Source: Xanthobacteraceae bacterium
Lineage (GTDB): Bacteria > Pseudomonadota > Alphaproteobacteria > Rhizobiales > Xanthobacteraceae
Direction of reading: 5' to 3'
DNA: 64,000 nucleotides
Assembly: GCA_019746355.1 (NCBI GenBank)
Contig: JAIESC010000031.1
Location: 24,583-88,582 of the forward strand
This document shows, in pieces, positions 1 to 64,000 of the stretch. Below the pieces are notes generated by a model that was not told where the DNA came from, made no database searches, and was given only the letters and a program-made list of their open reading frames with translations. Position 1 is the first letter of the stretch; each line of letters begins with the position of its first letter. Made by a program: the position numbers and the translations under genes.

Positions 1-180
1 GGCGATCCTGTCTGCCGTTGACCCGTCGCTTAATCTGGCCCACTGCCCGCCTCGCCGAGCGTTACGCTCCGGGCTTGAGCAATCTGACCGTCGGGTCGAT
101 TCCTGCATGGCAAGCTAGTCGGTCCGGGCCAATAATCCAAGAGCTTTTTTGCCTATCCGCAATGTTAGTGGAACATGGCG

Positions 181-1086
181 TTATTTGGCCACAGCCGCGT
201 GTAGCGCCCGCGGGACACCGGATAGATCGGTATGGGCCGGCGTCGGCGCAAGCCCTCCTGCGCGGAACAAGGCCGCAACCGGGGCCTCCTGACCGATGCC
301 CAGTTCGACCACAATGTGGCCGTGCGGTTTGAGCAGGCGACCCGCCTGTCCCGCAATGGTGCGGTAGCAGGCAAGCCCGTCGGTGCCGCCATCAAGCGCC
401 CGGCGGGGATCGTGGCGGACTTCGGGGGCGAGCCCGGCAATGTCGCCGCTCATGATGTAGGGCGGGTTCGACACCACGAGGTCGAACCCTTGCGGCAATG
501 CCGCGCCGAAATCGCATGCAACAAAATGTGCCCGGGGCTGAAGCATGAGCCTGCGCGCATTGTCGCGGGCCGCGCGCAGAGCGTCGATGCTGATGTCGGT
601 GGCGACCCCTGTGGCGTTCGGCAGCTCGGTCAGGAGCGCGATCAGCAGCGCGCCCGAGCCGGTGCCGAGGTCGGCAATGCGAAGCGTGCGGTGGCGCGGC
701 CCGCCCTGATCGATCGCGGCCAGCGCCGCCTCCACCACGGTCTCGGTTTCCGGCCGCGGCACCAGCGTGGATTGGGTGATGCGGAGCGGCAGCCCCCAGA
801 ATTCCTTGACCCCGAGGATGCGCGCCACCGGCTCGCGCTCGAGCCGCCGCGCGGCCAGCGCAATCAGTTGCGAGGCTTCGTCGCTGCGGAGATCGCGGTT
901 CGCCTCGATCACCAGGCCGGTGTGATCGAGGCCGAGAGCATGCCCGGTGAGCAGCCGGGCGTCGAGCTCGGGGCTGTCGAGACCGGCGCGGCGGAACGCA
1001 TCGGTCAGCGCGCGCCGCGCCTCGACGACGGTCATGCCGGATGCGAGCCGCGGCGCCCGCAGCGCTTGCGCGAGAATCTCCATCAC
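181..1086 (-). CDS. prmC: PrmC, release factor N5-glutamine methyltransferase
   Basis: PrmC methylates the glutamine of the GGQ motif in class I release factors, using S-adenosylmethionine in the cytoplasm. The 301-residue protein has the family's PRPETE stretch (about 110-115), the SAM-binding loop GTGSG (141-145) and the catalytic NPPY (207-210). Its GTG start at 1086 overlaps the stop of prfA, and an in-frame ATG follows at once, so the enzyme and its substrate are translationally coupled. Length is normal for the family. The next gene in this direction lies beyond the left edge of the window. Confidence 0.95.
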
Positions 1087-2162
1087 GACGCCTCGGCCGC
1101 CAGCAGCTCGGCCTGATGGTGGGTGATCAGCGCGTCGATGATCTCGCCCAATGCTTCGCCTTCCATCACCTTCGGCAGATTGTAGAGCGTAAGATTGATG
1201 CGGTGGTCGGTGACACGCCCCTGCGGGAAATTGTAGGTGCGGATCCGCTCGGAGCGATCGCCGGAGCCGACCTGGTCCTTGCGTGCGGCGGCGCGCTCGG
1301 TGTCGCGCTTGGTCTTTTCGGCGTCGTAGAGCTTGGCGCGCAGCATCGCCATCGCCTTGGCGCGGTTCTTGTGCTGCGAGCGCTCCTCCTGGACCATCAC
1401 CACGATGCCGCTCGGCACATGAGTGATGCGGATCGCCGACTCGGTCTTGTTGACGTGCTGGCCGCCGGCGCCCTGCGACCGCATGGTGTCGATCTTGAGA
1501 TCGTCGGGCTTGATCTCGATGTCGACGTCCTCGACCTCCGGCAGCACCGCGACGGTCGCCGCCGAGGTGTGCACCCGGCCCTGCGCCTCGGTGTCGGGAA
1601 CGCGCTGCACGCGGTGCACGCCGGATTCGAATTTCAGCCGCGCAAACGGTCCGCGCCCGCGAATCTCGGCAACGACCTCCTTGAAGCCGCCCTTGGTGCC
1701 CTCGTTGATCGACATGATCTCGGTGGTCCAGCCCTGCCGCGCCGCGTAGCGCTCGTACATCCGGAACAGGTCGCCGGCAAACAGCGAGGCCTCGTCGCCG
1801 CCGGTGCCGGCGCGGATTTCCAGGATGACGTTGCGCTCATCCATCGCGTCCTTCGGCAGCAGCGCCACGCGTAGCTCTTCGACCATCCGTTCGCGCTTTT
1901 CGACCAGCGCGCGGCGTTCCTCGTCGGCCATCTCGCGCATGGCGGAGTCGGTCGAAGGATCGGCGATCAGCGCTTCCAGATCGGCGAGCTCGGCCGCGAC
2001 GTTGCGGTAAGCCTTGATCTTGCCGACCACCGGATCGATTTCGGCGAATTCGCGCGACAGCTTGACGAATGCGTCGCCCGACAATTGCTGCGACAGCTCG
2101 GCCTCCACGGCGGCGTGGCGTGCGAGCAGCACGTCGAGCTTCTGTTCAGGCAGGTTGGTCAC
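1083..2162 (-). CDS. prfA: Peptide chain release factor 1
   Basis: RF1 reads UAA and UAG stop codons and triggers peptidyl-tRNA hydrolysis. The 359-residue protein has the GGQ catalytic motif at about 233-235 and the codon-reading PxT tripeptide as PDT (about 189-191). These distinguish RF1 from RF2, which reads SPF at that place. It lies between ptsP, whose stop overlaps its start by 4 nt, and prmC, so ptsP-prfA-prmC is probably one transcript on the minus strand. Confidence 0.96.
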
Positions 2163-4426
2163 AACTGCAAGCCTTCAGCGGCGGCGAATTGCTCGAGCCG
2201 CTCGCGGATTGTGCCGTCCTGCGGCGGGTTCTCGATCAGCGGCCGGATCAGCGCTTCGGCCTTCTTGGCGTCGAGCTCGAGCAGCATGGCCTTCACCGCC
2301 CCGAGCGCGGACGGCGTCAGCGACAGCGAACGAAATCCCAGCGCCACCAGCGCCAGCGCGCCGATGGGCTTCGAGGCCAGCTCGCCGCACAGGGCCACCG
2401 GCTTGCCGGCAGCCCGGCCCCTGTCGATGATCGCCATCAGGGCGCGCAGCACAGGCGCGGAGAGCGCGTCGAAGCGGTCGGCGACCCGTTTGTTGCCGCG
2501 GTCCGCCGCGAACAGGAACTGCACCAGATCGTTCGAGCCAACCGACAGGAAATCGACCCGCGACAGCAACGAGTCGAGCTGGAACAGCAGCGACGGCACC
2601 TCGACCATCGCGCCGACCTCGACGCGATCAGGCAGCTTGTGGCGCCGCCGCCGCAGCGCGGTCAATTCGCGCTCGATCATGGCTTTGGCTTCGTCGAATT
2701 CGGCGCAGGTCGCGATCATCGGAAACATCACGCGCAGCTCGCGGCCCGCGGCCGCCTGCAGCAGCGCGCGGATCTGGCTCCGCATCAGGCCCGGCCGGTC
2801 GAGCCCGAGCCGGATCGCACGCCAGCCGAGCGCCGGGTTCTCCTCGGGCTCGGCCCGCATATAGGGCAGGATCTTGTCGCCGCCAACGTCGAGCGTGCGG
2901 AACGTCACCGGCCGGTCGCCCGCCGCGTCGAGCACCGAGCGATAGAGCGAGAGCTGCTCGCTGATGCGCGGCATTTCGGTGGCGATCATGAACTGCAGCT
3001 CGGTGCGGAACAGGCCGATGCCGCTGGCGCCGGTCTCGGCGATATGCGGCAGATCGACCAGCAGGCCGGCGTTGATCATCAACGCCACCTCCTGGCCGTC
3101 CTTGGTGACGGAGGGCCGGTCGCGCAGCGCGTGGTACTGCGCCTGGCGGCGGGCGCGCAGCTTCACCCGCTCGCCATAGGCGGTCTCGATGTCGCCCGGC
3201 GGTCGCAGGTGCATCTCGCCGGTCGAGCCGTCGACGATGATCGAGTCGCCGGTCTCGACCAGCCCGGAGATGTTGTCGATCTCGCCGACCGCGGCGATGC
3301 CGAGCGCGCGGGCGACGATGGCGACATGCGAGGTCGGCCCGCCTTCCTCCAGCACCAGGCCGCGCAGCTTGCGCCGGTCGTAGTCGAGCAGCGCCGCCGG
3401 TCCCATCGCCCGGGCGACGACGATCGCATTGTCGGGAAGCTGCTCGCGCGGCGGCGCGTGGTCCTGGCCCATGAGCTGCCGCATCAGCCGGTTGGCGAGA
3501 TCGTCGAGGTCGTGCAGCCGCTCGCGCAGGTACGGATCGGTGACACGCAGCATCCGGGCGCGGGTGTCGGACTGCACGCGCTCGACGCCGGCTTCGGCGG
3601 TAAGGCCGGTGCTGACCGCCTCGCGCAGCCTGCGGGTCCAGCCCGCATCGTTGGCGAAGCCGCGATAGGCGTCCAGCACATCGCGATGCTCGCCGCCGTC
3701 GGCCACGTCGCGGCGCTCCAGCATCAGGTCGAGATCGGCCCGCAGCGCTTCGACCGCCTCGTCGAGCCGCTTTAATTCCTTCTGCACGTCGTCGGCGATG
3801 ACGTTCTTGATGGTGACGCGCGGCTCGTGCAGCACCACGTGGCCGAGCGCGATGCCCTCCGACAGCGCCGAGCCGGTGAGATGCAACCGCGGCTTGATCG
3901 CGGGCTCGGCGCCGGGCTTGGCGATCGAGGAGAGCTCGCCCGAGGCGATCATCTCCGCCAGCACCATGGCGGTGGTCTGCAGCGCCTCTTCCTCTTCCTC
4001 GGAATAGGTCCGCCGCGCCCGGTTCTGCACCACCAGGACGCCGAGCGTGTTGCCGGCCCGCAGGATCGGCACGCCGAGGAACGAATGGTAGATTTCTTCG
4101 CCGGTCTCCGGGCGGAACGCGAAGGCCGGGTGGGTCTGCGCCTCGGAGAGATTGACCGGGTTGGCCTCGCTCGCCACCAGGCCGACCAGGCCCTCGTCCT
4201 GGCGCAGCACGGTCTGGTGCACCGCCTCGCGCTTGAGGCCCTCGGTGGCGTACAGCTCGAGCGTGCTGTCGACGCGCAACACGTAGACGGAGCAGACCTC
4301 CGCCACCATGTTGGCGGCAATCAGCACAACGATCTTGTCCAGGCGTTCCTGCGCGCTGACCGGTTCCGCCATCACCTCGCGGAGCCGGCGCAACAGCACG
4401 CGCGGACCGCCGAGCGCGCCAGCCAT
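2159..4426 (-). CDS. ptsP: PtsP, enzyme I of the nitrogen phosphotransferase system
   Basis: This is the EI-Ntr enzyme, which autophosphorylates from phosphoenolpyruvate and passes the phosphate to NPr/EIIA-Ntr to signal nitrogen and potassium status. In the 755 residues an N-terminal GAF domain (about 25-165) is followed by the PEP-utiliser N-terminal region, the swivelling phosphohistidine domain with [12 protein letters not shown] (active His about 367), and the C-terminal TIM-barrel. The length matches EI-Ntr rather than sugar EI, because of the GAF domain. It is the first gene of a coupled set with prfA and prmC. I took the ATG at 4426; the upstream 187 nt to the Nudix gene is non-coding and should hold the promoter. 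Confidence 0.95.
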
Positions 4427-4613
4427 GGCAAACGTTCCTCAGGGCCGCATTGATTACAGGGCTATAGCGAATGGCCCATGCAAACGGCAAGCCAAAGCTG
4501 TTCTAAGGGCCTGATAAGACGGGCCTGTTACTGGTTGCGGTGCAACGGCCTCGCCTGCTTGTGGTCCTGCCGGGGGAGGGCGTTGCTCTGATCCGGGCTA
4601 CGGCGCTGGACCT

Positions 4614-5072
4614 TCATCGCAATTGTCCCAGCAACTTTGCCAGGATCGGCGCCTGCCCCTTCAGGATTTTTCGCTGCGCCTCGCCGGGCTCAAACCACGC
4701 AACCCGATCGACCTCCGGAAACTGCCGTGTGTGTCCCGACTTCGGAGGCCACTCCATCGAGAATAGATTGCTTTTGAATTTTGCGAGGTCGAAGTCGCCT
4801 TCGACGGCCCAGGCCATGATCGTCTTGCCGCCGGGCTGCTTGAAACCTCCAAGCGCGATGAACTCGCCGTCCGGAACGCAGCCCGTCTCCTCTTCAAACT
4901 CGCGGCGGGCGGCCGCAAGCGGGTCTTCATCGTCCTCATAGAGACCTTTCGGAAGCGACCACGCGCCGTCATCCTTCTTCGCCCAGAATGGGCCGCCCGG
5001 ATGCGCAAGCAGGACCTGCAGCCGATCGTGCGTTCGGCGAAACATCAGAATGCCTGCGCTGCGTTTGGCCAT
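4614..5072 (-). CDS. NUDIX hydrolase
   Basis: This 152-residue protein carries a complete Nudix box at about residues 43-65 (G-x5-E-x7-REFEEETG), the metal-binding helix that hydrolyses nucleoside diphosphates linked to another group. The start MAKRSAGILMFRR and the WSLPKG segment before the box resemble the small bacterial Nudix proteins sometimes labelled Ap4A hydrolase or MutT-like. The substrate cannot be read from sequence. It sits with the next small gene between ptsP and lysC, two genes that are close neighbours in related genomes (recalled synteny), which suggests the pair was inserted. Confidence 0.88.
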   Translation of the reverse strand: MAKRSAGILMFRRTHDRLQVLLAHPGGPFWAKKDDGAWSLPKGLYEDDEDPLAAARREFEEETGCVPDGEFIALGGFKQPGGKTIMAWAVEGDFDLAKFKSNLFSMEWPPKSGHTRQFPEVDRVAWFEPGEAQRKILKGQAPILAKLLGQLR

Positions 5073-5164
5073 CGCCTATCGCCAATCGAATACCCGGCGT
5101 GGCAGTACGTCACGATTTGGGCGCAATCTGTTGCACGACTTTGGTCGTTCGGAGGGGACGAACG

Positions 5165-5479
5165 ATGCAGGGAACGGAAGCGCCGTCCGTCAGGAGTCCG
5201 CATCTGTGCGCGTCGACGCTCATTTGCCTCTGCTGCTCGATTGTTGCTGCGCAGGCTCAGGACCACAGCCGTTCCGGCGTCAATGATCAACAGTTCTTTC
5301 GATCCCTTGATCAAGCGGTAGAGATGGAAAGTGCGTGGCGGCAAATCCTTACGATATCCTCGTTACATGATGCCGCTACGCGAGAAGCGCTGAAAAATCT
5401 AAAAGACTCGCAGACCCGCCGCTGGCCGAAAGGGGACTTCTGGAAGCCCGGCGAATTTGATCGGGCACTGGGGCGCTAA
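5165..5479 (+). CDS. Small secreted protein of unknown function
   Basis: This encodes 104 residues that I do not recognise. The ATG at 5165 is chosen because a strong Shine-Dalgarno sequence, GGAGGGG (5151-5157), lies 7 nt upstream; longer in-frame starts lack this. Residues about 14-32 form a hydrophobic, Cys-containing segment ending in AAQAQ, a plausible Sec signal peptide cleaved before QDHSRSG. The mature part is short, charged and helical-looking, with no known motif. It converges with lysC, whose stop is only 8 nt away. The ribosome site and signal peptide make it more likely real than chance. Confidence 0.6.
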   Translation: MQGTEAPSVRSPHLCASTLICLCCSIVAAQAQDHSRSGVNDQQFFRSLDQAVEMESAWRQILTISSLHDAATREALKNLKDSQTRRWPKGDFWKPGEFDRALGR

Positions 5480-5486
5480 GAGTTTT

Positions 5487-6737
5487 CTACTTGTCCAACC
5501 CATACAGGCTGTGCAGCGTCCGCACCGCCAGCTCGGTGTAGGCCGCGTCGATCAGCACCGAGAACTTGATCTCCGAGGTGGTGATGGCGCGGATGTTCAC
5601 GCCGCGCTCCGCCAGCGCCTTGAACGCGCCGGCCGCCACGCCCGCGTGGCTGCGCATGCCGATGCCGATCACCGACACCTTGGCGACGTCCTGCGAGCCG
5701 TCGATATGGTCGAAGCCGATGGCGGCCTTGGCCTTGCCGAGCACGTCGACCGAGCGCTGATAGTCCGCGGCCGGCACCGTGAAGGTGAGGTCGGTGGTGG
5801 CGCCGTCGGCCGAGACGTTCTGCACGATCATGTCGACGTTGATGCTGGCCTCGGCCAGCGGGCCGAAGATCGCCGCGGCGACGCCCGGCTTGTCCGGCAC
5901 GTGGCGGACCGAGATCTGCGCCTCGTCCTTGGTGAAGGCGATGCCGGTGACGACCTGTTGCTCCACAATATCCTCCTCGTCGCAGATCAGCGTGCCGGGC
6001 GGCGTGCCGTGCGGGTCGATGTCCTCGGGCTTGTCGAAGCTCGAGCGGACGAAAATCGGCACCTTGTGCACCATGCCGAGCTCGACCGAGCGCACCTGGA
6101 GCACCTTGGCGCCGAGCGAGGCGAGCTCCAGCATCTCCTCGAAGGCGATCTTGTCCATGCGCTGCGCCTTCGGCACCACCCGCGGGTCGGTGGTGTAGAC
6201 GCCGTCGACATCGGTGTAGATGTCGCAGCGATCGGCCCTGATTGCGGCGGCGATCGCCACCGCCGAGGTGTCGGAGCCGCCGCGGCCCAGCGTGGTGATC
6301 CGGCCGGTGTCCTTGTGCATGCCCTGGAAGCCGGAGATCACCGCGACCTCCTTGCGCTCCTTGAAGCGCTTGACCAGCTCCGCGCCGTTGATGTCCTCGA
6401 TGCGGGCCGCGCCGTGCGCATTGCTGGTCAGGATCGGCAGCTGCCAGCCCTGCCAGGAGCGGGCGTTGATGCCGATGCCCTCCAGCGTGATGGCGAGAAG
6501 GCCGGACGTCACCTGCTCGCCGGAGGCGACCACGGCGTCGTATTCGCGGGCGTCGTGCAGGGGCGCGGCGGCGCGGCACCACGCCACCAGCTCGTTGGTC
6601 TTGCCGGACATCGCCGACACCACGACGGCGACCTCATGGCCGGCATCGACCTCGCGCTTGACGTGCTGCGCCACGTTGCGGATGCGGTCGATATCGGCGA
6701 CCGACGTTCCGCCGAACTTCATCACCAAACGGGCCAT
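5487..6737 (-). CDS. lysC: Aspartate kinase
   Basis: Aspartokinase phosphorylates L-aspartate, the first step toward lysine, threonine, methionine and diaminopimelate. The 416 residues start with the kinase signature KFGGTSVAD (about 7-15), continue with the amino-acid kinase fold to about residue 245, and end in a pair of ACT domains (about 260-410) that bind the feedback inhibitor. Length fits the monofunctional class with tandem ACT domains. It is divergent from ubiG across a 133-nt spacer. An internal start giving a separate beta subunit, as in some lysC genes, is possible but not shown here. Confidence 0.95.
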   Translation of the reverse strand: MARLVMKFGGTSVADIDRIRNVAQHVKREVDAGHEVAVVVSAMSGKTNELVAWCRAAAPLHDAREYDAVVASGEQVTSGLLAITLEGIGINARSWQGWQLPILTSNAHGAARIEDINGAELVKRFKERKEVAVISGFQGMHKDTGRITTLGRGGSDTSAVAIAAAIRADRCDIYTDVDGVYTTDPRVVPKAQRMDKIAFEEMLELASLGAKVLQVRSVELGMVHKVPIFVRSSFDKPEDIDPHGTPPGTLICDEEDIVEQQVVTGIAFTKDEAQISVRHVPDKPGVAAAIFGPLAEASINVDMIVQNVSADGATTDLTFTVPAADYQRSVDVLGKAKAAIGFDHIDGSQDVAKVSVIGIGMRSHAGVAAGAFKALAERGVNIRAITTSEIKFSVLIDAAYTELAVRTLHSLYGLDK

Positions 6738-6870
6738 CTTGGGCGAAGCGTCCTCGAACTCTTAACCCCGGCGCGATCCGGATGGGCGCCGGGCCGAAAA
6801 GGCGCGTATACATACCGATGGGGTCGGGAGGCTGCAACCGCGGCGCCCCGTTAACGAAGCGAGCACGAAA

Positions 6871-7617
6871 ATGGCCCGAAATCCGCAGCGCCAGAGCACC
6901 ATCGACCAGGCCGAGGTGGAGCGGTTTTCCGCGCTCGCCGCCGAATGGTGGGACCCGCGCGGCAAGATGGCCCCGCTGCACAAGTTCAACCCGGTTCGCA
7001 TCGGCTATATCCGCGACCAGGCGGCCGCCCGCTTCGGCCGCGACCCCAAGCGCCTCGACTCGCTGAACGGGCTCCGCATCCTTGATATCGGCTGCGGCGG
7101 CGGAATTCTCTGCGAGCCGCTGGCCCGGATCGGCGCGATCATGACCGGGGTGGACCCCTCCGAGACCAACATCGAGGCGGCGCAAGCGCATGCCGAGCAA
7201 AGCGGGCTTGCGATCGATTACCGCTGTACGACCGCCGAGCAGCTTGCCGGGCAGCGCGAGCAGTTCGATCTCGTGCTGGCGATGGAGGTGGTCGAGCATG
7301 TCGCCGACGTGCCGCTGTTCGTCGCAAGCTGCGCCGCGCTGGTGAAACCCGGCGGCCTGATGATCGCGGCGACGCTGAACCGCACGCTGAAGAGCTTTGC
7401 GCTGGCGATCGTCGGCGCCGAGTACATCCTGCGCTGGCTGCCGGTCGGCACGCATCGCTGGGACAGGTTCGTCACGCCGAACGAGCTCGAGATCGCCATG
7501 GAGCAGAGCGGGCTTCACGTCATCCACGAGCAGGGCGTGATCTACAATCTCATCGCCGACCGCTGGCAGCTCTCCTCCGACACCGACGTCAACTACATGC
7601 TGACCGCGGAGCGCTGA
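6871..7617 (+). CDS. ubiG: UbiG, ubiquinone O-methyltransferase
   Basis: UbiG performs both O-methylations in ubiquinone synthesis. The 248 residues contain the [15 protein letters not shown] region typical of UbiG (about 15-30), the SAM-binding motif [15 protein letters not shown] (about 72-86) and a LAMEVVEHV motif further on. The gene is divergent from lysC. The start MARNPQRQ is the natural ATG. The next gene follows after about 80 nt on the same strand. Confidence 0.94.
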
Positions 7618-7700
7618 GGCACCTGCCCGGGCCGGCCTGTGGAAGGCAGCGCCCGTGTGATCTATAACCGCCGCGTGCAGACGATGGACGGAGGCGCGGC

Positions 7701-8054
7701 ATGATCCTCGAACTTGTGACCTTCAAGACACCCGCCGGATGGGACCGCGCGCGCGTGCTGGACGACGCCAAGCACACCATTCCGAAATGGTCGTCGAACC
7801 CGGACCTCGTGCGCAAGCATTTCGGCCTCGGCCTCGGCGAGGACGAAGGCACCAGCACCGGCGTGTATGTCTGGCCGTCGATCGAGGCGGCGAGGCAGGG
7901 CCACAACGACGAATGGCGCGAGGGCGTGAAAAAGCGGACCGGCGGCGATCCGACGATCCGCTACTTCGACCTTTTCCTGCTGATCGACAACGAGCATGGC
8001 CGCGTCACCGAATGGGGCGCCGACGGCAAGGCGCGCGTGCTCGAAACCGCCTGA
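7701..8054 (+). CDS. Putative dimeric alpha/beta-barrel protein (YdhR/ABM-like)
   Basis: This 117-residue protein is small, soluble and has no signal peptide. It begins MILELVTFKTPAG and alternates short strands and helices, with a middle stretch resembling the 'WPSIEAARQGHNDEW' pattern of ferredoxin-like dimeric barrels such as YdhR or antibiotic-biosynthesis monooxygenases. I cannot assign a substrate. It follows ubiG and precedes an EamA transporter on the same strand with 21 nt between them, so the two may be cotranscribed. The family call is tentative, but the gene itself is convincing from codon use and position. Confidence 0.65.
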   Translation: MILELVTFKTPAGWDRARVLDDAKHTIPKWSSNPDLVRKHFGLGLGEDEGTSTGVYVWPSIEAARQGHNDEWREGVKKRTGGDPTIRYFDLFLLIDNEHGRVTEWGADGKARVLETA

Positions 8055-8075
8055 TTTCCGCGCAGCAAGTCATTC

Positions 8076-8972
8076 ATGTTCGCAGGCCTGCTCTGGATTC
8101 CCTTCACGCTGCTGGCCGCCGCGGGCCAGACCGCGCGCAACGCCATGCAGCGCGAGCTCACCGCCGCGCTTGGCACGGTCGGTGCGACGCACGTCCGTTT
8201 CCTGTTCGGGTTTCCGTTCGCGATCGTGTTTCTCGCCGGCGTGCTGGCCGTCACCGGCCTGCCCGTTCCGGCAGTGCCCACCGTCTATTGGCCGTGGATT
8301 GTCCTGGGCGCGGGCTCCCAGATCGTTGCCACCGCGCTGATGCTCGCCACCATGAACGACCGCTCGTTCGTGGTGACCATCGCCTATATCAAGACCGAGG
8401 CCATTCAGGCCGCGCTGTTCGGCCTGATTTTCCTCGGCGATCGGCTCACCGCAGGCATGGTGGTCGCAATCATGGTTGCGACCGCGGGCGTGGTCGCCAT
8501 GTCGCTCAAGGGCAAGGGCACGATGGAGGGCGGCATGCGGCCGGTCGCGCTCGGCCTTCTGTCGGCAGCGGCGTTCGCGCTGTCCGCGGTCGGCTACCGC
8601 GGCGCGATCCTGTCGCTTGGCCTGTCGAGCTTCGTGCTGGCCGCGACCTTCACGCTCGCGGTCGGCCTGATCCTGCAAGCTGGACTATTAACGCTCTATC
8701 TCGCGCTGCGCGACCGCAAGGTGCTCGTCGCGATCATGCTGGCTTGGCGGCCGTCGCTGTTCGCGGGCTTCATGGGTGCGACCGCATCGCAGTTCTGGTT
8801 TCTCGCGTTTGCGCTGACCAGCGTCGCTAATGTGCGCACGCTGGCGCTGGTCGAGGTGCTGTTCGCCCAGGCGATCTCGTATTTCGCCTTCAAGCAGACG
8901 ACGACACGGCGCGAGGTGATCGGCATGGCGCTGATCGTCGTGGGCTGCGCGCTGCTGATCTGGGTGCAGTAA
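8076..8972 (+). CDS. EamA/DMT-family membrane transporter
   Basis: The 298-residue protein is almost wholly hydrophobic, with about ten predicted membrane segments arranged as two five-helix EamA repeats joined near residue 150 by a short basic stretch (SLKGKGTMEGG). This is the drug/metabolite transporter topology; members export amino acids, metabolites or drugs, and the substrate is unknown here. It converges with the DUF1178 gene, leaving only 3 nt between the stops. Confidence 0.85.
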   Translation: MFAGLLWIPFTLLAAAGQTARNAMQRELTAALGTVGATHVRFLFGFPFAIVFLAGVLAVTGLPVPAVPTVYWPWIVLGAGSQIVATALMLATMNDRSFVVTIAYIKTEAIQAALFGLIFLGDRLTAGMVVAIMVATAGVVAMSLKGKGTMEGGMRPVALGLLSAAAFALSAVGYRGAILSLGLSSFVLAATFTLAVGLILQAGLLTLYLALRDRKVLVAIMLAWRPSLFAGFMGATASQFWFLAFALTSVANVRTLALVEVLFAQAISYFAFKQTTTRREVIGMALIVVGCALLIWVQ

Positions 8973-8975
8973 GCT

Positions 8976-9485
8976 TCAGTTGTGCTCGTCGGGCAGCATC
9001 GGCAGCGGGTGGAACTCGATGCCCTCGTCGGCCAGCTCCTTGGCGTCCTTCGGCGAGGCCTCGCCGTAGATCGAGCGGTGCTTGGTCTCGCCGTAGTGCA
9101 TCTTCCGCGCTTCCTCGGGAAACTTGCCGCCGACGTTCTCGGCGTTCTTGGTCAGGTGGTCGCGGAGTTCCTTGAGCTTTGAGCGAAACTCGCGCTCCTG
9201 CGGCGACATCATCGCCACCTGCGCCTTGTTTTCCTGCGCCTTGCCTTCGGCGGGTGCAGGGGCGTCCGCGGCGGACATTTCGGCGGGCACGGCGATTTCG
9301 GCGCGGCCCTCTTTCTTTGTGCCGCGGCCGAGCGAGGGCGCCATCAGCGCCTTTTCGACCTTCTCGGAGCCGCACGCAGGACAGCTCACCAGGCCGCGCT
9401 TCGACTGCTTGTCGTAGTCGGCGGAGTTCTTGAACCAGATTTCGAATTCGTGCTTGCGCTCGCAGACGAGCGAATAACGGATCAT
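8976..9485 (-). CDS. DUF1178 family protein
   Basis: The 169-residue protein begins MIRYSLVCERKHEFEIWF and has a zinc-ribbon-like pair CERKH and CPACGSEKV (about residues 8-12 and 36-44), the hallmark of DUF1178, a conserved alphaproteobacterial family without a known function. A central Ala/Glu-rich linker separates this from a conserved C-terminal region. Its start overlaps the stop of the upstream nitrilase-family gene by 4 nt, so grxC, the amidohydrolase and this gene form a coupled run. Confidence 0.85.
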   Translation of the reverse strand: MIRYSLVCERKHEFEIWFKNSADYDKQSKRGLVSCPACGSEKVEKALMAPSLGRGTKKEGRAEIAVPAEMSAADAPAPAEGKAQENKAQVAMMSPQEREFRSKLKELRDHLTKNAENVGGKFPEEARKMHYGETKHRSIYGEASPKDAKELADEGIEFHPLPMLPDEHN

Positions 9486-10372
9486 GCGGGACCTCTGACC
9501 GCCCTAAGATGGGTCGGTTCGGCCAGCGGTTCAACCACTTCGAAGCGGCGGCCGTGCTGCAGCGACGGCACGCGGCTGCGCGCCTTGGCGACCTCCGCCG
9601 GATCGATCTCGGCGAAGATGACGCCGGGCTCGGTGCCGCCTTCGGCGATGATGCGGCCCCACAAATCGACCACCAGCGAATGGCCGAACGTCTCGCGGCC
9701 GTTCTCATGCGCCCCGCCCTGCGCCGCCGCGATCACATAGCAGCCGTTCTCGATGGCGCGGGCGCGGTTCAGCACGTGCCAGTGCGCCTCGCCGGTCTGC
9801 CGGGTGAAGGCCGAGGGGATCGCGAGAAACGACGCCCCGGCTTCGCCGAGCGCGCGGTAGAGCGAGGGGAAGCGCAGGTCGTAGCAGATCGTCAGCCCGA
9901 GCCGGCCCCACGGCAGGTCATGCAGCACCGCAAGGTCGCCCGGCTTGTAGCTTCGCGACTCGCGATAGCTCTCGCCGTTGGCGAGGTCGACATCGAACAT
10001 ATGGATCTTGTCGTAGCGCGCGGCGACCTCGCCCTGCGGGTCGATCAGGAAGGAGCGGTTGGCCGCCCTGTCGGCGGTTGCTTTCACCGCGAGCGAGCCG
10101 ATGTGCAGATAGATGCCGAGCCTGCGCGCGAGCTCGCGAAACGTCGCAAGGCTCGCGTCGCTCTCCTCCGGCACGACGGCGGCGAGGAGCTTGTCGCGGC
10201 TCGCCACCATGATGTTGGTCATCTCGGGCGTCTGTACGTAGCTCGCGCCGCCCGCCTTGGCCTCGCCGATCAGCTTGACCACGGTCTCGAGATTGGCCGC
10301 CGGCTGCTCGCCTGAGCGGGCCTGGATCAGCCCCACGCGAAAGGTCGAGCTCTTTTCCGGTTCGGCGGTCAC
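9482..10372 (-). CDS. Carbon-nitrogen hydrolase (Nit1-like, deaminated-glutathione amidase type)
   Basis: This nitrilase-superfamily protein has 296 residues from a GTG start at 10372. The start is fixed by a GTGA overlap with the grxC stop; the frame stays open further upstream only by running inside grxC. The Glu-Lys-Cys triad is visible as the Glu of QTPEMTN, the Lys of YDKIHMFD and the Cys of TICYDLRFP. The Nit1/NIT2-type signature and coupling to a glutaredoxin suggest repair of deaminated glutathione or a related omega-amidase role. This function is inferred from similarity and context. Confidence 0.88.
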   Translation of the reverse strand: MTAEPEKSSTFRVGLIQARSGEQPAANLETVVKLIGEAKAGGASYVQTPEMTNIMVASRDKLLAAVVPEESDASLATFRELARRLGIYLHIGSLAVKATADRAANRSFLIDPQGEVAARYDKIHMFDVDLANGESYRESRSYKPGDLAVLHDLPWGRLGLTICYDLRFPSLYRALGEAGASFLAIPSAFTRQTGEAHWHVLNRARAIENGCYVIAAAQGGAHENGRETFGHSLVVDLWGRIIAEGGTEPGVIFAEIDPAEVAKARSRVPSLQHGRRFEVVEPLAEPTHLRAVRGPA

Positions 10373-10638
10373 GGCGCGGCTGTCCCGTTGAGCAGCGGAT
10401 CGAGCCCGCCGGCGCCGTCGAGCGCATAAAGATCGTCGCAGCCGCCGACATGGGTCGAGCCGATGAAGATCTGCGGCACCGTGGTGCGGCCGCCAGCCCG
10501 CGCCGTCATCCTGCTGCGCAGCTCGCGGTCGCGGCTGACGTCGATCTCGGTGAAGCTCACGTTCTTCTGCTTCAAAAGTGCCTTGGCATCGAGGCAGTAC
10601 GGGCAATAGGGCGTGGTGTAGATTTCAACGGGCGGCAT
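10369..10638 (-). CDS. grxC: Glutaredoxin 3
   Basis: The 89-residue thioredoxin-fold protein has the dithiol active site CPYC (about residues 12-15) in TPYCPYCLDAKALL and the cis-Pro/GG glutathione-binding region TTVPQIFIGSTHVGGCDDL. It reduces disulfides and mixed glutathione disulfides in the cytoplasm. Its stop codon overlaps the GTG start of the nitrilase-family gene. ComF, also on this strand, lies 39 nt upstream. Confidence 0.93.
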   Translation of the reverse strand: MPPVEIYTTPYCPYCLDAKALLKQKNVSFTEIDVSRDRELRSRMTARAGGRTTVPQIFIGSTHVGGCDDLYALDGAGGLDPLLNGTAAP

Positions 10639-10677
10639 GGCTTGTTCGTGGATGGCTGCGCGGTTTCGGCAACCAGT

Positions 10678-11424
10678 TTATATGGGGGGCCGCACCGCGT
10701 CGACAACCCGCGCAAACACCACGAGATCGACGCTTTGAGCGCCGGCCCGGAGCAGCGCCCGTGCGCAGGCGTCGGAGGTGGCGCCGGACGTCAGCACATC
10801 GTCGACCAGCACCAGCCTGCGGCCGGCGACCTCCGCCTTGCGATCGGGCGGCACGCCGAACGCGCCCTGCACATTCTGGGCGCGCTCGGACTGGGTGAGC
10901 CCGACCTGCTGCGCCGTCGGCTTGATGCGCCTGAGCGCCGTATCGCTGACCGGCACTCCGGTCTCGCGGGACATCGTTTGCGACAGCAGCGCCGACTGGT
11001 TGAAGCGACGGGCCCAGAGCCTGCGCCAGTGCAGCGGCACCGGAATCAGGGCGTCGGCGCCCTCCAGAAGCTCGCGCCCGGCGCGCGCCATCCAGCGGCC
11101 CATGACCGGGGCGAGGTCGATCCGGTCGCCATATTTCAGCGCATGGACCAGGGTGCGGGCGACGTCGTCGTAGCGCACCGCCGCGCGCGCCCGGTGATAG
11201 GCGGGCGGGTCGGCGATCGCCTGCATCGACAGCACGCCCGGACCGGGGTCGTAGGCAAACGGTATCCCGAGCCGCTCGCAATAAGGCGGCGCGATCTGCG
11301 TGAGCTTGCCCCAGCACGGCGCGCACAGCCCGCCATCGCGCACCGGCTCGCGGCAGGCCGGGCAAAGCCGCGGCAACGCAACATCGAGCACCCGCCCGAA
11401 AACCGCCCGAAACGGAGCAGCCAT
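10678..11424 (-). CDS. comF: ComF family phosphoribosyltransferase-like protein
   Basis: This 248-residue protein has an N-terminal zinc-binding pattern (LCPACREP then LCAPCWG) and a C-terminal phosphoribosyltransferase domain with the PRPP loop LVLVDDVLTSGAT. This is the ComF/GntX layout; ComF acts in DNA uptake in competent bacteria, but most homologues have no proven role. I chose the ATG at 11424 (MAAPFRAVFGR); upstream codons in frame are probably leader. The gene is divergent from an unknown membrane protein, and a tandem palindromic repeat lies in the spacer. Confidence 0.88.
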   Translation of the reverse strand: MAAPFRAVFGRVLDVALPRLCPACREPVRDGGLCAPCWGKLTQIAPPYCERLGIPFAYDPGPGVLSMQAIADPPAYHRARAAVRYDDVARTLVHALKYGDRIDLAPVMGRWMARAGRELLEGADALIPVPLHWRRLWARRFNQSALLSQTMSRETGVPVSDTALRRIKPTAQQVGLTQSERAQNVQGAFGVPPDRKAEVAGRRLVLVDDVLTSGATSDACARALLRAGAQSVDLVVFARVVDAVRPPI

Positions 11425-11552
11425 ACGGGTTAACCGACCGGCGTTTACGGTCTTTGCGGAAGCCTGTTGCACGGGAGGCAAGGCTATCGCTGTTATGCGA
11501 CTGCCTCAACGGCCGCGGCGACTGGTTAACGCTGCGAGCTTCGCACTGGCGA

Positions 11553-11623
11553 GCCATGAGCGCGTCTACGCGCGTCCTCGACGCGCATGAGCGCGTCTAC
11601 GCGCGTCTTCGACGTGCTATGGC
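11553..11623. repeat. Nested-palindrome family: tandem double core
   Basis: Two head-to-tail copies (period 31 nt) of the core ATGAGCGCGTCTACGCGCGT plus TCGACGCGC lie between GCCAT and ATGGC ends, in the spacer between comF and the next gene. The same core occurs in other intergenic spacers of the window. It is open in several frames and adds a false MSASTRVFD-type N-terminus to the downstream gene. Confidence 0.85.
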
Positions 11624-11664
11624 GAGCGGCCAGCGCGAACAGTCATAGTCGGGTGAACCGCGCA

Positions 11665-12504
11665 ATGCCCGGATGGGAATCGCTCGAGACCGTCAGTCGG
11701 CTGCATGGCAGCGCCCAGATCGTTGGGTTCGTTCTGCTTGCGGCGTTGATCACGCTTGTAGCGCTGGCGGCGTTCAATCTCCGCAAGGGCTTCTGGCCGG
11801 AATGGCTCGACATCGGCGAGTTCCAGATCCGCCGCCGCTTTGTCGAGATCGCCTGCGCCGTGGTGCTGGCGCTGTTGCTTGTCACCGAGGTCGTTGCCTA
11901 CGCCTATGGCCGCCGTGCCGTAGCGCTGAATGCCGTGGCTGCGGAAACCAGCGCCGAGCAGGTCAAGCGGCTCAATGCCGATGCGCAGGCGCTGCGCAAC
12001 AAACCCGTCCCGGCGCAGCCGGAAACGCCGAGCCGCTATATCAAGGAAAATTCCGAGCTGCGGCAGAAGCTGATCGAGGCGGAGAACACGATCGGCGAGC
12101 TGCAGAAGCTGCAAACGCAGAAGCGGCTGTCCGAGGAGCAGCGCCGCTTCCTGATCGAAGCGCTGCGGCCGTTCTCCGGGCAGAAGGTCGCCGTCGCGTC
12201 GATCCTCGGCGACGAGGAATCCAAGGTGCTTTCCCAGGACCTGGTTTCGGTGTTCGACGCCGCCGGCTGGGACCACGACGGCGATACCGGCGTGTTCGCC
12301 CAGCAGTTTCCGCGCGACCCGATCGGCGTTGAAGTGACGCTCAACGAGAACGATGCCCGTGCCGGAAACATTCCGGCAGGCATCGGCGCGCTGATCAACG
12401 CCACACGGCAGCTTGGCCTCGTCTACGACAACACCATCTACATGGGCAGCGACGTTCCATCCGGGCAGGCGCTGCTCAAGGTCGGCAAGAAACTTCGGAA
12501 ATAG
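11665..12504 (+). CDS. Membrane protein of unknown function with coiled coil
   Basis: The 279-residue protein, starting at the ATG at 11665, has two membrane segments (about residues 14-40 and 55-85), then a probable coiled coil (about 95-165) rich in Glu, Lys and Leu, and a compact C-terminal domain of about 100 residues containing SGQKVAVASI and later YMGSDVP. I do not recognise the family. An in-frame extension upstream is translated repeat DNA and was excluded. The layout suggests an inner-membrane sensor or scaffold with a cytoplasmic domain, but this is only topology. No enzyme motif is visible. Confidence 0.75.
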   Translation: MPGWESLETVSRLHGSAQIVGFVLLAALITLVALAAFNLRKGFWPEWLDIGEFQIRRRFVEIACAVVLALLLVTEVVAYAYGRRAVALNAVAAETSAEQVKRLNADAQALRNKPVPAQPETPSRYIKENSELRQKLIEAENTIGELQKLQTQKRLSEEQRRFLIEALRPFSGQKVAVASILGDEESKVLSQDLVSVFDAAGWDHDGDTGVFAQQFPRDPIGVEVTLNENDARAGNIPAGIGALINATRQLGLVYDNTIYMGSDVPSGQALLKVGKKLRK

Positions 12505-12570
12505 CTGCGGCAGCAATCGTCACGGCGCTTCGCCCTCGCGGCGGCGCGCCGTTCTCCCTACAATGGTGAC

Positions 12571-13452
12571 ATGCCGCATCCGGTGATCTTCGATCGCACG
12601 CTGTTGCGCGCGCGCCGCGCGCGGGCGGCCGTGCTGGGCCCCGCGACGTTCCTGATCGACCGCGTCGCCGACGATATGGCGGGGCGGCTCGCCGCGGTGC
12701 TGCGGCCGTTCGATATCGCCGTCGATATCGGCACGCCGACCGATGCGGTTCGCCGGGCGCTGGCGGGACGCGTCGGCACGATTGTCGCTGCCGATCCAGT
12801 GGCATCCGGCAGCGGCCTCGCAGTCGCCGCGGACGAGGAGGCGCTGCCGTTCCGCGACGGCTCGCTCGATCTTGCCGTGTCGGCGCTCGCGTTGCAGTTC
12901 GTCAACGACCTGCCGGGAACGCTGGTGCAGATCCGCCGCGCGCTGAGGCCCGACGGCCTGTTCCTCGCCGCGATGATCGGCGGCGAAAGCCTGGTCGAGC
13001 TGCGCGAAGCCTTTGCCCAGGCCGAATGCGAGGTCGAGGGCGGCGTCTCGCCGCGCGTCGCCCCATTCGCCGACCTGCGCGATCTCGGCGCCTTGCTGCA
13101 ACGGGCGGGCTTTGCGCTGCCGGTCACCGACATCGATCGCGTCACCGTGCGGTACGCGACGCCGCTTGCCCTGATGCACGACCTGCGCCGCATGGGCGCG
13201 GCCAATGCGCTTGCCGAGCGCCGCCGCACGTCGCTGCGCCGCGCGACCTTGCAGCGGCTGCTCGAGATCTACGCGGAGCGTTTCGCCGATGCCGATGGCC
13301 GCATCCGCGCCACGTTCGAGATTGTCTGGCTGTCAGGCTGGGCGCCGCACGAAAGCCAGCAGAAGCCGCTTGCGCCGGGCTCGGCGAAGGCGCGGCTCGC
13401 CGACGCGCTTCGCACGACGGAAATTTCCACCGGCGAAAAGGCCGGCGGCTGA
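12571..13452 (+). CDS. NDUFAF5-like class I methyltransferase
   Basis: The 293-residue protein belongs to the BioC/NDUFAF5-type methyltransferase family. The SAM site is in IAVDIGTPTDAVRRAL (about 49-64), with a degenerate glycine loop. Family hallmarks are GESLVELREAFA, the SPRVAPFADLRDLGALLQ region and the WAPHESQQKPLAPGSA tail (about 251-266). Mitochondrial NDUFAF5 is a complex I assembly factor that hydroxylates an arginine of NDUFS7; a similar role here is inference. It converges with the Flp pilin gene 4 nt away. Confidence 0.82.
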   Translation: MPHPVIFDRTLLRARRARAAVLGPATFLIDRVADDMAGRLAAVLRPFDIAVDIGTPTDAVRRALAGRVGTIVAADPVASGSGLAVAADEEALPFRDGSLDLAVSALALQFVNDLPGTLVQIRRALRPDGLFLAAMIGGESLVELREAFAQAECEVEGGVSPRVAPFADLRDLGALLQRAGFALPVTDIDRVTVRYATPLALMHDLRRMGAANALAERRRTSLRRATLQRLLEIYAERFADADGRIRATFEIVWLSGWAPHESQQKPLAPGSAKARLADALRTTEISTGEKAGG

Positions 13453-13456
13453 AGCG

Positions 13457-13636
13457 TCAGAGCAGTGCCGCGAGCTTTTCGTAGAACTCGGCCTTCAGGT
13501 GCGAGCCGAGGCTCATGACGGTGCCGGCAATGGCGATGCTGATGCCGGCCGCGATCATGGCGTATTCGATCGCGGTTGCGCCATGCTGGTCGTCGCGGAA
13601 GCGGGAGAGTGCGCAGCAAAGCGTCTGAAGCTTCAT
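13457..13636 (-). CDS. Flp/Fap-type pilin (59 residues)
   Basis: A short gene encodes a class IVb (Flp) prepilin. A basic leader of about 19 residues (MKLQTLCCALSRFRDDQHG) is followed by the processing site G/ATAIEYAMIAAGIS, with the Glu at +5 and the Tyr typical of Flp pilins, then a hydrophobic helix and a polar tail ending AEFYEKLAALL. GAGGTGAGA just upstream of the ATG at 13636 is a good ribosome site. No tad/cpa assembly genes lie in this window, so it is an isolated pilin gene here. Confidence 0.88.
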   Translation of the reverse strand: MKLQTLCCALSRFRDDQHGATAIEYAMIAAGISIAIAGTVMSLGSHLKAEFYEKLAALL

Positions 13637-13649
13637 GCTCTCACCTCGA

Positions 13650-14054
13650 TCACAGCAGCGTCATCAGGTGGGCGATCAGCGGCTCGTCGGCCGGCGGCAT
13701 CTTGTAGTCGCGAAGCTTGTTCGGCCGGACCCAGGCGAGCCTTTGTCCCTCCTGGGCTCGAACGATGCCCTCCCAGCGCCGGCAAACGTAGAGCGGCATC
13801 AGGAGATGGAAATCCGGATAGGCGTGGCTCGCAAAGGTGAGCGGCGCCAGGCACGGCTCCCTGATGACAATGCCGAGTTCCTCCTTCATCTCCCGGATCA
13901 GCGTTTCCTCGGGCCGTTCGCCGGCCTCGACCTTGCCGCCCGGAAACTCCCAAAGGCCCGCCATGGTTTTTCCCGCGGGGCGTTCGGCGAGCAGCACGCG
14001 CCCATCGGCATCGATCAGGGCGCAGGCGGCAACCAGAACGAGTTTGATGCTCAC
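13650..14054 (-). CDS. mutT: MutT-like (8-oxo)-dGTP diphosphatase
   Basis: This Nudix hydrolase probably cleans oxidised dGTP from the nucleotide pool. The segment GLWEFPGGKVEAGERPEETL is followed by IREMKEELGI, making a complete Nudix box, and the protein ends soon after a W-V-RP substrate-site region, as in MutT. I chose the GTG at 14054 (MSIKLVLVAACALI, 134 residues) because MutT homologues begin there; a TTG 24 nt upstream would add eight residues. It lies between argJ and the Flp pilin gene on the same strand. Confidence 0.88.
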   Translation of the reverse strand: MSIKLVLVAACALIDADGRVLLAERPAGKTMAGLWEFPGGKVEAGERPEETLIREMKEELGIVIREPCLAPLTFASHAYPDFHLLMPLYVCRRWEGIVRAQEGQRLAWVRPNKLRDYKMPPADEPLIAHLMTLL

Positions 14055-14165
14055 CGGCCCGGCCCCAACCGTAGACAAGCCTTGGTTAAAAGGGATGCAA
14101 AGCCGCCGGATAAATTCATGGGACCGCCGAGCGGGTTAATCCGCCTCTAACAGGATCCGGACATT

Positions 14166-15407
14166 TCACGACCGGTAATCGCCGTTGATCGCGACATACT
14201 CCTTGGTCAGATCGCAGGTCAGCACGCGGTCCTTGCCCTTGCCGAGCCCGAGCGCGACCTTGAGCGCGATGGTGTCGTTCTTCATCGCCTTTGACACCAT
14301 CGCTTCGTCGTAGCCGGGATCGCGCGCGCCCTTGTGGGCGACACGGATGCCGTTGAACCAGATCGACAGCCGGTCGCGATCGGCCGGCTCGCCGGCCTTG
14401 CCGACCGCCATCACCACGCGGCCCCAGTTGGCGTCCTCGCCGGCGATCGCGGTCTTCACCAGCGGGGAGTTGGCGATCGACATGGCGATCCGCCGTGCAG
14501 ACGCCTTCGACTTCGCGCCCTCGACGCTGATCTCGACGAGCTTGCGCGCGCCTTCGCCGTCGCGCGCCACCTGCTCGGCGAGGTCGGCCAGCACGGCATT
14601 GAAGGCGGCGCGGAACGGTTTCAGGCGCGGGTCGCTCGCCTTGGTGATGTTGGGTGCGCCGAGGTCTTTGGCGGCACCGGTCGCGAACACCATCAGCGTG
14701 TCCGAGGTCGAGGTGTCGCCGTCGATGGTCACGGCGTTGAACGTGTCCTCGACGCCCTCGCTCAGCAGCGCCTGCAGCGCGCGCTGCGAGATCGGCGCGT
14801 CGGTGAATACGTAGGACAGCATCGTCGCCATGTCGGGCGCGATCATGCCGGCGCCCTTGGCGAAGCCGTTGATCGTCACCGTGGCCTCGCCGAGCTTGGC
14901 GCGCGCGGTCGCGACCTTGGGGAAGGTGTCGGTGGTCATGATCGCCTTGGCGGCTTCATGCCAGAAGTCGGGCTTGGCCGAGGCGACCAGACCCTCCATG
15001 ACGCCGTCGAACGCCTTGGCGTTGAGCGGCTCGCCGATCACGCCGGTCGAGGCGAGAAACACGTCCTTCGGCTTGCAGCCGACGGCGCGCGCCGCGATCT
15101 CGGCGGTGAACTTGCACGCGGCGCGGCCGTTCTTGCCGGTGAAGGCGTTGGCATTGCCGGAGTTGACCACCAGCGCCCGGGGTTTTGCGCCCTTGAGCTG
15201 GTCGCGGCACCATTCCACCGGCGCGGACGGGCACTTGGACTTGGTGAAGACGCCCGCCGCCACCGTACCCGGATCGAGGACCGCGAGCAGCACGTCGGTG
15301 CGGTCGCGATACTTGATGCCGGCCGCTGCGGTCGCGAGCTTCACGCCGGCGATCGCCGGCATGGCCGGAACGGTTTTGGGGGCGAGGGGAGAAACCGCGG
15401 TTGCCAT
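14166..15407 (-). CDS. argJ: ArgJ, glutamate N-acetyltransferase / amino-acid acetyltransferase
   Basis: ArgJ recycles the acetyl group from N-acetylornithine to glutamate and can also use acetyl-CoA, in arginine synthesis. The 413-residue precursor has the self-cleavage site in [14 protein letters not shown]; cleavage before the Thr of the ATML motif gives alpha and beta chains. [15 protein letters not shown] in the N-terminal half and [17 protein letters not shown] in the beta half are family signatures. ATG 15407 is the natural start. It lies between mutT and the parvulin gene, the usual order in related bacteria. Confidence 0.95.
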
Positions 15408-15552
15408 GAGCGCACCAATGTCGGGAGGAAAACGCTTGGCGTGGGTACCCAAACGAAATCGCCGGGACAAGCCCCAGGCGAGCGAAGCGACGCCGTCCTT
15501 CGGCCGGCTACGCGACTGCGATATTCCTTGATAGGCGGATCAACCGCGCCGA

Positions 15553-16413
15553 TTACTTCTTGTCGAGCCGTTCGACCTTGGCGGTCTCGCGCAGCTTGGT
15601 GATGTATTCGGCCTGCGCCCGGCGTGTCACATATTGTTCAACCTGCTCCTTGACCTGATCGAAGGTCGGCGCCGGCTTGGTGCGCTTGTCCTCGACCTTG
15701 ATGATGTGCCAGCCGAACTGCGACTTGACCGGCTCGGACACGTCGCCCTTGTTCATCTTGAACGCCTGATCGGCGAACTCCGGCACCATCTGGTCCTTGG
15801 TGAAATAGCCGAGGTCGCCGCCTTCGGCCGCCGCGCCCGGGTCCTTCGATTTCTGCTTCGCCATCTCGGCGAAGTCGGTGCCCTTCCTGATCTCGGCCAG
15901 GATGGTCTTGGCCTCGGCTTCGGTCGGCACCAGGATGTGGCGGGCGCGCACCTCCTGCTCGTTGCCCTGCTGCTTCACCGCCTCGTCATAGACCTTCTTC
16001 ATGGCGGCGTCGGTGGCGGCGGCCTTGCCCTCCTGAACCAGCAGCATCTCCATCGCGAGCTTGTTGCGGATGAAGGCGATGCGGCTCTTGAACTCCTTCT
16101 GGTCGGTGACCTTCTTGGCCTCGGCGGCCTTCGCAGCCAGGATCACGTCGGCGACGTAGGCCACCAGCGCGTCGCGCTTGGCCGCGCCTTCAAGCTGCTG
16201 GACCTGCTGGCCCATGTCCTCCTCGGCCATCGCCAGATCGCTTTCCCGGATCTCGACGCCCGCGACCTTGGCGACCACCTTGTCGCTTTGCGCCTGGGCC
16301 TGGGCCGGGACCACCGGCCAAGCTGCAACCAAAGCCCAAACCAGCATGGCGGTGAGGAAGGCGAACGCGCCGGCGCGCAGGGCAAACCCGCGGCTCTCGA
16401 TCGGTCTGGTCAT
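15553..16413 (-). CDS. Periplasmic parvulin-type peptidyl-prolyl isomerase
   Basis: This 286-residue protein starts with an N-terminal signal peptide (about 1-43, ending VPAQAQA), continues with a SurA/PrsA-like helical chaperone region and ends in a PpiC rotamase domain (about 155-245) beginning VRARHILVPTEAEAKTI and containing GGDLGYFTKDQMVPEF. It should assist folding of exported proteins in the periplasm. ATG 16413 gives the correct signal peptide. It is divergent from secA, which fits a shared link to secretion. Confidence 0.92.
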   Translation of the reverse strand: MTRPIESRGFALRAGAFAFLTAMLVWALVAAWPVVPAQAQAQSDKVVAKVAGVEIRESDLAMAEEDMGQQVQQLEGAAKRDALVAYVADVILAAKAAEAKKVTDQKEFKSRIAFIRNKLAMEMLLVQEGKAAATDAAMKKVYDEAVKQQGNEQEVRARHILVPTEAEAKTILAEIRKGTDFAEMAKQKSKDPGAAAEGGDLGYFTKDQMVPEFADQAFKMNKGDVSEPVKSQFGWHIIKVEDKRTKPAPTFDQVKEQVEQYVTRRAQAEYITKLRETAKVERLDKK

Positions 16414-16726
16414 GACAATCCTTGCAATGTTCTGCCCGGCCAGAGGGCCCAAGGGCGGCGACTTGTCGCGCAATCGGTCCGGCTTGGCAACGAAAGATCG
16501 GCGCGGAGGTTCTAAACAGCGCGTGAAGGCGGAAACTGCCCGTCTTTTGAACGTTTTACGGCCGGAACCACACTAATTGACAAGGATTACACCCCCTCCT
16601 ATGTCTCGAATGCCGCGCGGCTCTCCTCGAATGCTCGCTATCCCGTTGCAATTGCCCGAGAAGTGCCGCATTTCCCGCATGGATGGCCGCCACCGCGGCT
16701 TGCCCAAGGCAAGGACTTGATCCGCA
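16414..16726. other. Spacer between parvulin gene and secA
   Basis: This 313-nt divergent spacer has no convincing gene. It contains a good sigma-70-type promoter candidate for secA at 16577-16605. The half next to the parvulin gene should hold its promoter, but I could not single one out. Confidence 0.6.
16577..16605 (+). promoter_or_regulatory. Candidate sigma-70 promoter for secA
   Basis: TTGACA (16577-16582), a 17-nt spacer and TATGTC (16600-16605) form a near-consensus housekeeping promoter reading toward secA. The leader would be about 110 nt. No other comparable match was seen in the spacer. Confidence 0.55.
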
Positions 16727-19534
<2,808 letters not shown>

Positions 19535-19556
19535 GCGGAGCCGTTGTCTGCCAATG

Positions 19557-19592
19557 AAAAAGCGCGGCCCTTCGGCCGCGCTTTGCTTTTTG
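19557..19592. terminator. Bidirectional rho-independent terminator after secA
   Basis: AAAGCGCGGCC, a CTTC loop and GGCCGCGCTTT form a strong stem, with GCTTTTTG on the right and a run of A on the left. It can therefore end both secA and the receptor gene that converges from the minus strand. Confidence 0.85.
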
Positions 19593-19614
19593 CGCCGGTG
19601 TCCGGAGCGCTTGG

Positions 19615-20634
19615 CTATTGCTTGCGTTCCATGCCGAGAATCTTGGCGACCCGCGTCAGCGCCTCGCCCTGCTGCTTGAGCGTGGCGGCGAGCTCGGCAG
19701 GTCCGCCGGTGTTCATGTCCTGGCCTGAGGCGACGATCTTCTCGACCGCGGCAGGGTCGTTGGCTGCGGCGATCACGTCGGCGGCGATGCGCTCGCGCAA
19801 TGCGAGCGGCATGCCTTTCGGTCCATAAAGCCCCGACGTCGTTTCCGTCACCAGCGTCGGATATCCGGTTTCCTGCACCGACGGCACGTTCGGGGTGATG
19901 GCGGCGCGCTTGCGGCCGCCCGCGCCCAGCACCCGCACCTTGTTGGCCTCGACCAACGGCCTCACCACCGCATAAGACGACAGCAGGAAGTGGATGCGCT
20001 GCTCGCCGAGGTCGCGACCGGCCTGCACCACGTCGCGATACGGCACCTTGGTCACGTCCAGGTTCTCGGACTTCAGGAACGCGCCGAGCGAGAACTCCGG
20101 CACGCCGGCCGCGCCGGCGGCGTGATATTTGCCCGGCTCCGCCTTGGCGCGTGCGACGAACTCCGAAACCGTCTTGAACTCGCTTGCGGCGGGCACGCTT
20201 GCCGCCACGACGGTGTCGCAGACCCGCGCGATCGGCGTGAGGTCGCGCTCCAGATCGTAGGGCAGCTTCTCCTGGGTGTAGGGATGCGCCATGAACGACG
20301 CGCTCGACGCGTACAGCAGCACGTGATCGTCATTGGCCGCGGTGAAGGCGTTGATGGCGACGAGGCCGTCGCCGCCCGGCCGGTTCTCGATCACCACCGG
20401 CTTGCCCCACTTGGCGCTGAGCCGCTCGGCGAGCAGGCGCGCGGCGATATCGGTGGCGCTGCCTGCGCCGAACGGCAGGACCCATTTGACGCTGCGGTCC
20501 GGCCAGGTTTGCGCTTGGGTTTGCGCTTGGGTTTGCGCTTGGGTCTGGGCTTGAGCCTGGTTCTGCGAACCTGAAAGCATCCCGACCAGCGCAAGCGCTG
20601 TCGCGGCCGCAAGCCGGCAGAATTGTCGTGTCAT
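19615..20634 (-). CDS. Bug-family (TctC-type) periplasmic solute-binding protein
   Basis: This 339-residue extracytoplasmic receptor of tripartite tricarboxylate transporters binds carboxylates in the periplasm. A signal peptide (about 1-30) leads into a mature part beginning WPDRSVKWVLPFGAGSATDI, the standard Bug start. Between them lies an AQTQ repeat encoded by perfect 12-nt tandem units. It belongs to a subgroup with ANDDHVLL where most Bug proteins have PDGYTL, shared with the receptor at 55528-56532. No TctA or TctB membrane gene is nearby, so its transporter is encoded elsewhere. Confidence 0.92.
   Translation of the reverse strand: MTRQFCRLAAATALALVGMLSGSQNQAQAQTQAQTQAQTQAQTWPDRSVKWVLPFGAGSATDIAARLLAERLSAKWGKPVVIENRPGGDGLVAINAFTAANDDHVLLYASSASFMAHPYTQEKLPYDLERDLTPIARVCDTVVAASVPAASEFKTVSEFVARAKAEPGKYHAAGAAGVPEFSLGAFLKSENLDVTKVPYRDVVQAGRDLGEQRIHFLLSSYAVVRPLVEANKVRVLGAGGRKRAAITPNVPSVQETGYPTLVTETTSGLYGPKGMPLALRERIAADVIAAANDPAAVEKIVASGQDMNTGGPAELAATLKQQGEALTRVAKILGMERKQ
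20508..20555. repeat. 12-nt coding tandem repeat (AQTQ linker)
   Basis: Three perfect copies of GTTTGCGCTTGG (20508-20543) and one decayed copy lie within the receptor gene, just after the signal peptide. Because the unit is a multiple of three, length changes would keep the frame. Confidence 0.9.
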
Positions 20635-20741
20635 TGGCGTCTCCCCTGAACTGTGGCGGCAAGTCTAACGCGGGCGGACGGCAGCCGTCATCGCATGCGG
20701 TCATGTCGGACGATTCGTCGCCGGCATCAGGCGCTCCAACA

Positions 20742-20766
20742 AAAACGCCGGGCTCCGGCCCGGCGC
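20742..20766 (-). terminator. Rho-independent terminator of the L,D-transpeptidase-like gene
   Basis: On the minus strand GCCGGGC, a CGGA loop and GCCCGGC are followed by a T-rich GTTTTTG tract, just downstream of the stop at 20792. Confidence 0.75.
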
Positions 20767-20791
20767 TCTTTGGCAACAAATCTTGTAACGG

Positions 20792-22363
20792 TTAGCGGAA
20801 CGCCGACCAGCGGCTGTCGAAGTTGCCGGACGGCACGACCGGAGCGGCGCCGCTCAGCCCGCTGCTGCTGGCGGGAGCGGGGGCTGCAGCGGCAGGAGCG
20901 CGCTGCGGAGCGGGCGGGAAGGGGTTGGACGCCGCCGGAGCGGCGACCGGAGTTTGCGCCTCGGCGGTCTTCACGGACGCTTCGGCAGGCTTCGGCCGGA
21001 TCGCGCCGTTCGCCGCGGACGGAGCAGGCTGCGCGGGCTTCGCGGCAGCGGGCTTGGGCTTTGCCGTTTCGGCAGGTTTGGGCTCGTCCTTGCGCAGGCC
21101 CACGAGCCGCGCCATGCGGTCGATCGCGCCGTCGCTATTCTTCTCCGCCGGCTTGGTTTCGGCGGGCTTGGTCTCCGAGGACTTCGAGGCGAACAGGCTC
21201 GAGAAGAAGTTGGTCGGTTTGGCGTTCGTTTGCGGGGCGGGCGAGCTCGTCTCGGCAATCGCCATCTGCGGCGGCGACACCTCGCCGCTTGGATGCGCCG
21301 CCGGCATCGCGCCTGCATCGGCAAGCTCAGGAATGCGCGGCGGCTGCACGGTCGGCGGAATCGTGCCGGGCGGCGTCGAGGCGAGGAACGCGTTCGAGGG
21401 CGCAACGCCGATCTGGTTGCGCTTCACTGCGGCGACGAATACCGGATGCATGCCGCCATCGGCATTGGTCTTGATCGGGGCGGTCGCCACGTTGCGGCGA
21501 GCCAACTCGGCGAACCTGGCGTCGTCGCGCTGCTCTTTCTGCTGCACGGCGGCCGCGATCTCCGCATCCACCTCGTAGACCGGGCACTTGGCCTGCGCGC
21601 TGAACGTCAGCGGCCGCGACGGCTCGCCCGGCGACTGCGCGTCGAACACGTAGCGCTTTTCGCAGACATTGACGCGGGGCTCGAGCTTTGAGACCTCGAA
21701 ATGGTCGTTGCCCTTCTTCAGCATCTTCCAGAACGCGAGGTGCGGACTGTTGCGATGCTTGGCCATGTTCTGCGCCGTCATCCGGAACGGATAGGCCTGA
21801 ACCTGGAACGACTTCTGGCCGCCGAAGAACGAGTCGCGGCCGAGCGCGTAGATTTCCGAAATCTGCTCGTCGGTCATCGAGTAGCAGCCGCGCGACGAGC
21901 AGTCGCCGTGCACCATCAGTTGCGAGCCGGTGCGGCCGTGCGCGCGGTCGAAGGCGTTCGGATAGCCGAGATCGAACGACAGGTAATACGCCGAGTTCGG
22001 ATTCATCTGGCCGGGGGTGATCGTGTAGAAGCCTTCCGGCGCCTGCCGGTCGCCTTCCTTGATCTTGGGCCCAAGCTCGCCGGACCAGCGGCAGATCGGA
22101 TAGGTCTTGAGCAGCGCGAAGCGTCCGGAGCGATCCTGCTTCCAGACCTCGAGTTCGGACTCTTCCTTGAAGAGGCGGACCAGAATCGGAGATTCCTTGT
22201 CCATGCTCTTGGACTCGATCTCCGCGACGAGCTTTGGCGGAAGCGGCCGGGCCGCTTTCTCGCTCATCGGCAACACGCCATCGGTGTTGCAGCCGGACAG
22301 GGGAACAGCCACGCCGATCGCGGCGCATGCCAAGAGCGTGCGGACGAGCGGGCTTCGGTTCAA
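20792..22363 (-). CDS. YafK-like L,D-transpeptidase-family lipoprotein with Pro/Ala-rich tail
   Basis: The catalytic segment VHGDCSSRGCYSMTD matches YafK/DpaA-type YkuD domains, which in E. coli act as amidases releasing Braun lipoprotein from peptidoglycan. Residues 1-25 form a lipoprotein signal with lipobox LSGC. The YkuD domain spans about 45-240, and the last 250 residues are low-complexity Pro/Ala/Lys-rich, longer than in YafK. I chose TTG 22363 (523 residues) because GGGGGAG lies about 7 nt upstream and it gives a compact lipoprotein signal; an ATG at 22399 would add 12 residues. The role in envelope remodelling is inferred. Confidence 0.85.
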   Translation of the reverse strand: MNRSPLVRTLLACAAIGVAVPLSGCNTDGVLPMSEKAARPLPPKLVAEIESKSMDKESPILVRLFKEESELEVWKQDRSGRFALLKTYPICRWSGELGPKIKEGDRQAPEGFYTITPGQMNPNSAYYLSFDLGYPNAFDRAHGRTGSQLMVHGDCSSRGCYSMTDEQISEIYALGRDSFFGGQKSFQVQAYPFRMTAQNMAKHRNSPHLAFWKMLKKGNDHFEVSKLEPRVNVCEKRYVFDAQSPGEPSRPLTFSAQAKCPVYEVDAEIAAAVQQKEQRDDARFAELARRNVATAPIKTNADGGMHPVFVAAVKRNQIGVAPSNAFLASTPPGTIPPTVQPPRIPELADAGAMPAAHPSGEVSPPQMAIAETSSPAPQTNAKPTNFFSSLFASKSSETKPAETKPAEKNSDGAIDRMARLVGLRKDEPKPAETAKPKPAAAKPAQPAPSAANGAIRPKPAEASVKTAEAQTPVAAPAASNPFPPAPQRAPAAAAPAPASSSGLSGAAPVVPSGNFDSRWSAFR

Positions 22364-22618
22364 CGCAGACTCCCCCAAAACGGCGGCCGTGAACGGCATT
22401 CCCCGAGCCGAGATGCAAAATCGTTATCCCCTGGGGGGTGACTCTGCAAGGGCGCGGCTAAAAACCCAGACCCTGATTGAGCATAGCTAACGTGAACGAA
22501 GGGTAAAATTGTGGCCGAGAGCGCCGATTATCTCAAGTGATTCAATGGCCGAGTCGGGGCCGCCACAATTAACCCCGTCTGGGGATGAAACCGGGCGGCG
22601 AACGGGTTCCTTTGGCGG

Positions 22619-23578
22619 CTATTCCAGCCCGCGGCCGATGGCGAGGAACTTGTCGCGGCGCTGCCGCCGCACGCCGTCGCGGTCGGTGCCCCGGAACTCG
22701 GCGAGTGCGTTTGCCACGGCCTCGCCGGTTGCGGCAATCGCCGCCGCGGGATCGCGGTGCGCACCGCCGACCGGCTCGGTGACGATGGCGTCGATGATGC
22801 CGAATTGGCTGAGGTCCGCCGCCGTGATCTTCATGTTGGTGGCGGCGTCCTGCGCCTTGGTGGTGTCGCGCCACAGGATCGAGGCCGCGCCCTCGGGCGA
22901 GATCACGCTGTAGATCGCGTGCTCGAGCATCAGCACCTTGCTGGCGGTGGCGAGCGCGACCGCGCCGCCCGAGCCGCCTTCGCCCAGGATGACCGCGACG
23001 TTCGGCACGCCGAGGTTGAGGCACGCCTCGGTCGAGCGCGCGATGGCCTCGGCCTGGCCGCGCTCTTCGGCGTCGATGCCCGGGTAGGCGCCCGCGGTGT
23101 CCACCAGCGCCAGCACCGGAATCTCGAAACGGTCGGCCATTTCCATCAGCCGCACCGCCTTGCGGTAGCCCTCCGGCCGAGCCATGCCGAAATTGTGCTT
23201 GAGGCGGCTTTCGGTGGTCGAGCCCTTCTCGTGGCCGATCACGCAGATGCTTTCGCCGCGGAAGCGGCCGAAGCCGCCGACGATGGCCTCGTCCTCGCTG
23301 AACTTGCGGTCGCCCGCGAACGGCACGAACTCGGTGATCAGCGCCGCGATGTAGTCGAGACAATGCGGCCGCTGCGGATGGCGCGCCACCTGGGTCTTCT
23401 GCCACGGCGTCAGCCCGGCATAGAGATCGCGCAGCGCCTGCGCCGCCTTGTTCTCCAGCCGGCCGATGTCCTCGGCGATGTCGGCGGCTCCGGTGCCGGC
23501 CGCCTGCATCGCCCGCAGCTCCTCGACCTTGGCCTCGAGCTCAGCCACCGGTTTTTCGAAGTCGAGATAGCTGCGCAT
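22619..23578 (-). CDS. accA: Acetyl-CoA carboxylase carboxyltransferase subunit alpha
   Basis: AccA with AccD transfers the carboxyl group from biotin to acetyl-CoA, giving malonyl-CoA for fatty acid synthesis. The 319-residue protein begins MRSYLDFEKPVAELEAKVE, the normal AccA start, so the longer upstream reading frame is rejected. The crotonase-fold core has LVDTAGAYPGIDAEERGQAE and ILGEGGSGGAVALA. In relatives xerD is a close neighbour of accA; here a Fic toxin-antitoxin pair lies between them. Confidence 0.96.
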   Translation of the reverse strand: MRSYLDFEKPVAELEAKVEELRAMQAAGTGAADIAEDIGRLENKAAQALRDLYAGLTPWQKTQVARHPQRPHCLDYIAALITEFVPFAGDRKFSEDEAIVGGFGRFRGESICVIGHEKGSTTESRLKHNFGMARPEGYRKAVRLMEMADRFEIPVLALVDTAGAYPGIDAEERGQAEAIARSTEACLNLGVPNVAVILGEGGSGGAVALATASKVLMLEHAIYSVISPEGAASILWRDTTKAQDAATNMKITAADLSQFGIIDAIVTEPVGGAHRDPAAAIAATGEAVANALAEFRGTDRDGVRRQRRDKFLAIGRGLE

Positions 23579-23706
23579 TTGATGGAAATCTGGCCCTGGA
23601 ACCGCTGCGGTTTCGGCCGTAACTGGCCTTTGGGCGGGTTTCAAGTCAAGCCACGCCGGCGGCGGAACCGTGTGACTTGTTAGGGCCGATTCGGTAAAGT
23701 GCCGGC

Positions 23707-23916
23707 ATGCTCGACAAGCCAAAACGACTGAGCAAAGCCGAGGTTGCGGAAGCGCGGCAGCGCCGGCTCGAAGCCATGAACCTTCAGGCAATCGAGGGCA
23801 ACCCGCTGGATGCCGAGGACATCGCGATGTTCGAGATGTTCGAGCGCGAGGCTTGGTCGCACGAGCGCTGTATCGCTTACATTCTCGAACGTGCCAGGGC
23901 TTCCACGACCAAGTGA
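23707..23916 (+). CDS. VbhA/YhfG-like antitoxin of a Fic module
   Basis: This 69-residue protein lies directly before a fic gene, and its stop overlaps the fic GTG start (GTGA). It has the size, charged helices and order of the class I Fic inhibitors (VbhA, FicA, YhfG). Their inhibitory helix carries (S/T)xxxE(G/N); here the stretch LQAIEG (26-31) supplies the Glu-Gly but has Leu where Ser/Thr is expected. The Glu should block the ATP gamma-phosphate site of Fic. The assignment rests on gene order and the partial motif. Confidence 0.75.
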   Translation: MLDKPKRLSKAEVAEARQRRLEAMNLQAIEGNPLDAEDIAMFEMFEREAWSHERCIAYILERARASTTK

Positions 23917-24485
23917 GCGGCGCGGACGATCCCTACGTCTTTCCAGGTACGCGGACGCTCAGGAATCGTCTCGGGATCGTCGACCCGGAAAAGCTTGAAC
24001 AGGTGGAGCGCCGCCTAGCGGTGGAGCGCAGCAGGCAAGGTGTGCCGTCTGGGAACTTCGACCTCGCTCACCTCCAGGCCATCCATCGTCACCTGTTCCA
24101 GGACATCTACGACTGGGCGGGCGAAATCCGTACGGTCGAGATCAGCAAGGGCGCACAGCAATTTCAGTTTCGGCAATACATCCAAACCGGCATAGCGGAT
24201 GTCCAACGCCGGCTGGTGCGCTCGCGATTTCTCTCAGGGTTGTCACGGGCGGATTTTGCCAAGCAGGCGGCCGTCATCCTCGGTGACGTCAACTTCGTCC
24301 ATCCGTTCCGCGAGGGAAACGGCCGGACGCAGCTCCAGTATCTCAAGTTGCTGGCTGCGAAAGCCGGTCATCGGCTCGATCTCAGCCGTATCGGCCCCAA
24401 ACGCTGGATCGAAGCTTCGCAAATCAGCCATGCCGCTAACTATGATCTGATGGCGCACCTCATTGCCGAATCGATCATGGAATAG
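23913..24485 (+). CDS. fic: Fic-family AMP-transferase toxin
   Basis: From the GTG at 23913 the protein has 190 residues. The Fic motif HPFREGNGRTQL (130-141) carries the catalytic His and the phosphate-binding EGNGR, but the last Arg of the consensus HPFx(D/E)GNGRxxR is Leu here. The flap region TVEISKGAQQFQF precedes it. Such toxins usually AMPylate gyrase or topoisomerase IV and are held inactive by the partner antitoxin. The Arg-to-Leu change occurs in some Rhizobiales Fic proteins to my recollection, and its effect on activity is unclear. It converges with xerD. Confidence 0.88.
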   Translation: MSGADDPYVFPGTRTLRNRLGIVDPEKLEQVERRLAVERSRQGVPSGNFDLAHLQAIHRHLFQDIYDWAGEIRTVEISKGAQQFQFRQYIQTGIADVQRRLVRSRFLSGLSRADFAKQAAVILGDVNFVHPFREGNGRTQLQYLKLLAAKAGHRLDLSRIGPKRWIEASQISHAANYDLMAHLIAESIME

Positions 24486-24488
24486 CGG

Positions 24489-25439
24489 TTATTTCTCCGC
24501 CAGCGGGTGCAGGTCGCGCACCAGGCTTTTCAGCCGCTCTTCCAGCACGTGGGTGTAGATCTGCGTGGTCGAAATGTCGGCGTGGCCGAGCAGCGTCTGC
24601 ACCACGCGCAGGTCCGCGCCGTTCTGAAGGAGGTGGCTGGCGAAGGCATGGCGCAGAACATGCGGGCTGACCTGCGAGGCCTTCAGGCCGGCGGCTGCGG
24701 CCAGTGCCTTGAGCTCGCGGGCGAAGTGCTGGCGCGTCAGGTGCCCGCTTTCGCCAAACGACGGGAACAGCCACTTGGAGGTGTCCTTGGGTTTGTCGGC
24801 CTCCGCCTCCTCGCGCAGCGCCAGATAGTCCTTCATGGTCTGCCGCGCGGCGTCGTTGAGCGGCACCAGCCGCTCGCGGCCGCCCTTGCCGCGGATCACC
24901 AGCATGCGCTGGTCGCGCCGCGCGGCCGCCTCCGGCAGCGCCACCAATTCCGAAACGCGCAGTCCGGTCGCGTAAAGCACTTCAAGCAGGCACGCCATCC
25001 GCGCCGCGCGAAGCCGCTCGGATTTCGATTCCGACTGCATGGCGGCCTTGGCCTGGGCGAGCAAGCCGTCGACCTGCTTGACGCTCAAGACTTTCGGCAG
25101 GCTTCGTCCGCGCTTCGGCCCTTCGATCGCGGCTGCGGGATCGTCGCCGCGATGGCCCTCGCTGTAGAGGAAACGATAAAGCTGCCGGATCGCCGACAGC
25201 CGCCGCGCCACCGACGCGGGTGCAAGCTGCCGCGTCGCGAGCCGGGCGAGATAGCCGCGGAGCGCATCGCTGTCGGCCGTGGCGATGGCTTGTCTTGTCG
25301 CGGTGAGGGCGGCCGAGAAATCGGCGAGGTCGCGGCGGTAGGCGTCGAGGGTGTTGGCGCTCGCGCCGCGTTCGGCCGCGAGCATGTCCAGGAACAGCTC
25401 GATCAGGGTTTCGTTGCCGGCGGCTTTCGGGCGGGCCAT
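24489..25439 (-). CDS. xerD: Tyrosine recombinase XerD
   Basis: XerD with XerC resolves chromosome dimers at dif. The 316 residues have the N-terminal core-binding SAM-like domain (about 1-100) and the catalytic domain with ATGLRVSELVAL (Arg), a Lys in the beta-hairpin RGKGGRERLV, SPHVLRHAFASHLL (His-x-x-Arg), LLGHADIST (His) and the nucleophilic Tyr in TQIYTHV. It is 16 nt downstream of a 49-residue membrane peptide gene. Synteny with accA and aroK supports a chromosomal XerD rather than a phage integrase. Confidence 0.94.
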   Translation of the reverse strand: MARPKAAGNETLIELFLDMLAAERGASANTLDAYRRDLADFSAALTATRQAIATADSDALRGYLARLATRQLAPASVARRLSAIRQLYRFLYSEGHRGDDPAAAIEGPKRGRSLPKVLSVKQVDGLLAQAKAAMQSESKSERLRAARMACLLEVLYATGLRVSELVALPEAAARRDQRMLVIRGKGGRERLVPLNDAARQTMKDYLALREEAEADKPKDTSKWLFPSFGESGHLTRQHFARELKALAAAAGLKASQVSPHVLRHAFASHLLQNGADLRVVQTLLGHADISTTQIYTHVLEERLKSLVRDLHPLAEK

Positions 25440-25455
25440 CAGGCGGGCCGCCGCG

Positions 25456-25605
25456 CTACCTGTTCTTCACGAACTTGTCGGGCGAGATGTTGACGGTGAT
25501 CTCGCGCGGCTGCGGCTCGACATATTTGCCGAGCGCGGAGATCCCGGCATAGCCGCCCGCGCCCAGAAGGCCCACCACCAGCAAAAATCGGAACAAGCTC
25601 GGCAT
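25456..25605 (-). CDS. 49-residue single-span membrane protein
   Basis: This short gene encodes a peptide with one hydrophobic segment (MPSLFRFLLVVGLLGAGGYA) followed by a soluble tail with PQPREITVNISPDKF. The order, a membrane anchor then a conserved PREITV-PDKF tail, resembles small proteins I recall at the same place before xerD in related genomes. It is divergent from aroK and upstream of xerD. The function is unknown. Confidence 0.75.
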   Translation of the reverse strand: MPSLFRFLLVVGLLGAGGYAGISALGKYVEPQPREITVNISPDKFVKNR

Positions 25606-25692
25606 TTTGGCGCTCGGCAGCCGCGAATCGGCGGCGTTTACCTTTTCCCAGCCACGGTTTATGCCACCGCCGGTTTTCGATACAAGTATATC

Positions 25693-26349
25693 ATGTCGGA
25701 TATCGTCACGCACAATGCGGCCCAAACTGCGGCCAATGAGGCCGCGGGGCAGCCCACGGCCTCGTCCGGCACCTCGCCTGCTGCCGCACTTGGTCCGGCG
25801 CTGGGGCAGCGTTCCATTGTGCTGGTCGGCATGATGGGTGCGGGAAAGTCCTCGGTCGGGCGCAGGCTTGCGAACCGGCTCGGCATCCCGTTCGTCGACG
25901 CCGACATCGAGATCGAAAAGGCCGCCGGCATGACGATCACCGAGATTTTCGCATCCCATGGCGAGCCGTATTTCCGCGCCGGCGAAGCCCGCGTGATCGC
26001 GCGGCTCCTGGAGGGCGGGCCACAGGTGCTCGCCACCGGCGGCGGCGCGTTCATGAATGCCGACACGCGCGCCAACATCCGCGCCAAGGGCGTCTCGGTC
26101 TGGTTGCGCGCCGCGCTCGAGGTGCTGAGCCGCCGCATCAAGCGCCGCAACGACCGCCCGCTGCTGACCACTGCCGATCCGGTCGAGACGCTGCGGCGGC
26201 TGATGGACGAGCGCTATCCGGTCTACGCCGGCGCCGATCTCACGGTGGAGTCGCGCGACGTGCCGCATGAGGCGATCGTCGACGAGATCATCGAGGGATT
26301 GCGCGGGCGCCTGCAAGCCGCGCCGTCCGGCGAGGACGTGCAGCCATGA
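25693..26349 (+). CDS. aroK: Shikimate kinase
   Basis: AroK phosphorylates shikimate in the chorismate pathway. The 218 residues begin with a 40-residue Ala/Thr-rich extension, then IVLVGMMGAGKSSVGRRLA (Walker A), the shikimate-binding DADIEIEKAAGM and TGGGAFM. ATG 25693 is taken; starts closer to the Walker motif are possible. Its stop overlaps the aroB start (ATGA), so the two are translationally coupled. Confidence 0.94.
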   Translation: MSDIVTHNAAQTAANEAAGQPTASSGTSPAAALGPALGQRSIVLVGMMGAGKSSVGRRLANRLGIPFVDADIEIEKAAGMTITEIFASHGEPYFRAGEARVIARLLEGGPQVLATGGGAFMNADTRANIRAKGVSVWLRAALEVLSRRIKRRNDRPLLTTADPVETLRRLMDERYPVYAGADLTVESRDVPHEAIVDEIIEGLRGRLQAAPSGEDVQP

Positions 26350-27482
26350 CCGTGCCGCTTCGCACCGGCGAGCCGATCACGGTCAACGTTGCGCTCGACG
26401 ACCGCGCCTACGACATCGTGATCGGCCGCGGGTTGCTCGCGACCCTCGGCGAGCGGATCGCCAAGCTTCGTCCCGGCTGCAAGGTCGCGATCGTCACGGA
26501 CGCCACGGTGGCGAAGCATCATCTTGCGGCAGCCGAGGCTTCGTTATCGGCTGCCGGCATCGCGTCGTCTGCGGTGAAGGTACCCTCGGGCGAGAGCAGC
26601 AAGAGTTTTCGTTATTTCGAGCAGGTCTGCGACGCGCTGCTTGCTGCAAAGATCGAGCGCGGTGACCTCGTGGTGGCGCTCGGCGGCGGCGTGGTCGGCG
26701 ATCTCGGCGGCTTCTGCTCGGCGGTGGTGCGCCGCGGCGTCGATTACGTGCAGGTGCCGACGACGCTCTTGGCCCAGGTGGACTCGTCGGTCGGCGGCAA
26801 GACCGCGATCAACTCCCGCCACGGCAAGAACCTGATCGGCGCGTTCTACCAGCCGATCCTGGTGATGGCCGACACCGCGGTGCTCGACACCTTGCCGGAG
26901 CGTGAGTTCCGCGCCGGCTATGCCGAGACCGTGAAGTACGGCCTGCTTGGCGACGCCGATTTCTTCGAATGGCTCGACGCCAATTGGCGCGACGTGTTCG
27001 CGGGCGGGCCGGCGCGCGAGCACGCCATCGCGGTGAGCTGCCGCGCCAAGGCCGCCATCGTCGCCCGCGACGAACGCGAGACCGGCGACCGCATGCTGCT
27101 CAATCTCGGCCACACCTTCGGCCACGCCTTCGAGGCCGCGGCCGGTTTCTCGGATCGTCTGCTGCACGGCGAGGCGGTCGGGCTCGGCATGTCGCTCGCC
27201 TTCGAGTTCTCGGCGCGGCGCGGGCTGATTGCTCAGGCGGAAGCCGATCGCGCCATCGCACACCTTGCGGCGGTCGGCCTGCCCACCCGTGTCAGGGCGG
27301 TGCCTGGCCTCAATTGGCCCGGCATCGACGCCATGATGGACCTCATTTCCCAGGACAAGAAGGTCAAGCGCGGCCAGCTCACCTTCATCCTGGTGCGCGG
27401 CATCGGCCAGGCGTTCGTCACGCGCGACGTCGAGGCTGCCGAGGTCCGGTCGTTCCTCGCTGAGAAGCTTGGCGCACGATGA
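26346..27482 (+). CDS. aroB: 3-Dehydroquinate synthase
   Basis: AroB converts DAHP to 3-dehydroquinate with NAD and a divalent metal, the second step of the shikimate pathway. The 378 residues show VVALGGGVVGDLGGFCSAVV (NAD-binding), VPTTLLAQVDSSVGGKTAIN, and the metal ligands in the EREFRAGYAE and LNLGHTFGHAFE regions. Length is normal. It is coupled to aroK and followed after 12 nt by the CBS-domain membrane protein gene, so the three may form an operon. Confidence 0.96.
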   Translation: MTVPLRTGEPITVNVALDDRAYDIVIGRGLLATLGERIAKLRPGCKVAIVTDATVAKHHLAAAEASLSAAGIASSAVKVPSGESSKSFRYFEQVCDALLAAKIERGDLVVALGGGVVGDLGGFCSAVVRRGVDYVQVPTTLLAQVDSSVGGKTAINSRHGKNLIGAFYQPILVMADTAVLDTLPEREFRAGYAETVKYGLLGDADFFEWLDANWRDVFAGGPAREHAIAVSCRAKAAIVARDERETGDRMLLNLGHTFGHAFEAAAGFSDRLLHGEAVGLGMSLAFEFSARRGLIAQAEADRAIAHLAAVGLPTRVRAVPGLNWPGIDAMMDLISQDKKVKRGQLTFILVRGIGQAFVTRDVEAAEVRSFLAEKLGAR

Positions 27483-27494
27483 GCGGCGACGGCG

Positions 27495-28790
27495 ATGAGC
27501 AGTGATACCTGGCTATCTCTTCTGATTGTGCTCGTCAGCCTGCTGCTGTCGGCCTTTTTCTCCGCGGGCGAAACCTCGCTGACGGCGGCATCGCGGGCGC
27601 GCCTGACGCGCATGCAGAACCAGGGCCACAAGCGCGCCGGGATCGTGCTGCGGCTGCTCGAGGGGCGCGAGCGCATGATCGGCGCGCTGCTGCTCGGCAA
27701 CAACGTCGCCAACATCGGCGCCTCTGCGCTGACCACAAGCGTGCTGCTTGCGTTCTTCGGCGACGTCGGCGTGCTCTACGCCACGATAGTGATGAGCGTC
27801 GTCGTCATCGTCTTCGCCGAGGTGCTGCCGAAGACCGCGGCGATCAGCGCGCCCGAGCGCGTGGCGCTGGTGGTGGCGCGGCCGGTCTCCTGGGTCGTCA
27901 AGATCTTCGGCCCGGTGCTGATCGCGATCGAGCGGTTGGTGAAATGGATCCTCCGGCCGTTCGGCATCCGCGTCGGCGAGGACCAGGCGATCATGGCGCC
28001 GCATGAGGAGATCCGCGGCACGGTCGACCTGCTGCATCTCGAGGGCAGCGTCGAGAAGCTTGACCGCGACATGCTGGGCGGCCTGCTCGACCTGCGCCAC
28101 CTCACCGTCGCCGATGTGATGGTCCACCGCACCGAGATGGCGATGGTCAATGCCGACGGGTCGGCCGAGGAGATCGTCGCCGCCGCGCTCAAGTCCGAGT
28201 ACACACGCATTCCGCTCTGGCGCAACACGCCGGAGAACATCGTCGGCATCCTGCACGCCAAGGACCTCTTGCGCACGATCCAGAACGCCGACGGCGACCT
28301 TGGCAAGATCGACATCATGGCGATCGCGCTGCCGCCGTGGTTCGTGCCGGACATCCGGCCGCTGTCGGAGCAGCTCAAGGCGTTCCGCCGCCGCAAGACC
28401 CACTTCGCGCTGGTGGTCGACGAATACGGCGAGGTCGAGGGTCTCGTCACGCTCGAGGACATCCTCGAGGAGATCGTCGGCGATATTTCGGACGAGCACG
28501 ACATCCCGGTGCCTGGCGTGCGGCCGCAGCCGGACGGGTCGGTCAACGTCGACGGCTCGGTGCCGATCCGCGATCTAAACCGTGCGATGGACTGGAATCT
28601 GCCGGACGCCGAAGCGACGACGATCGCGGGCCTCGTCATCCACGAGGCGCGCTCGATCCCGGACGTCGGCCAGAGCTTCACCTTCCACGGCTTCCGCTTC
28701 AGCGTGCTGCGCAAGCAGCGCAACCGGATCACCGCGCTTCGCATCATGCCGCTGGTGCGCAAGCCGGTGCCGCTGGCGCGGGCGAGCTGA
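27495..28790 (+). CDS. CNNM/HlyC-CorC family membrane protein (DUF21-CBS-CorC_HlyC)
   Basis: The 431-residue protein has an N-terminal DUF21 membrane domain with about four helices (about 5-170), two CBS domains (about 205-330, including VADVMVHRTEM and VVDEYGEVEGLVTLEDI) and a C-terminal FAD-like CorC_HlyC domain. Members are linked to magnesium or cobalt efflux and were once mislabelled hemolysins. The ion is not evident from sequence. It follows aroB after 12 nt. Confidence 0.9.
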   Translation: MSSDTWLSLLIVLVSLLLSAFFSAGETSLTAASRARLTRMQNQGHKRAGIVLRLLEGRERMIGALLLGNNVANIGASALTTSVLLAFFGDVGVLYATIVMSVVVIVFAEVLPKTAAISAPERVALVVARPVSWVVKIFGPVLIAIERLVKWILRPFGIRVGEDQAIMAPHEEIRGTVDLLHLEGSVEKLDRDMLGGLLDLRHLTVADVMVHRTEMAMVNADGSAEEIVAAALKSEYTRIPLWRNTPENIVGILHAKDLLRTIQNADGDLGKIDIMAIALPPWFVPDIRPLSEQLKAFRRRKTHFALVVDEYGEVEGLVTLEDILEEIVGDISDEHDIPVPGVRPQPDGSVNVDGSVPIRDLNRAMDWNLPDAEATTIAGLVIHEARSIPDVGQSFTFHGFRFSVLRKQRNRITALRIMPLVRKPVPLARAS

Positions 28791-28879
28791 GGCTCGCCTG
28801 GTGCAAGCCAAGTTGCCGCGTTGACTTGCAGGTGGCGCTGCCTATCGTGCGCGCCAACCAGACATCGAAGGGGGACGCC

Positions 28880-29848
28880 GTGATCCTGCTGTGCCGGTTG
28901 CTGTCGATCTGTGTCGCGCTGATGCTCGCGTCGGCAACGCAGGCCCAGACCTATCCCGACCGTCCGGTCAAGCTGATCGCCCCGTTCCCGGCCGGCGGGC
29001 TCGCCGATGTGCTGGCGCGCGCGGTCGGCGATGAGATGTCGAAGACGCTCGGCCAGCCGGTCATTGTCGAGAACCGCGCGGGTGCCGGCGGTAATGTCGG
29101 CGCCGACGCGGTCGCCCGGGCCACACCCGACGGCTACACGCTGCTGATGACGTCGGCCGGCATCCTCACCGCGAACCAGTTCCTCTACGCGCAGATGCCG
29201 TTCAACGTCGAGACCGCGTTCATTCCGGTGTCGAACGTTGCCGATATGTCGATGCTGGTGGTGGTCAATCCGAAGGTCGAGGCAAAGACGCTGAAGGACC
29301 TCGTGGCGCTGGCCAAGGCGCAGCCGGGCAAGCTCAACTTCGGCTCGCCCGGCATCGGCACCACCGGGCATCTCGGGCTCGCGATGCTGATGTATGCGGC
29401 CAAGGTCAATATCGGCCACGTGCCTTATCGCGGTGCCGCGCCCGCGGTCACGGACCTGCTTGCGGGCCAGATCGACGGCGTGGTGGACAATCCGCCGACG
29501 GTGATTTCGCATATCCAGTCGGACAAGCTCCGGCCGCTGGCGGTCGCCACGCGAGAGCGCATGGCGTTGCTGCCTGATGTGCCGACCGCGGCGGAGCAGG
29601 GCGTTGCCAATTACGAGGCGTCGTCCTGGTTCGGCATCGCCGCGCCGGCCGGAACGCCCCCCGCTGTGGTGGCGAAGCTGCACAGCGCCATCGCCGCCGC
29701 GGTCCGCACCCCGGCCATGCAGGAGCGTTTCAGCAAGTCCGGTGCGCGATTGATCGGCGACAAGCCGGAGGAGTTCGCCGCCCGCATCGCGGCCGAGCGC
29801 AAAACCTGGGGCGAGGTCATCAAGGCGGCCAATATCACGCCGCAGTAG
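28880..29848 (+). CDS. Bug-family periplasmic solute-binding protein
   Basis: This 322-residue receptor starts at the GTG at 28880, with AAGGGGGA 5-7 nt upstream. A signal peptide (about 1-23, ending ATQAQ) leads to TYPDRPVKLIAPFPAGGLAD, VENRAGAGGNVGADAVARA and TPDGYTLLMTSAG, the classic Bug signatures. The mid-domain motif GTTGHLGLAML and VPYRGAAPAVTDLLAGQID complete the family pattern. It is an ordinary PDGYTL-type member, unlike the one at 19615-20634. No TctAB genes are near; it lies between a conserved membrane gene and bolA. Confidence 0.93.
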   Translation: MILLCRLLSICVALMLASATQAQTYPDRPVKLIAPFPAGGLADVLARAVGDEMSKTLGQPVIVENRAGAGGNVGADAVARATPDGYTLLMTSAGILTANQFLYAQMPFNVETAFIPVSNVADMSMLVVVNPKVEAKTLKDLVALAKAQPGKLNFGSPGIGTTGHLGLAMLMYAAKVNIGHVPYRGAAPAVTDLLAGQIDGVVDNPPTVISHIQSDKLRPLAVATRERMALLPDVPTAAEQGVANYEASSWFGIAAPAGTPPAVVAKLHSAIAAAVRTPAMQERFSKSGARLIGDKPEEFAARIAAERKTWGEVIKAANITPQ

Positions 29849-29857
29849 CGGGAACGA

Positions 29858-30124
29858 TTATTCGCCCGGCGCGCTGGCATGGATCGCCAGCGCGTGGACG
29901 CCGCCCGCAAGCTCGGCCGCCAGCAATTGATGAATCATGCGGTGGCGTTCGACCCGGCTCTTCCCGCGGAACGCCTCCGACACAATATAGACCCGGAAAT
30001 GGGTCTGGCCGCCCGGCCGGTGCCCGGCGTGCCCGACGTGGTTCTGCGACTCGTCCTCGACATCCAGGCTCTGCGGCGCAAGCGCGGCGTTGAGTTTCTC
30101 GGCAATTTGATCTTTCACCAGCAT
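29858..30124 (-). CDS. bolA: BolA family protein
   Basis: The 88-residue protein has the BolA class II KH-like fold, with THFRVYIVSEAFRGKSRVERH followed by HRMIHQLLAAEL (the shortened helix-turn region). BolA proteins pair with monothiol glutaredoxins in iron-sulfur handling. It converges with a Bug receptor gene and is divergent from the J-domain gene. In related genomes bolA and the J-domain gene lie next to cobS, from which they are separated here. Confidence 0.9.
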   Translation of the reverse strand: MLVKDQIAEKLNAALAPQSLDVEDESQNHVGHAGHRPGGQTHFRVYIVSEAFRGKSRVERHRMIHQLLAAELAGGVHALAIHASAPGE

Positions 30125-30242
30125 GGCGTTTCACGTAAGGGTCCCGGCTTCCGGGGTCAACCGGCTCCACATCGCGCCCTCCCGTAAAAATGTTCTGTCA
30201 AGTCTTGAAGGTGTCTTCGACGCCTTCGCATAATGTTCGGTC

Positions 30243-30854
30243 ATGAAATTCGACTCACCCCTGTTCGATCGCATCCGCGTCAAGCCCGCGGAGGACCGCA
30301 CGCGGAAGCCGGACGAGCCGTGCTGCCAGTGGAAGGGCTGTGCCAACACGGCGACGCATCGCGCGCCGAAGGGGCGAAACCACGAGAACGAGTATTGGCG
30401 CTTCTGTCTCGAGCACGTGCGCGAGTACAACCATTCCTACAATTACTTCTCCGGCATGAGCGACGAGGCCGTGATGAAGTATCAGAAGGACGCGGTCACC
30501 GGGCATCGCCCGACCTGGAAGATGGGCACCGGCAACCGCCAGGCCGGTGGCGGCGATTTCGGCCCGCATTCGCCGCACGATCCGTTCAACATGTTCCGCG
30601 AGTTCGGCGCAGGCGGCGCGGATACGCGGACGCGCACCGCCGAACCTGCCCGAACCGTGCGTAACGCCGAGCGCAAGGCGCTGCACGAGCTCGGTCTCGA
30701 GGAGGGCGTCGACAAGGCCGAGATCAAGGCGCGCTTTAAACTCCTGGTGAAGCGCCACCATCCGGACGCTAACGGCGGCGACCGCGCGATGGAAGACAAG
30801 CTTCGCGAGATCATCCAGGCCTACAATTATCTGAAGTCAGTCGGCGCGGTCTGA
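30243..30854 (+). CDS. J-domain protein (DnaJ-like co-chaperone)
   Basis: The 203-residue protein has its J domain at the C-terminus (about 140-203), with the invariant HPD in LVKRHHPDANGG. The N-terminal part carries a conserved CCQWKGC / HRAPKG and YWRFCLEHVREYNHSYNYF region typical of a rhizobial family found beside cobS. It should stimulate an Hsp70. The stop overlaps the 3' end of the convergent MFS gene by 18 nt. Confidence 0.9.
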   Translation: MKFDSPLFDRIRVKPAEDRTRKPDEPCCQWKGCANTATHRAPKGRNHENEYWRFCLEHVREYNHSYNYFSGMSDEAVMKYQKDAVTGHRPTWKMGTGNRQAGGGDFGPHSPHDPFNMFREFGAGGADTRTRTAEPARTVRNAERKALHELGLEEGVDKAEIKARFKLLVKRHHPDANGGDRAMEDKLREIIQAYNYLKSVGAV

Positions 30855-32117
30855 ACGCGGCCGCAGCAGGACAAGAATGCCGGCGCTGACCTTCAGTGCG
30901 ATGCAGAGCGCCAGCGCTGCGACGTAGCTTCCTGCAACGTCACGCAGGACACCCATGATGCCCGGGCCGAACGCGTAGGTGAACTGGATGATCGCCCAGC
31001 ACAGCCCAACCACCATGCCGAACGCTTTTGTCTCGAATTCCCGCTGGATCACCAGCGACGGCAGCGTCACCAGGTTGCCCGCCGAAAACCCGTAAACCGC
31101 ACAGGCGATCAGCAGCACCGCGTTGTTGGAGGTCGCGGCCATCGCCAGCAGCGCCACGGCCTGGCTCGCCAGCGACCACGCCGTGTAGCGGCGCAGGTCG
31201 AGGCGCCCGGCCCATGCGCCGAGCATGATGCGCCCGATCAGCGCGGCCACGGTCAAGAGGCCCACCGACAGTCCGGCCTGCGTCCGGCCTATGGACGGCT
31301 CGACGATCGCGATCTGGTGCACCAGGAAGCCCACTTGTGCGGTCAGTGCCATCGCGAACGGCGCGGCCACGATCCAGAAGTTGCGGCTCCGAAGCGCGCC
31401 GGCGCGGGTCCAGCCGGTGGTCGCGGCGGCCGCAGTGGAATCCGCGCCGCGCGCCGGCGGGCGGTCGACCCACAATGCGATCGCCGGCAGCAGGATCGCC
31501 GCCACGAGCAGCATCGCGCCGAGAATCGCCGCGGGAAACCCGAAATATGCGATCGCCAGCACCAGCGCCGGCGCAACCAGGATGCCGCCCGAACTCGCGC
31601 CGTTGAGTGCCAGGCTGATCGCCAGCGGGCGCTGCCGGTTGAACCAGAGCCCCACCACATTGCTGATGGCGCCGACATGCATGGTCGCCGCGCCGGCCGC
31701 CATCAGCATGTAGGCGAGGTAGAGCTGCCATGGTGCATTGATGACGGCGAGCAGCGCCACCGCGGTTCCGAAACAGAGCATGCCGCCGAGCATGACCAGC
31801 TTGGGGCCGAGCCGGCTGATGGCGTCGCTGATGAAAACGACGAACAGCGCCGTCAGCAGGTAGAAGCCGGTGACCGCTCCTGAGATGAGCGACGTCGGCC
31901 AGCCGTGCAGACGGTGCAGCTCGGTGAGATAGACGCCGTGGCTGTAGAGCCCGAAGCCCCAGCAGAACACTGCGGCAAGAAAGCAGGCAAGCACCACGCG
32001 CCAGCCGGGATAGCGCAGCGAACCTTCGTCGATCGGTGGAGATGCAGCGGACGGGGCGGTCACGCGGCCATCATCGTGGATGGACGAGGCGGTCATCAAG
32101 GGTGCGCGATCAGACAT
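30837..32117 (-). CDS. Major facilitator superfamily transporter
   Basis: The 426-residue protein has about twelve membrane helices in two halves joined by a loop with WVDRPPARGADS. The layout and the RYPGWRVVLACFLAAVFCWG start resemble the oxalate/monocarboxylate-type MFS carriers. The substrate is unknown. ATG 32117 is taken, with an alternative at 32096. It is divergent from an ArsR-type regulator that may control it, and its 3' end overlaps the J-domain gene. Confidence 0.85.
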   Translation of the reverse strand: MSDRAPLMTASSIHDDGRVTAPSAASPPIDEGSLRYPGWRVVLACFLAAVFCWGFGLYSHGVYLTELHRLHGWPTSLISGAVTGFYLLTALFVVFISDAISRLGPKLVMLGGMLCFGTAVALLAVINAPWQLYLAYMLMAAGAATMHVGAISNVVGLWFNRQRPLAISLALNGASSGGILVAPALVLAIAYFGFPAAILGAMLLVAAILLPAIALWVDRPPARGADSTAAAATTGWTRAGALRSRNFWIVAAPFAMALTAQVGFLVHQIAIVEPSIGRTQAGLSVGLLTVAALIGRIMLGAWAGRLDLRRYTAWSLASQAVALLAMAATSNNAVLLIACAVYGFSAGNLVTLPSLVIQREFETKAFGMVVGLCWAIIQFTYAFGPGIMGVLRDVAGSYVAALALCIALKVSAGILVLLRPRSDRAD

Positions 32118-32225
32118 CCGAGATCGGCCCATGTTTTTTATTGATATCCGGCATCTATACTTTTCATCACGCGCGGACGATGCTGCCACATTGACGGCCG
32201 TTTATACTTCGGGAATCCTCAAACT

Positions 32226-32906
32226 ATGCGCGAAGGCCCTGACATCTCGATCGTTGCGGCGCTGATCGGCAATCCCGCCTGTGCCAACATGCTGACGGCG
32301 CTGTTGGCCGGTCCGGCGCTGACCGCGACCGAGCTTGCGCAGGAAGCGGGCTTGAGCCTCTCCACGGTCAGCGGCCATCTCGACAGGCTGGAAAAGGCCG
32401 CACTGGTGGCGGTCGAGCGGCAGGGCCGGCACCGCTACTTCCGCCTGGCCGATCCGGATGTCGCCCATGCGCTGGAGGCGCTGATGCCGGTCGCGACGCG
32501 CGCGGGCCACCTTCGTGTCCGCACCGGCCCGCGCGATCCGGAGCTGCGCCGCGCGCGCTCCTGCTACGACCATCTGGCCGGCGATCTGGCGGTCAGGATG
32601 TTCGATCGTTTCGTCGAGCGGCGGCTCTTGACCCGCCGTGGTGACGAGGTTCGCGTCACGCGCGACGGCGTAAAATTCTTCGAATGCGCCGGCATCGATG
32701 TCGGCGTGCTGGGGGATGGCCGCCGGCCGCTTTGCCGGCCCTGCCTCGACTGGAGCGAACGCCGGAGCCATCTCGGCGGCACGCTGGGCGCTGCGATCCT
32801 CGACTACGTGGTCGCCCGCCGCTGGGCGGTGCGCGAAGCGAAGTCGCGGGTGGTGCGTTTCTCGCCCGCGGGCGAGCAGAAGATGAAAGCGTGGCTGGCG
32901 CGCTGA
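32226..32906 (+). CDS. ArsR-family winged-helix regulator
   Basis: The 226-residue protein starts MREGPDISIVAALIGNPACANML, followed by the helix-turn-helix LTATELAQEAGLSLSTVSGH and the winged HYFRLADP-like segment (RHRYFRLADPDVAHAL). It then has a long C-terminal part with CxxC-like Cys (GRRPLCRPCLDW) that could bind metal or an effector. It is divergent from the MFS gene across about 108 nt and is the natural candidate regulator. It converges with the monooxygenase gene. Confidence 0.88.
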   Translation: MREGPDISIVAALIGNPACANMLTALLAGPALTATELAQEAGLSLSTVSGHLDRLEKAALVAVERQGRHRYFRLADPDVAHALEALMPVATRAGHLRVRTGPRDPELRRARSCYDHLAGDLAVRMFDRFVERRLLTRRGDEVRVTRDGVKFFECAGIDVGVLGDGRRPLCRPCLDWSERRSHLGGTLGAAILDYVVARRWAVREAKSRVVRFSPAGEQKMKAWLAR

Positions 32907-32920
32907 TCACTTCACATTGA

Positions 32921-34117
32921 TCACTTCACGTAAGGCGGCGGCGTATAGAGCCAGGCCAGCCGGTCGTAGAATTCCTCGGTGGTGCGGCCTTCGAACAGGG
33001 AATTGCGCACCTTCCGCTCCAATCCTTTGGCGTGATTGATGCGGTCCATCATCAGCGATGAGATCTGCACCCGCGCGGCGCGGACCGTCCGAACGTCCTG
33101 ATAGCGCTGGAACGCCTTGGCGAAGTCGCCGCCGCATTCGGCGACGTTGTTGCCAAGGCAGATCGCGTCCTCCAGTGCCATGGCCGCGCCCTGCGCGATG
33201 TACTGCACCATCGGGTGCGCGGCGTCGCCGAGCAGCGTCACCGGCCCTTGGGTCCAGTTCTCCACCGGATCGCGGTGGCGGATGACGTAGCGCTTGAACT
33301 GCTTCGGGATGCGCAGCACGCGCAGCGGCGCGGCGCAGCTGCCCGGAAACAGCGGCAGCACATAGTGCGGCGAGACCTCCTCGCCGTCGTTCGGCGGCGT
33401 CTGGCTCGTCACCACGGTGCAGCCGAGGTTGAACGTGCTCCAGTCGCGCATCGGGTAGTAGATGACATGCCAGCCGGGGCCGGCCCAGAAGGTCGGGTAG
33501 GGCTGTTGCAGGTTCTTCGGCATGTCGGCCGCCGCGATCGTCGCGCGGTAGATCACCGCGCCGGCGGGCGGCGGATCGCCGTCGCCGACGATGCGGCGGC
33601 GGATGCTGGAATGCACGCCGTCGGCACCGACCAGTGCCGCGGCTTCGATCCGCTCGCCGCTTGCCATCGTCACGGCCACGCCGTTTCCCGATGTCGCAAA
33701 CTCCGTCACCCGGCAGCCATTGCGAAGCTCGATCAGCGGGCTTGCGCGGCAGCCGTCAAGCAGCGCGCCATGGATATCGGCGCGGTGCGCGACCGCGTAA
33801 GGATTGCCGAAGCGCTCCTGAAAGCGTTCGCCCAGCGGGATGTTGACGACCTCGACGCCGGTCACTGCATCCATCATCAGGAGCCGCTCGATCAGCAGCG
33901 CGTGCTTCTTGGCGGCTTCTCCCACGCCCAGCGCGTCCAGCACCGACAAGGCGTTCGGCGCCATCTGCAGGCCGACGCCCGCCTCGCCGAATTCGGCCGC
34001 CTGCTCCAGCACCAGCGACTGGAATCCATGCCGCGCCAGCGCCAGTGCGCCGGCAAGCCCGCCAATGCCGCCGCCCGCGATGGCGACCGGCCACACGTTG
34101 CGAGGATTAGCCGGCAT
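32921..34117 (-). CDS. FAD-dependent aromatic monooxygenase (3-hydroxybenzoate 6-hydroxylase-like)
   Basis: This group A flavin monooxygenase has 398 residues. It contains the GxGxxG dinucleotide motif (AIAGGGIGGLAGALALARHG), the DG motif LVGADGVHSSIRRRI, and the GD motif LLGDAAHPMVQYIAQGAAMA. It is closest in pattern to 3-hydroxybenzoate 6-hydroxylase and salicylate hydroxylase, so it probably hydroxylates a phenolic acid with NAD(P)H. It is 6 nt downstream of a VOC protein gene and likely cotranscribed. Substrate is inferred, not shown. Confidence 0.88.
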   Translation of the reverse strand: MPANPRNVWPVAIAGGGIGGLAGALALARHGFQSLVLEQAAEFGEAGVGLQMAPNALSVLDALGVGEAAKKHALLIERLLMMDAVTGVEVVNIPLGERFQERFGNPYAVAHRADIHGALLDGCRASPLIELRNGCRVTEFATSGNGVAVTMASGERIEAAALVGADGVHSSIRRRIVGDGDPPPAGAVIYRATIAAADMPKNLQQPYPTFWAGPGWHVIYYPMRDWSTFNLGCTVVTSQTPPNDGEEVSPHYVLPLFPGSCAAPLRVLRIPKQFKRYVIRHRDPVENWTQGPVTLLGDAAHPMVQYIAQGAAMALEDAICLGNNVAECGGDFAKAFQRYQDVRTVRAARVQISSLMMDRINHAKGLERKVRNSLFEGRTTEEFYDRLAWLYTPPPYVK

Positions 34118-34123
34118 TCCGGA

Positions 34124-34741
34124 TCAGTCGGAAAGTCCCGCCGTCGCCTTGTCGAGCCAGGCCTTGTCGCCGGTGAGCGTCTTGAGCTCGGCCAGCGCCT
34201 CATCCTTGGTCTGCGTGACCTGGGGCACGATCAGAGGCTCGCCTTCGCCGTTTGACGGCTGGCAGGAGAACTCGAGCCGGATGTCGTTCGGATCGAACAC
34301 GTAGATCGAGAAAATGCCCGGCAGGATTTCCAGGGGCCCGTCGAATGGCACCTTCGCGGCCTTGAGCCGCTCGCAGATGCGCTTCTGGCTTTCCGGCGAG
34401 ACAGCGAACGAGACATGCTGCATGGCGCCGAGCGCGTTGCGGTCGCCGGGCTCCTTTGCGCCCTTCGGCATCTCGAAGAAGGCGAGCAGGCCGTCGCGAC
34501 CCATGTCGAAGAAGTAGTGGCGGATTTCCTCGAACGGCGGGTTGCCGCGGTTGCCGGGCCCGGTGCCGAGGCCCGGTGGAACTTTCATGGCGTGAACCAG
34601 CCGCATGCCGAGCAGGTCGACATAGAAGTCGACCGTCATCTTCATGTCGTCGGTGTTCAGCGCCAGATGATGCACGCCGTAGAAGCGGACCTTCCCGGCT
34701 GCGCCCGGTTCGCCGCGGGCTTTCGTCAGGACGTCGGACAT
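34124..34741 (-). CDS. VOC (glyoxalase/extradiol-dioxygenase fold) protein
   Basis: The 205-residue protein has paired beta-alpha-beta-beta-beta modules with possible metal ligands in VHHLALNTDD, MQHVSFAVS and DIRLEFSC (His, His, Glu). This is the glyoxalase / bleomycin-resistance / type I extradiol-dioxygenase fold. A ring-cleavage role next to a ring hydroxylase is attractive but unproved. ATG 34741 gives MSDVLTKARG; the longer upstream frame has no support. Confidence 0.85.
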   Translation of the reverse strand: MSDVLTKARGEPGAAGKVRFYGVHHLALNTDDMKMTVDFYVDLLGMRLVHAMKVPPGLGTGPGNRGNPPFEEIRHYFFDMGRDGLLAFFEMPKGAKEPGDRNALGAMQHVSFAVSPESQKRICERLKAAKVPFDGPLEILPGIFSIYVFDPNDIRLEFSCQPSNGEGEPLIVPQVTQTKDEALAELKTLTGDKAWLDKATAGLSD

Positions 34742-35076
34742 AAGCGCCTCCCTTCGGGCTTTCGCGGGATAATGGACGAGGCGGCCCGTCCTCGCCCAGC
34801 CGTTTCTGCGCATGGCAGCCGCGGTACGGCCGGGTTCACACCGGCGAACCATTTGCTTGCAACTGCGAATGACGGCAACAGCCTGATGATGCGGGGGAAA
34901 AAGTGCCGCACGGCTCGTTTCCGGCCCGCACCGGCGGTTACGACTTTCGTCGCGGCGCGGCCTGATGGCACCGCAAATTACATGCGTATTACTTCTTCTG
35001 GGCCAGAACTTGGGCGATTAGCTCACGACAAATGGAACTTGTCGCCAGATCGGCGGCGATCCGAGAGGGCTCATGA
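34742..35076. other. Spacer between VOC operon and LysR gene
   Basis: This 335-nt divergent spacer has no convincing gene. It should hold promoters for both sides and the LysR operator. A short imperfect dyad around TTACATGCGTATTAC (about 34978-34992) has a T-N11-A pattern, but I cannot say it is the operator. Confidence 0.4.
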
Positions 35077-35982
35077 ATGCAGGGTAACCCCAGCCGGACT
35101 TATGTTCCGGTGGAACTTCTGCGGACTGTCGTCACCATCCTGGATGAAGGCAGCTTCACCAAGGCCGGGCAGACGCTCGGCCTGACGCAATCTGCGATCA
35201 GCGCACAGATCAAGCGCCTGCGGCAGCTCGTCGGCGACGACGTGTTCGCCCGCTCCGGCGGCGGCACCAAGCTCACGGAGCGGGGCAAGATCATCGAGCG
35301 CTATGCGCGGCGCATTCTCGACCTGAACGAGCAGTTGCTCTCGCTGTCAGGGGGCGGTCCCGTGACGCCATTGGTGCGCGTGGGCCTGCCGGTGTCGTTC
35401 GCCGACGGCATTCTGGTCGACGCTTTCAGGAGCTGCACGGGCGCCGCAAGGGGCGTGCAGGTGCACCTGCAATGCGCCCGGTCCGAGGAATTGCTGAAGC
35501 AGGTCGACACCGGCTTCCTCGACATGGCGCTGGTGATCGTCAGCCCCGACAAGCCGGTCGATCTGGTATCCGAATGGGCCGAACCGATTTCCTGGGTGCG
35601 CTCGGCCGATCTGCATATCGGCCCCGGGATGGCGCTGCCCTACATTTCCTGGCCGGACAGCGAGACCGACCGGGTCGCGTTCGAGGCGATGGACAAGGCC
35701 GGCCTGCGCTATGTCGTGTCGTTCGCCGGCAAGGACTTCAACGCCCGCCGCGCGGCGGTCGAAGCCGGACTTGGCTTCATGCTGTTGCCGGAGCGGGGCA
35801 TCACCGAAAAGCTGACGGTCGCCCGCGAAGGCTTCCTGCCCAGGGTGCCGCCGCGGCGCGCCGGCATTTGTGTCCGTGACGGCTTCAACCGCGAGGCGCT
35901 CGCGCCATTGCTTGCGGCATTCGAGGCGGCCGTCAGGCCGGCCGATCGGGACACCGCGAAAATCCGCGGCGCCCGCTCCTGA
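35077..35982 (+). CDS. LysR-family transcriptional regulator
   Basis: The 301-residue protein has the N-terminal winged helix-turn-helix (about 10-70: [20 protein letters not shown], then [15 protein letters not shown]) and an effector domain with the usual two-lobe periplasmic-binding fold. It is divergent from the VOC-monooxygenase operon, as is common for LysR regulators and their targets. The effector is unknown. A GC-rich hairpin follows its stop. Confidence 0.92.
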
Positions 35983-36017
35983 ACCGATACCCAAGAAGGG
36001 CTGCCAAGGCCCCGCGG

Positions 36018-36059
36018 AATCGGCCGGCCAGACCTCCGTCACGGCCGGCCGATTTCTGC
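36018..36059 (+). terminator. Hairpin terminator after the LysR gene
   Basis: AATCGGCCGGCC and GGCCGGCCGATT form a 12-bp stem around a 13-nt loop, followed by TCTGCT. It lies between the LysR stop and cobS. Confidence 0.65.
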
Positions 36060-36199
36060 TACATGATTGGAATTACAGCAATTTAGCTATGCACCGGGCC
36101 GCTTTCGCGGTGCAACCCCGTCTGCTAAGTTGCCGTTATTCCAGAACGAAGCCCGGCAGAAATCGCGGCCCCGTGCCGTTCCGGGGCCACGGAGTAACT

Positions 36200-37186
36200 A
36201 TGGCAAGCGCAGTACAGAACACGCCCGGCATGCCCGACATGAAGGTGTCGGTCCGGCAGCTTTTCGGCATCGACAGCGACATGGAGGTACCGGCCTATTC
36301 CCAGGGCGAGGACCACGTCCCGGACGTCGATCCGGACTATCGCTTCGATCGTGCCACCACGCTCGCGATCCTCGCGGGCTTTGCGCACAACCGTCGCGTC
36401 ATCGTCTCGGGCTATCACGGCACCGGCAAGTCGACGCACATCGAGCAGGTCGCCGCGCGCCTCAACTGGCCGTGTGTGCGCGTCAACCTCGACAGCCACA
36501 TCAGCCGTATCGACCTGATCGGCAAGGACGCGATCGTCATCAAGGACGGCATGCAAGTCACCGAATTCCGCGACGGCATTCTGCCCTGGGCCTACGTCAA
36601 CAACGTCGCGCTCTGCTTCGACGAGTACGACGCCGGCCGCCCCGACGTGATGTTCGTCATCCAGCGCGTGCTGGAGTCCTCCGGCCGCCTCACGCTGCTC
36701 GACCAGAGCCGTGTGATCAAGCCACATCCGGCGTTCCGCCTGTTCGCCACCGCCAACACCATCGGACTGGGCGACACTTCGGGCCTCTATCACGGCACAC
36801 AGCAGATCAATCAGGCGCAGATGGACCGCTGGTCGATCGTGACGACGCTGAATTATCTGCCGCACGACAACGAGGTCGAGATCGTGCTCGCCAAGGCGAA
36901 GCACTACCAGACCGAGGATGGCCGCGACATCGTCAACAAGATGGTGCGCGTCGCCGACCTCACGCGCAACGCCTTCATGAACGGCGACCTCTCGACCGTC
37001 ATGAGCCCGCGCACGGTGATCACCTGGGCCGAGAACGCCGACATCTTCAAGGACATCGGCTTCGCGTTCCGGCTGACCTTCGTCAACAAGTGCGACGAGC
37101 TCGAGCGGCCGATCGTCGCCGAGTTCTATCAGCGCTGCTTCGGCCAGGAGCTGCCGGAGAGCTCGGTCAACGTGGCGCTGAGCTGA
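36200..37186 (+). CDS. cobS: Cobaltochelatase subunit CobS
   Basis: CobS is the AAA+ (MoxR-like) ATPase that, with CobT and CobN, inserts cobalt into hydrogenobyrinic acid diamide in the aerobic B12 pathway. The 328 residues show Walker [12 protein letters not shown], Walker B LCFDEYDA and the sensor [11 protein letters not shown] 36200 has GGAG 5 nt upstream and gives the standard start MASAVQ. cobT follows after a 168-nt spacer that contains two palindromic repeats. The other cob genes are not in the window, and I see no cobalamin riboswitch upstream. Confidence 0.95.
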
Positions 37187-37195
37187 CGTTATGCA

Positions 37196-37263
37196 GGGGC
37201 GCGCCCATAAGCGCGTTTACGCGCGTCTTCGACGCGCTATGGGCGCGAACCGAGAATCCAGTT
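37196..37263. repeat. Nested-palindrome family: full copy between cobS and cobT
   Basis: GGGGCGCGCCCATAAGCGCG ... CGCGCTATGGGCGCGAACC forms a long stem, with the core in the middle. The outer arms are decayed (GAGAATCCA instead of the usual CCCGGAATCCA). It is within 15 nt of the cobS stop. Confidence 0.85.
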
Positions 37264-37284
37264 CCGGATGCAGAATGCGCATCT

Positions 37285-37325
37285 GGATTCCGGGTTCGGC
37301 GCTTTCGCGCCGCCCCGGAATGACA
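37285..37325. repeat. Nested-palindrome family: short-loop copy upstream of cobT
   Basis: ATTCCGGG-TT-CGGCGC-TTTC-GCGCCG-C-CCCGGAAT is a hairpin with the same outer arms and the same TT bulge as other copies, but a different inner stem and only a 4-nt loop. It ends 30 nt before the cobT start and probably forms in the cobT leader. Confidence 0.9.
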
Positions 37326-37354
37326 GTCGAGAGACCGGTGGCCGAATAATCCCG

Positions 37355-39256
37355 ATGTCCTCCAACCAGAAGCCCAAGACGCAGCCGAAGGAATCCCCCG
37401 CCGAGCCGTTCAAGCGGGCGGTGACCGGCTGCCTGCGCGCGATCGCCAAGAAGTCCGATCTCGATGTCTCGTTCGCGGCCGAGCGTCCGGGTCTGGTCGG
37501 CGGCAAGGTGCGTCTGCCTGAGCCCGCGCGAAAGCTCACCCGCGAGGAGGCCGCGATCGTCCGCGGCAATGCCGATGCGATCGCACTCAAGCTCGCCTGC
37601 CACGACGCGGCGGTGCATCGGCGCCTGCTGCCCGGCGGCCAGCAGGCGCGCGCGGTGTTCGACGCCGTGGAGCAGGCCCGCGTCGAGGCGATCGGCGCAC
37701 GCCGCATGCTGGGCGTGAAGAACAATCTTGCTGCGATGATCGGCGACCGCTTTCACCGCGGCAAATTCGACGAGGTGACTGACCGCGCCGACGCGCCGAT
37801 CGAGGAAGCCATCGCCATGATGGTGCGCGAGCGGCTCACCGGCCAGGCGCCGCCGACGGCGGCGAAGAAGCTCGTCGATCTGTGGCGTCCGTTCATCGAG
37901 GACCGCGCCGGGCGCGGCCTCGACAAGCTCGAGCGCCTGGTCGAGGACCAGCGCAAGTTCGGCGACGCCGTGCACGACCTGCTCGAGCAGCTCGACATGG
38001 GCGAGGATCGCACCACCTCCGACGAGGAGGAAGAGGGCGAGGAGGGCGAGCAGGAGCGCAAGAAGGACGAGACCGGCGAGCAGGGCGAGGCCGCCGACTC
38101 CGACGACATGGAAAAGATGAGCATGGAGGACGCGGAAGCGTCCGCCGATGCTTCGGAGACCGCCGAGGAGGCCGTCGACGCGCCCGCGGCCGACATGGCC
38201 GACGACTCGGAGATGGGCGAGTCCGAGACCGCCGCCGAGCCGTGGCGTCCGCGCAACCGGCCGAACGAGCCGCGCGGCCCGGAGTACAAGCCGTTCACCG
38301 CGCGGTTCGACGAGACCGTGCCCGCCGAAGAGCTGTGCGAGCCGGAAGAGCTCGACCGGCTGCGCGGCTATCTCGACAAGCAGCTTTCGCATCTGCAGGG
38401 CGTCGTGGCGCGGTTGGCAAATCGCCTGCAGCGCCGCCTGATGGCGCAGCAGAACCGCGCCTGGGATTTCGACCTCGAGGAGGGCCTGCTCGATCCGTCG
38501 CGGCTGCCGCGCATCATCATCGATCCGCTGCATGCGCTGTCGTTCAAGCAGGAGAAGGAGACGAACTTCCGCGACACCGTGGTGACGCTGCTGCTCGACA
38601 ACTCCGGCTCGATGCGCGGCCGTCCGATCACGGTGGCCGCCACCTGCGCCGACATTCTCGCGCGCACGCTGGAACGCTGCGGCGTCAAGGTCGAGATTCT
38701 CGGCTTCACCACCCGGGCCTGGAAGGGCGGGCAGGCGCGCGAGTCCTGGCTTGCCGCCGGCAAGACACCCAATCCGGGCCGGCTCAACGACCTTCGCCAC
38801 ATCATCTACAAGTCGGCCGACGCGCCGTGGCGGCGCGCGCGCAAGAACCTCGGCCTGATGATGCGCGAGGGTCTGCTCAAGGAGAACATCGACGGCGAGG
38901 CGCTGGATTGGGCGCACAAGCGGCTGCTGGCCCGATCCGAGCAGCGCAAGATTCTGATGATGATCTCCGACGGCGCGCCGGTCGACGACTCCACGTTGTC
39001 GGTCAACCCGGGCAACTATCTTGAACGGCATCTGCGCTGGATCATCGAGGACATCGAGACCCGCTCGCCGGTCGAGCTGATTGCCATCGGCATCGGCCAC
39101 GACGTCACGCGCTACTACCGCCGCGCCGTCACCATCGTCGATGCCGAGGAGCTGGGTGGCGCCATGACCGAGAAGCTCGCGGAGCTGTTCGAGGAGCACG
39201 CCCAGGCCGACTTGGCTGCCGCCGTGCGGCGTCCGGTGCGTAAACTACATTCGTGA
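37355..39256 (+). CDS. cobT: Cobaltochelatase subunit CobT
   Basis: CobT partners with CobS in the cobalt-chelatase complex. The 633 residues have a helical N-terminal region, a very acidic stretch (about 225-300, rich in Glu/Asp), and a C-terminal von Willebrand A domain with the MIDAS motif DNSGSM in [13 protein letters not shown]. The tripartite layout and length are as in known CobT. The start [11 protein letters not shown] (ATG 37355) is chosen; upstream in-frame codons are repeat DNA. Confidence 0.95.
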
Positions 39257-39280
39257 ATTTCCCGCCGGCCCGACGGGCGG

Positions 39281-39322
39281 CGCCATAAGCGCGTCTACGC
39301 GCGTCTTCGACGCGCTATGGCG
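39281..39322. repeat. Nested-palindrome family: core copy
   Basis: CGCCATAAGCGCG ... CGCGCTATGGCG is a 42-nt copy of the core with CGCCATA/TATGGCG arms, between cobT and the next gene. Confidence 0.85.
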
Positions 39323-39355
39323 ATCAGGTAAAGTGGCCTCGGCACGAGGTTGATT

Positions 39356-40378
39356 TTGAAAATCGCCACTTCCCGCATCTCGGCCCTTCTGGCCATTCTT
39401 GCGCTTGCGCTGATTCCGGCGGCGGCCCAGCCGCCGCGCGAGCCTGCGCTGCAGAAGATCGAGATCAAGTCGCAGGCCATCGAGGCCTTCGATCCGCGCG
39501 ACGTCTCCCGCAGGCGTTTCGGCGCGCTCGAATTCCGCGGCGGGCTGGTGCTCGATTCTGCCACGAAGCACTTCGGCGGCCTCTCCGGGCTGCGCGTCAT
39601 GGCCGACGGCCAGCATTTCGTGGCGGTCACCGACAAGGGGCAGTGGCTGCGCGCGCGCATCGTCTATCGCGGCGCGGTGCCGATCGCGATCACCAACGCT
39701 GAGATGGCGCCGATCCTCGGCGCCGACGGACGGCCGCTGCGGGGGCGCGGCTGGTACGACACCGAGTCGCTCGCCGACGACGGCGATACGATGTACGTCG
39801 GCATCGAGCGCGTTCACCGCATCGTCCGGTTCAATTTCGGCCAGGACGGCCTGCTGGCGCGTGGCATTCCGGTTCCCGTGCCGCCGGCGTTCCGCACCTT
39901 GCCGCACAATGCGAGTCTCGAGTGCCTGGCGATGGCGCCGAAGAGCGGCCCGCTCGGCGGCACGCTGATCGCGATCTCCGAACGCGGCCTCGACCCGAAC
40001 GGCAACATCCTCGGCTTCCTGGTCGGCGGAGCTACACGTGGCAGCTTCTCGTTCAAGCGCACCGATGATTTCGATGTCAGCGACTGCGCGATATCGCCCG
40101 GTGGCAGGCTGCTCGTCCTGGAGCGGCGCTTCAACTGGCTCAGCGGAATTGCGATGCGAATTCGCAGCGTGCCGCTCGGGTCGATCCGGCCCAATGCAAC
40201 GGTTGACGGCACGGAGCTGATCTCAGCCGACATGGGCTATCAGATCGACAACATGGAAGGCCTGTCGGCGCATCGCGCGCCCGACGGCTCGATCGTGCTG
40301 ACGATCGTGTCCGACGACAATTTCTCGCCGTTGCAGCGGACGTTGCTGCTGCAGTTCACTTTAGTTGGTGAGCGGTAG
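39356..40378 (+). CDS. Secreted esterase-like phytase-family protein (PF13449 type)
   Basis: This 340-residue protein has an N-terminal signal peptide (about 1-25, ending AAAQ) and a beta-propeller-like body with WYDTESLADDGDTMYVGIER and GYQIDNMEGLSAH, as in the 'esterase-like activity of phytase' family. The start is a TTG at 39356, with ACGAGG a few nt upstream; another TTG lies two codons earlier. The enzyme activity of this family is poorly defined. It follows cobT and precedes the GIY-YIG unit. Confidence 0.82.
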   Translation: MKIATSRISALLAILALALIPAAAQPPREPALQKIEIKSQAIEAFDPRDVSRRRFGALEFRGGLVLDSATKHFGGLSGLRVMADGQHFVAVTDKGQWLRARIVYRGAVPIAITNAEMAPILGADGRPLRGRGWYDTESLADDGDTMYVGIERVHRIVRFNFGQDGLLARGIPVPVPPAFRTLPHNASLECLAMAPKSGPLGGTLIAISERGLDPNGNILGFLVGGATRGSFSFKRTDDFDVSDCAISPGGRLLVLERRFNWLSGIAMRIRSVPLGSIRPNATVDGTELISADMGYQIDNMEGLSAHRAPDGSIVLTIVSDDNFSPLQRTLLLQFTLVGER

Positions 40379-40390
40379 CCTATCCGCGAG

Positions 40391-40471
40391 TCATTCCGGG
40401 GCCGGCCCGTAAGCGCGTTCACGCGCGTCTTCGACGCGCTATGGGCCGGAACCCGGAATCCATAACCACAA
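40391..40471 (+). repeat. Left 81-nt inverted repeat of the GIY-YIG unit
   Basis: TCATTCCGGGG-CCGGCCC ... GGGCCGG-AA-CCCGGAATCCATAACCACAA contains the nested palindrome with the core in its loop. It starts 12 nt after the stop of the phytase-like gene. The reverse complement of 40806-40886 matches it at about 74 of 81 positions by hand alignment. Confidence 0.95.
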
Positions 40472-40479
40472 TTGGCGCG

Positions 40480-40767
40480 ATGGCATACTACGTTTACCTG
40501 CTCTCAAGCGGAAAGCACGGCACTCTCTATTTGGGAGTGACGCGCGACCTAGTACGCCGCGTGTATCAGCACAAAACGAAGGCCACTCCTGGCTTCACGT
40601 CGCGCTATGGCGTGACTCGCTTAGTCTGGTTTGAAGCATACGACGATCCGACAACGGCGATCACTCGCGAAAAAGAAATCAAGAAATGGCGGCGCGATTG
40701 GAAAGTGACGTTGATCGAGAACGAAAATCCCGATTGGGACGACCTCTACAACTCCATAACAAAATAG
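40480..40767 (+). CDS. Small GIY-YIG nuclease bracketed by inverted repeats
   Basis: The 95-residue protein is a stand-alone GIY-YIG endonuclease domain: YYVYLLSSGKHGTLYLGVT holds the GIY and YIG elements (about 3-19), RDLVRRVYQHK the conserved Arg/His helix, and AITREKEIKKW the catalytic Glu (about 64). ATG 40480 is used; an extended start at 40441 lies inside the left repeat. It has its own hairpin terminator and is flanked by 81-nt inverted copies of the window's palindrome family. It sits between the 3' ends of two convergent genes, as an insertion would. Its base composition is lower in GC than the neighbours. Confidence 0.92.
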   Translation: MAYYVYLLSSGKHGTLYLGVTRDLVRRVYQHKTKATPGFTSRYGVTRLVWFEAYDDPTTAITREKEIKKWRRDWKVTLIENENPDWDDLYNSITK

Positions 40768-40786
40768 GGCGGCAGAGCCGCCCTAT
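40766..40786 (+). terminator. Hairpin after the GIY-YIG gene
   Basis: AGGGCGGCAGAGCCGCCCT is an 8-bp stem with a 3-nt loop that overlaps the stop codon. It lies inside the inverted-repeat unit, so the unit carries its own end signal, though no T tract follows. Confidence 0.6.
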
Positions 40787-40805
40787 CGCATCAAGACACT
40801 GAGAG

Positions 40806-40886
40806 TTGTGGTTATGGATTCCGGGTTCGCGCCCATAGCGCGTCGAAGACGCGCGTAAACGCGCTGGCGGGCGCGCCCCGGAATGA
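40806..40886 (-). repeat. Right 81-nt inverted repeat of the GIY-YIG unit
   Basis: TTGTGGTTATGGATTCCGGG ... CCCCGGAATGA is the reverse complement of the left copy apart from about seven bases. Two pairs of differences exchange C-G for G-C pairs and leave the inner stem intact. It ends 13 nt before the rpmB stop. Confidence 0.95.
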
Positions 40887-40899
40887 CGCCGGTGCGAGA

Positions 40900-41190
40900 C
40901 TAACCAGCCTTCGCCTGCTTCTTCTCGATCTGCTTCTTCAGGTCGCGCATGCGCGGCGCAAGCGTCGCGCTCTTGGCGTGCAGCAGGTAGGCGTCGAGCC
41001 CGCCGCGGTGATCCACGCTCTTCAGCGCGTTGGCTGAGACGCGCAGCTTGATCGAGCGGCCGAGTGCGTCCGACATCATCGTGACGTTGAGCAGGTTCGG
41101 CAGGAACCGCCGTTTGGTCTTGATGTTGGAGTGGCTGACCTTGTGGCCGACCAGGACAGCCTTGCCGGTGAGGTCGCAGCGCCGTGACAT
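40900..41190 (-). CDS. rpmB: 50S ribosomal protein L28
   Basis: L28 is a small basic protein of the large ribosomal subunit. The 96 residues begin [20 protein letters not shown] with the conserved [12 protein letters not shown], and the later region [20 protein letters not shown]. The last residues form a Lys/Gln-rich tail, as in alphaproteobacterial L28. It converges with the GIY-YIG unit and is divergent from the DUF3108 gene. Confidence 0.95.
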
Positions 41191-41450
41191 AGCAATACCC
41201 TTAAAATGCGCGCGGCGCCGGTCAGGCGCCGGAATTGACGTTTTCGATGGACCGCGGACGTATAGTGACGGGGGGCTGGGGCGTCAAGGCGAGCCGGAAG
41301 CCCCGGATTTCCCTCATGATTACTATCATAGAAACGACTTAATCCCCGCCGAGACGGGGGATAAGCGGCTTTCTCGCGGGCCCCGGTCTTGATCGGGCAC
41401 GCGCGGCGCGGCAAAGCGGATATCTTAAATCGTTCGGGGAGAACGGAATC

Positions 41451-42317
41451 TTGGCCTGGACTGTGGTTCGGTCAGCGATCGGGCCTGCCGCCGCCTTCGG
41501 GCTCCTGGCGGTCGGGTCCGCCCAATCCCCGGTTCAGGCCCAGAGTCAGGCCCAGGGCCGGGTGGACGCTCGCTATGCGGTCACCCTCGGCGGCGTGTCG
41601 ATCGGCAAAGGCGCCTGGGTCGTCGACATCTCCGAAAACCAGTTCACCGCAGCCGCGAGCGGGGCGACCTCGGGGCTTCTCCGGGTGCTTTCGACCGGCC
41701 AGGGCAGCGGAGCATCGCGCGGCTATCTGATCGGAGGCAATCTGGTTCCCGCGAGCTTTGCCGCCAGCATCACCACCGACAAGAAGACCGAAGAGATCCG
41801 CATGACGCTCGGTTCGGGCGACGTGAAGGATTTTTCCATTATGCCTCCCGTCCAGCCGGACGACGAGCGTATCCCGCTGACCGACGCCCACCGCCGTGCC
41901 GTCACTGACCCGATGACCGGCTCGCTGGTTCGCGTTCCCGGTACGGCCAATCCACTCAGTCCGCTGGCCTGCCAGCGCACCACTTCAGTGTTCGACGGCC
42001 GTATGCGCTACGACCTGAAGTTCGCGTACAAGCGGATGGAACAGGTCAAGGCCGAGAAGGGCTACGAGGGGCCGGCGGTCGTGTGTGCCGTCTATTTCGT
42101 GCCTGTCGCCGGCTTCGTGCCGTCGCGTCCCGCAATCAAGTATCTGGTCGCCCAGCGCGAGATGGAGGTGTGGCTGGCGCCGGTTGGTACGACCCGCGTG
42201 CTGGTGCCGTTCCGTGTCTCGATCCCGACGCCGATCGGACAGGGGGTGATGGTGGCGACGCAGTTCATCGCCTCGCCGCCGCACGCCACCGCCTCGACCG
42301 GCCCGAAGACGCAATAG
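41451..42317 (+). CDS. DUF3108 periplasmic protein
   Basis: The 288-residue protein has a signal peptide (about 1-30, ending VQAQS) and a mature part beginning VDARYAVTLGGVSIGKGAW, the DUF3108 start. The C-terminus has the conserved DLKFAYKRMEQVKAE and VCAVYFVPVAGFVPSRPAIKYL. It starts with TTG at 41451, with GGGGAGAACGG just upstream. The function is unknown; it is a conserved envelope protein in this order. It is divergent from rpmB. Confidence 0.82.
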   Translation: MAWTVVRSAIGPAAAFGLLAVGSAQSPVQAQSQAQGRVDARYAVTLGGVSIGKGAWVVDISENQFTAAASGATSGLLRVLSTGQGSGASRGYLIGGNLVPASFAASITTDKKTEEIRMTLGSGDVKDFSIMPPVQPDDERIPLTDAHRRAVTDPMTGSLVRVPGTANPLSPLACQRTTSVFDGRMRYDLKFAYKRMEQVKAEKGYEGPAVVCAVYFVPVAGFVPSRPAIKYLVAQREMEVWLAPVGTTRVLVPFRVSIPTPIGQGVMVATQFIASPPHATASTGPKTQ

Positions 42318-42686
42318 GGCTCGGCGCAACGCTTGTGCCGCAGCCGGGCGTGCCCACTTATGCACAGGCTTATCCACAGTTGTGGGCGGCTGTGCGTTGA
42401 CTCTTCGGGATGACCCGACTCGGACCCCCGTTAACGGGTGGGCGGCTTTTCGAGACAAATAAAGGCGGTCAAATTACCCGATGTTGTGCTTTCTCAGGGG
42501 AGATGAACCACATCTCGGGGTGAACGAACCCGAACAGACCGCGAGTCAGCGATTCGGCCGCGATTCGTTCCAGACTCGTTCGCTTGCTTAAGCCGGGGCC
42601 CGATCCGGGGCCTTCTTTGGCGTCGCGTTGTGATACAGAGAGGCGTGCCCGTCGATGATCCGGGCCATTCCCATCCTGGAAATCTG
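42318..42686. other. Spacer with DnaA-box pair upstream of the SUV3-like helicase
   Basis: This 369-nt region has no convincing gene. The first part holds two DnaA-box matches within a short inverted repeat (see 42352-42387). The second part should contain the promoter of the helicase gene. Confidence 0.6.
42352..42387 (+). promoter_or_regulatory. Two DnaA-box matches in a short inverted repeat
   Basis: TTATGCACA (42358-42366) and TTATCCACA (42370-42378) both fit the DnaA-box pattern TTWTNCACA and are 12 nt apart on the same strand. They sit between GCCCAC and GTGGGC arms. I cannot tell whether they bind DnaA in the cell. Confidence 0.5.
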
Positions 42687-45600
42687 ATGTCCCTTTCGTT
42701 TTCGTCGCCCGTATCCCGCGACGCTCGCGCCCGTGGCGCCGGTGTGACCGCCGTTCTCGGCCCGACCAACACCGGCAAGACCCATCTCGCCATCGAGCGG
42801 ATGATCAGCCACTCGTCCGGCCTGATCGGCCTGCCGCTGCGGCTCCTGGCCCGCGAGGTCTACAACAAGGTGGTCGACCGGGTCGGCGCGGAAAACGTCG
42901 CGCTGATCACCGGCGAGGAGAAGATCAAGCCGCAGAACCCGCGTTTCTGGGTCTCGACCGTCGAGGCGATGCCGCGCGACATCGATTGCGCCTTTGTCGC
43001 CATCGACGAGGTGCAGCTTGGCTCCGACCTCGACCGCGGCCACGTGTTCACCGACCGCGCCCTCAACCGCCGCGGCCGCGAGGAGACGCTGGTGCTTGGC
43101 GCCGCGACCATGCGGCCGATGGTCGAGCGGCTGCTGCCCGGCGCGAACATCGTTCAGCGCCCCAGGCTTTCGACCCTCATCCATTCGGGGGACAGGAAGA
43201 TCACGCGGCTGCCGCGCCGGAGCGCCATCGTCGCGTTTTCCGCCGAGGAGGTTTACGCCATTGCCGAATTGATCCGTCGCCAGCGCGGCGGAGCGGCCGT
43301 GGTGCTCGGCGCGCTCTCGCCGCGCACGCGCAATGCGCAGGTCGCGCTCTATCAGTCCGGCGATGTCGATTACCTGATCGCGACCGATGCAATCGGCATG
43401 GGGCTCAACCTCGACGTCGACCACGTCGCCTTCGCATCCGACCGCAAGTTCGACGGTTATCAGTTTCGCCGCCTGAACCCGTCCGAAATGGCACAGATCG
43501 CCGGCCGCGCCGGCCGTGCCCAGCGCGATGGCACCTTCGGCACCACCGGCCGCTGCCAGCCGTTCGAGGACGATCTCATTCGCGCGCTCGAAAGCCACTC
43601 GTTCGAGCCGATCAAGGTGCTGCAATGGCGCAACACCGACCTGGATTTTTCCTCGATCGGTGCGTTGCAGGCGTCGCTGGCGCGCACGCCGGAGGAGCAG
43701 GGGCTCACGCGTGCGCCCATCGCCGAAGACATTCTCGTGTTCGAACATGCTGCGCGCGATGAAGAAATTCGCGCGATGGCGTCGAACAAGGCGGCGATCG
43801 AACGGTTGTGGGACGTGTGTCAGGTGCCTGACTACCGCAAGATCGCGCCGGCGACGCATGCGGAACTGATCGTCACCCTCTATGGTTTCCTGATGCGGGA
43901 GGGTAAAATCCCGGCCGACTGGTTTTCCGCCCAGGTGGCGCAGGCCGACCGGACCGACGGCGATATCGATACGCTGTCGAACCGGATCGCGCATGTGCGG
44001 ACCTGGACCTTCGTGGCGAACCGTCCGGACTGGCTTGCCGATCCCGAGCACTGGCAGGCCGTCGCGCGGGGCGTAGAGGACAAGCTCTCGGATGCGTTAC
44101 ATGAGCGGCTTACCGAGCGGTTCGTCGACCGGCGCACCAGTGTGTTGATGCGGCGGTTGCGCGAGAACTCGACATTGGAAACCGAAATCAAAAAGACCGG
44201 CGAAGTTGTGGTTGAGGGGCACGAGATCGGCCGTCTCGACGGCTTCACCTTTGTTGCCGATGCGTCCGCTGCGGGCTCCGAGGCCAAGGCGTTGCAGGCC
44301 GCCGCACGCACCGCGCTCGCCGGCGAGATCGACGCCCGCGCCACCAAGCTGCAGCACGCGCCCGAGCGCGAATTCGTGCTCGACTCCGATGGAACGGTGC
44401 GCTGGATCGGCGCGCCGGTCGGCAAGCTGATTGCCGGCGACGACGTGCTGCGGCCGCGGCTTCGCGTCATCGCCGACGAGCAACTTACCGGCGCCGCGCG
44501 CGAGGCGGTGCAGACCCGGCTCGACCTTTGGCTCAAGACACATATCGAGCGGCTGCTGGGTCCGCTGTTCGCGCTCGCCGCCGCCGAGGATGTCACCGGC
44601 ATCGCCCGCGGCGTCGCCTACCAGATCATCGAGGCGCTCGGCGTCCTGGAACGCCAGAAGGTCGCCGAGGAGGTGAAAGGCCTCGATCAGCCGTCGCGCG
44701 CGACCCTTCGCAAGTATGGCATTCGCTTCGGTGCCTATCATCTTTATCTGCCGGCGCTGTTGAAGCCCGCGCCGCGCAGCCTTGCGGCCCATCTCTGGTT
44801 GCTCAAGAACGGCACGCCGGAGGACAAGGGCCTCGCCGAGTTGCAGCGGCTTGCATCGAGCGGCCGCACGTCGATCCCGGTCGACAAGGAAACGCCGAAG
44901 CCGCTCTACCGCACCATCGGCTATCGCGTGTGTGGCGAGCGAGCGATCCGGGTCGACATTCTGGAGCGGCTTGCCGATCTGATCCGCCCGGCGCTGTCGT
45001 GGCGCGAGGGTTCCGCGCCGCGGCCACCGGGCGCGTTCAACGGCTTCGGCTTCACCGTGACCGGTGCGATGACGTCGCTCACCGGCGCATCGGGCGAGGA
45101 CTTCGCTTCGATCCTGCGCTCGCTCGGCTATCGCATGGAAAAGCGGCCCAAGCCGCCGCAGGCAGAAACGCCGCCGCAGGCAGAAACGCCGCCGCAGGCA
45201 GAAACGCCGCCGCAGGCAGAAACGCCGCCGGAGCCGGAGAAGCCGGTGGAGGCAGAAGCAACGGCCGGCGTGCCGGCGAGCGATGCAACTGCTTCGTCCG
45301 AGGCGTCGACCGTTGCGCCGGACGACGTCCACGCGGACGGCGAGATGCCGGAAGCAGATGTCGCTGAGCCTGCGCCGGCGCTTGCGCCGGAAACCGAGCC
45401 TGCACCGGATGTCGAGGCTTCGCCTGCGGCTGAGCCGGCACCTTCGCCGGAAGCGCAGTCCTCGGGTGACGCGCCACCCCCTGCCGAACCGGTTGCCGCC
45501 GCCGAGGCCGCACCGTTCGAGCCGGCTGCCGATGCACCGGCGCCTGCCGGCTTCGCGGAAGCATCGACTGCTGCCGCGCCCGCCGAACCCGACTTGATCG

Positions 45601-46118
45601 AGGTGTGGCGGCCGGGCCGTCCGCTTGGCGAGCGCCGGCCGCGCGACGGCGAACGCACCCGCCGCCGCAGGCATCGCGGCGATCGCAAGCCGGAGCAGGC
45701 GCAAACCCAAACCCAAACCCACGTGGCCGGCAACGGCGCTGTTGCTGCTGCTGGAACCGAGCCGGCGGCTGCTCCAGCAGGCGACGATGCGGCCACGCCC
45801 GGCGACCAGAACCGCGAGCATCGCGGCCGCCGCCGTCACCGCCGCCAGGACGGCGGGAACGGCGAGCAGCGCGCTGATCGCGCCGACCGTCACGAGAAGC
45901 GCGACCGGCAGGCGCGCGACGACAAGCGACACGAGCGCGACGGCCGCTCCGGCCGCCCGCCGCGTCGCGATCGGGACCGCGATCGCCGCGACGACGAGCG
46001 GCCGTCGCGCACCTGGAGTTCGAGCGAGCAGAAGCGCGGCGGCAAGGAACCCGATCCGAACTCGCCGTTCGCCAAGCTCCTTGCGCTGAAAGAGCAGCTC
46101 GAGGGCAACAAGCGGTAG
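42687..46118 (+). CDS. SUV3-like RNA helicase with long disordered C-terminus
   Basis: The 1143 residues are in two parts. Residues 1-820 form a superfamily 2 helicase of the SUV3 type: Walker A GPTNTGKTH (about 25-33), DEVQ (about 107-110) where most helicases have DEAD/DExH, and the C-terminal SUV3-type motif AGRAGRAQRDGTFGTTG. Residues 820-1143 are low-complexity: four PPQAET repeats, Ala/Pro/Glu-rich stretches, then an Arg/Asp/His-rich basic tail. SUV3 acts in the mitochondrial degradosome; a bacterial RNA-turnover role is inferred. ATG 42687 is taken. The S4 gene follows after 12 nt. Confidence 0.92.
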   Translation: MSLSFSSPVSRDARARGAGVTAVLGPTNTGKTHLAIERMISHSSGLIGLPLRLLAREVYNKVVDRVGAENVALITGEEKIKPQNPRFWVSTVEAMPRDIDCAFVAIDEVQLGSDLDRGHVFTDRALNRRGREETLVLGAATMRPMVERLLPGANIVQRPRLSTLIHSGDRKITRLPRRSAIVAFSAEEVYAIAELIRRQRGGAAVVLGALSPRTRNAQVALYQSGDVDYLIATDAIGMGLNLDVDHVAFASDRKFDGYQFRRLNPSEMAQIAGRAGRAQRDGTFGTTGRCQPFEDDLIRALESHSFEPIKVLQWRNTDLDFSSIGALQASLARTPEEQGLTRAPIAEDILVFEHAARDEEIRAMASNKAAIERLWDVCQVPDYRKIAPATHAELIVTLYGFLMREGKIPADWFSAQVAQADRTDGDIDTLSNRIAHVRTWTFVANRPDWLADPEHWQAVARGVEDKLSDALHERLTERFVDRRTSVLMRRLRENSTLETEIKKTGEVVVEGHEIGRLDGFTFVADASAAGSEAKALQAAARTALAGEIDARATKLQHAPEREFVLDSDGTVRWIGAPVGKLIAGDDVLRPRLRVIADEQLTGAAREAVQTRLDLWLKTHIERLLGPLFALAAAEDVTGIARGVAYQIIEALGVLERQKVAEEVKGLDQPSRATLRKYGIRFGAYHLYLPALLKPAPRSLAAHLWLLKNGTPEDKGLAELQRLASSGRTSIPVDKETPKPLYRTIGYRVCGERAIRVDILERLADLIRPALSWREGSAPRPPGAFNGFGFTVTGAMTSLTGASGEDFASILRSLGYRMEKRPKPPQAETPPQAETPPQAETPPQAETPPEPEKPVEAEATAGVPASDATASSEASTVAPDDVHADGEMPEADVAEPAPALAPETEPAPDVEASPAAEPAPSPEAQSSGDAPPPAEPVAAAEAAPFEPAADAPAPAGFAEASTAAAPAEPDLIEVWRPGRPLGERRPRDGERTRRRRHRGDRKPEQAQTQTQTHVAGNGAVAAAGTEPAAAPAGDDAATPGDQNREHRGRRRHRRQDGGNGEQRADRADRHEKRDRQARDDKRHERDGRSGRPPRRDRDRDRRDDERPSRTWSSSEQKRGGKEPDPNSPFAKLLALKEQLEGNKR
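45153..45224. repeat. 18-nt coding tandem repeat, four perfect copies (PPQAET)
   Basis: CCGCCGCAGGCAGAAACG is present four times without a mismatch, inside the linker of the helicase. Perfect identity at the DNA level points to recent slippage or recombination; gain or loss keeps the frame. Confidence 0.95.
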
Positions 46119-46130
46119 GCTTTCGCACCG

Positions 46131-46514
46131 TTGGACCGTCAGCGGATCGACAAGTGGCTCTGGCACGCGCGGGTGGTCCGCACCCGCTCTGCCGCCGCGG
46201 CGCTGGTCGGCGGCGGCATGGTCCGGCTCAACAACGAGCGCGTCGAGCAGCCGAGCCGGCCGGTGCGGCCGGGCGACGTCGTCACCATCGCCCTCGACCG
46301 CTCCGTCCGGATCCTCAAGGTGACCGGCTACGCCGAGCGCCGCGGCTCGGCCGACATCGCCCGCGGCCTGTTCGAGGACCTGACCCCGCCGTCGGCGCCG
46401 AAGCCGTCGGCGCCGCCCTCCGGTCAACGCGACGAGGGCTCCGGCCGTCCGACCAAGCGGGAACGTCGGGAGACCGATCGGTTGCGCGGTCGTGACGGCT
46501 TCGATCTGGAATGA
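46131..46514 (+). CDS. hslR: S4-domain RNA-binding protein (Hsp15-like)
   Basis: The 127-residue protein starts at TTG 46131 (MDRQRIDKWLWHARVVRTR), which contains the S4 RNA-binding motif with RLNNERVEQPSRPVRPGD. The tail is basic. Hsp15 binds free 50S subunits carrying a nascent chain under heat shock. Its tight spacing after the helicase gene and ahead of fdxA suggests a conserved RNA-related block; the exact role is inferred from family. Confidence 0.85.
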   Translation: MDRQRIDKWLWHARVVRTRSAAAALVGGGMVRLNNERVEQPSRPVRPGDVVTIALDRSVRILKVTGYAERRGSADIARGLFEDLTPPSAPKPSAPPSGQRDEGSGRPTKRERRETDRLRGRDGFDLE

Positions 46515-46607
46515 GCCGGGGAGGTCGATCGCGCCCCGTTTTGACTGCCAGTCGCTTGCGGACCCGCGGCCTATGCGGTACGGACCCACCGAGTTCGGAG
46601 TGGTGGA

Positions 46608-46946
46608 ATGACCTACGTCGTCAACGAGAGCTGCATCAAGTGCAAGTACACCGACTGCGTTGAAGTCTGTCCGGTCGACTGCTTCTACGAAGGCGAGAAC
46701 ATGCTCGTCATTCACCCCGACGAGTGCATTGATTGCGGCGTTTGCGAGCCGGAATGCCCCGCCGAGGCGATCAAGCCGGACACCGAGCCGGGCCTGGAGA
46801 AGTGGCTGGCGCTGAATGCCGAATACGCCAAGACCTGGCCCAACATCACGGTGAAGAAGGAGGCCCCCGCCGACGCCAAGGAGTGGGAGGGGGTGCCGGA
46901 CAAGTTCGAGAAGCACTTCTCGTCCGAACCGGGGCAGGGTGACTGA
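46608..46946 (+). CDS. fdxA: Seven-iron (3Fe-4S/4Fe-4S) ferredoxin
   Basis: The 112-residue protein has the cluster ligands [20 protein letters not shown] and [16 protein letters not shown], the pattern of Azotobacter FdI-like 7Fe ferredoxins, followed by a C-terminal extension with [11 protein letters not shown]. It transfers electrons in the cytoplasm. It lies upstream of carD, as in many rhizobia. Confidence 0.94.
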
Positions 46947-47060
46947 ACGGTTTTCGCCGGCCGGCCAAAATCAGCGGCCGGAACCCGGCACGTTAACCAA
47001 TCTTAATAAGATCGGCTGCCGTTTTCGCTATAAACGGGCTTTTTGCAGTGCAATAAAGCT

Positions 47061-47088
47061 TTGATTTTGGCGGAAATTGTGATATACA
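47061..47088 (+). promoter_or_regulatory. Candidate promoter for carD
   Basis: TTGATT (47061-47066), a 16-nt spacer and TATACA (47083-47088) lie in an unusually AT-rich stretch before carD. It is a moderate match only. Confidence 0.35.
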
Positions 47089-47196
47089 TGACATTACGAT
47101 GGATTTCGCCCGAGCGCTCCCCCCTGGGAGCCTTATTTTTCGGGAATGATCCCCATATAAACCCGCGAAGGGGCGTGTAAATCGCACGCATAAGCT

Positions 47197-47961
47197 GTGG
47201 CAGGGAAGATGCGTCAAAAGTCCAAGAAGGGTTCGTCCGGCTCGAGCCGACGCGCCAAGAAATCAACCGCTGGCGCTGTCCGGCGGACTTCGCAGGCTTC
47301 GCGCGGTGCCGCCCGCCGCGTAGCCCCCGTAGCCAAAGTGCCCGGCCGCAAGCCGGAGCAAGGAGCAGTTCCCGGAATGACCGCCAAAAAGACCACTCAA
47401 CGGCAGGGCTTCAAGACCAACGAATACATCGTCTATCCGGCCCACGGCGTCGGCCAGATCATGGCGATCGAGGAGCAGGAGGTCGCGGGCGCCAAGCTCG
47501 AGCTTTTCGTCATCAACTTCGTCAAGGACAAGATGACGCTGCGGGTTCCGACGGCCAAGGTGGCCGCGGTCGGCATGCGCAAGCTTGCCGAGGGCAGCCT
47601 GGTCAAGCGGGCGCTTGAGACGCTGAAGGGCCGCGCCCGCATCAAGCGCACCATGTGGTCGCGCCGCGCCCAGGAGTACGAAGCCAAGATCAACTCCGGC
47701 GACATCGTCGCCATCGCCGAGGTCGTTCGCGACCTGTTCCGTTCGGAATCGCAGCCCGAGCAGTCCTATTCGGAGCGGCAGCTTTATGAAGCCGCCCTCG
47801 ACCGGCTGTCGCGCGAGATCGCCGCGGTCCAGCACGTGACCGAGACCGAGGCGGTGAAGGAGATCGAGGCGGCGCTCGCCAAGGGTCCGCGCCGCGGTCC
47901 GGCGAAGCCCGCCGCCGACGCCGAAGCCGGCGAGGAGGCCGTGGAGGAAGAAGCGGCGTAA
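47197..47961 (+). CDS. carD: CarD-family RNA polymerase-binding regulator
   Basis: CarD/CdnL binds the RNA polymerase beta subunit and stabilises open promoter complexes, especially at ribosomal RNA genes. The domain begins FKTNEYIVYPAHGVGQIMAI, with the conserved TLRVPTAKVAAVGMRKL and a C-terminal helical DNA-binding part. The first 60 residues are Lys/Arg/Ser-rich and missing in many homologues; if they are not translated, the start is ATG 47377 (AAGGAG 11 nt upstream). I report the longer form from GTG 47197 as less certain. A strong terminator follows. Confidence 0.92.
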   Translation: MAGKMRQKSKKGSSGSSRRAKKSTAGAVRRTSQASRGAARRVAPVAKVPGRKPEQGAVPGMTAKKTTQRQGFKTNEYIVYPAHGVGQIMAIEEQEVAGAKLELFVINFVKDKMTLRVPTAKVAAVGMRKLAEGSLVKRALETLKGRARIKRTMWSRRAQEYEAKINSGDIVAIAEVVRDLFRSESQPEQSYSERQLYEAALDRLSREIAAVQHVTETEAVKEIEAALAKGPRRGPAKPAADAEAGEEAVEEEAA

Positions 47962-48334
47962 GCCGTCCTCACCGCAGGAATACGAAAGGCCCGGTCTCGC
48001 GACCGGGCCTTTTGCTTGTCTGCCAAGCATGATCGACAGCTTTGAGTGGAAGTCCCTTGCCCAGCCTGATGGAGGCGACGCGTTTGCCGCGTTCTCATAG
48101 AAGTTTCTTGATTCCTGAATTCAGCGACTTGTTTGAGCGCGAGGCGAACAATTTTGCGCGTTGCGTTCTGTTCAGATCGTCGCAGTACGCGCCTCGGTAG
48201 AAGTTATCGCTATTAACCATTTCTTAAGAAGTGTGACGACGGCGATCACCGCCTCGTGCGAGTACAGGTTGCGCATTCGGGGGTGCGCGTGGCAAGTAAC
48301 AGCTGGCTTTGCGGCCCGCCGTGCGTCTTTCGCG
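47962..48334. other. Gene-free spacer after carD
   Basis: This 373-nt region contains the carD terminator near 47985-48014. The rest has mixed composition and no convincing gene, and marks the start of the lower-GC restriction-modification segment. In several related genomes, as I recall, rpoH lies near carD; it is not here. Confidence 0.5.
47985..48014 (+). terminator. Rho-independent terminator after carD
   Basis: AAAGGCCCGGTC, a TCGC loop and GACCGGGCCTTTT form a strong stem with a T tract, right after the carD stop. Confidence 0.88.
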
Positions 48335-51300
48335 ATGAGTACGAGTGCGTCTAAGAGCGTAGCTCCAGCGACGTTTGTCGCGCCCGATCCGTCTCCGGAA
48401 CTCGTCGAAGCATTCATTTCCTACTGGCAAGGCCGGGAAGGCGGGCAAGAGCGCGCAAACTACCAGCTTTTCTTGACGCGCCTTTGTCGGCTCCTCAATT
48501 TGCCCGAGCCGGATGCCGCCGACGCGACGCACGAACACAACAATTATGTCTTTGAACGTGCGGTTACACGCCGCGAAGGCACGGGAGATGTCCGAGGTCG
48601 GATTGATCTCTATCGCCGCGAGTGTTTCGTTCTCGAAGCAAAACAAAGCCGGTTGAAGGGCGGCAATAAAGAACTCGTCGGTCAAGCCGATCTATTCGCG
48701 ACCACTAAGACAACCTCACGCGGACGACGCGCTGCCGGGCACGCTTGGGACGTGTTTATGTTGAATGCGAAGAGGCAGGCGGAGGAATATGCAAAGGCGC
48801 TTCCCGTGCACCACGGTTGGCCGCCCTTTATCCTAGTGTGCGATGTCGGCAATTGCATCGAGGTCTATTCTGATTTTTCAGGACAAGGCAAAAATTACAC
48901 TCAATTCCCCGATCGGCACAACTTTCGCATTTTCCTAGAAGACCTACGCAAACCCGAAGTCCGCAGCCGGCTACAACATATATGGCTCGATCCCCAATCC
49001 CTGAACCCTTCCAACGTGCGCGCGCGAGTCACTCGCGATATCGCCGAACGTCTAGCCGTTATCTCGAAAGTTCTCGAGGCAAAAAAATACCCAGCGTCAC
49101 ACGTCGCGCTCTTTTTGATGCGATGTCTGTTCACGATGTTCGCTGAAGATATGAGCTTGCTGCCTGCGAACTCCTTCCGTGAACTATTAAAAGATTGTCG
49201 CGAAGACGCCACCAAGTTCGTTCCTCTGCTGGAGGACCTTTGGCGTTCCATGAACAAGGGGACATTTGCCCCTTCGATTCGCACCAAGGTGCTCCAGTTC
49301 AACGGCAGTCTCTTTGCCGATGCCAAGGTATTGCCGCTTAACGTCGAAGAGATCGGCGAGCTATCTGCGGCGGCCGAGAAAGACTGGCGTGATGTAGAGC
49401 CTGCCATCTTCGGTACGCTACTTGAACAAGCGTTGGATCCCCAGGATCGGCAACGCTTAGGTGCTCATTATACTCCGCGTCCTTACGTTGAACGGATTGT
49501 CATTTCAACGATCATGGAGCCGTTGCGTGAAGAATGGCGCAATGTGCTGGCTGCCACCGAAACCAAGCGGGCGGCCGGAGATTTGAAAGGTGCCATCGCC
49601 GAGCTCAGAGGCTTTCATGAGCGCTTGTGCGCCGTTCGTGTTCTTGACCCTGCCTCCGGCACTGGCAATTTCCTCTACGTCTCCATGGCACTCATGAAGG
49701 AATTGGAAGGCGAGGTGCTGGACGCGCTCGCGCTCTTAAGCGATCAAACGCGTTTCCATGGCTATGAGCTCCGGACCATCGATCCTCACCAGTTTCTCGG
49801 TATGGAATTGAACCCCCGCGCGGCCGCGATCGCAGAGTTAGTCTTGTGGATTGGCTATCTGCAATGGCACTTCCGCATTCGAGGTGGGACACCACCAGAG
49901 CCCATCCTGCGCGAGTTTCGCAATATCCAAGAAAAGAACGCCGTCCTTACCTGGAATGACGCGCCGCGGATAAAAGTACAGGATAGAAAGGAACAGTATA
50001 CAAACGCACGGCGGCCGGAGTGGCCAGAAGCCGACTTTATCGTTGGCAATCCGCCGTTCATCGGTGCGAAGTTCCTCCGCGAACGTCTTGGTAGTGACTA
50101 TGTCGATGCCTTGTGGCGTGCGCACCCACATATCAACGAATCCGCCGACTTCGTTATGTATTGGTGGGATCGAGCCGCAGAGCTTTTGGTTCGAGAAACG
50201 TCACGCCTGCGGCGTTTCGGCTTTGTGACTACCAACTCCGTTACTCAAGAATTTTCCGGGCGTGTGATAAAGAGGCGAATGGAGGATGTTAGCCCGTTGT
50301 CGCTTGTAATGGCGATTTCGGATCACCCTTGGACCAAAGCATTGCCTGATTCGGCTGCTGTCCGTATTGCCATGACCGTCGTCGAGAAAGGAGAAAAGAA
50401 CGGGATTCTCTATACTGCTACTTCCGAAACGGCTCTCGACACGGACCAGCCGCTGATCGAGTTCATCGCGACCCACGGCCGCATCAACCCCAACCTAACG
50501 ATTGGTGCCGACCTGACTAGCGCGATCCCGCTTCGCAGTAATGCCGGCATCTGCTCGCCGGGGGTAAAATTGCACGGAGACGGCTTCATCGTTACGGTCT
50601 CCGAGGCAGAACATCTCGGATGGGGTCGTGTGCCCGGACTCGAAGAGGTGATCAGGCCATATCGCCACGGCCGCGACATAACCCATCGCCCTCGTGGCGT
50701 GATGGTCATCGATCTTTTTGGCTTTTCTGCAGATGAGGTTCGCAAGCGCTTTCCCAAAGTCTATCAACATCTTCTGCAAGAGGTGAAAGAAAAGAAAGAT
50801 TCGAAAGGCAAGCTCGTAGGCCGAGATGCCAACCACCGTGTAGCGTATCGGACGAACTGGTGGCTATTTGGTGAGCCTCGCAGCGAATTGCGCGAAGCCC
50901 TGGCGGAGACGAAGCGCTTCATCGTCACTCCGGTAACGTCCAAAAACAGGTTTTTCCAATTTCTCGAAACGAGCATCTTGCCGGACGACGCTTTGATGTC
51001 CTTCGCGTTGGAAGGCGGGTTTGCTCTCGGCGTCTTGTCCTCTTCAGTTTTTGCCGCGTGGTTTGATGCGACTGGTTCGACCCTTGAGGATCGTCCGCGT
51101 TTCATCAAGTCCCGCTGTTTTGATCCCTATCCCTTTCCCGAGACTGACCAGAACACACGAGATGCGGTCGCCGAAAAGGCGGAAGAGATCGATGCCTTCC
51201 GCAAAGAGCGGCAGCGCGAGCATCCGGAGTTGACACTCTCTGGACTTTATACCGTTCTGGATAAACTCCGTTGGAGAGAAGAACTGACAGCTGCCGAATC

Positions 51301-51844
51301 CACCATCAATGAAATTGGTCTTGCCCGAGTGCTGGGTGAACTGCACGACGAACTGGACGATCTGGTGTTCCGAGCCTACGGATGGTCCGATCGCCCCGCT
51401 TCGCCCGACATTGTCGCGCGTCTTTTAAGGCTTAACCGGACCCGCGCCGCTCAGGAAGATCAGGGCGTTGTCCTGTGGGTGCGGCCTGATTTTCAGTTAC
51501 CTCGGTTTGGCAAGGCTGCCGAAAAACGGGCGGCGGCGGCGGGCGGTTTGCGCTTGCCGCTGATGTCACTGGTTCCCGCCAAGCACCTCAAGCGCGTGTT
51601 CCCTGAGGATTCGGTGTCTCAGACCGCGGAAGTATTTGCGGTCCTCACGAACGCGCGCCAACCGCTGAATGCAGCAATGATCGCGGCGAATTTTAAGCAA
51701 GGAAAAAAAATCGAATCCAAGATTTCTGCGGTATTGGAGTCACTCGCACGGCTTGGCCACACGGTCAAACGTGAAAATTACCATACGCTTGGAGCGTTTG
51801 CCGACGCGTCCGCGGCGTCCACCGAACGCCGCATCACCGGTTGA
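48335..51844 (+). CDS. MmeI-like (type IIL) restriction-modification enzyme
   Basis: A single 1169-residue chain carries both activities. The N-terminal part has a PD-(D/E)xK-like nuclease centre in GRIDLYRRECFVLEAKQSR (Asp about 91, Glu 101, Lys 103). The middle holds the gamma-type N6-adenine methyltransferase: LDPASGTGNFLY (SAM motif, about 437-448) and GNPPFIGA (catalytic NPPF, about 572-575). The C-terminal half should contain the target-recognition domain. This is the MmeI/type IIL layout, in which one domain reads the DNA for both cutting and methylation. The gene stands alone and has visibly more A/T than its neighbours, suggesting transfer. The start ATG 48335 lacks a clear ribosome site. 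Confidence 0.88.
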   Translation: MSTSASKSVAPATFVAPDPSPELVEAFISYWQGREGGQERANYQLFLTRLCRLLNLPEPDAADATHEHNNYVFERAVTRREGTGDVRGRIDLYRRECFVLEAKQSRLKGGNKELVGQADLFATTKTTSRGRRAAGHAWDVFMLNAKRQAEEYAKALPVHHGWPPFILVCDVGNCIEVYSDFSGQGKNYTQFPDRHNFRIFLEDLRKPEVRSRLQHIWLDPQSLNPSNVRARVTRDIAERLAVISKVLEAKKYPASHVALFLMRCLFTMFAEDMSLLPANSFRELLKDCREDATKFVPLLEDLWRSMNKGTFAPSIRTKVLQFNGSLFADAKVLPLNVEEIGELSAAAEKDWRDVEPAIFGTLLEQALDPQDRQRLGAHYTPRPYVERIVISTIMEPLREEWRNVLAATETKRAAGDLKGAIAELRGFHERLCAVRVLDPASGTGNFLYVSMALMKELEGEVLDALALLSDQTRFHGYELRTIDPHQFLGMELNPRAAAIAELVLWIGYLQWHFRIRGGTPPEPILREFRNIQEKNAVLTWNDAPRIKVQDRKEQYTNARRPEWPEADFIVGNPPFIGAKFLRERLGSDYVDALWRAHPHINESADFVMYWWDRAAELLVRETSRLRRFGFVTTNSVTQEFSGRVIKRRMEDVSPLSLVMAISDHPWTKALPDSAAVRIAMTVVEKGEKNGILYTATSETALDTDQPLIEFIATHGRINPNLTIGADLTSAIPLRSNAGICSPGVKLHGDGFIVTVSEAEHLGWGRVPGLEEVIRPYRHGRDITHRPRGVMVIDLFGFSADEVRKRFPKVYQHLLQEVKEKKDSKGKLVGRDANHRVAYRTNWWLFGEPRSELREALAETKRFIVTPVTSKNRFFQFLETSILPDDALMSFALEGGFALGVLSSSVFAAWFDATGSTLEDRPRFIKSRCFDPYPFPETDQNTRDAVAEKAEEIDAFRKERQREHPELTLSGLYTVLDKLRWREELTAAESTINEIGLARVLGELHDELDDLVFRAYGWSDRPASPDIVARLLRLNRTRAAQEDQGVVLWVRPDFQLPRFGKAAEKRAAAAGGLRLPLMSLVPAKHLKRVFPEDSVSQTAEVFAVLTNARQPLNAAMIAANFKQGKKIESKISAVLESLARLGHTVKRENYHTLGAFADASAASTERRITG

Positions 51845-51896
51845 TTTTGCAAGCATCCTCTCCGGTGCGTCTTGCAGCGGGCGAGAAAGGGAAAAA

Positions 51897-52784
51897 ATGC
51901 ACGATCCAGAGCGCGATCCGCCGATGTGTACCGGCCCGCATCTCGACACGCGCAAGCCGAAGCTCGAGCTCCCGCCGAAATCCGCAGACTGCCACTGCCA
52001 CGTGTTCGGGCCGCGCGACAAATATCCCTGGGCCGCGAGCCGCCTCTACACGCCGCCGCCGGTGTATCTGGCACACTACCTCGACATGCTGCGCACCACC
52101 GGCTTCGAGCGCGGCGTCATGGTGCAGACCGGCCTCTACGGCAACGACAACCGCTTCATCCTCGATTCCATCAAGGCGCATCCGAACGCGCTGCGCGGCA
52201 TCGCCCTGGTCGGCGAGAGCATCACCGACCGGGAGCTCGAGGATCTGGCGCGCGGCGGCGTGCGCGGCTTCCGCGTCAACCGCACCGCCAAGACCGGCCT
52301 CGCCTTCGACGTCGCCCGCAAGCTCGCCGAGCGCGTGAAGGGCTACGGCATGCACGTGCAGTTCCTGCTCGACATCGAGGACCATCCCGACATCGACCGC
52401 TTCCTCGGCAGCTTTGCGACCGAGGTGGTGATCGACCACATGGGCCGGCCCGACCCGAACAAGGGCATCAACGCGCCGGGCTTCCAGGCGCTGATCCGTC
52501 TGCTCAAGTCCGGGCGCGGCTGGGCGAAGATGTCGGCGCCGTATCGCACGTCGTTGCAGGAGCCGCCCTACGACGACATCACGCCGTTCGCCCACGCGCT
52601 GGTCGAAGCCGCACCCGACCGCCTGGTCTGGGGCTCCGACTGGCCGCATGTGCTGCTCGAGACGACCATGCCGAACGACGGTGACCTCGTCGATCAGATC
52701 GCGGTGTGGGTGCCGGACGAGGCCGTGCGCAAGCGCATCCTCGCCGACAATGCGGAGCAGCTTTACGGCTTCGACCGGCTTTAG
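51897..52784 (+). CDS. LigI-like amidohydrolase (2-pyrone-4,6-dicarboxylate lactonase type)
   Basis: The 295-residue protein is in the amidohydrolase superfamily. ADCHCHVFGP (about 30-39) contains the HxH metal or active-site motif, and a conserved Asp occurs in LVWGSDWPH. The nearest known type is LigI, which hydrolyses 2-pyrone-4,6-dicarboxylate in lignin-derived aromatic degradation, but other lactonases share this pattern. ATG 51897 follows an AAAGGG ribosome site. It starts the catabolic region and is followed by a palindrome cluster. Confidence 0.82.
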   Translation: MHDPERDPPMCTGPHLDTRKPKLELPPKSADCHCHVFGPRDKYPWAASRLYTPPPVYLAHYLDMLRTTGFERGVMVQTGLYGNDNRFILDSIKAHPNALRGIALVGESITDRELEDLARGGVRGFRVNRTAKTGLAFDVARKLAERVKGYGMHVQFLLDIEDHPDIDRFLGSFATEVVIDHMGRPDPNKGINAPGFQALIRLLKSGRGWAKMSAPYRTSLQEPPYDDITPFAHALVEAAPDRLVWGSDWPHVLLETTMPNDGDLVDQIAVWVPDEAVRKRILADNAEQLYGFDRL

Positions 52785-52800
52785 TCGGACCACCGGCGTC

Positions 52801-52848
52801 ATTCCGGGTTCGCGCCCATAGCGCGTTGAACACGCGCGTAAACGCGCT
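52801..52848. repeat. Left half of an interrupted nested palindrome
   Basis: ATTCCGGGTTCGCGCCCATA followed by GCGCG ... AAACGCGCT matches the right GIY-YIG repeat up to the same position (AAACGCGCT), then diverges. Confidence 0.85.
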
Positions 52849-52853
52849 TAGCA

Positions 52854-52928
52854 CCGTAGCCCGGATGAAGCGAAGCGAAATCCGGGAGCGGCGGTCCCGC
52901 ATTCCGCTGCGCTCCATGCGGGCTACGG
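52854..52928. repeat. 75-nt REP-like hairpin (CCGTAGCCCG arms)
   Basis: CCGTAGCCCG and CGGGCTACGG are perfect 10-nt inverted ends, with GATGAAGCGAAGCGAAATCC in between. This is a widespread type of intergenic repeat in proteobacteria, distinct from the ATTCCGGG family. Confidence 0.8.
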
Positions 52929-52953
52929 CTCGTCCTGCGGTTGGGCAGAGTGG

Positions 52954-52974
52954 ATTCCCGCTTTTCGCGGGAAT
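52954..52974. repeat. Short hairpin ATTCCCGC/GCGGGAAT
   Basis: Perfect 8-nt arms lie around a TTTTC loop, related in style to the ATTCCGGG family. It lies in the repeat cluster. Confidence 0.75.
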
Positions 52975-53226
52975 GAAACGGACGTGTTGGCCGGAAGCGT
53001 GCCGCAAACGCTCGGCTCGCGTCCATCCGTGGGCAGAGGTGGCGAGGCGGTAGAGGCCGCGCCGTCCACTCACACCGAAAGGCACGGACCCAGCCGCGCT
53101 GGTTGACCGCTCTGCGCGCCATGCGCGGCATAGAAATATCGAACCGGCTCGTAATGCCCATCATGGACGTTCCCGCCAAGGGAATTGCTCTTATCAAGTC
53201 CTTTGAAGGTCGGGCGCTCACGCCGA

Positions 53227-53247
53227 GGGGCGCGCCCCGGAATGACA
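53227..53247. repeat. Right half of an interrupted nested palindrome
   Basis: GGGGCGCGCCCCGGAATGAC matches the far end of the right GIY-YIG repeat. Together with 52801-52848 it makes a nearly complete copy with about 378 nt of extra DNA between the halves. Confidence 0.75.
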
Positions 53248-53254
53248 GCAAGTA

Positions 53255-54463
53255 CTACACCGCCACCGCCGTCGCGTCATACGCATACAGCCACTCCATG
53301 CGCTCGCGCACGCGCTCCTGCTGCCATTCGCGCGCGACCTCGACGCCCACCGCGTTCGGATCGTCGAGCGCCGGGCTGAACGCCGAGCGGCGGTTCTCAT
53401 GCGACTTCCGCACCACGCTGGCGGTGCGCTCGCGGCGGATGTCCTCGTAGCGCGCCAACGCCTTCCCCGGATAGCCGAAGTACTTCGCCAGGCATTCGGC
53501 GACGATATAGCCGTCCTCGATCGCCATCACGCCGCCCTGGCCGAGGAACGGCAAGGTCGGATGGCAGGCGTCGCCAAGCAGCGTCACGCGGCCCTTGCTC
53601 CATTGCGGCATCGGCCCGCGCACCATCATCGCCCATTTGTACGGCGTCTCGATGCGGGCGATCATCTCGTGCACGTCGGCGTGCCAGCCGCGGAAGTCGT
53701 GGGCGAGCTCGTCCTGGGTGCCCTGCGTCACCCAGGATTCCACTTGCCAGTCGTCGCGCTCGACGAAGCTGATGAAGTTCATGATCTCGCCGCGCCGCAC
53801 CGGGTAATGCAGCACATGGCCGTGGGGACCTAGCCAGTTGACGCCCTGCATCTCCTGCAGATGCGGCGGCAGCTCGTCCATCGCCACGAGGCCGCGCCAC
53901 GCCACCGCGCCGGTGAAGATCGGCTTGTCGGCCCCGAACAGCGCCGCGCGCACCCTCGAGTGGATGCCGTCGGCGCCGATGACGTAGGCCGCGCGCACGC
54001 TGGATCCGTCCTCGAACCGCACCTCGGCGTGATCGCCTTCGAACACCACGCCGGAGCAGCGCCGGCCGAGCTTCACCGCACCGGGCTTGATCGCCTTCAC
54101 CGCGTCGGCGAGGAGCCCATGCAGGTCGCCCCGGTGCAGCATCACATGCGGCGTGCCGTAGCGCTGCCGCGTCACCGCGCCGAGATCGAACCAGTTCCAG
54201 GTTTCGCCGCTCGACCAGTGCCGGATCACCCGCCGCTGCGGCAGCACCTGCACGCGCTTCAGCGCGTCCTCGAGCCCCAGCGCATAGAGCACGCGGGTGC
54301 CGTTGGAGCTGATCTGGATGCCGGCGCCGACCTCCTTCAGCTCGGGTGCCTGCTCGTGGATCTCGACGTCGATCCCGCGCTTGAGCAGCGACAGCGCCGC
54401 AGCCAGTCCGCCGATGCCCGCGCCGACGATGGCGACCTTGTCCTGTACCAAGTCCTGTACCAT
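53255..54463 (-). CDS. FAD-dependent monooxygenase (salicylate hydroxylase-like)
   Basis: The 402-residue group A flavin monooxygenase has AIVGAGIGGLAAALSLLKRG (FAD GxGxxG), GADGIHSRVRAALFG (DG) and LLGDACHPTLPFLGQGG (GD). It probably hydroxylates an aromatic acid. The start lies within three 12-nt tandem units (54439-54474), each encoding VQDx; ATG 54463 or the TTG at 54451 may be used. It is 14 nt downstream of a Bug receptor gene, so uptake and first oxidation may be one operon. Confidence 0.88.
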   Translation of the reverse strand: MVQDLVQDKVAIVGAGIGGLAAALSLLKRGIDVEIHEQAPELKEVGAGIQISSNGTRVLYALGLEDALKRVQVLPQRRVIRHWSSGETWNWFDLGAVTRQRYGTPHVMLHRGDLHGLLADAVKAIKPGAVKLGRRCSGVVFEGDHAEVRFEDGSSVRAAYVIGADGIHSRVRAALFGADKPIFTGAVAWRGLVAMDELPPHLQEMQGVNWLGPHGHVLHYPVRRGEIMNFISFVERDDWQVESWVTQGTQDELAHDFRGWHADVHEMIARIETPYKWAMMVRGPMPQWSKGRVTLLGDACHPTLPFLGQGGVMAIEDGYIVAECLAKYFGYPGKALARYEDIRRERTASVVRKSHENRRSAFSPALDDPNAVGVEVAREWQQERVRERMEWLYAYDATAVAV

Positions 54464-54474
54464 GTCCTGTACCA
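54439..54474. repeat. 12-nt tandem repeat spanning the start codon
   Basis: Three units of (T/A)GTCCTGTACCA read VQD on the minus strand and include the ATG at 54463 and an in-frame TTG at 54451. Unit gain or loss would shift which start follows the ribosome site without changing frame. Confidence 0.9.
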
Positions 54475-54477
54475 GGT

Positions 54478-55452
54478 CTACTCAGCCTTCATGCCCACGG
54501 CCTTGGCAATTCCGGTCCAGCGCGGCGTTTCTTCGGCGATGAACCGCGCATAGTCCTGCGGCGAGCCGACCTTGGCGTCGAAGCCGAGCTTGGCCATGGC
54601 GTCCTTCATCTCCGGCGAGCGCAGCGTGTCGTTGATCGCGCCGTTGACCCGGCCGACGATCTCGGGCGGCGTGCCGGCCGGCGCCATGACGCCGGCCCAG
54701 AATTCCAGCGTCAGCTCCGGCAGGCCGGCCTCGCGCGCGGTCGGCACGTCGGGCAGCTCGGCGCTCCGCGCCGGGCTCGTGATCATCAGCGGCCGCATCT
54801 TGCCCTCGCGAATGAGCGGCAGCGACGTCGATGGCGTCGGATTCAGCACCTGGATCCGGCCGCCGAGAAAATCGGGCAGGGCGGCCGCGCCGCCCTTGTA
54901 GGGCACGATCAGCAGGTCGGCGCCGCTGAGCTGCTTGAACCGTTCCGCCACCAGCATCGCGGCGGTGCCCTGGGTCGCCGCGAAATTCACCGTTCCGGGA
55001 TGCGCCTTGGTGTGCGCGACGAACTCGGCCATCGTCCGGACCGGCAGGGCGGGCGACACCGCAATCAGCCAGGCCGCGGTGTTCACGGTCGCGACCGGGG
55101 CGAACTCCTTGAGCGGATCGTAGGCGACCCCTTTCATCGCCGGATCGACGATGATCGCCGAGCTGATGAACAGCAGCGTGTAGCCGTCCGGCTCGGCGGC
55201 CGCCGCAAGCTTGGTGCCGATCGTGGTCCCGCCGCCCGGCTTGTTGTCGATGACGATCGGCTGGCCGAGCCGCGGCGACAGATGCTGCGTCAGCAGCCGC
55301 GCCATCACGTCATTGGGCGAGCCCGGCGTGAACGGCACGACGAGCTTGATGACGCGGTTGGGGTAGGACTGTGCGGAAGCGGGACCGGCGAACGCCAGCC
55401 CTGCCACGAGCGCGTATGCTGCGATTGCGATCCACGCTCTCAGCACGGTCAT
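54478..55452 (-). CDS. Bug-family periplasmic solute-binding protein
   Basis: This is a 324-residue receptor: signal peptide (about 1-28, ending GPASAQS), then YPNRVIKLVVPFTPGSPNDV, IDNKPGGGTTIGTKLAA and EPDGYTLLFIS. It has the standard PDGYTL form. The ATG (55450-55452) is inside the left arm of a palindrome (55446-55510), so the leader is repeat DNA. It precedes a flavin monooxygenase and follows another Bug gene on the same strand. Confidence 0.9.
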   Translation of the reverse strand: MTVLRAWIAIAAYALVAGLAFAGPASAQSYPNRVIKLVVPFTPGSPNDVMARLLTQHLSPRLGQPIVIDNKPGGGTTIGTKLAAAAEPDGYTLLFISSAIIVDPAMKGVAYDPLKEFAPVATVNTAAWLIAVSPALPVRTMAEFVAHTKAHPGTVNFAATQGTAAMLVAERFKQLSGADLLIVPYKGGAAALPDFLGGRIQVLNPTPSTSLPLIREGKMRPLMITSPARSAELPDVPTAREAGLPELTLEFWAGVMAPAGTPPEIVGRVNGAINDTLRSPEMKDAMAKLGFDAKVGSPQDYARFIAEETPRWTGIAKAVGMKAE

Positions 55453-55510
55453 TCCGGACGCCGCCACAAGCGCGTAAAACGCGCTGGTGCGGCGCGCCCG
55501 GGAATGACCG
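55446..55510. repeat. Nested-palindrome family copy overlapping a start codon
   Basis: Perfect 10-nt ends CGGTCATTCC / GGAATGACCG enclose AGCGCGT-AAA-ACGCGCT (7-bp stem, 3-nt loop) and partly paired GC-rich arms. The start codon of the receptor gene is in the left end. Confidence 0.88.
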
Positions 55511-55527
55511 TGCCTGACATCGGCACC

Positions 55528-56532
55528 TCAGTTCTTCGGCTTGAAGTCGATCGCCTTCACCACCGCCGCGACGTTGTTGCGCTGTTCTTCGATCGCTTCG
55601 GTGAACTCTTTCGGCCCGCCGACATTGATCACCTGCCCGGTGGCCTTCAGCCGCTCGCCGATGCTGCCGTCGGCGGCCGCGTCGCGGAAGTCGGCGGCGA
55701 TCTTCTCCTTCAGCGCGTCGGGCATGCTCTTCAGCCCGAACAGGCCGACCAGCCCGTCCACCTCGAGCGACGGATAGCCGGCCTCGCGCGCGGTCGGAAG
55801 GTCCGGCACCGCCGGCGCCCGCTTCTTGCCGTTGACGATCAGCGGCTTGATGCGGCCGGCGTTGATCTGCGGCCGAACGATCGCGTAGGACGCCATCACC
55901 ACCTGGATGCGGCCTTCGCCGAGATCGGTCGGCGCGACGTTGATGTCGCGGTACGGCACCTGGGTGATCTGCAGCTTCTCGTAGTGCGAGTAGCCCCAGA
56001 AGGTGAACTCGGTGATGCCCTGCACCAGCCCGGAGTTGAACTGGCCCGGCGCCTTGCGCGCGGCCTCGGTGAAGTCCTTCATGGTCTTGTACGGCGCGTC
56101 GGCCTTCACCGCGAGCGCGAGGATGGTGTTGGAGGCACGCACGACCGGGATCAGGTCGGCCGGGTTGTAGTTCAGCTTGCTGTAGACGAACGGATGGACC
56201 GTGAAGTTGCCGGACGGCCCGAACAGCAGCACGTGGTCGTCGTTGGCCGACAGGAACGCGGTGATCGCGACGATGCTGTCGCCGCCGGGCTTGTTCTCGA
56301 CCACCACCGGCTGGCCCCACTTCTGCGACAGCTTCTCGGAGAACAGCCGCGCGCCGATGTCGGCGCCGGCGCCGGGCCCGAACGGCACGATGAACTTCAC
56401 CGCGCGGGTGGGCCAAGGCTGCGCCTGAGCCTGCTGCGCCTGAGCCTGCTGCGCCTGCGCGGGCGCAAGCGATGCCAGCAAGGCCCCCGCGACCACCACC
56501 GATTTATAAAACGCCCCATTCAGATAACGCAT
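55528..56532 (-). CDS. Bug-family periplasmic solute-binding protein (ANDDHVLL subgroup)
   Basis: The 334-residue receptor has a signal peptide (about 1-28), then an AQ-rich linker encoded by 15-nt tandem units (56421-56450), then WPTRAVKFIVPFGPGAGADI and VENKPGGDSIVAITAFLSAN. It has ANDDHVLLFG in place of the PDGYTL motif, like the receptor at 19615-20634. The two are probably paralogues of one subgroup. It is divergent from an alpha/beta hydrolase, and no TctAB genes are present. Confidence 0.92.
   Translation of the reverse strand: MRYLNGAFYKSVVVAGALLASLAPAQAQQAQAQQAQAQPWPTRAVKFIVPFGPGAGADIGARLFSEKLSQKWGQPVVVENKPGGDSIVAITAFLSANDDHVLLFGPSGNFTVHPFVYSKLNYNPADLIPVVRASNTILALAVKADAPYKTMKDFTEAARKAPGQFNSGLVQGITEFTFWGYSHYEKLQITQVPYRDINVAPTDLGEGRIQVVMASYAIVRPQINAGRIKPLIVNGKKRAPAVPDLPTAREAGYPSLEVDGLVGLFGLKSMPDALKEKIAADFRDAAADGSIGERLKATGQVINVGGPKEFTEAIEEQRNNVAAVVKAIDFKPKN
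56421..56450. repeat. 15-nt coding tandem repeat (AQAQQ linker)
   Basis: GCGCCTGAGCCTGCT occurs twice perfectly, just after the signal peptide coding part of the receptor gene, with a third decayed copy. Confidence 0.85.
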
Positions 56533-56689
56533 GCCGGCTCTCCTGCCCTCTCTGGATTTGTCGATTTTCCGGCACGCTAAGCATTTCGCCCGCGAAACAC
56601 AACGAGGCTTACCGCCCGCCGGCAGGTTGTCGCAGCCCTCTGTTTGCGCGAAAATCGAGCCTTTCCATCAAGCCAGCGAGCGCCCCGTC

Positions 56690-57589
56690 ATGGATGCGAA
56701 AACCGCCGACGCCAGAACCCACGAATTCGATGTGCTGGACGTTGAGTATCTCCGCCACGGCGACCGGCCGCTGCTCGCCAAGGTGTGCACGCCGCGCGGC
56801 GAGGGGCCGTTTCCGGCCGTGGTCGATCTGCACGGCGGCGCCTGGTGTCTTGCCGACCGCAACACCGACAGGGTCCGGCACGAGTTCCTCGCCGGCCACG
56901 GCGTCACCGTGGTGTCGATCGACTGGCGCTGCGGGCGCGAGGGCGCCTATCCGCTGGCGCTGACCGACATCAACTATGCGATCCGCTGGACCAAGCTGCA
57001 CGCCAAGGACCTGAAGACCAGGCCCGACCTGGTCGGCATCTCCGGCCAGTCGAGCGGCGGCCATCTCGCCATGCTCGCGGCCATGCGTCCGCGCGACCTG
57101 CGCTACACCGCGGTTCCGCTGCCGGCGGGCTCACCCGCGCTCGACGCCGCGGTGAAGTTCGCCGTGCTGTCGTGGCCGGTGATCAATCCGATCGGCCGCT
57201 ACCGCTACGCGCAGCGGCAGGCCGCGCTCAATCCGCCGCCGGACTGGACTAAGGGCATCATCGAGCGCCACAACCAGTTCTGGGGCAGCGAAGCGAACAT
57301 GATCGAAGGCAATCCGATGCTCATTCTCGAGCGCGGCGAGAAGGCCGAGCTGCCGCCGGCGATCTGGCATCAGGGCCGCGGCGACCTGATGCACGACTAC
57401 AAGGACGAAGACTTCAAGGGCCCGGACACCGAGGCGCCGCGCTTTACGGCGAGCTACCGCAAGGCCGGCGGCGACATCGAGCTCAGCTACTTCGACACCG
57501 ACCGCAAGCCCGGCCATTCGCCGGATCTCACCAAGATCGGCGACACCTTCGAGCGGATGCTGGCGTTCATCGGCAAGCACGGGCGCTGA
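56690..57589 (+). CDS. Alpha/beta-hydrolase esterase
   Basis: The 299-residue protein has the carboxylesterase/BD-FAE-like fold with VVDLHGGAWC (oxyanion HGG, about 48-50) and the nucleophile elbow GQSSGG (Ser about 121). A late His occurs in KPGHSPD. It could hydrolyse an aromatic or lactone ester in the surrounding catabolic set, but the substrate is not known. ATG 56690 is taken over a longer upstream frame. It is divergent from a Bug receptor. Confidence 0.85.
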   Translation: MDAKTADARTHEFDVLDVEYLRHGDRPLLAKVCTPRGEGPFPAVVDLHGGAWCLADRNTDRVRHEFLAGHGVTVVSIDWRCGREGAYPLALTDINYAIRWTKLHAKDLKTRPDLVGISGQSSGGHLAMLAAMRPRDLRYTAVPLPAGSPALDAAVKFAVLSWPVINPIGRYRYAQRQAALNPPPDWTKGIIERHNQFWGSEANMIEGNPMLILERGEKAELPPAIWHQGRGDLMHDYKDEDFKGPDTEAPRFTASYRKAGGDIELSYFDTDRKPGHSPDLTKIGDTFERMLAFIGKHGR

Positions 57590-57636
57590 GACGGCCGGGG
57601 AAGTGAACGTCGCCGCTAGGTGATATTGTCCGCGGC

Positions 57637-57900
57637 ATGATTCTGATTCGGCTTTTTGCTGCGGTCTTTTCGGTTGCGATCCTGGCGGTTGTGCCGCTTC
57701 CAGTGAGCGCCCCCGCCAGCGCCGCGCCGTTGCGCTGCAGCGACGAGGAAAAAGCCTGCATCGTCATCTGCGCCCAGACCAACGATCCCCGCAAGCCGTC
57801 GTCCTGCGTCAGCAACTGCCAGGCGCGGCAGTCGGTCTGCCGTCAGACCGGCTGCTGGGACAACGGCGCGCAGCGCTATTGCGGGTTGCTGCGGCAGTAG
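57637..57900 (+). CDS. Small Cys-rich secreted protein
   Basis: The 87-residue protein has a clear signal peptide (about 1-30, ending ASAA). The mature part holds eight Cys (RCSDEEKACIVICAQ, SCVSNCQARQSVCRQ, GCWDNG, YCGLL), which suggests disulfides or metal binding in the periplasm. I do not recognise the family. It follows the esterase gene on the same strand after 47 nt. Confidence 0.75.
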   Translation: MILIRLFAAVFSVAILAVVPLPVSAPASAAPLRCSDEEKACIVICAQTNDPRKPSSCVSNCQARQSVCRQTGCWDNGAQRYCGLLRQ

Positions 57901-57904
57901 CCGC

Positions 57905-57985
57905 CAGAGCATGATTCCGACGAGCCTGCCCCGCACTTGATGCGGGGTGTGAAGCGGCTTTCGGAAAACATCATGGCCAAACACG
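57905..57985. repeat. Rhizobiales AGAGCATGAT-type intergenic repeat
   Basis: AGAGCATGATTCCGA ... GTGAAGCGGCTTTCGGAAAA-CATCATG has inverted outer parts (CATGAT/ATCATG) and an internal CCCCGCA/TGCGGGG hairpin (57929-57947). This resembles a repeat I recall as common in Rhizobiales genomes. Confidence 0.7.
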
Positions 57986-57997
57986 AGGACGAGCGAC

Positions 57998-58028
57998 GGG
58001 TCTGATTCAACGACGTTGAATCAGACCC
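57998..58028. terminator. Perfect 13-bp hairpin after the cyclase gene
   Basis: GGGTCTGATTCAA, CGACG, TTGAATCAGACCC: a perfect inverted repeat that lies 3 nt downstream of the cyclase stop. It lacks a T tract, so it may be a repeat with terminator function. Confidence 0.55.
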
Positions 58029-58031
58029 TGG

Positions 58032-58769
58032 TTAGCTCTCGATACCGATCACCCGCGCCGGCGCGCCGTCCATGCCTTTCAGGTTCAATGGCAAGGCGAT
58101 CAGAGTGAACCTTGGGGCGATGCGGTCGAGGGCGGTGAGCATCTGGATCATCGGAATGCCCGCCTTGAGCCAGCGCTTGTGGTTCGCCCCGCGTTCGGCA
58201 GGCGTGAGCGTCATCTTCCAGAACGGCTTTTCCGGAAAGCAGTCCATCGCCACAGCGGAAACACCTTGCCGTTCGACCCACTCGCCGACGCTCGGCTCCA
58301 GGTGAATCGTCTCGTTCCAGAACTCCGGCTTGCCGAACGCGCGGTCGGTCCACGACGTCTTGATCACTGCGATCTGCCCGGGCCCCGGCTTCACGCCGGT
58401 CCGCTCGAGATCGGCCGCGGTCACGCCCTCTCCGGCCGACTTGTGACTGACATCGAGAACCAGCGCCTCGCGCATGACGATGCGATCAAGCGAGATGTCG
58501 CTGATCGACGCACCGTCGGCGTAGAAGTGGCGGGGCGCATCGATGTGCGTCCCGATATGGGTGTTCAGCGTGAACACGGTGTTCATGCTGTTGATCGCGG
58601 GCGCATCGGCAAGCAAATCCACGCCCTCGGCGGCCAGTGCCGCCCGCTGCTCCTCGCTGATGACCGTGACCGCCTGCACCTTCGTCGGATACTGCTGGTA
58701 GAAGGCGATCTTCGGGATGCCGTCCATGTTGGACGTGACCGGAAGCGTCAAATCGACGATGCGGGACAT
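58032..58769 (-). CDS. Cyclase-family metal-dependent hydrolase (kynurenine-formamidase-like)
   Basis: The 245-residue protein has the metal-binding signature HIGTHIDAPRHF (HxGTHxDxPxH) and the later conserved TSWTDRAFG and AMDCFPEKPF regions. The fold includes arylformamidase and isatin hydrolase; isatin hydrolase would suit a pathway with an indole/styrene-type monooxygenase upstream. That link is only an inference. ATG 58769 (MSRIVDLTLP) is taken. It follows the StyA-like gene. Confidence 0.88.
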   Translation of the reverse strand: MSRIVDLTLPVTSNMDGIPKIAFYQQYPTKVQAVTVISEEQRAALAAEGVDLLADAPAINSMNTVFTLNTHIGTHIDAPRHFYADGASISDISLDRIVMREALVLDVSHKSAGEGVTAADLERTGVKPGPGQIAVIKTSWTDRAFGKPEFWNETIHLEPSVGEWVERQGVSAVAMDCFPEKPFWKMTLTPAERGANHKRWLKAGIPMIQMLTALDRIAPRFTLIALPLNLKGMDGAPARVIGIES

Positions 58770-58912
58770 GCGAGGAACTGAGCTCCGCTGCTGGGTGGTG
58801 CCGTCATGCCAGGCCACACACGGTTTTTCGGTCAAGAGGAACAGCCGATCGAGGATGGAGCCCCGCCCACGCCGTCCGCGCCGTTATCTCTCCTGAGATG
58901 CCATTGCTGCTT

Positions 58913-60148
58913 TCATGCCGCGGCCTGCTCGAGCGGACCGAAAAGCCTCTCGGCCGCACCCATGTCGAACAGCCACGGGAAGAACCGCGGCGGATCGTCG
59001 AAACATTCGACGAAATGCCGGGCGATGACCGGGTTGTGCTCGGCGGCATGCACTATCGCCTGCATCGGCGGCCCTGGCGGAAGAAGCAGGCGGTTCGACC
59101 ATTCGGCAGTCAGCTTCCCGCGCTCATTCCAATAGGATTCGAAGGTGTTTTCCATCCAATCCCGATCGAACGGTGCCGAGCCCCGCAACACGATCCGCTC
59201 CAGATAATGGTGCGCGAACTTGCTGGCATTGTTTGAGCCCTGTCCGGTGAGGGGATCATTGAGCATGACCACGTCGGCAATCCCGAGCACGAGACCGCCC
59301 GACGGCAGCACCCCTACGGGCTTGCGCACAACGGGGGGAAACCGGCCTGCCAGCGTCCCGTTCGAATCCGTGAGTTCGATGCGCTGGCAGCGGGCCGCCT
59401 CCCACGGAAAGAACCTCTCCAGGATTTCCTTGCTCCGTTTGAGATGCTCGGCCGGGGTCTTCACGTCCGCCCAGCAATCCATCGGCCCTCCGGGCAGGCC
59501 CTCGAACACCATGATCTCGCACTCGCCGGTGGTGGTGATCGCCGGCATGACGAAATACTCGCCGACGCCTGGCATGGCGTTGAAGGTGACGCCGCGATTC
59601 GGCCGCGTTTGTTCCATGCCGGCCACGTAGGTCAGCGCGAGTGCGCGCATCGGCTTGTCGTACGGCGAGCGCTCGGCGTCGCGGTCGAACAGCTTCGCGA
59701 TTTCTCCCTTGCCTGCGGCGACGACGACCAGGTCGTGCCTGCGGCGCAATGCTTCGAGATCTTCGATGCCGGCCGGCCGGACCTCGAGCGTGCCTCCGGC
59801 TTTGAGGAATTCCTCGGTCCAACGCGGAATCTTCACCCGCTGGCAGACCGAATTGCCGGGGCTCGGAACCGGAGCGCGCCAATGGACCGCCCGCTGCCCG
59901 TTCTCGCCACCGAGGGAGAATTCGATGAAGTCGTGCTTGGGTGCGATGCTGTCCCAGAAGGCGAGACCAAGGCTGCGCTCATGCTGCAGGGCCGTGCGCT
60001 GCATCCCCTGACTCGACATGATGCGCCCGTTGCGCACGTCGTCCGGCGTACGATCGGTCACGATGGTGACGGAATAGCCGCGCTGCCGAAGTCCGATGCC
60101 GAGTTGAAGGCCTGCGTGGCCGCCGCCGACAATGCCGATAGAACGCAT
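58913..60148 (-). CDS. StyA-like styrene/indole monooxygenase (FAD, group E)
   Basis: The 411-residue protein has GIVGGGHAGLQLGIGLRQRG (GxGxxG, about 4-23) and the StyA-type patterns NGRIMSSQGMQ and NDPLTGQGSNNASKFAHHY. Group E enzymes use FADH2 from a separate reductase (StyB) and epoxidise styrene or indole; no reductase is encoded in the window. It lies between an SDR and a cyclase gene on the same strand. An indole route via isatin or a related arene is possible but unproved. Confidence 0.85.
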   Translation of the reverse strand: MRSIGIVGGGHAGLQLGIGLRQRGYSVTIVTDRTPDDVRNGRIMSSQGMQRTALQHERSLGLAFWDSIAPKHDFIEFSLGGENGQRAVHWRAPVPSPGNSVCQRVKIPRWTEEFLKAGGTLEVRPAGIEDLEALRRRHDLVVVAAGKGEIAKLFDRDAERSPYDKPMRALALTYVAGMEQTRPNRGVTFNAMPGVGEYFVMPAITTTGECEIMVFEGLPGGPMDCWADVKTPAEHLKRSKEILERFFPWEAARCQRIELTDSNGTLAGRFPPVVRKPVGVLPSGGLVLGIADVVMLNDPLTGQGSNNASKFAHHYLERIVLRGSAPFDRDWMENTFESYWNERGKLTAEWSNRLLLPPGPPMQAIVHAAEHNPVIARHFVECFDDPPRFFPWLFDMGAAERLFGPLEQAAA

Positions 60149-60204
60149 TCGAGTGCTCCCCCTTCCCGCTTCTCAACACATCCGACGCGCGTGAACCTGA
60201 TCGT

Positions 60205-60984
60205 TCAAGACGCGTGCGGATTCAGAACCTGCATGCGCTCCGGCCCCATCGCAGAGTATCCGCCGTCCACCGCCAGGTCCGTGCCGGTAATGAAGCTCGC
60301 CCCCTCGGAGCAGAGGAACAGTGCGGCGCGCGCGATCTCGCTGCCGTCGCCCAGCCGGCCCAACGCATGAAACTCGCCCTCGGCGGCGTCCGCGCGCGTC
60401 CTGTCATTTCCATGCTTGCGTTGCAGCGGGACGCTCCAGGTCTTCCCAGGCGACAGCGAGTTAACCCGGACCCCGGAGGGAGCGAGATCGAGCGCCATCG
60501 ATCTTGCGAGTTGAAGCAAGGCAGCCTTTCCCGCCGGATAGAGCCACCGGCCGCGTTGCCCGATCTTGGCCGAAATGCTGCCGATGAAAACGATTGATGC
60601 GCCGGGCGTCAGAAGATGGGGCTGCGCCTCGCGCACCAGCAAGGCCGCCCCGACCAGATTGACGTCAAGCGAACGCTGCCAGTCCCGGCGGCTCGCGGCG
60701 GCCCCGCCGTCGACATAGCTGCACGCCGCATGAATGATCGCACTGATCTTTCCGAACGTGGCGGCCGTCTTGCTGACACAGCGCGCGATATCGTCATCCA
60801 CGGCGAGGTCGGTGGCGAGGAAACACGCCTGTGGCCCGATCGAGGAGGCCAGCGCCTCACCCTCCGCCTTTGCAATGTCGGCGATCGCCACCCGATATCC
60901 CGCTGCCGCGAACCCACGGACGATCTCGGCGCCGATGCTCGTCGCGCCGCCGGTCACGATCGCGGTATGTCCCGTATCCATCAT
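60205..60984 (-). CDS. SDR-family oxidoreductase
   Basis: The 259-residue protein is a classical short-chain dehydrogenase: VTGGATSIGAEIVRG (NAD(P) site, about 10-24), FIGSISAKIG (catalytic Ser region) and YPAGKAALLQLARSMA (YxxxK). ATG 60984 begins MMDTGHTAIVTGG. It is the upstream member of the SDR-monooxygenase-cyclase set. The substrate is unknown; a dihydrodiol or alcohol is suggested by context. Confidence 0.92.
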   Translation of the reverse strand: MMDTGHTAIVTGGATSIGAEIVRGFAAAGYRVAIADIAKAEGEALASSIGPQACFLATDLAVDDDIARCVSKTAATFGKISAIIHAACSYVDGGAAASRRDWQRSLDVNLVGAALLVREAQPHLLTPGASIVFIGSISAKIGQRGRWLYPAGKAALLQLARSMALDLAPSGVRVNSLSPGKTWSVPLQRKHGNDRTRADAAEGEFHALGRLGDGSEIARAALFLCSEGASFITGTDLAVDGGYSAMGPERMQVLNPHAS

Positions 60985-61237
60985 TGCTCAAAGTCCGCCT
61001 GGCGGACGACATGTTCATTTCATGCTAGGAGCAGCTTGCTCGCGCGTCAAGATCACGGCTTTTCAAGCGGCGATCATGCGCGCGTGTCTATCCCGAAGCA
61101 AAGATCGGTTTCGCTACGCGCGCTCGGGTCGTGAAGTGCGTCGCGCGGCCGGGATTTACATCAGACTGAGCCGACGGCGTACGCTTGGCCGGCAAGACCC
61201 GCATGCATCGTGTTGCTGAAAGGCAGCAAAATGCCGA

Positions 61238-61984
61238 TCAGGCGTGACCCAAAAGCGAGGACAATAGAGCTGCGGACTGCTTCACGGCCTTGGCGCAATC
61301 GCTGACGCGTTTGGTGTTGAAGCGCACCGAGGGACCGAAGATGCCGAGCGAACCGACCACGCCGCCGCGGCGATCGAAGATCGGACTTGCGATGGCCTGC
61401 GCGCCTGCAATGAAGTCGCCGCTGCTGACCGCATAACCGGCATCGCGAATCTCCGGCAGCCTTCGGCGTGCGCTTCGCGCATGGCTTTTGTCGCGGTCCT
61501 GCTCGATGATCTGGTCGGCCTCTGCGCCGTCGATGAACGCAAGCATTGCGAGCCCGCTGGCGCCTCGCAGCAGGCTGCCGGAATGGCCAAGGCCGCGGGA
61601 ATATGACAGCGCCTGGCGGCTTGGCATCTCCGATACACAGAGTCGGATGTTGTCTTTGCGAAGATAGAGCGCGACCGTCTCATCGTACCGATCGTTCAAA
61701 TTCCTCATCAAAGGTTCCGCCAAACGGGCGATATCCAGCGAGTTGTTCCACGCATCTGCGAGCCGCCCCGCTCCGATATCGAGACGATATCGAGGCGGCT
61801 CGCCGTCTTTGCGGACGTACTTCCGGCTGATGAGAGTCGAAAGAATCCTGTACAAAGTCGGCCGCGATAAGCCGACGTGCTTCTCTATTTCACCGATCGC
61901 CAATGGGCGACGCTCGACCGCGAAGCACTCGAGGACGTCGATGGCCCGGTCGACAGCGCGCATATTTTCGGATTTCGCAGTCAT
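61238..61984 (-). CDS. IclR-family transcriptional regulator
   Basis: The 248-residue protein has an N-terminal winged HTH (about 10-75: AIDVLECFAVERRPLAIGEI, then VGLSRPTLYRILSTL) and a C-terminal GAF-like effector domain. It is divergent from the Rieske oxygenase gene and upstream of the SDR operon, so it may control either or both. IclR members often respond to aromatic acids. Confidence 0.93.
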   Translation of the reverse strand: MTAKSENMRAVDRAIDVLECFAVERRPLAIGEIEKHVGLSRPTLYRILSTLISRKYVRKDGEPPRYRLDIGAGRLADAWNNSLDIARLAEPLMRNLNDRYDETVALYLRKDNIRLCVSEMPSRQALSYSRGLGHSGSLLRGASGLAMLAFIDGAEADQIIEQDRDKSHARSARRRLPEIRDAGYAVSSGDFIAGAQAIASPIFDRRGGVVGSLGIFGPSVRFNTKRVSDCAKAVKQSAALLSSLLGHA

Positions 61985-62182
61985 GAAACACCTCCTTGCG
62001 CGGGCCTGGTCGCGTTTGTTGACCAGGCGGCCGCCTCGCGCGTATTTTAGAACGTGAGATCAATAGTCCGCGTAGCGGACTTATGCAACAGGTGGTCCCG
62101 GCGTGTTTGTTGTCATCTGATGCGCGATGGCACGCAGGCACAAAGTGCGCCTTGACCCCTTCCCAGGCGACGGAGATGAACC

Positions 62183-63454
62183 TTGAAGAACGACATGATG
62201 GAGACCCTGGTTCGCACCGGACCGGGCACGCTGATGGGAAATCTCATCCGGCGTTATTGGGTGCCGGCGCTGCTGTCGTCGGAGATCGCGGAACCCGACG
62301 GGCCCCCGGTCCGCGTAAAGATCCTCAGCGAACGCCTTCTTGCCTTCAGAGATACCAACGGCCGCGTCGGTCTTGTCAGCGAGTTCTGCCGGCACCGGGG
62401 CGCCTCGCTCTTCCTGGGCAGAAACGAGGAATGCGGTATCCGGTGTTCGTACCATGGATGGAAATACGACATCTCGGGCCGGTGCGTGGACCTGCCGTCG
62501 ACCCCTGAGGCGGCGTCCAAGGTGAGCATCACCGCTTATCCGTGCGTGGAACGCGCCGGGATCGTCTGGGCGTATATGGGCCCGAAGGACAAGCAGCCCG
62601 CGCCGCCGGAAATCGAATGGTGCCTGTTGCCGGAGAGCCATCGCTTCGTTTCGAAGCGGCTCCAGGAATGCAACTACCTTCAAGCATTCGAAGGTGGCAT
62701 CGATTCGTCGCACGTCGCGTGGGTGCACCGGTACGAGATGGATGTCGATCCCATGCACAAGCGCTCGAAGGCCAACGACATCATCAAGCGGTCTTCAAAC
62801 GTCGTATTTCAGATCGAGGAGGTGCCGTCTGGTCTTCTCATCTTCGCCAGGCGCGAAGCCGATCCGGCATCGTACTACTGGCGCATCACGCAATATCTGT
62901 TCCCATGGTTCACTCTCATTCCTCCATTCGGAGACCACCCGCTGGGCGGCCACATGTGGATTCCGATCGATGACGAGAATTGCTGGGCCTGGAGCATCAA
63001 TTTTCTTCCGAGCCAGCCTCTCGAGGATGACGAGCGCAAGGAAATGGAGGCCGGCAAGGGCATCCATGTCGAGTACATCCCCGGGACGTTCCGGCCCAAG
63101 GCCAATCGAGACAACGATTGGCTGATCGATAGAACGGCCCAGAAGGAGAAGAAGTCCTACAGCGGCGTTGCCGGGTTTTCGATTCAGGACGCCTCGCTCC
63201 AGGAAAGCATGGGCCCCATCCAAAATCACGCGGAGGAGTACCTGATGCCGACGGACCGGGCCATCGTTCTGGCGCGGCGCCTGCTCCACAGGAGCGCAGT
63301 GGATTTGGAGAAGGGTATCGAACCTCCGGCCGTGGACGCACCGTCGCAGCGCGTGCGCTCCGCCGCGGTCATTCTCGACAAGTCGGTCGACGTGAAGGAA
63401 TGGGCGCGTCTCAATCTGAACGACGCCTTGAACAAGCCGGTGTTCACATTGTAG
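62183..63454 (+). CDS. Rieske aromatic-ring oxygenase, large subunit
   Basis: The 423-residue protein has the Rieske cluster ligands CRH (69-71) and CSYH (88-91) and the mononuclear iron site D174, H177, H182 in IDSSHVAWVH. The layout is of phthalate-4,5-dioxygenase-type oxygenases, which need a ferredoxin and reductase. TTG 62183 is taken because GGAG lies 7 nt upstream; an ATG at 62195 is an alternative. A Rieske ferredoxin gene follows after 104 nt. No small subunit is seen. Confidence 0.92.
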   Translation: MKNDMMETLVRTGPGTLMGNLIRRYWVPALLSSEIAEPDGPPVRVKILSERLLAFRDTNGRVGLVSEFCRHRGASLFLGRNEECGIRCSYHGWKYDISGRCVDLPSTPEAASKVSITAYPCVERAGIVWAYMGPKDKQPAPPEIEWCLLPESHRFVSKRLQECNYLQAFEGGIDSSHVAWVHRYEMDVDPMHKRSKANDIIKRSSNVVFQIEEVPSGLLIFARREADPASYYWRITQYLFPWFTLIPPFGDHPLGGHMWIPIDDENCWAWSINFLPSQPLEDDERKEMEAGKGIHVEYIPGTFRPKANRDNDWLIDRTAQKEKKSYSGVAGFSIQDASLQESMGPIQNHAEEYLMPTDRAIVLARRLLHRSAVDLEKGIEPPAVDAPSQRVRSAAVILDKSVDVKEWARLNLNDALNKPVFTL

Positions 63455-63558
63455 GCGCGGGACTTTTGGTCGGCCCTCCACCCGACGGAGCCGGAAACTG
63501 CCTCGACCCTGTGCCCGGCACGGGGGCGAGGCCACTTTCGCGATAAGAGCATCCACGA

Positions 63559-63879
63559 ATGTCAAACGCCACATGGGTCAAAGTTGCGCCGACGTCAAAG
63601 CTGCCTGAAGGCCAAATGCTCGGAATTGAGGTCGGCGATCTCCAGATCGCGGTCTACAACGTCGACGGGCGGTTTTACGCGACCGACAATATCTGTACAC
63701 ACGCCCTTGCCGTGCTGACCGACGGCTTTCTCGAAGGCGATGTCGTCGAGTGCCCGCTCCATGCCGGATGCTTTAATGTCAAGACAGGCCAAGGAATGGG
63801 CGCGCCGATCATGGAGGATCTCAGGACCTATTGCGTGCGCGTCGAGGCCGACACGATCGAAGTCGAAATTCCAGCCTGA
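63559..63879 (+). CDS. Rieske-type ferredoxin
   Basis: The 106-residue protein has one Rieske cluster: CTH (46-48) and CPLHAG (65-70). It should deliver electrons to the oxygenase encoded before it. The reductase is not in the window and may lie beyond the right edge. The remaining 121 nt to the window end contain no supported gene. Confidence 0.92.
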   Translation: MSNATWVKVAPTSKLPEGQMLGIEVGDLQIAVYNVDGRFYATDNICTHALAVLTDGFLEGDVVECPLHAGCFNVKTGQGMGAPIMEDLRTYCVRVEADTIEVEIPA

Positions 63880-64000
63880 GAGCGACAGCATCGCCGTGCA
63901 ATCGCATATGCAGCACTTCGGGTGGTGCGCTCCCTCCCCCTGAAAGCTACGACATTCACACATCTCCTGGAGCTTGCTGCAAGGCTCGGAAACTGACTCC

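Follow-up and report, generated by a model that had tools for sequence, protein, structure and literature searches.

A small gene for a stand-alone GIY-YIG nuclease, enclosed by two inverted palindromes in a 64,000-nt stretch of alphaproteobacterial DNA (referred to here as the window), probably encodes the dedicated partner enzyme of a CGTC-type REP palindrome and drives its spread, in the manner in which RAYT serves GTAG REPs. What can be read directly from the sequences and bears on this explanation comprises the association of gene and palindrome, the orientation of the palindromes, the matching of palindrome type to gene type, multicopy units, insertion differences between relatives, divergence of the gene, and double-outer footprints. 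The first-pass annotation had proposed a REP/REPIN-like mobile unit at this place, a reading that is supported, at the level of sequence comparison, by orientation, type matching, multicopy units and absence of the unit at orthologous sites.

The gene matches Pfam family PF01541 at 4e-15, its only Pfam match, and the protein carries the conserved residues Y6, Y17, G19, R27, H31, E64 and N83. The structure predicted for its 95 amino acids (pLDDT 94.5) has Slx1 among its best fold matches, over the full length, and DDE, HUH and tyrosine transposases are absent from the best 50; both the fold and the catalytic residues expected of a GIY-YIG nuclease are present. UPF0213 proteins (PDB 1zg2 and 1ywl) are the only PDB entries related to it in sequence at E 0.01, and genes of this family are annotated as 'GIY-YIG nuclease family protein', 'excinuclease ABC subunit C' or 'hypothetical protein'. 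The arrangement of the locus was described correctly in the first-pass annotation, namely a 95-residue GIY-YIG gene with a hairpin of its own, set within 81-nt inverted repeats between a phytase-like gene and rpmB (Table 1). The arms are computed here as 82 nt (40390-40471 and 40806-40887), 91% complementary and separated by 334 nt, and they lie 11 and 12 nt from the convergent phytase-like gene and rpmB. Hairpin folding of each arm beats 200 of 200 dinucleotide shuffles (z -5.2 and -4.0).

Table 1. Features of the window, with positions counted from its first letter; the arms are given as the palindrome proper, from GTC to CCA.
Feature	Position	Strand	Remarks
Left arm, CGTC-type REP palindrome GTC-ATTCCGGG...CCCGGAAT-CCA	40390..40462	+	CCA side towards gene; inter-arm similarity continues to 40471
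Stand-alone GIY-YIG nuclease gene, 95 aa	40480..40767	+	PF01541 match and conserved residues
9-bp hairpin at GIY-YIG stop codon	40765..40785	+	begins at the stop codon; common to G001 and G005 units; without T run; terminator role uncertain
Right arm, inverted palindrome copy	40815..40887	-	CCA side towards gene; inter-arm similarity from 40806
Phytase-like gene (PF13449), flanking	39350..40378	+	Pfam match
rpmB (ribosomal protein L28, PF00830), flanking	40900..41190	-	Pfam match
Gene-less head-to-head pair (REPIN-like)	37196..37324		left 37196-37260, outer end decayed; right 37284-37324, minus strand
Imperfect double-outer palindrome GTC...GAC	55448..55508		form expected after loss of unit interior
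Partial palindrome with nested repeat	52798..52850		G001 carries intact head-to-head pair there

By sequence, the palindromes that flank GIY-YIG genes fit the CGTC-tagged REPs of Di Nocera et al. 2013 (PMC3733652), since the tag, the AT start, the CCA tail and the head-to-head preference all agree. In the excerpts of that survey that treat the superfamily, its members have a CGTC or TGTC tag, a stem starting with AT, a CCA tail and a mostly head-to-head pairing, are centred on alphaproteobacteria, and include named repeats of Bradyrhizobium, Rhodopseudomonas, Neisseria (dRS3) and Rickettsia (PMC3733652). Both window arms show a stem of 8-9 bp with AT start and CCA tail; the tag outside the stem reads CGTC in the right arm and AGTC in the left, and among 105 units C or T precedes GTC at 194 of 210 arm ends (CGTC, or TGTC/CCTC, being the tags sought). 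Type-A palindromes, the type of the window, that lie within 5-35 nt of each other in 41 genomes are head-to-head in 352 cases and tail-to-tail in 2, both of which adjoin GIY-YIG units. The loop is where the fit fails for the window and type A: the usual CGTC loop is 4-5 nt, with other loops allowed in Bradyrhizobium CGTC-1 according to the same excerpts (PMC3733652), and loops of about 4-5 nt are seen in many relatives (types B, C and D), whereas those of the window and type A are longer and partly self-complementary.

The window arms are long because both contain a nested repeat of about 33 nt, which the congeners G001 and G005 lack in both arms of their units at this site; in the G001 unit the palindrome measures about 40 nt. 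Its presence in both arms suggests that the two arms of one unit are kept alike. The nested repeat (core CGTCGAAGACGCG) occurs in the window at 40415-40450, 40833-40865, 37205-37245, 39285-39320 and 11559-11622; both here and in relatives (L014, L021 and L067) it occupies the loops of palindromes of several types, many matches span just this part, and it looks like a second repeat family living inside palindrome loops. Additional BLAST matches of the arms in the window (37196-37260, 39275-39320, 11559-11622, 52801-52850, 53228-53245 and 55470-55507) bear out the existence of further copies, which the first-pass annotation had taken for solo palindromes; those at 39275 and 11559 are the nested part only, and 37196-37324 is a head-to-head pair. 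At the place corresponding to window position 46116, G001 (contig C389, about 39376-39530; L272) carries a different hairpin repeat (AGCATGATCCCGAAAAG...GATCATGCTC) in two copies, and the window has none.

Relatives of the gene are found in 32 of 41 genomes drawn around the window's nearest genome; across the phylum, 185 of 299 genomes have one at E 1e-3 and 79 of the 299 at E below 1e-19. In a comparison restricted to gene matches below E 1e-20 (63 loci, of which 62 had complete flanks), an inverted repeat scoring 30 bits or more lay within 150 bp at 47 of 62 GIY-YIG loci versus 1 of 248 random segments. At the same threshold, flanks swapped between loci matched in 20 of 186 cases and a locus's own flanks in direct orientation in 17 of 62, which reflects the common consensus and near symmetry of the palindromes; matching of the arms within a unit exceeds what consensus and symmetry give. 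A strict detector (GTC, a stem of at least 8 bp and a CCA tail) was applied to 211 related GIY-YIG loci pooled from three sources, with L121, the same locus as L001, and one contig-edge locus left out. The 41-genome search supplied 30 loci and 40 regions, the weakest matches being omitted, and the 299-genome search 30 loci, 40 regions and 20 more, those of G199 and G096 among the last being analysed; 80 named loci were collected by protein pattern alone. Head-to-head palindromes were present on both sides at 100 loci and on at least one side at 145. The reverse orientation gave both sides at 12 loci and single sides at 27 and 43, and 844 random segments of the same loci gave both sides in none and single sides in 3 and 1. 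The arms are thus found near other GIY-YIG genes, as the first-pass reading would have it, and chance or local repeat density as the cause is ruled out by the control segments (0/844 and 1/248).

The association is a general one. Among the 80 named loci, 21 fall outside alpha-, beta- and gammaproteobacteria or plain 'proteobacterium' labels (L224, L226, L228-L231, L234, L236-L238, L241-L243, L246, L250, L252, L254, L256, L263, L266 and L267, the last named only 'bacterium'), and with a relaxed detector, counted from rows, 15 of them have both arms, 4 have one and 2 have neither. Copies of the gene on Shinella and Sphingobium plasmids are flanked head-to-head, and the Neisseria gonorrhoeae homologue lies amid dRS3-like palindromes that are not neatly head-to-head; the 2.17-Mb Neisseria gonorrhoeae record NZ_CP119140.1 is filed under plasmids and, from its size, is probably a chromosome. 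No palindromes were obtained around the Rhizobium tumorigenes, Sinorhizobium and Planktothrix copies, and a search of the plasmid collection with the G199 unit gave zero matches. Small GIY-YIG genes outside the clade have CGTC palindromes at their sides in 0 of 9 cases; in the same run genes of the clade had both palindromes in 2 of 5, the other three having palindromes of types that escape the strict detector. L029 and L067-L070 make up a second, UPF0213-like clade of small GIY-YIG genes; the palindromes that border them, CCTCATCCTGAGGAGC ... GTCTCGAAGGATGAGG, are of another kind, which the strict detector does not count and which possibly represents a parallel gene-palindrome pairing. At L364, L190 and L185, in Planktothrix and other genomes, GIY-YIG genes adjoin repeats starting GTCATTCTGAG, GTCATCCCGAG or GTCATCCTGA, a further repeat type and perhaps part of the same system.

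Judged by stem sequence, the type of the palindrome tracks the GIY-YIG gene and not the genome. The stem distance is 1.03 between the two arms of one unit versus 3.34 between loci; over 37 loci it is 0.62 for close proteins in different genomes (42 pairs) and 4.65 for distant paralogues in one genome (17 pairs), and the two pairs of close proteins within one genome have distances of 1 and 1. A Mantel test over 153 loci gave r 0.36, reached in 0 of 2000 permutations, with kinship among loci uncorrected. Left out of the stem comparison were L191 and L210 (the same loci as L014 and L019) and one contig-edge locus.

Palindrome pairs without a gene are numerous and differ between species. G005 has 92 such pairs, and in the 49 listed the spacer is 23 nt (28 pairs), 24 nt (4) or 25 nt (14), with other lengths in 3. 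The flanks of the window and G001 are 92-96% alike and head-to-head pairs differ at three places: the window pair at about 37.2 kb has none at the syntenic place in G001, and pairs carried by G001 near window 54.4 kb and 52.8 kb are lacking or partial in the window. With their short spacers and this turnover between species, the pairs would qualify as REPINs, that is, mobile head-to-head REP pairs. Type-A palindromes made of two outer halves number 24 in the 41 relatives and those made of two inner halves 0, an excess expected if head-to-head units lose their interiors between half-stems; slippage by itself could also produce double-outer palindromes.

The first-pass annotation had held that palindromes abundant in genomes without the gene would tell against it, and here the outcome is divided. 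The gene occurs in 9 of 13 genomes that have 10 or more copies of a single CGTC form, versus 79 of 299 overall, and in 12 of the 17 genomes that have 5 or more, versus 67 of 282 others (Fisher 1e-4, phylogeny uncorrected); the enrichment is real but partial. The palindrome-rich genomes G078 (69 copies, CGTC-1 form), G325 (20) and G094 (15) have only a uvrC-sized GIY-YIG frame, and G315 (10 copies) has a small GIY-YIG gene of the other clade. Type-A pairs were also seen in six genomes of the window's genus in which no type-A gene was found, three of the six assemblies being under 86% complete.

Full units also differ between relatives. The convergent phytase-like/rpmB pair is kept in 21 of 30 loci; the unit is present in two of these, G001 and G005, and absent from the other 19, and within the genus 7 of 9 are without it. 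The empty sites that the first-pass annotation had suggested looking for are therefore there, and since the gap between the two genes is also merely 2-17 nt in several genomes, the unit arrived at this site later. At the L158 site of genus g40, both neighbours are kept in 26 of 30 congener loci, and the unit is in G199; the gene and its palindrome are absent in 25 of 25 others, by BLAST with this palindrome type. G199 itself yielded five copies of one unit type at five places, three with an approximately full-length open frame (L158 stops a few codons early) and two decayed (L342 and L343), and both palindromes are kept in 4 of the 5. Set against L344 of G096, the G199 copies stop matching about 4 nt or less from the unit; among the G199 copies the similarity continues for 15 to 150 nt, on one or both sides, into another shared repeat, so that either the units inserted into that further repeat or some moved with it. 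L158, L340, L341 and L343 of G199 lie in or beside a larger shared repeat (see CCGTCCCCCACTCCGTC ...), and L342 of G199 and L162 of G096 are one site (1603 nt shared). The decayed GIY-YIG copies L342, L343 and L346 have well-kept palindromes on one or both sides, and G096, G199, G254 and G288 have 7 to 9 GIY-YIG family matches each, fragments included.

On plasmids of Sphingobium the unit lies between fnrL and a response regulator in seven cases; two others have at this site one palindrome made from the outer halves of both arms, and two have neither the unit nor a double-outer footprint. A search for exact empty alleles in genus g40 and among the plasmids yielded empty sites, none of them letter-for-letter. 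No target-site duplication was found beside the six units examined; inverted matching continues for about three further bases in the outer flanks of these six and of 105 units, which type-specific termini could cause. The unit, 503-506 bp including the GIY-YIG gene, would have no room for a DDE transposase. As far as sequence comparison goes, the case for a mobile unit would rest on the G096 copy L344, on the sites found empty and on the agreement of palindrome type with gene type.

The GIY-YIG gene is out of step with its surroundings. Between the window and G001 the protein is 94.7% identical with dS 1.31 and dN 0.02, and dS of the neighbours is 0.10 (the gene at 37268-39256), 0.20 (phytase), 0.09 (rpmB) and 0.18 (the gene at 41451-42317); a dS of 1.31 is near saturation, which makes its ratio to the neighbours rough. 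On these values, descent of the gene together with its neighbours would be hard to keep, and the low dN indicates that the protein is kept under selection. Of 215 pairs of loci that share their flanks, 114 have a gene identity more than 3 points below that of the flanks, 9 have a higher one and 92 agree within 3 points, a crude identity comparison over pairs that are not independent. Unit exchange would account for the divergence, as would a locally raised mutation rate, and the data suggest exchange as the favoured of the two.

The full unit, on the explanation preferred here, would read CGTC-palindrome-CCA, gene, TGG-palindrome-GACG, with the gene-less head-to-head pairs as its non-autonomous form. 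The GIY-YIG protein, with its Slx1-like predicted structure, would recognise its own palindrome extruded as a hairpin or cruciform and cut the base of the palindrome at the CGTC side, whereupon repair or replication restart at the cut would copy the unit, with or without the gene, either to a fresh site or in place of a resident unit. The cutting, the cut site and the copying by repair are the steps that we infer.

The divergence of the gene could also be accommodated, though this is unlikely to be the whole account, if the enzyme acted by homing only, so that a palindrome-bearing site free of the gene is cut and repair copies the gene unit in, the gene-less pairs spreading by other means. The dS contrast with the neighbours and the discordant identities of gene and flanks are what such homing would leave, as are single palindromes where relatives have the unit, seen in G008 and the two Sphingobium plasmids, and I-TevI has the same fold. 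Homing is at odds with the 25 empty sites of genus g40, in none of which BLAST found a palindrome copy, with the window's own site in G002, G003 and G011, where no type-A palindrome was seen by eye, and with gene-less head-to-head pairs that have regular spacers and the orientation found in units. Improbable, on the evidence, is a domesticated Slx1-like host repair nuclease that resolves repeat cruciforms, with the arms as control or target sites and with no role in their spread. The strong purifying selection and the Slx1-like model would suit such a role, and 45 of 47 near-identical gene pairs (at least 90%) share flanks, as is expected of mostly vertical descent; it is opposed by up to 9 matches per genome (fragments included), with five from different places in G199, by the restriction of the unit at a given site to a minority of congeners, and by the pairing of each gene type with one palindrome type. 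Slightly less probable again is that another enzyme moves the CGTC palindromes and the GIY-YIG gene is cargo trapped between two of them, for although palindromes without the gene in G078, G325 and G094 and the further repeat common to some G199 copies would agree with this, the same gene family recurs with its own palindrome type (random segments, 0/844), RAYT genes are not so placed, and the excerpts of the 2013 survey report no tyrosine transposase flanked by CGTC units (PMC3733652). RAYT as the mover of this system is ruled out, since RAYT loci are not flanked by these palindromes.

If the GIY-YIG protein is the partner enzyme, it would answer a question about the CGTC repeats themselves. 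According to the excerpts of the 2013 survey, these are listed as 'association to TPAse genes: -' and 'seem lacking a dedicated transposase', links to transposases other than tyrosine enzymes were only fortuitous, and the guesses for the missing enzyme were extinction or borrowed enzymes (PMC3733652). In the superfamily as published there the repeats have no enzyme; here a GIY-YIG gene has such palindromes as its termini. The first-pass annotation had put forward a new system, and its novelty lies in the attachment of the GIY-YIG enzyme, the REP DNA itself fitting the published superfamily. Among the matches listed in the PMC literature, which leaves preprints and most subscription papers outside, there was no description of GIY-YIG genes with REP palindromes; the parts were known before, and no account of their pairing was found in the literature searched.

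CGTC REPs are widespread in alphaproteobacteria and beyond, and because the gene has palindromes of the matching type as its own termini, the question of their enzyme is now testable with one protein and one oligonucleotide hairpin. A positive answer would assign a function to a gene family that so far has generic annotations only. The chances seem about even that the units form a new class among bacterial mobile elements, one whose hairpin-ended DNA is moved by a minimal GIY-YIG nuclease and not by an enzyme of the HUH, DDE, tyrosine or serine kind, and that this nuclease is the missing engine of CGTC REPs across phyla, with gene-less pairs that behave like MITEs and resident units overwritten by homing-like exchange. 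Such a class would cover Pseudomonadota, Desulfobacterota, Bacteroidota, Omnitrophota, Chloroflexota, Marinimicrobia, Planctomycetota and Patescibacteria. The GIY-YIG fold is familiar chiefly from homing, repair and restriction enzymes, and this would be a bacterial mobile element built on it.

Among proteins with this fold, UPF0213 (PDB 1zg2 and 1ywl) is likewise a minimal one-domain GIY-YIG protein, and small genes outside the clade lack CGTC palindromes, as noted above. Homing endonucleases of the I-TevI type are associated with an intron, an intein or a target gene and have a DNA-binding domain, whereas the window gene is intergenic and encodes a single domain of 95 aa. Slx1 is one of the best matches to the predicted fold, over the full length, and 95 aa leave no room here for a further domain; the window family keeps N83, whereas Slx1 is without the C-terminal Asn in the portion of the source consulted (PMC1564403), the equivalence of the positions being assumed. 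The closest likeness is to RAYT/REPtrons and REPINs, which, in the excerpts of the papers that describe them, share a small gene between inverted palindromes, gene-less head-to-head pairs and one enzyme type per palindrome type (PMC3733652, PMC3116915, PMC8266576). As characterised in the same excerpts, RAYT is a Y1/HUH transposase (PF01797) working with GTAG REPs, in contrast to the GIY-YIG protein (PF01541) with CGTC palindromes, and, unlike RAYT/REPtrons, the full GIY-YIG unit has several copies in G199. Inverted REPs thus flank an enzyme gene in both systems, and a Y1/HUH transposase between the REPs is absent from the present one, which works like a REPtron but is not one by its enzyme.
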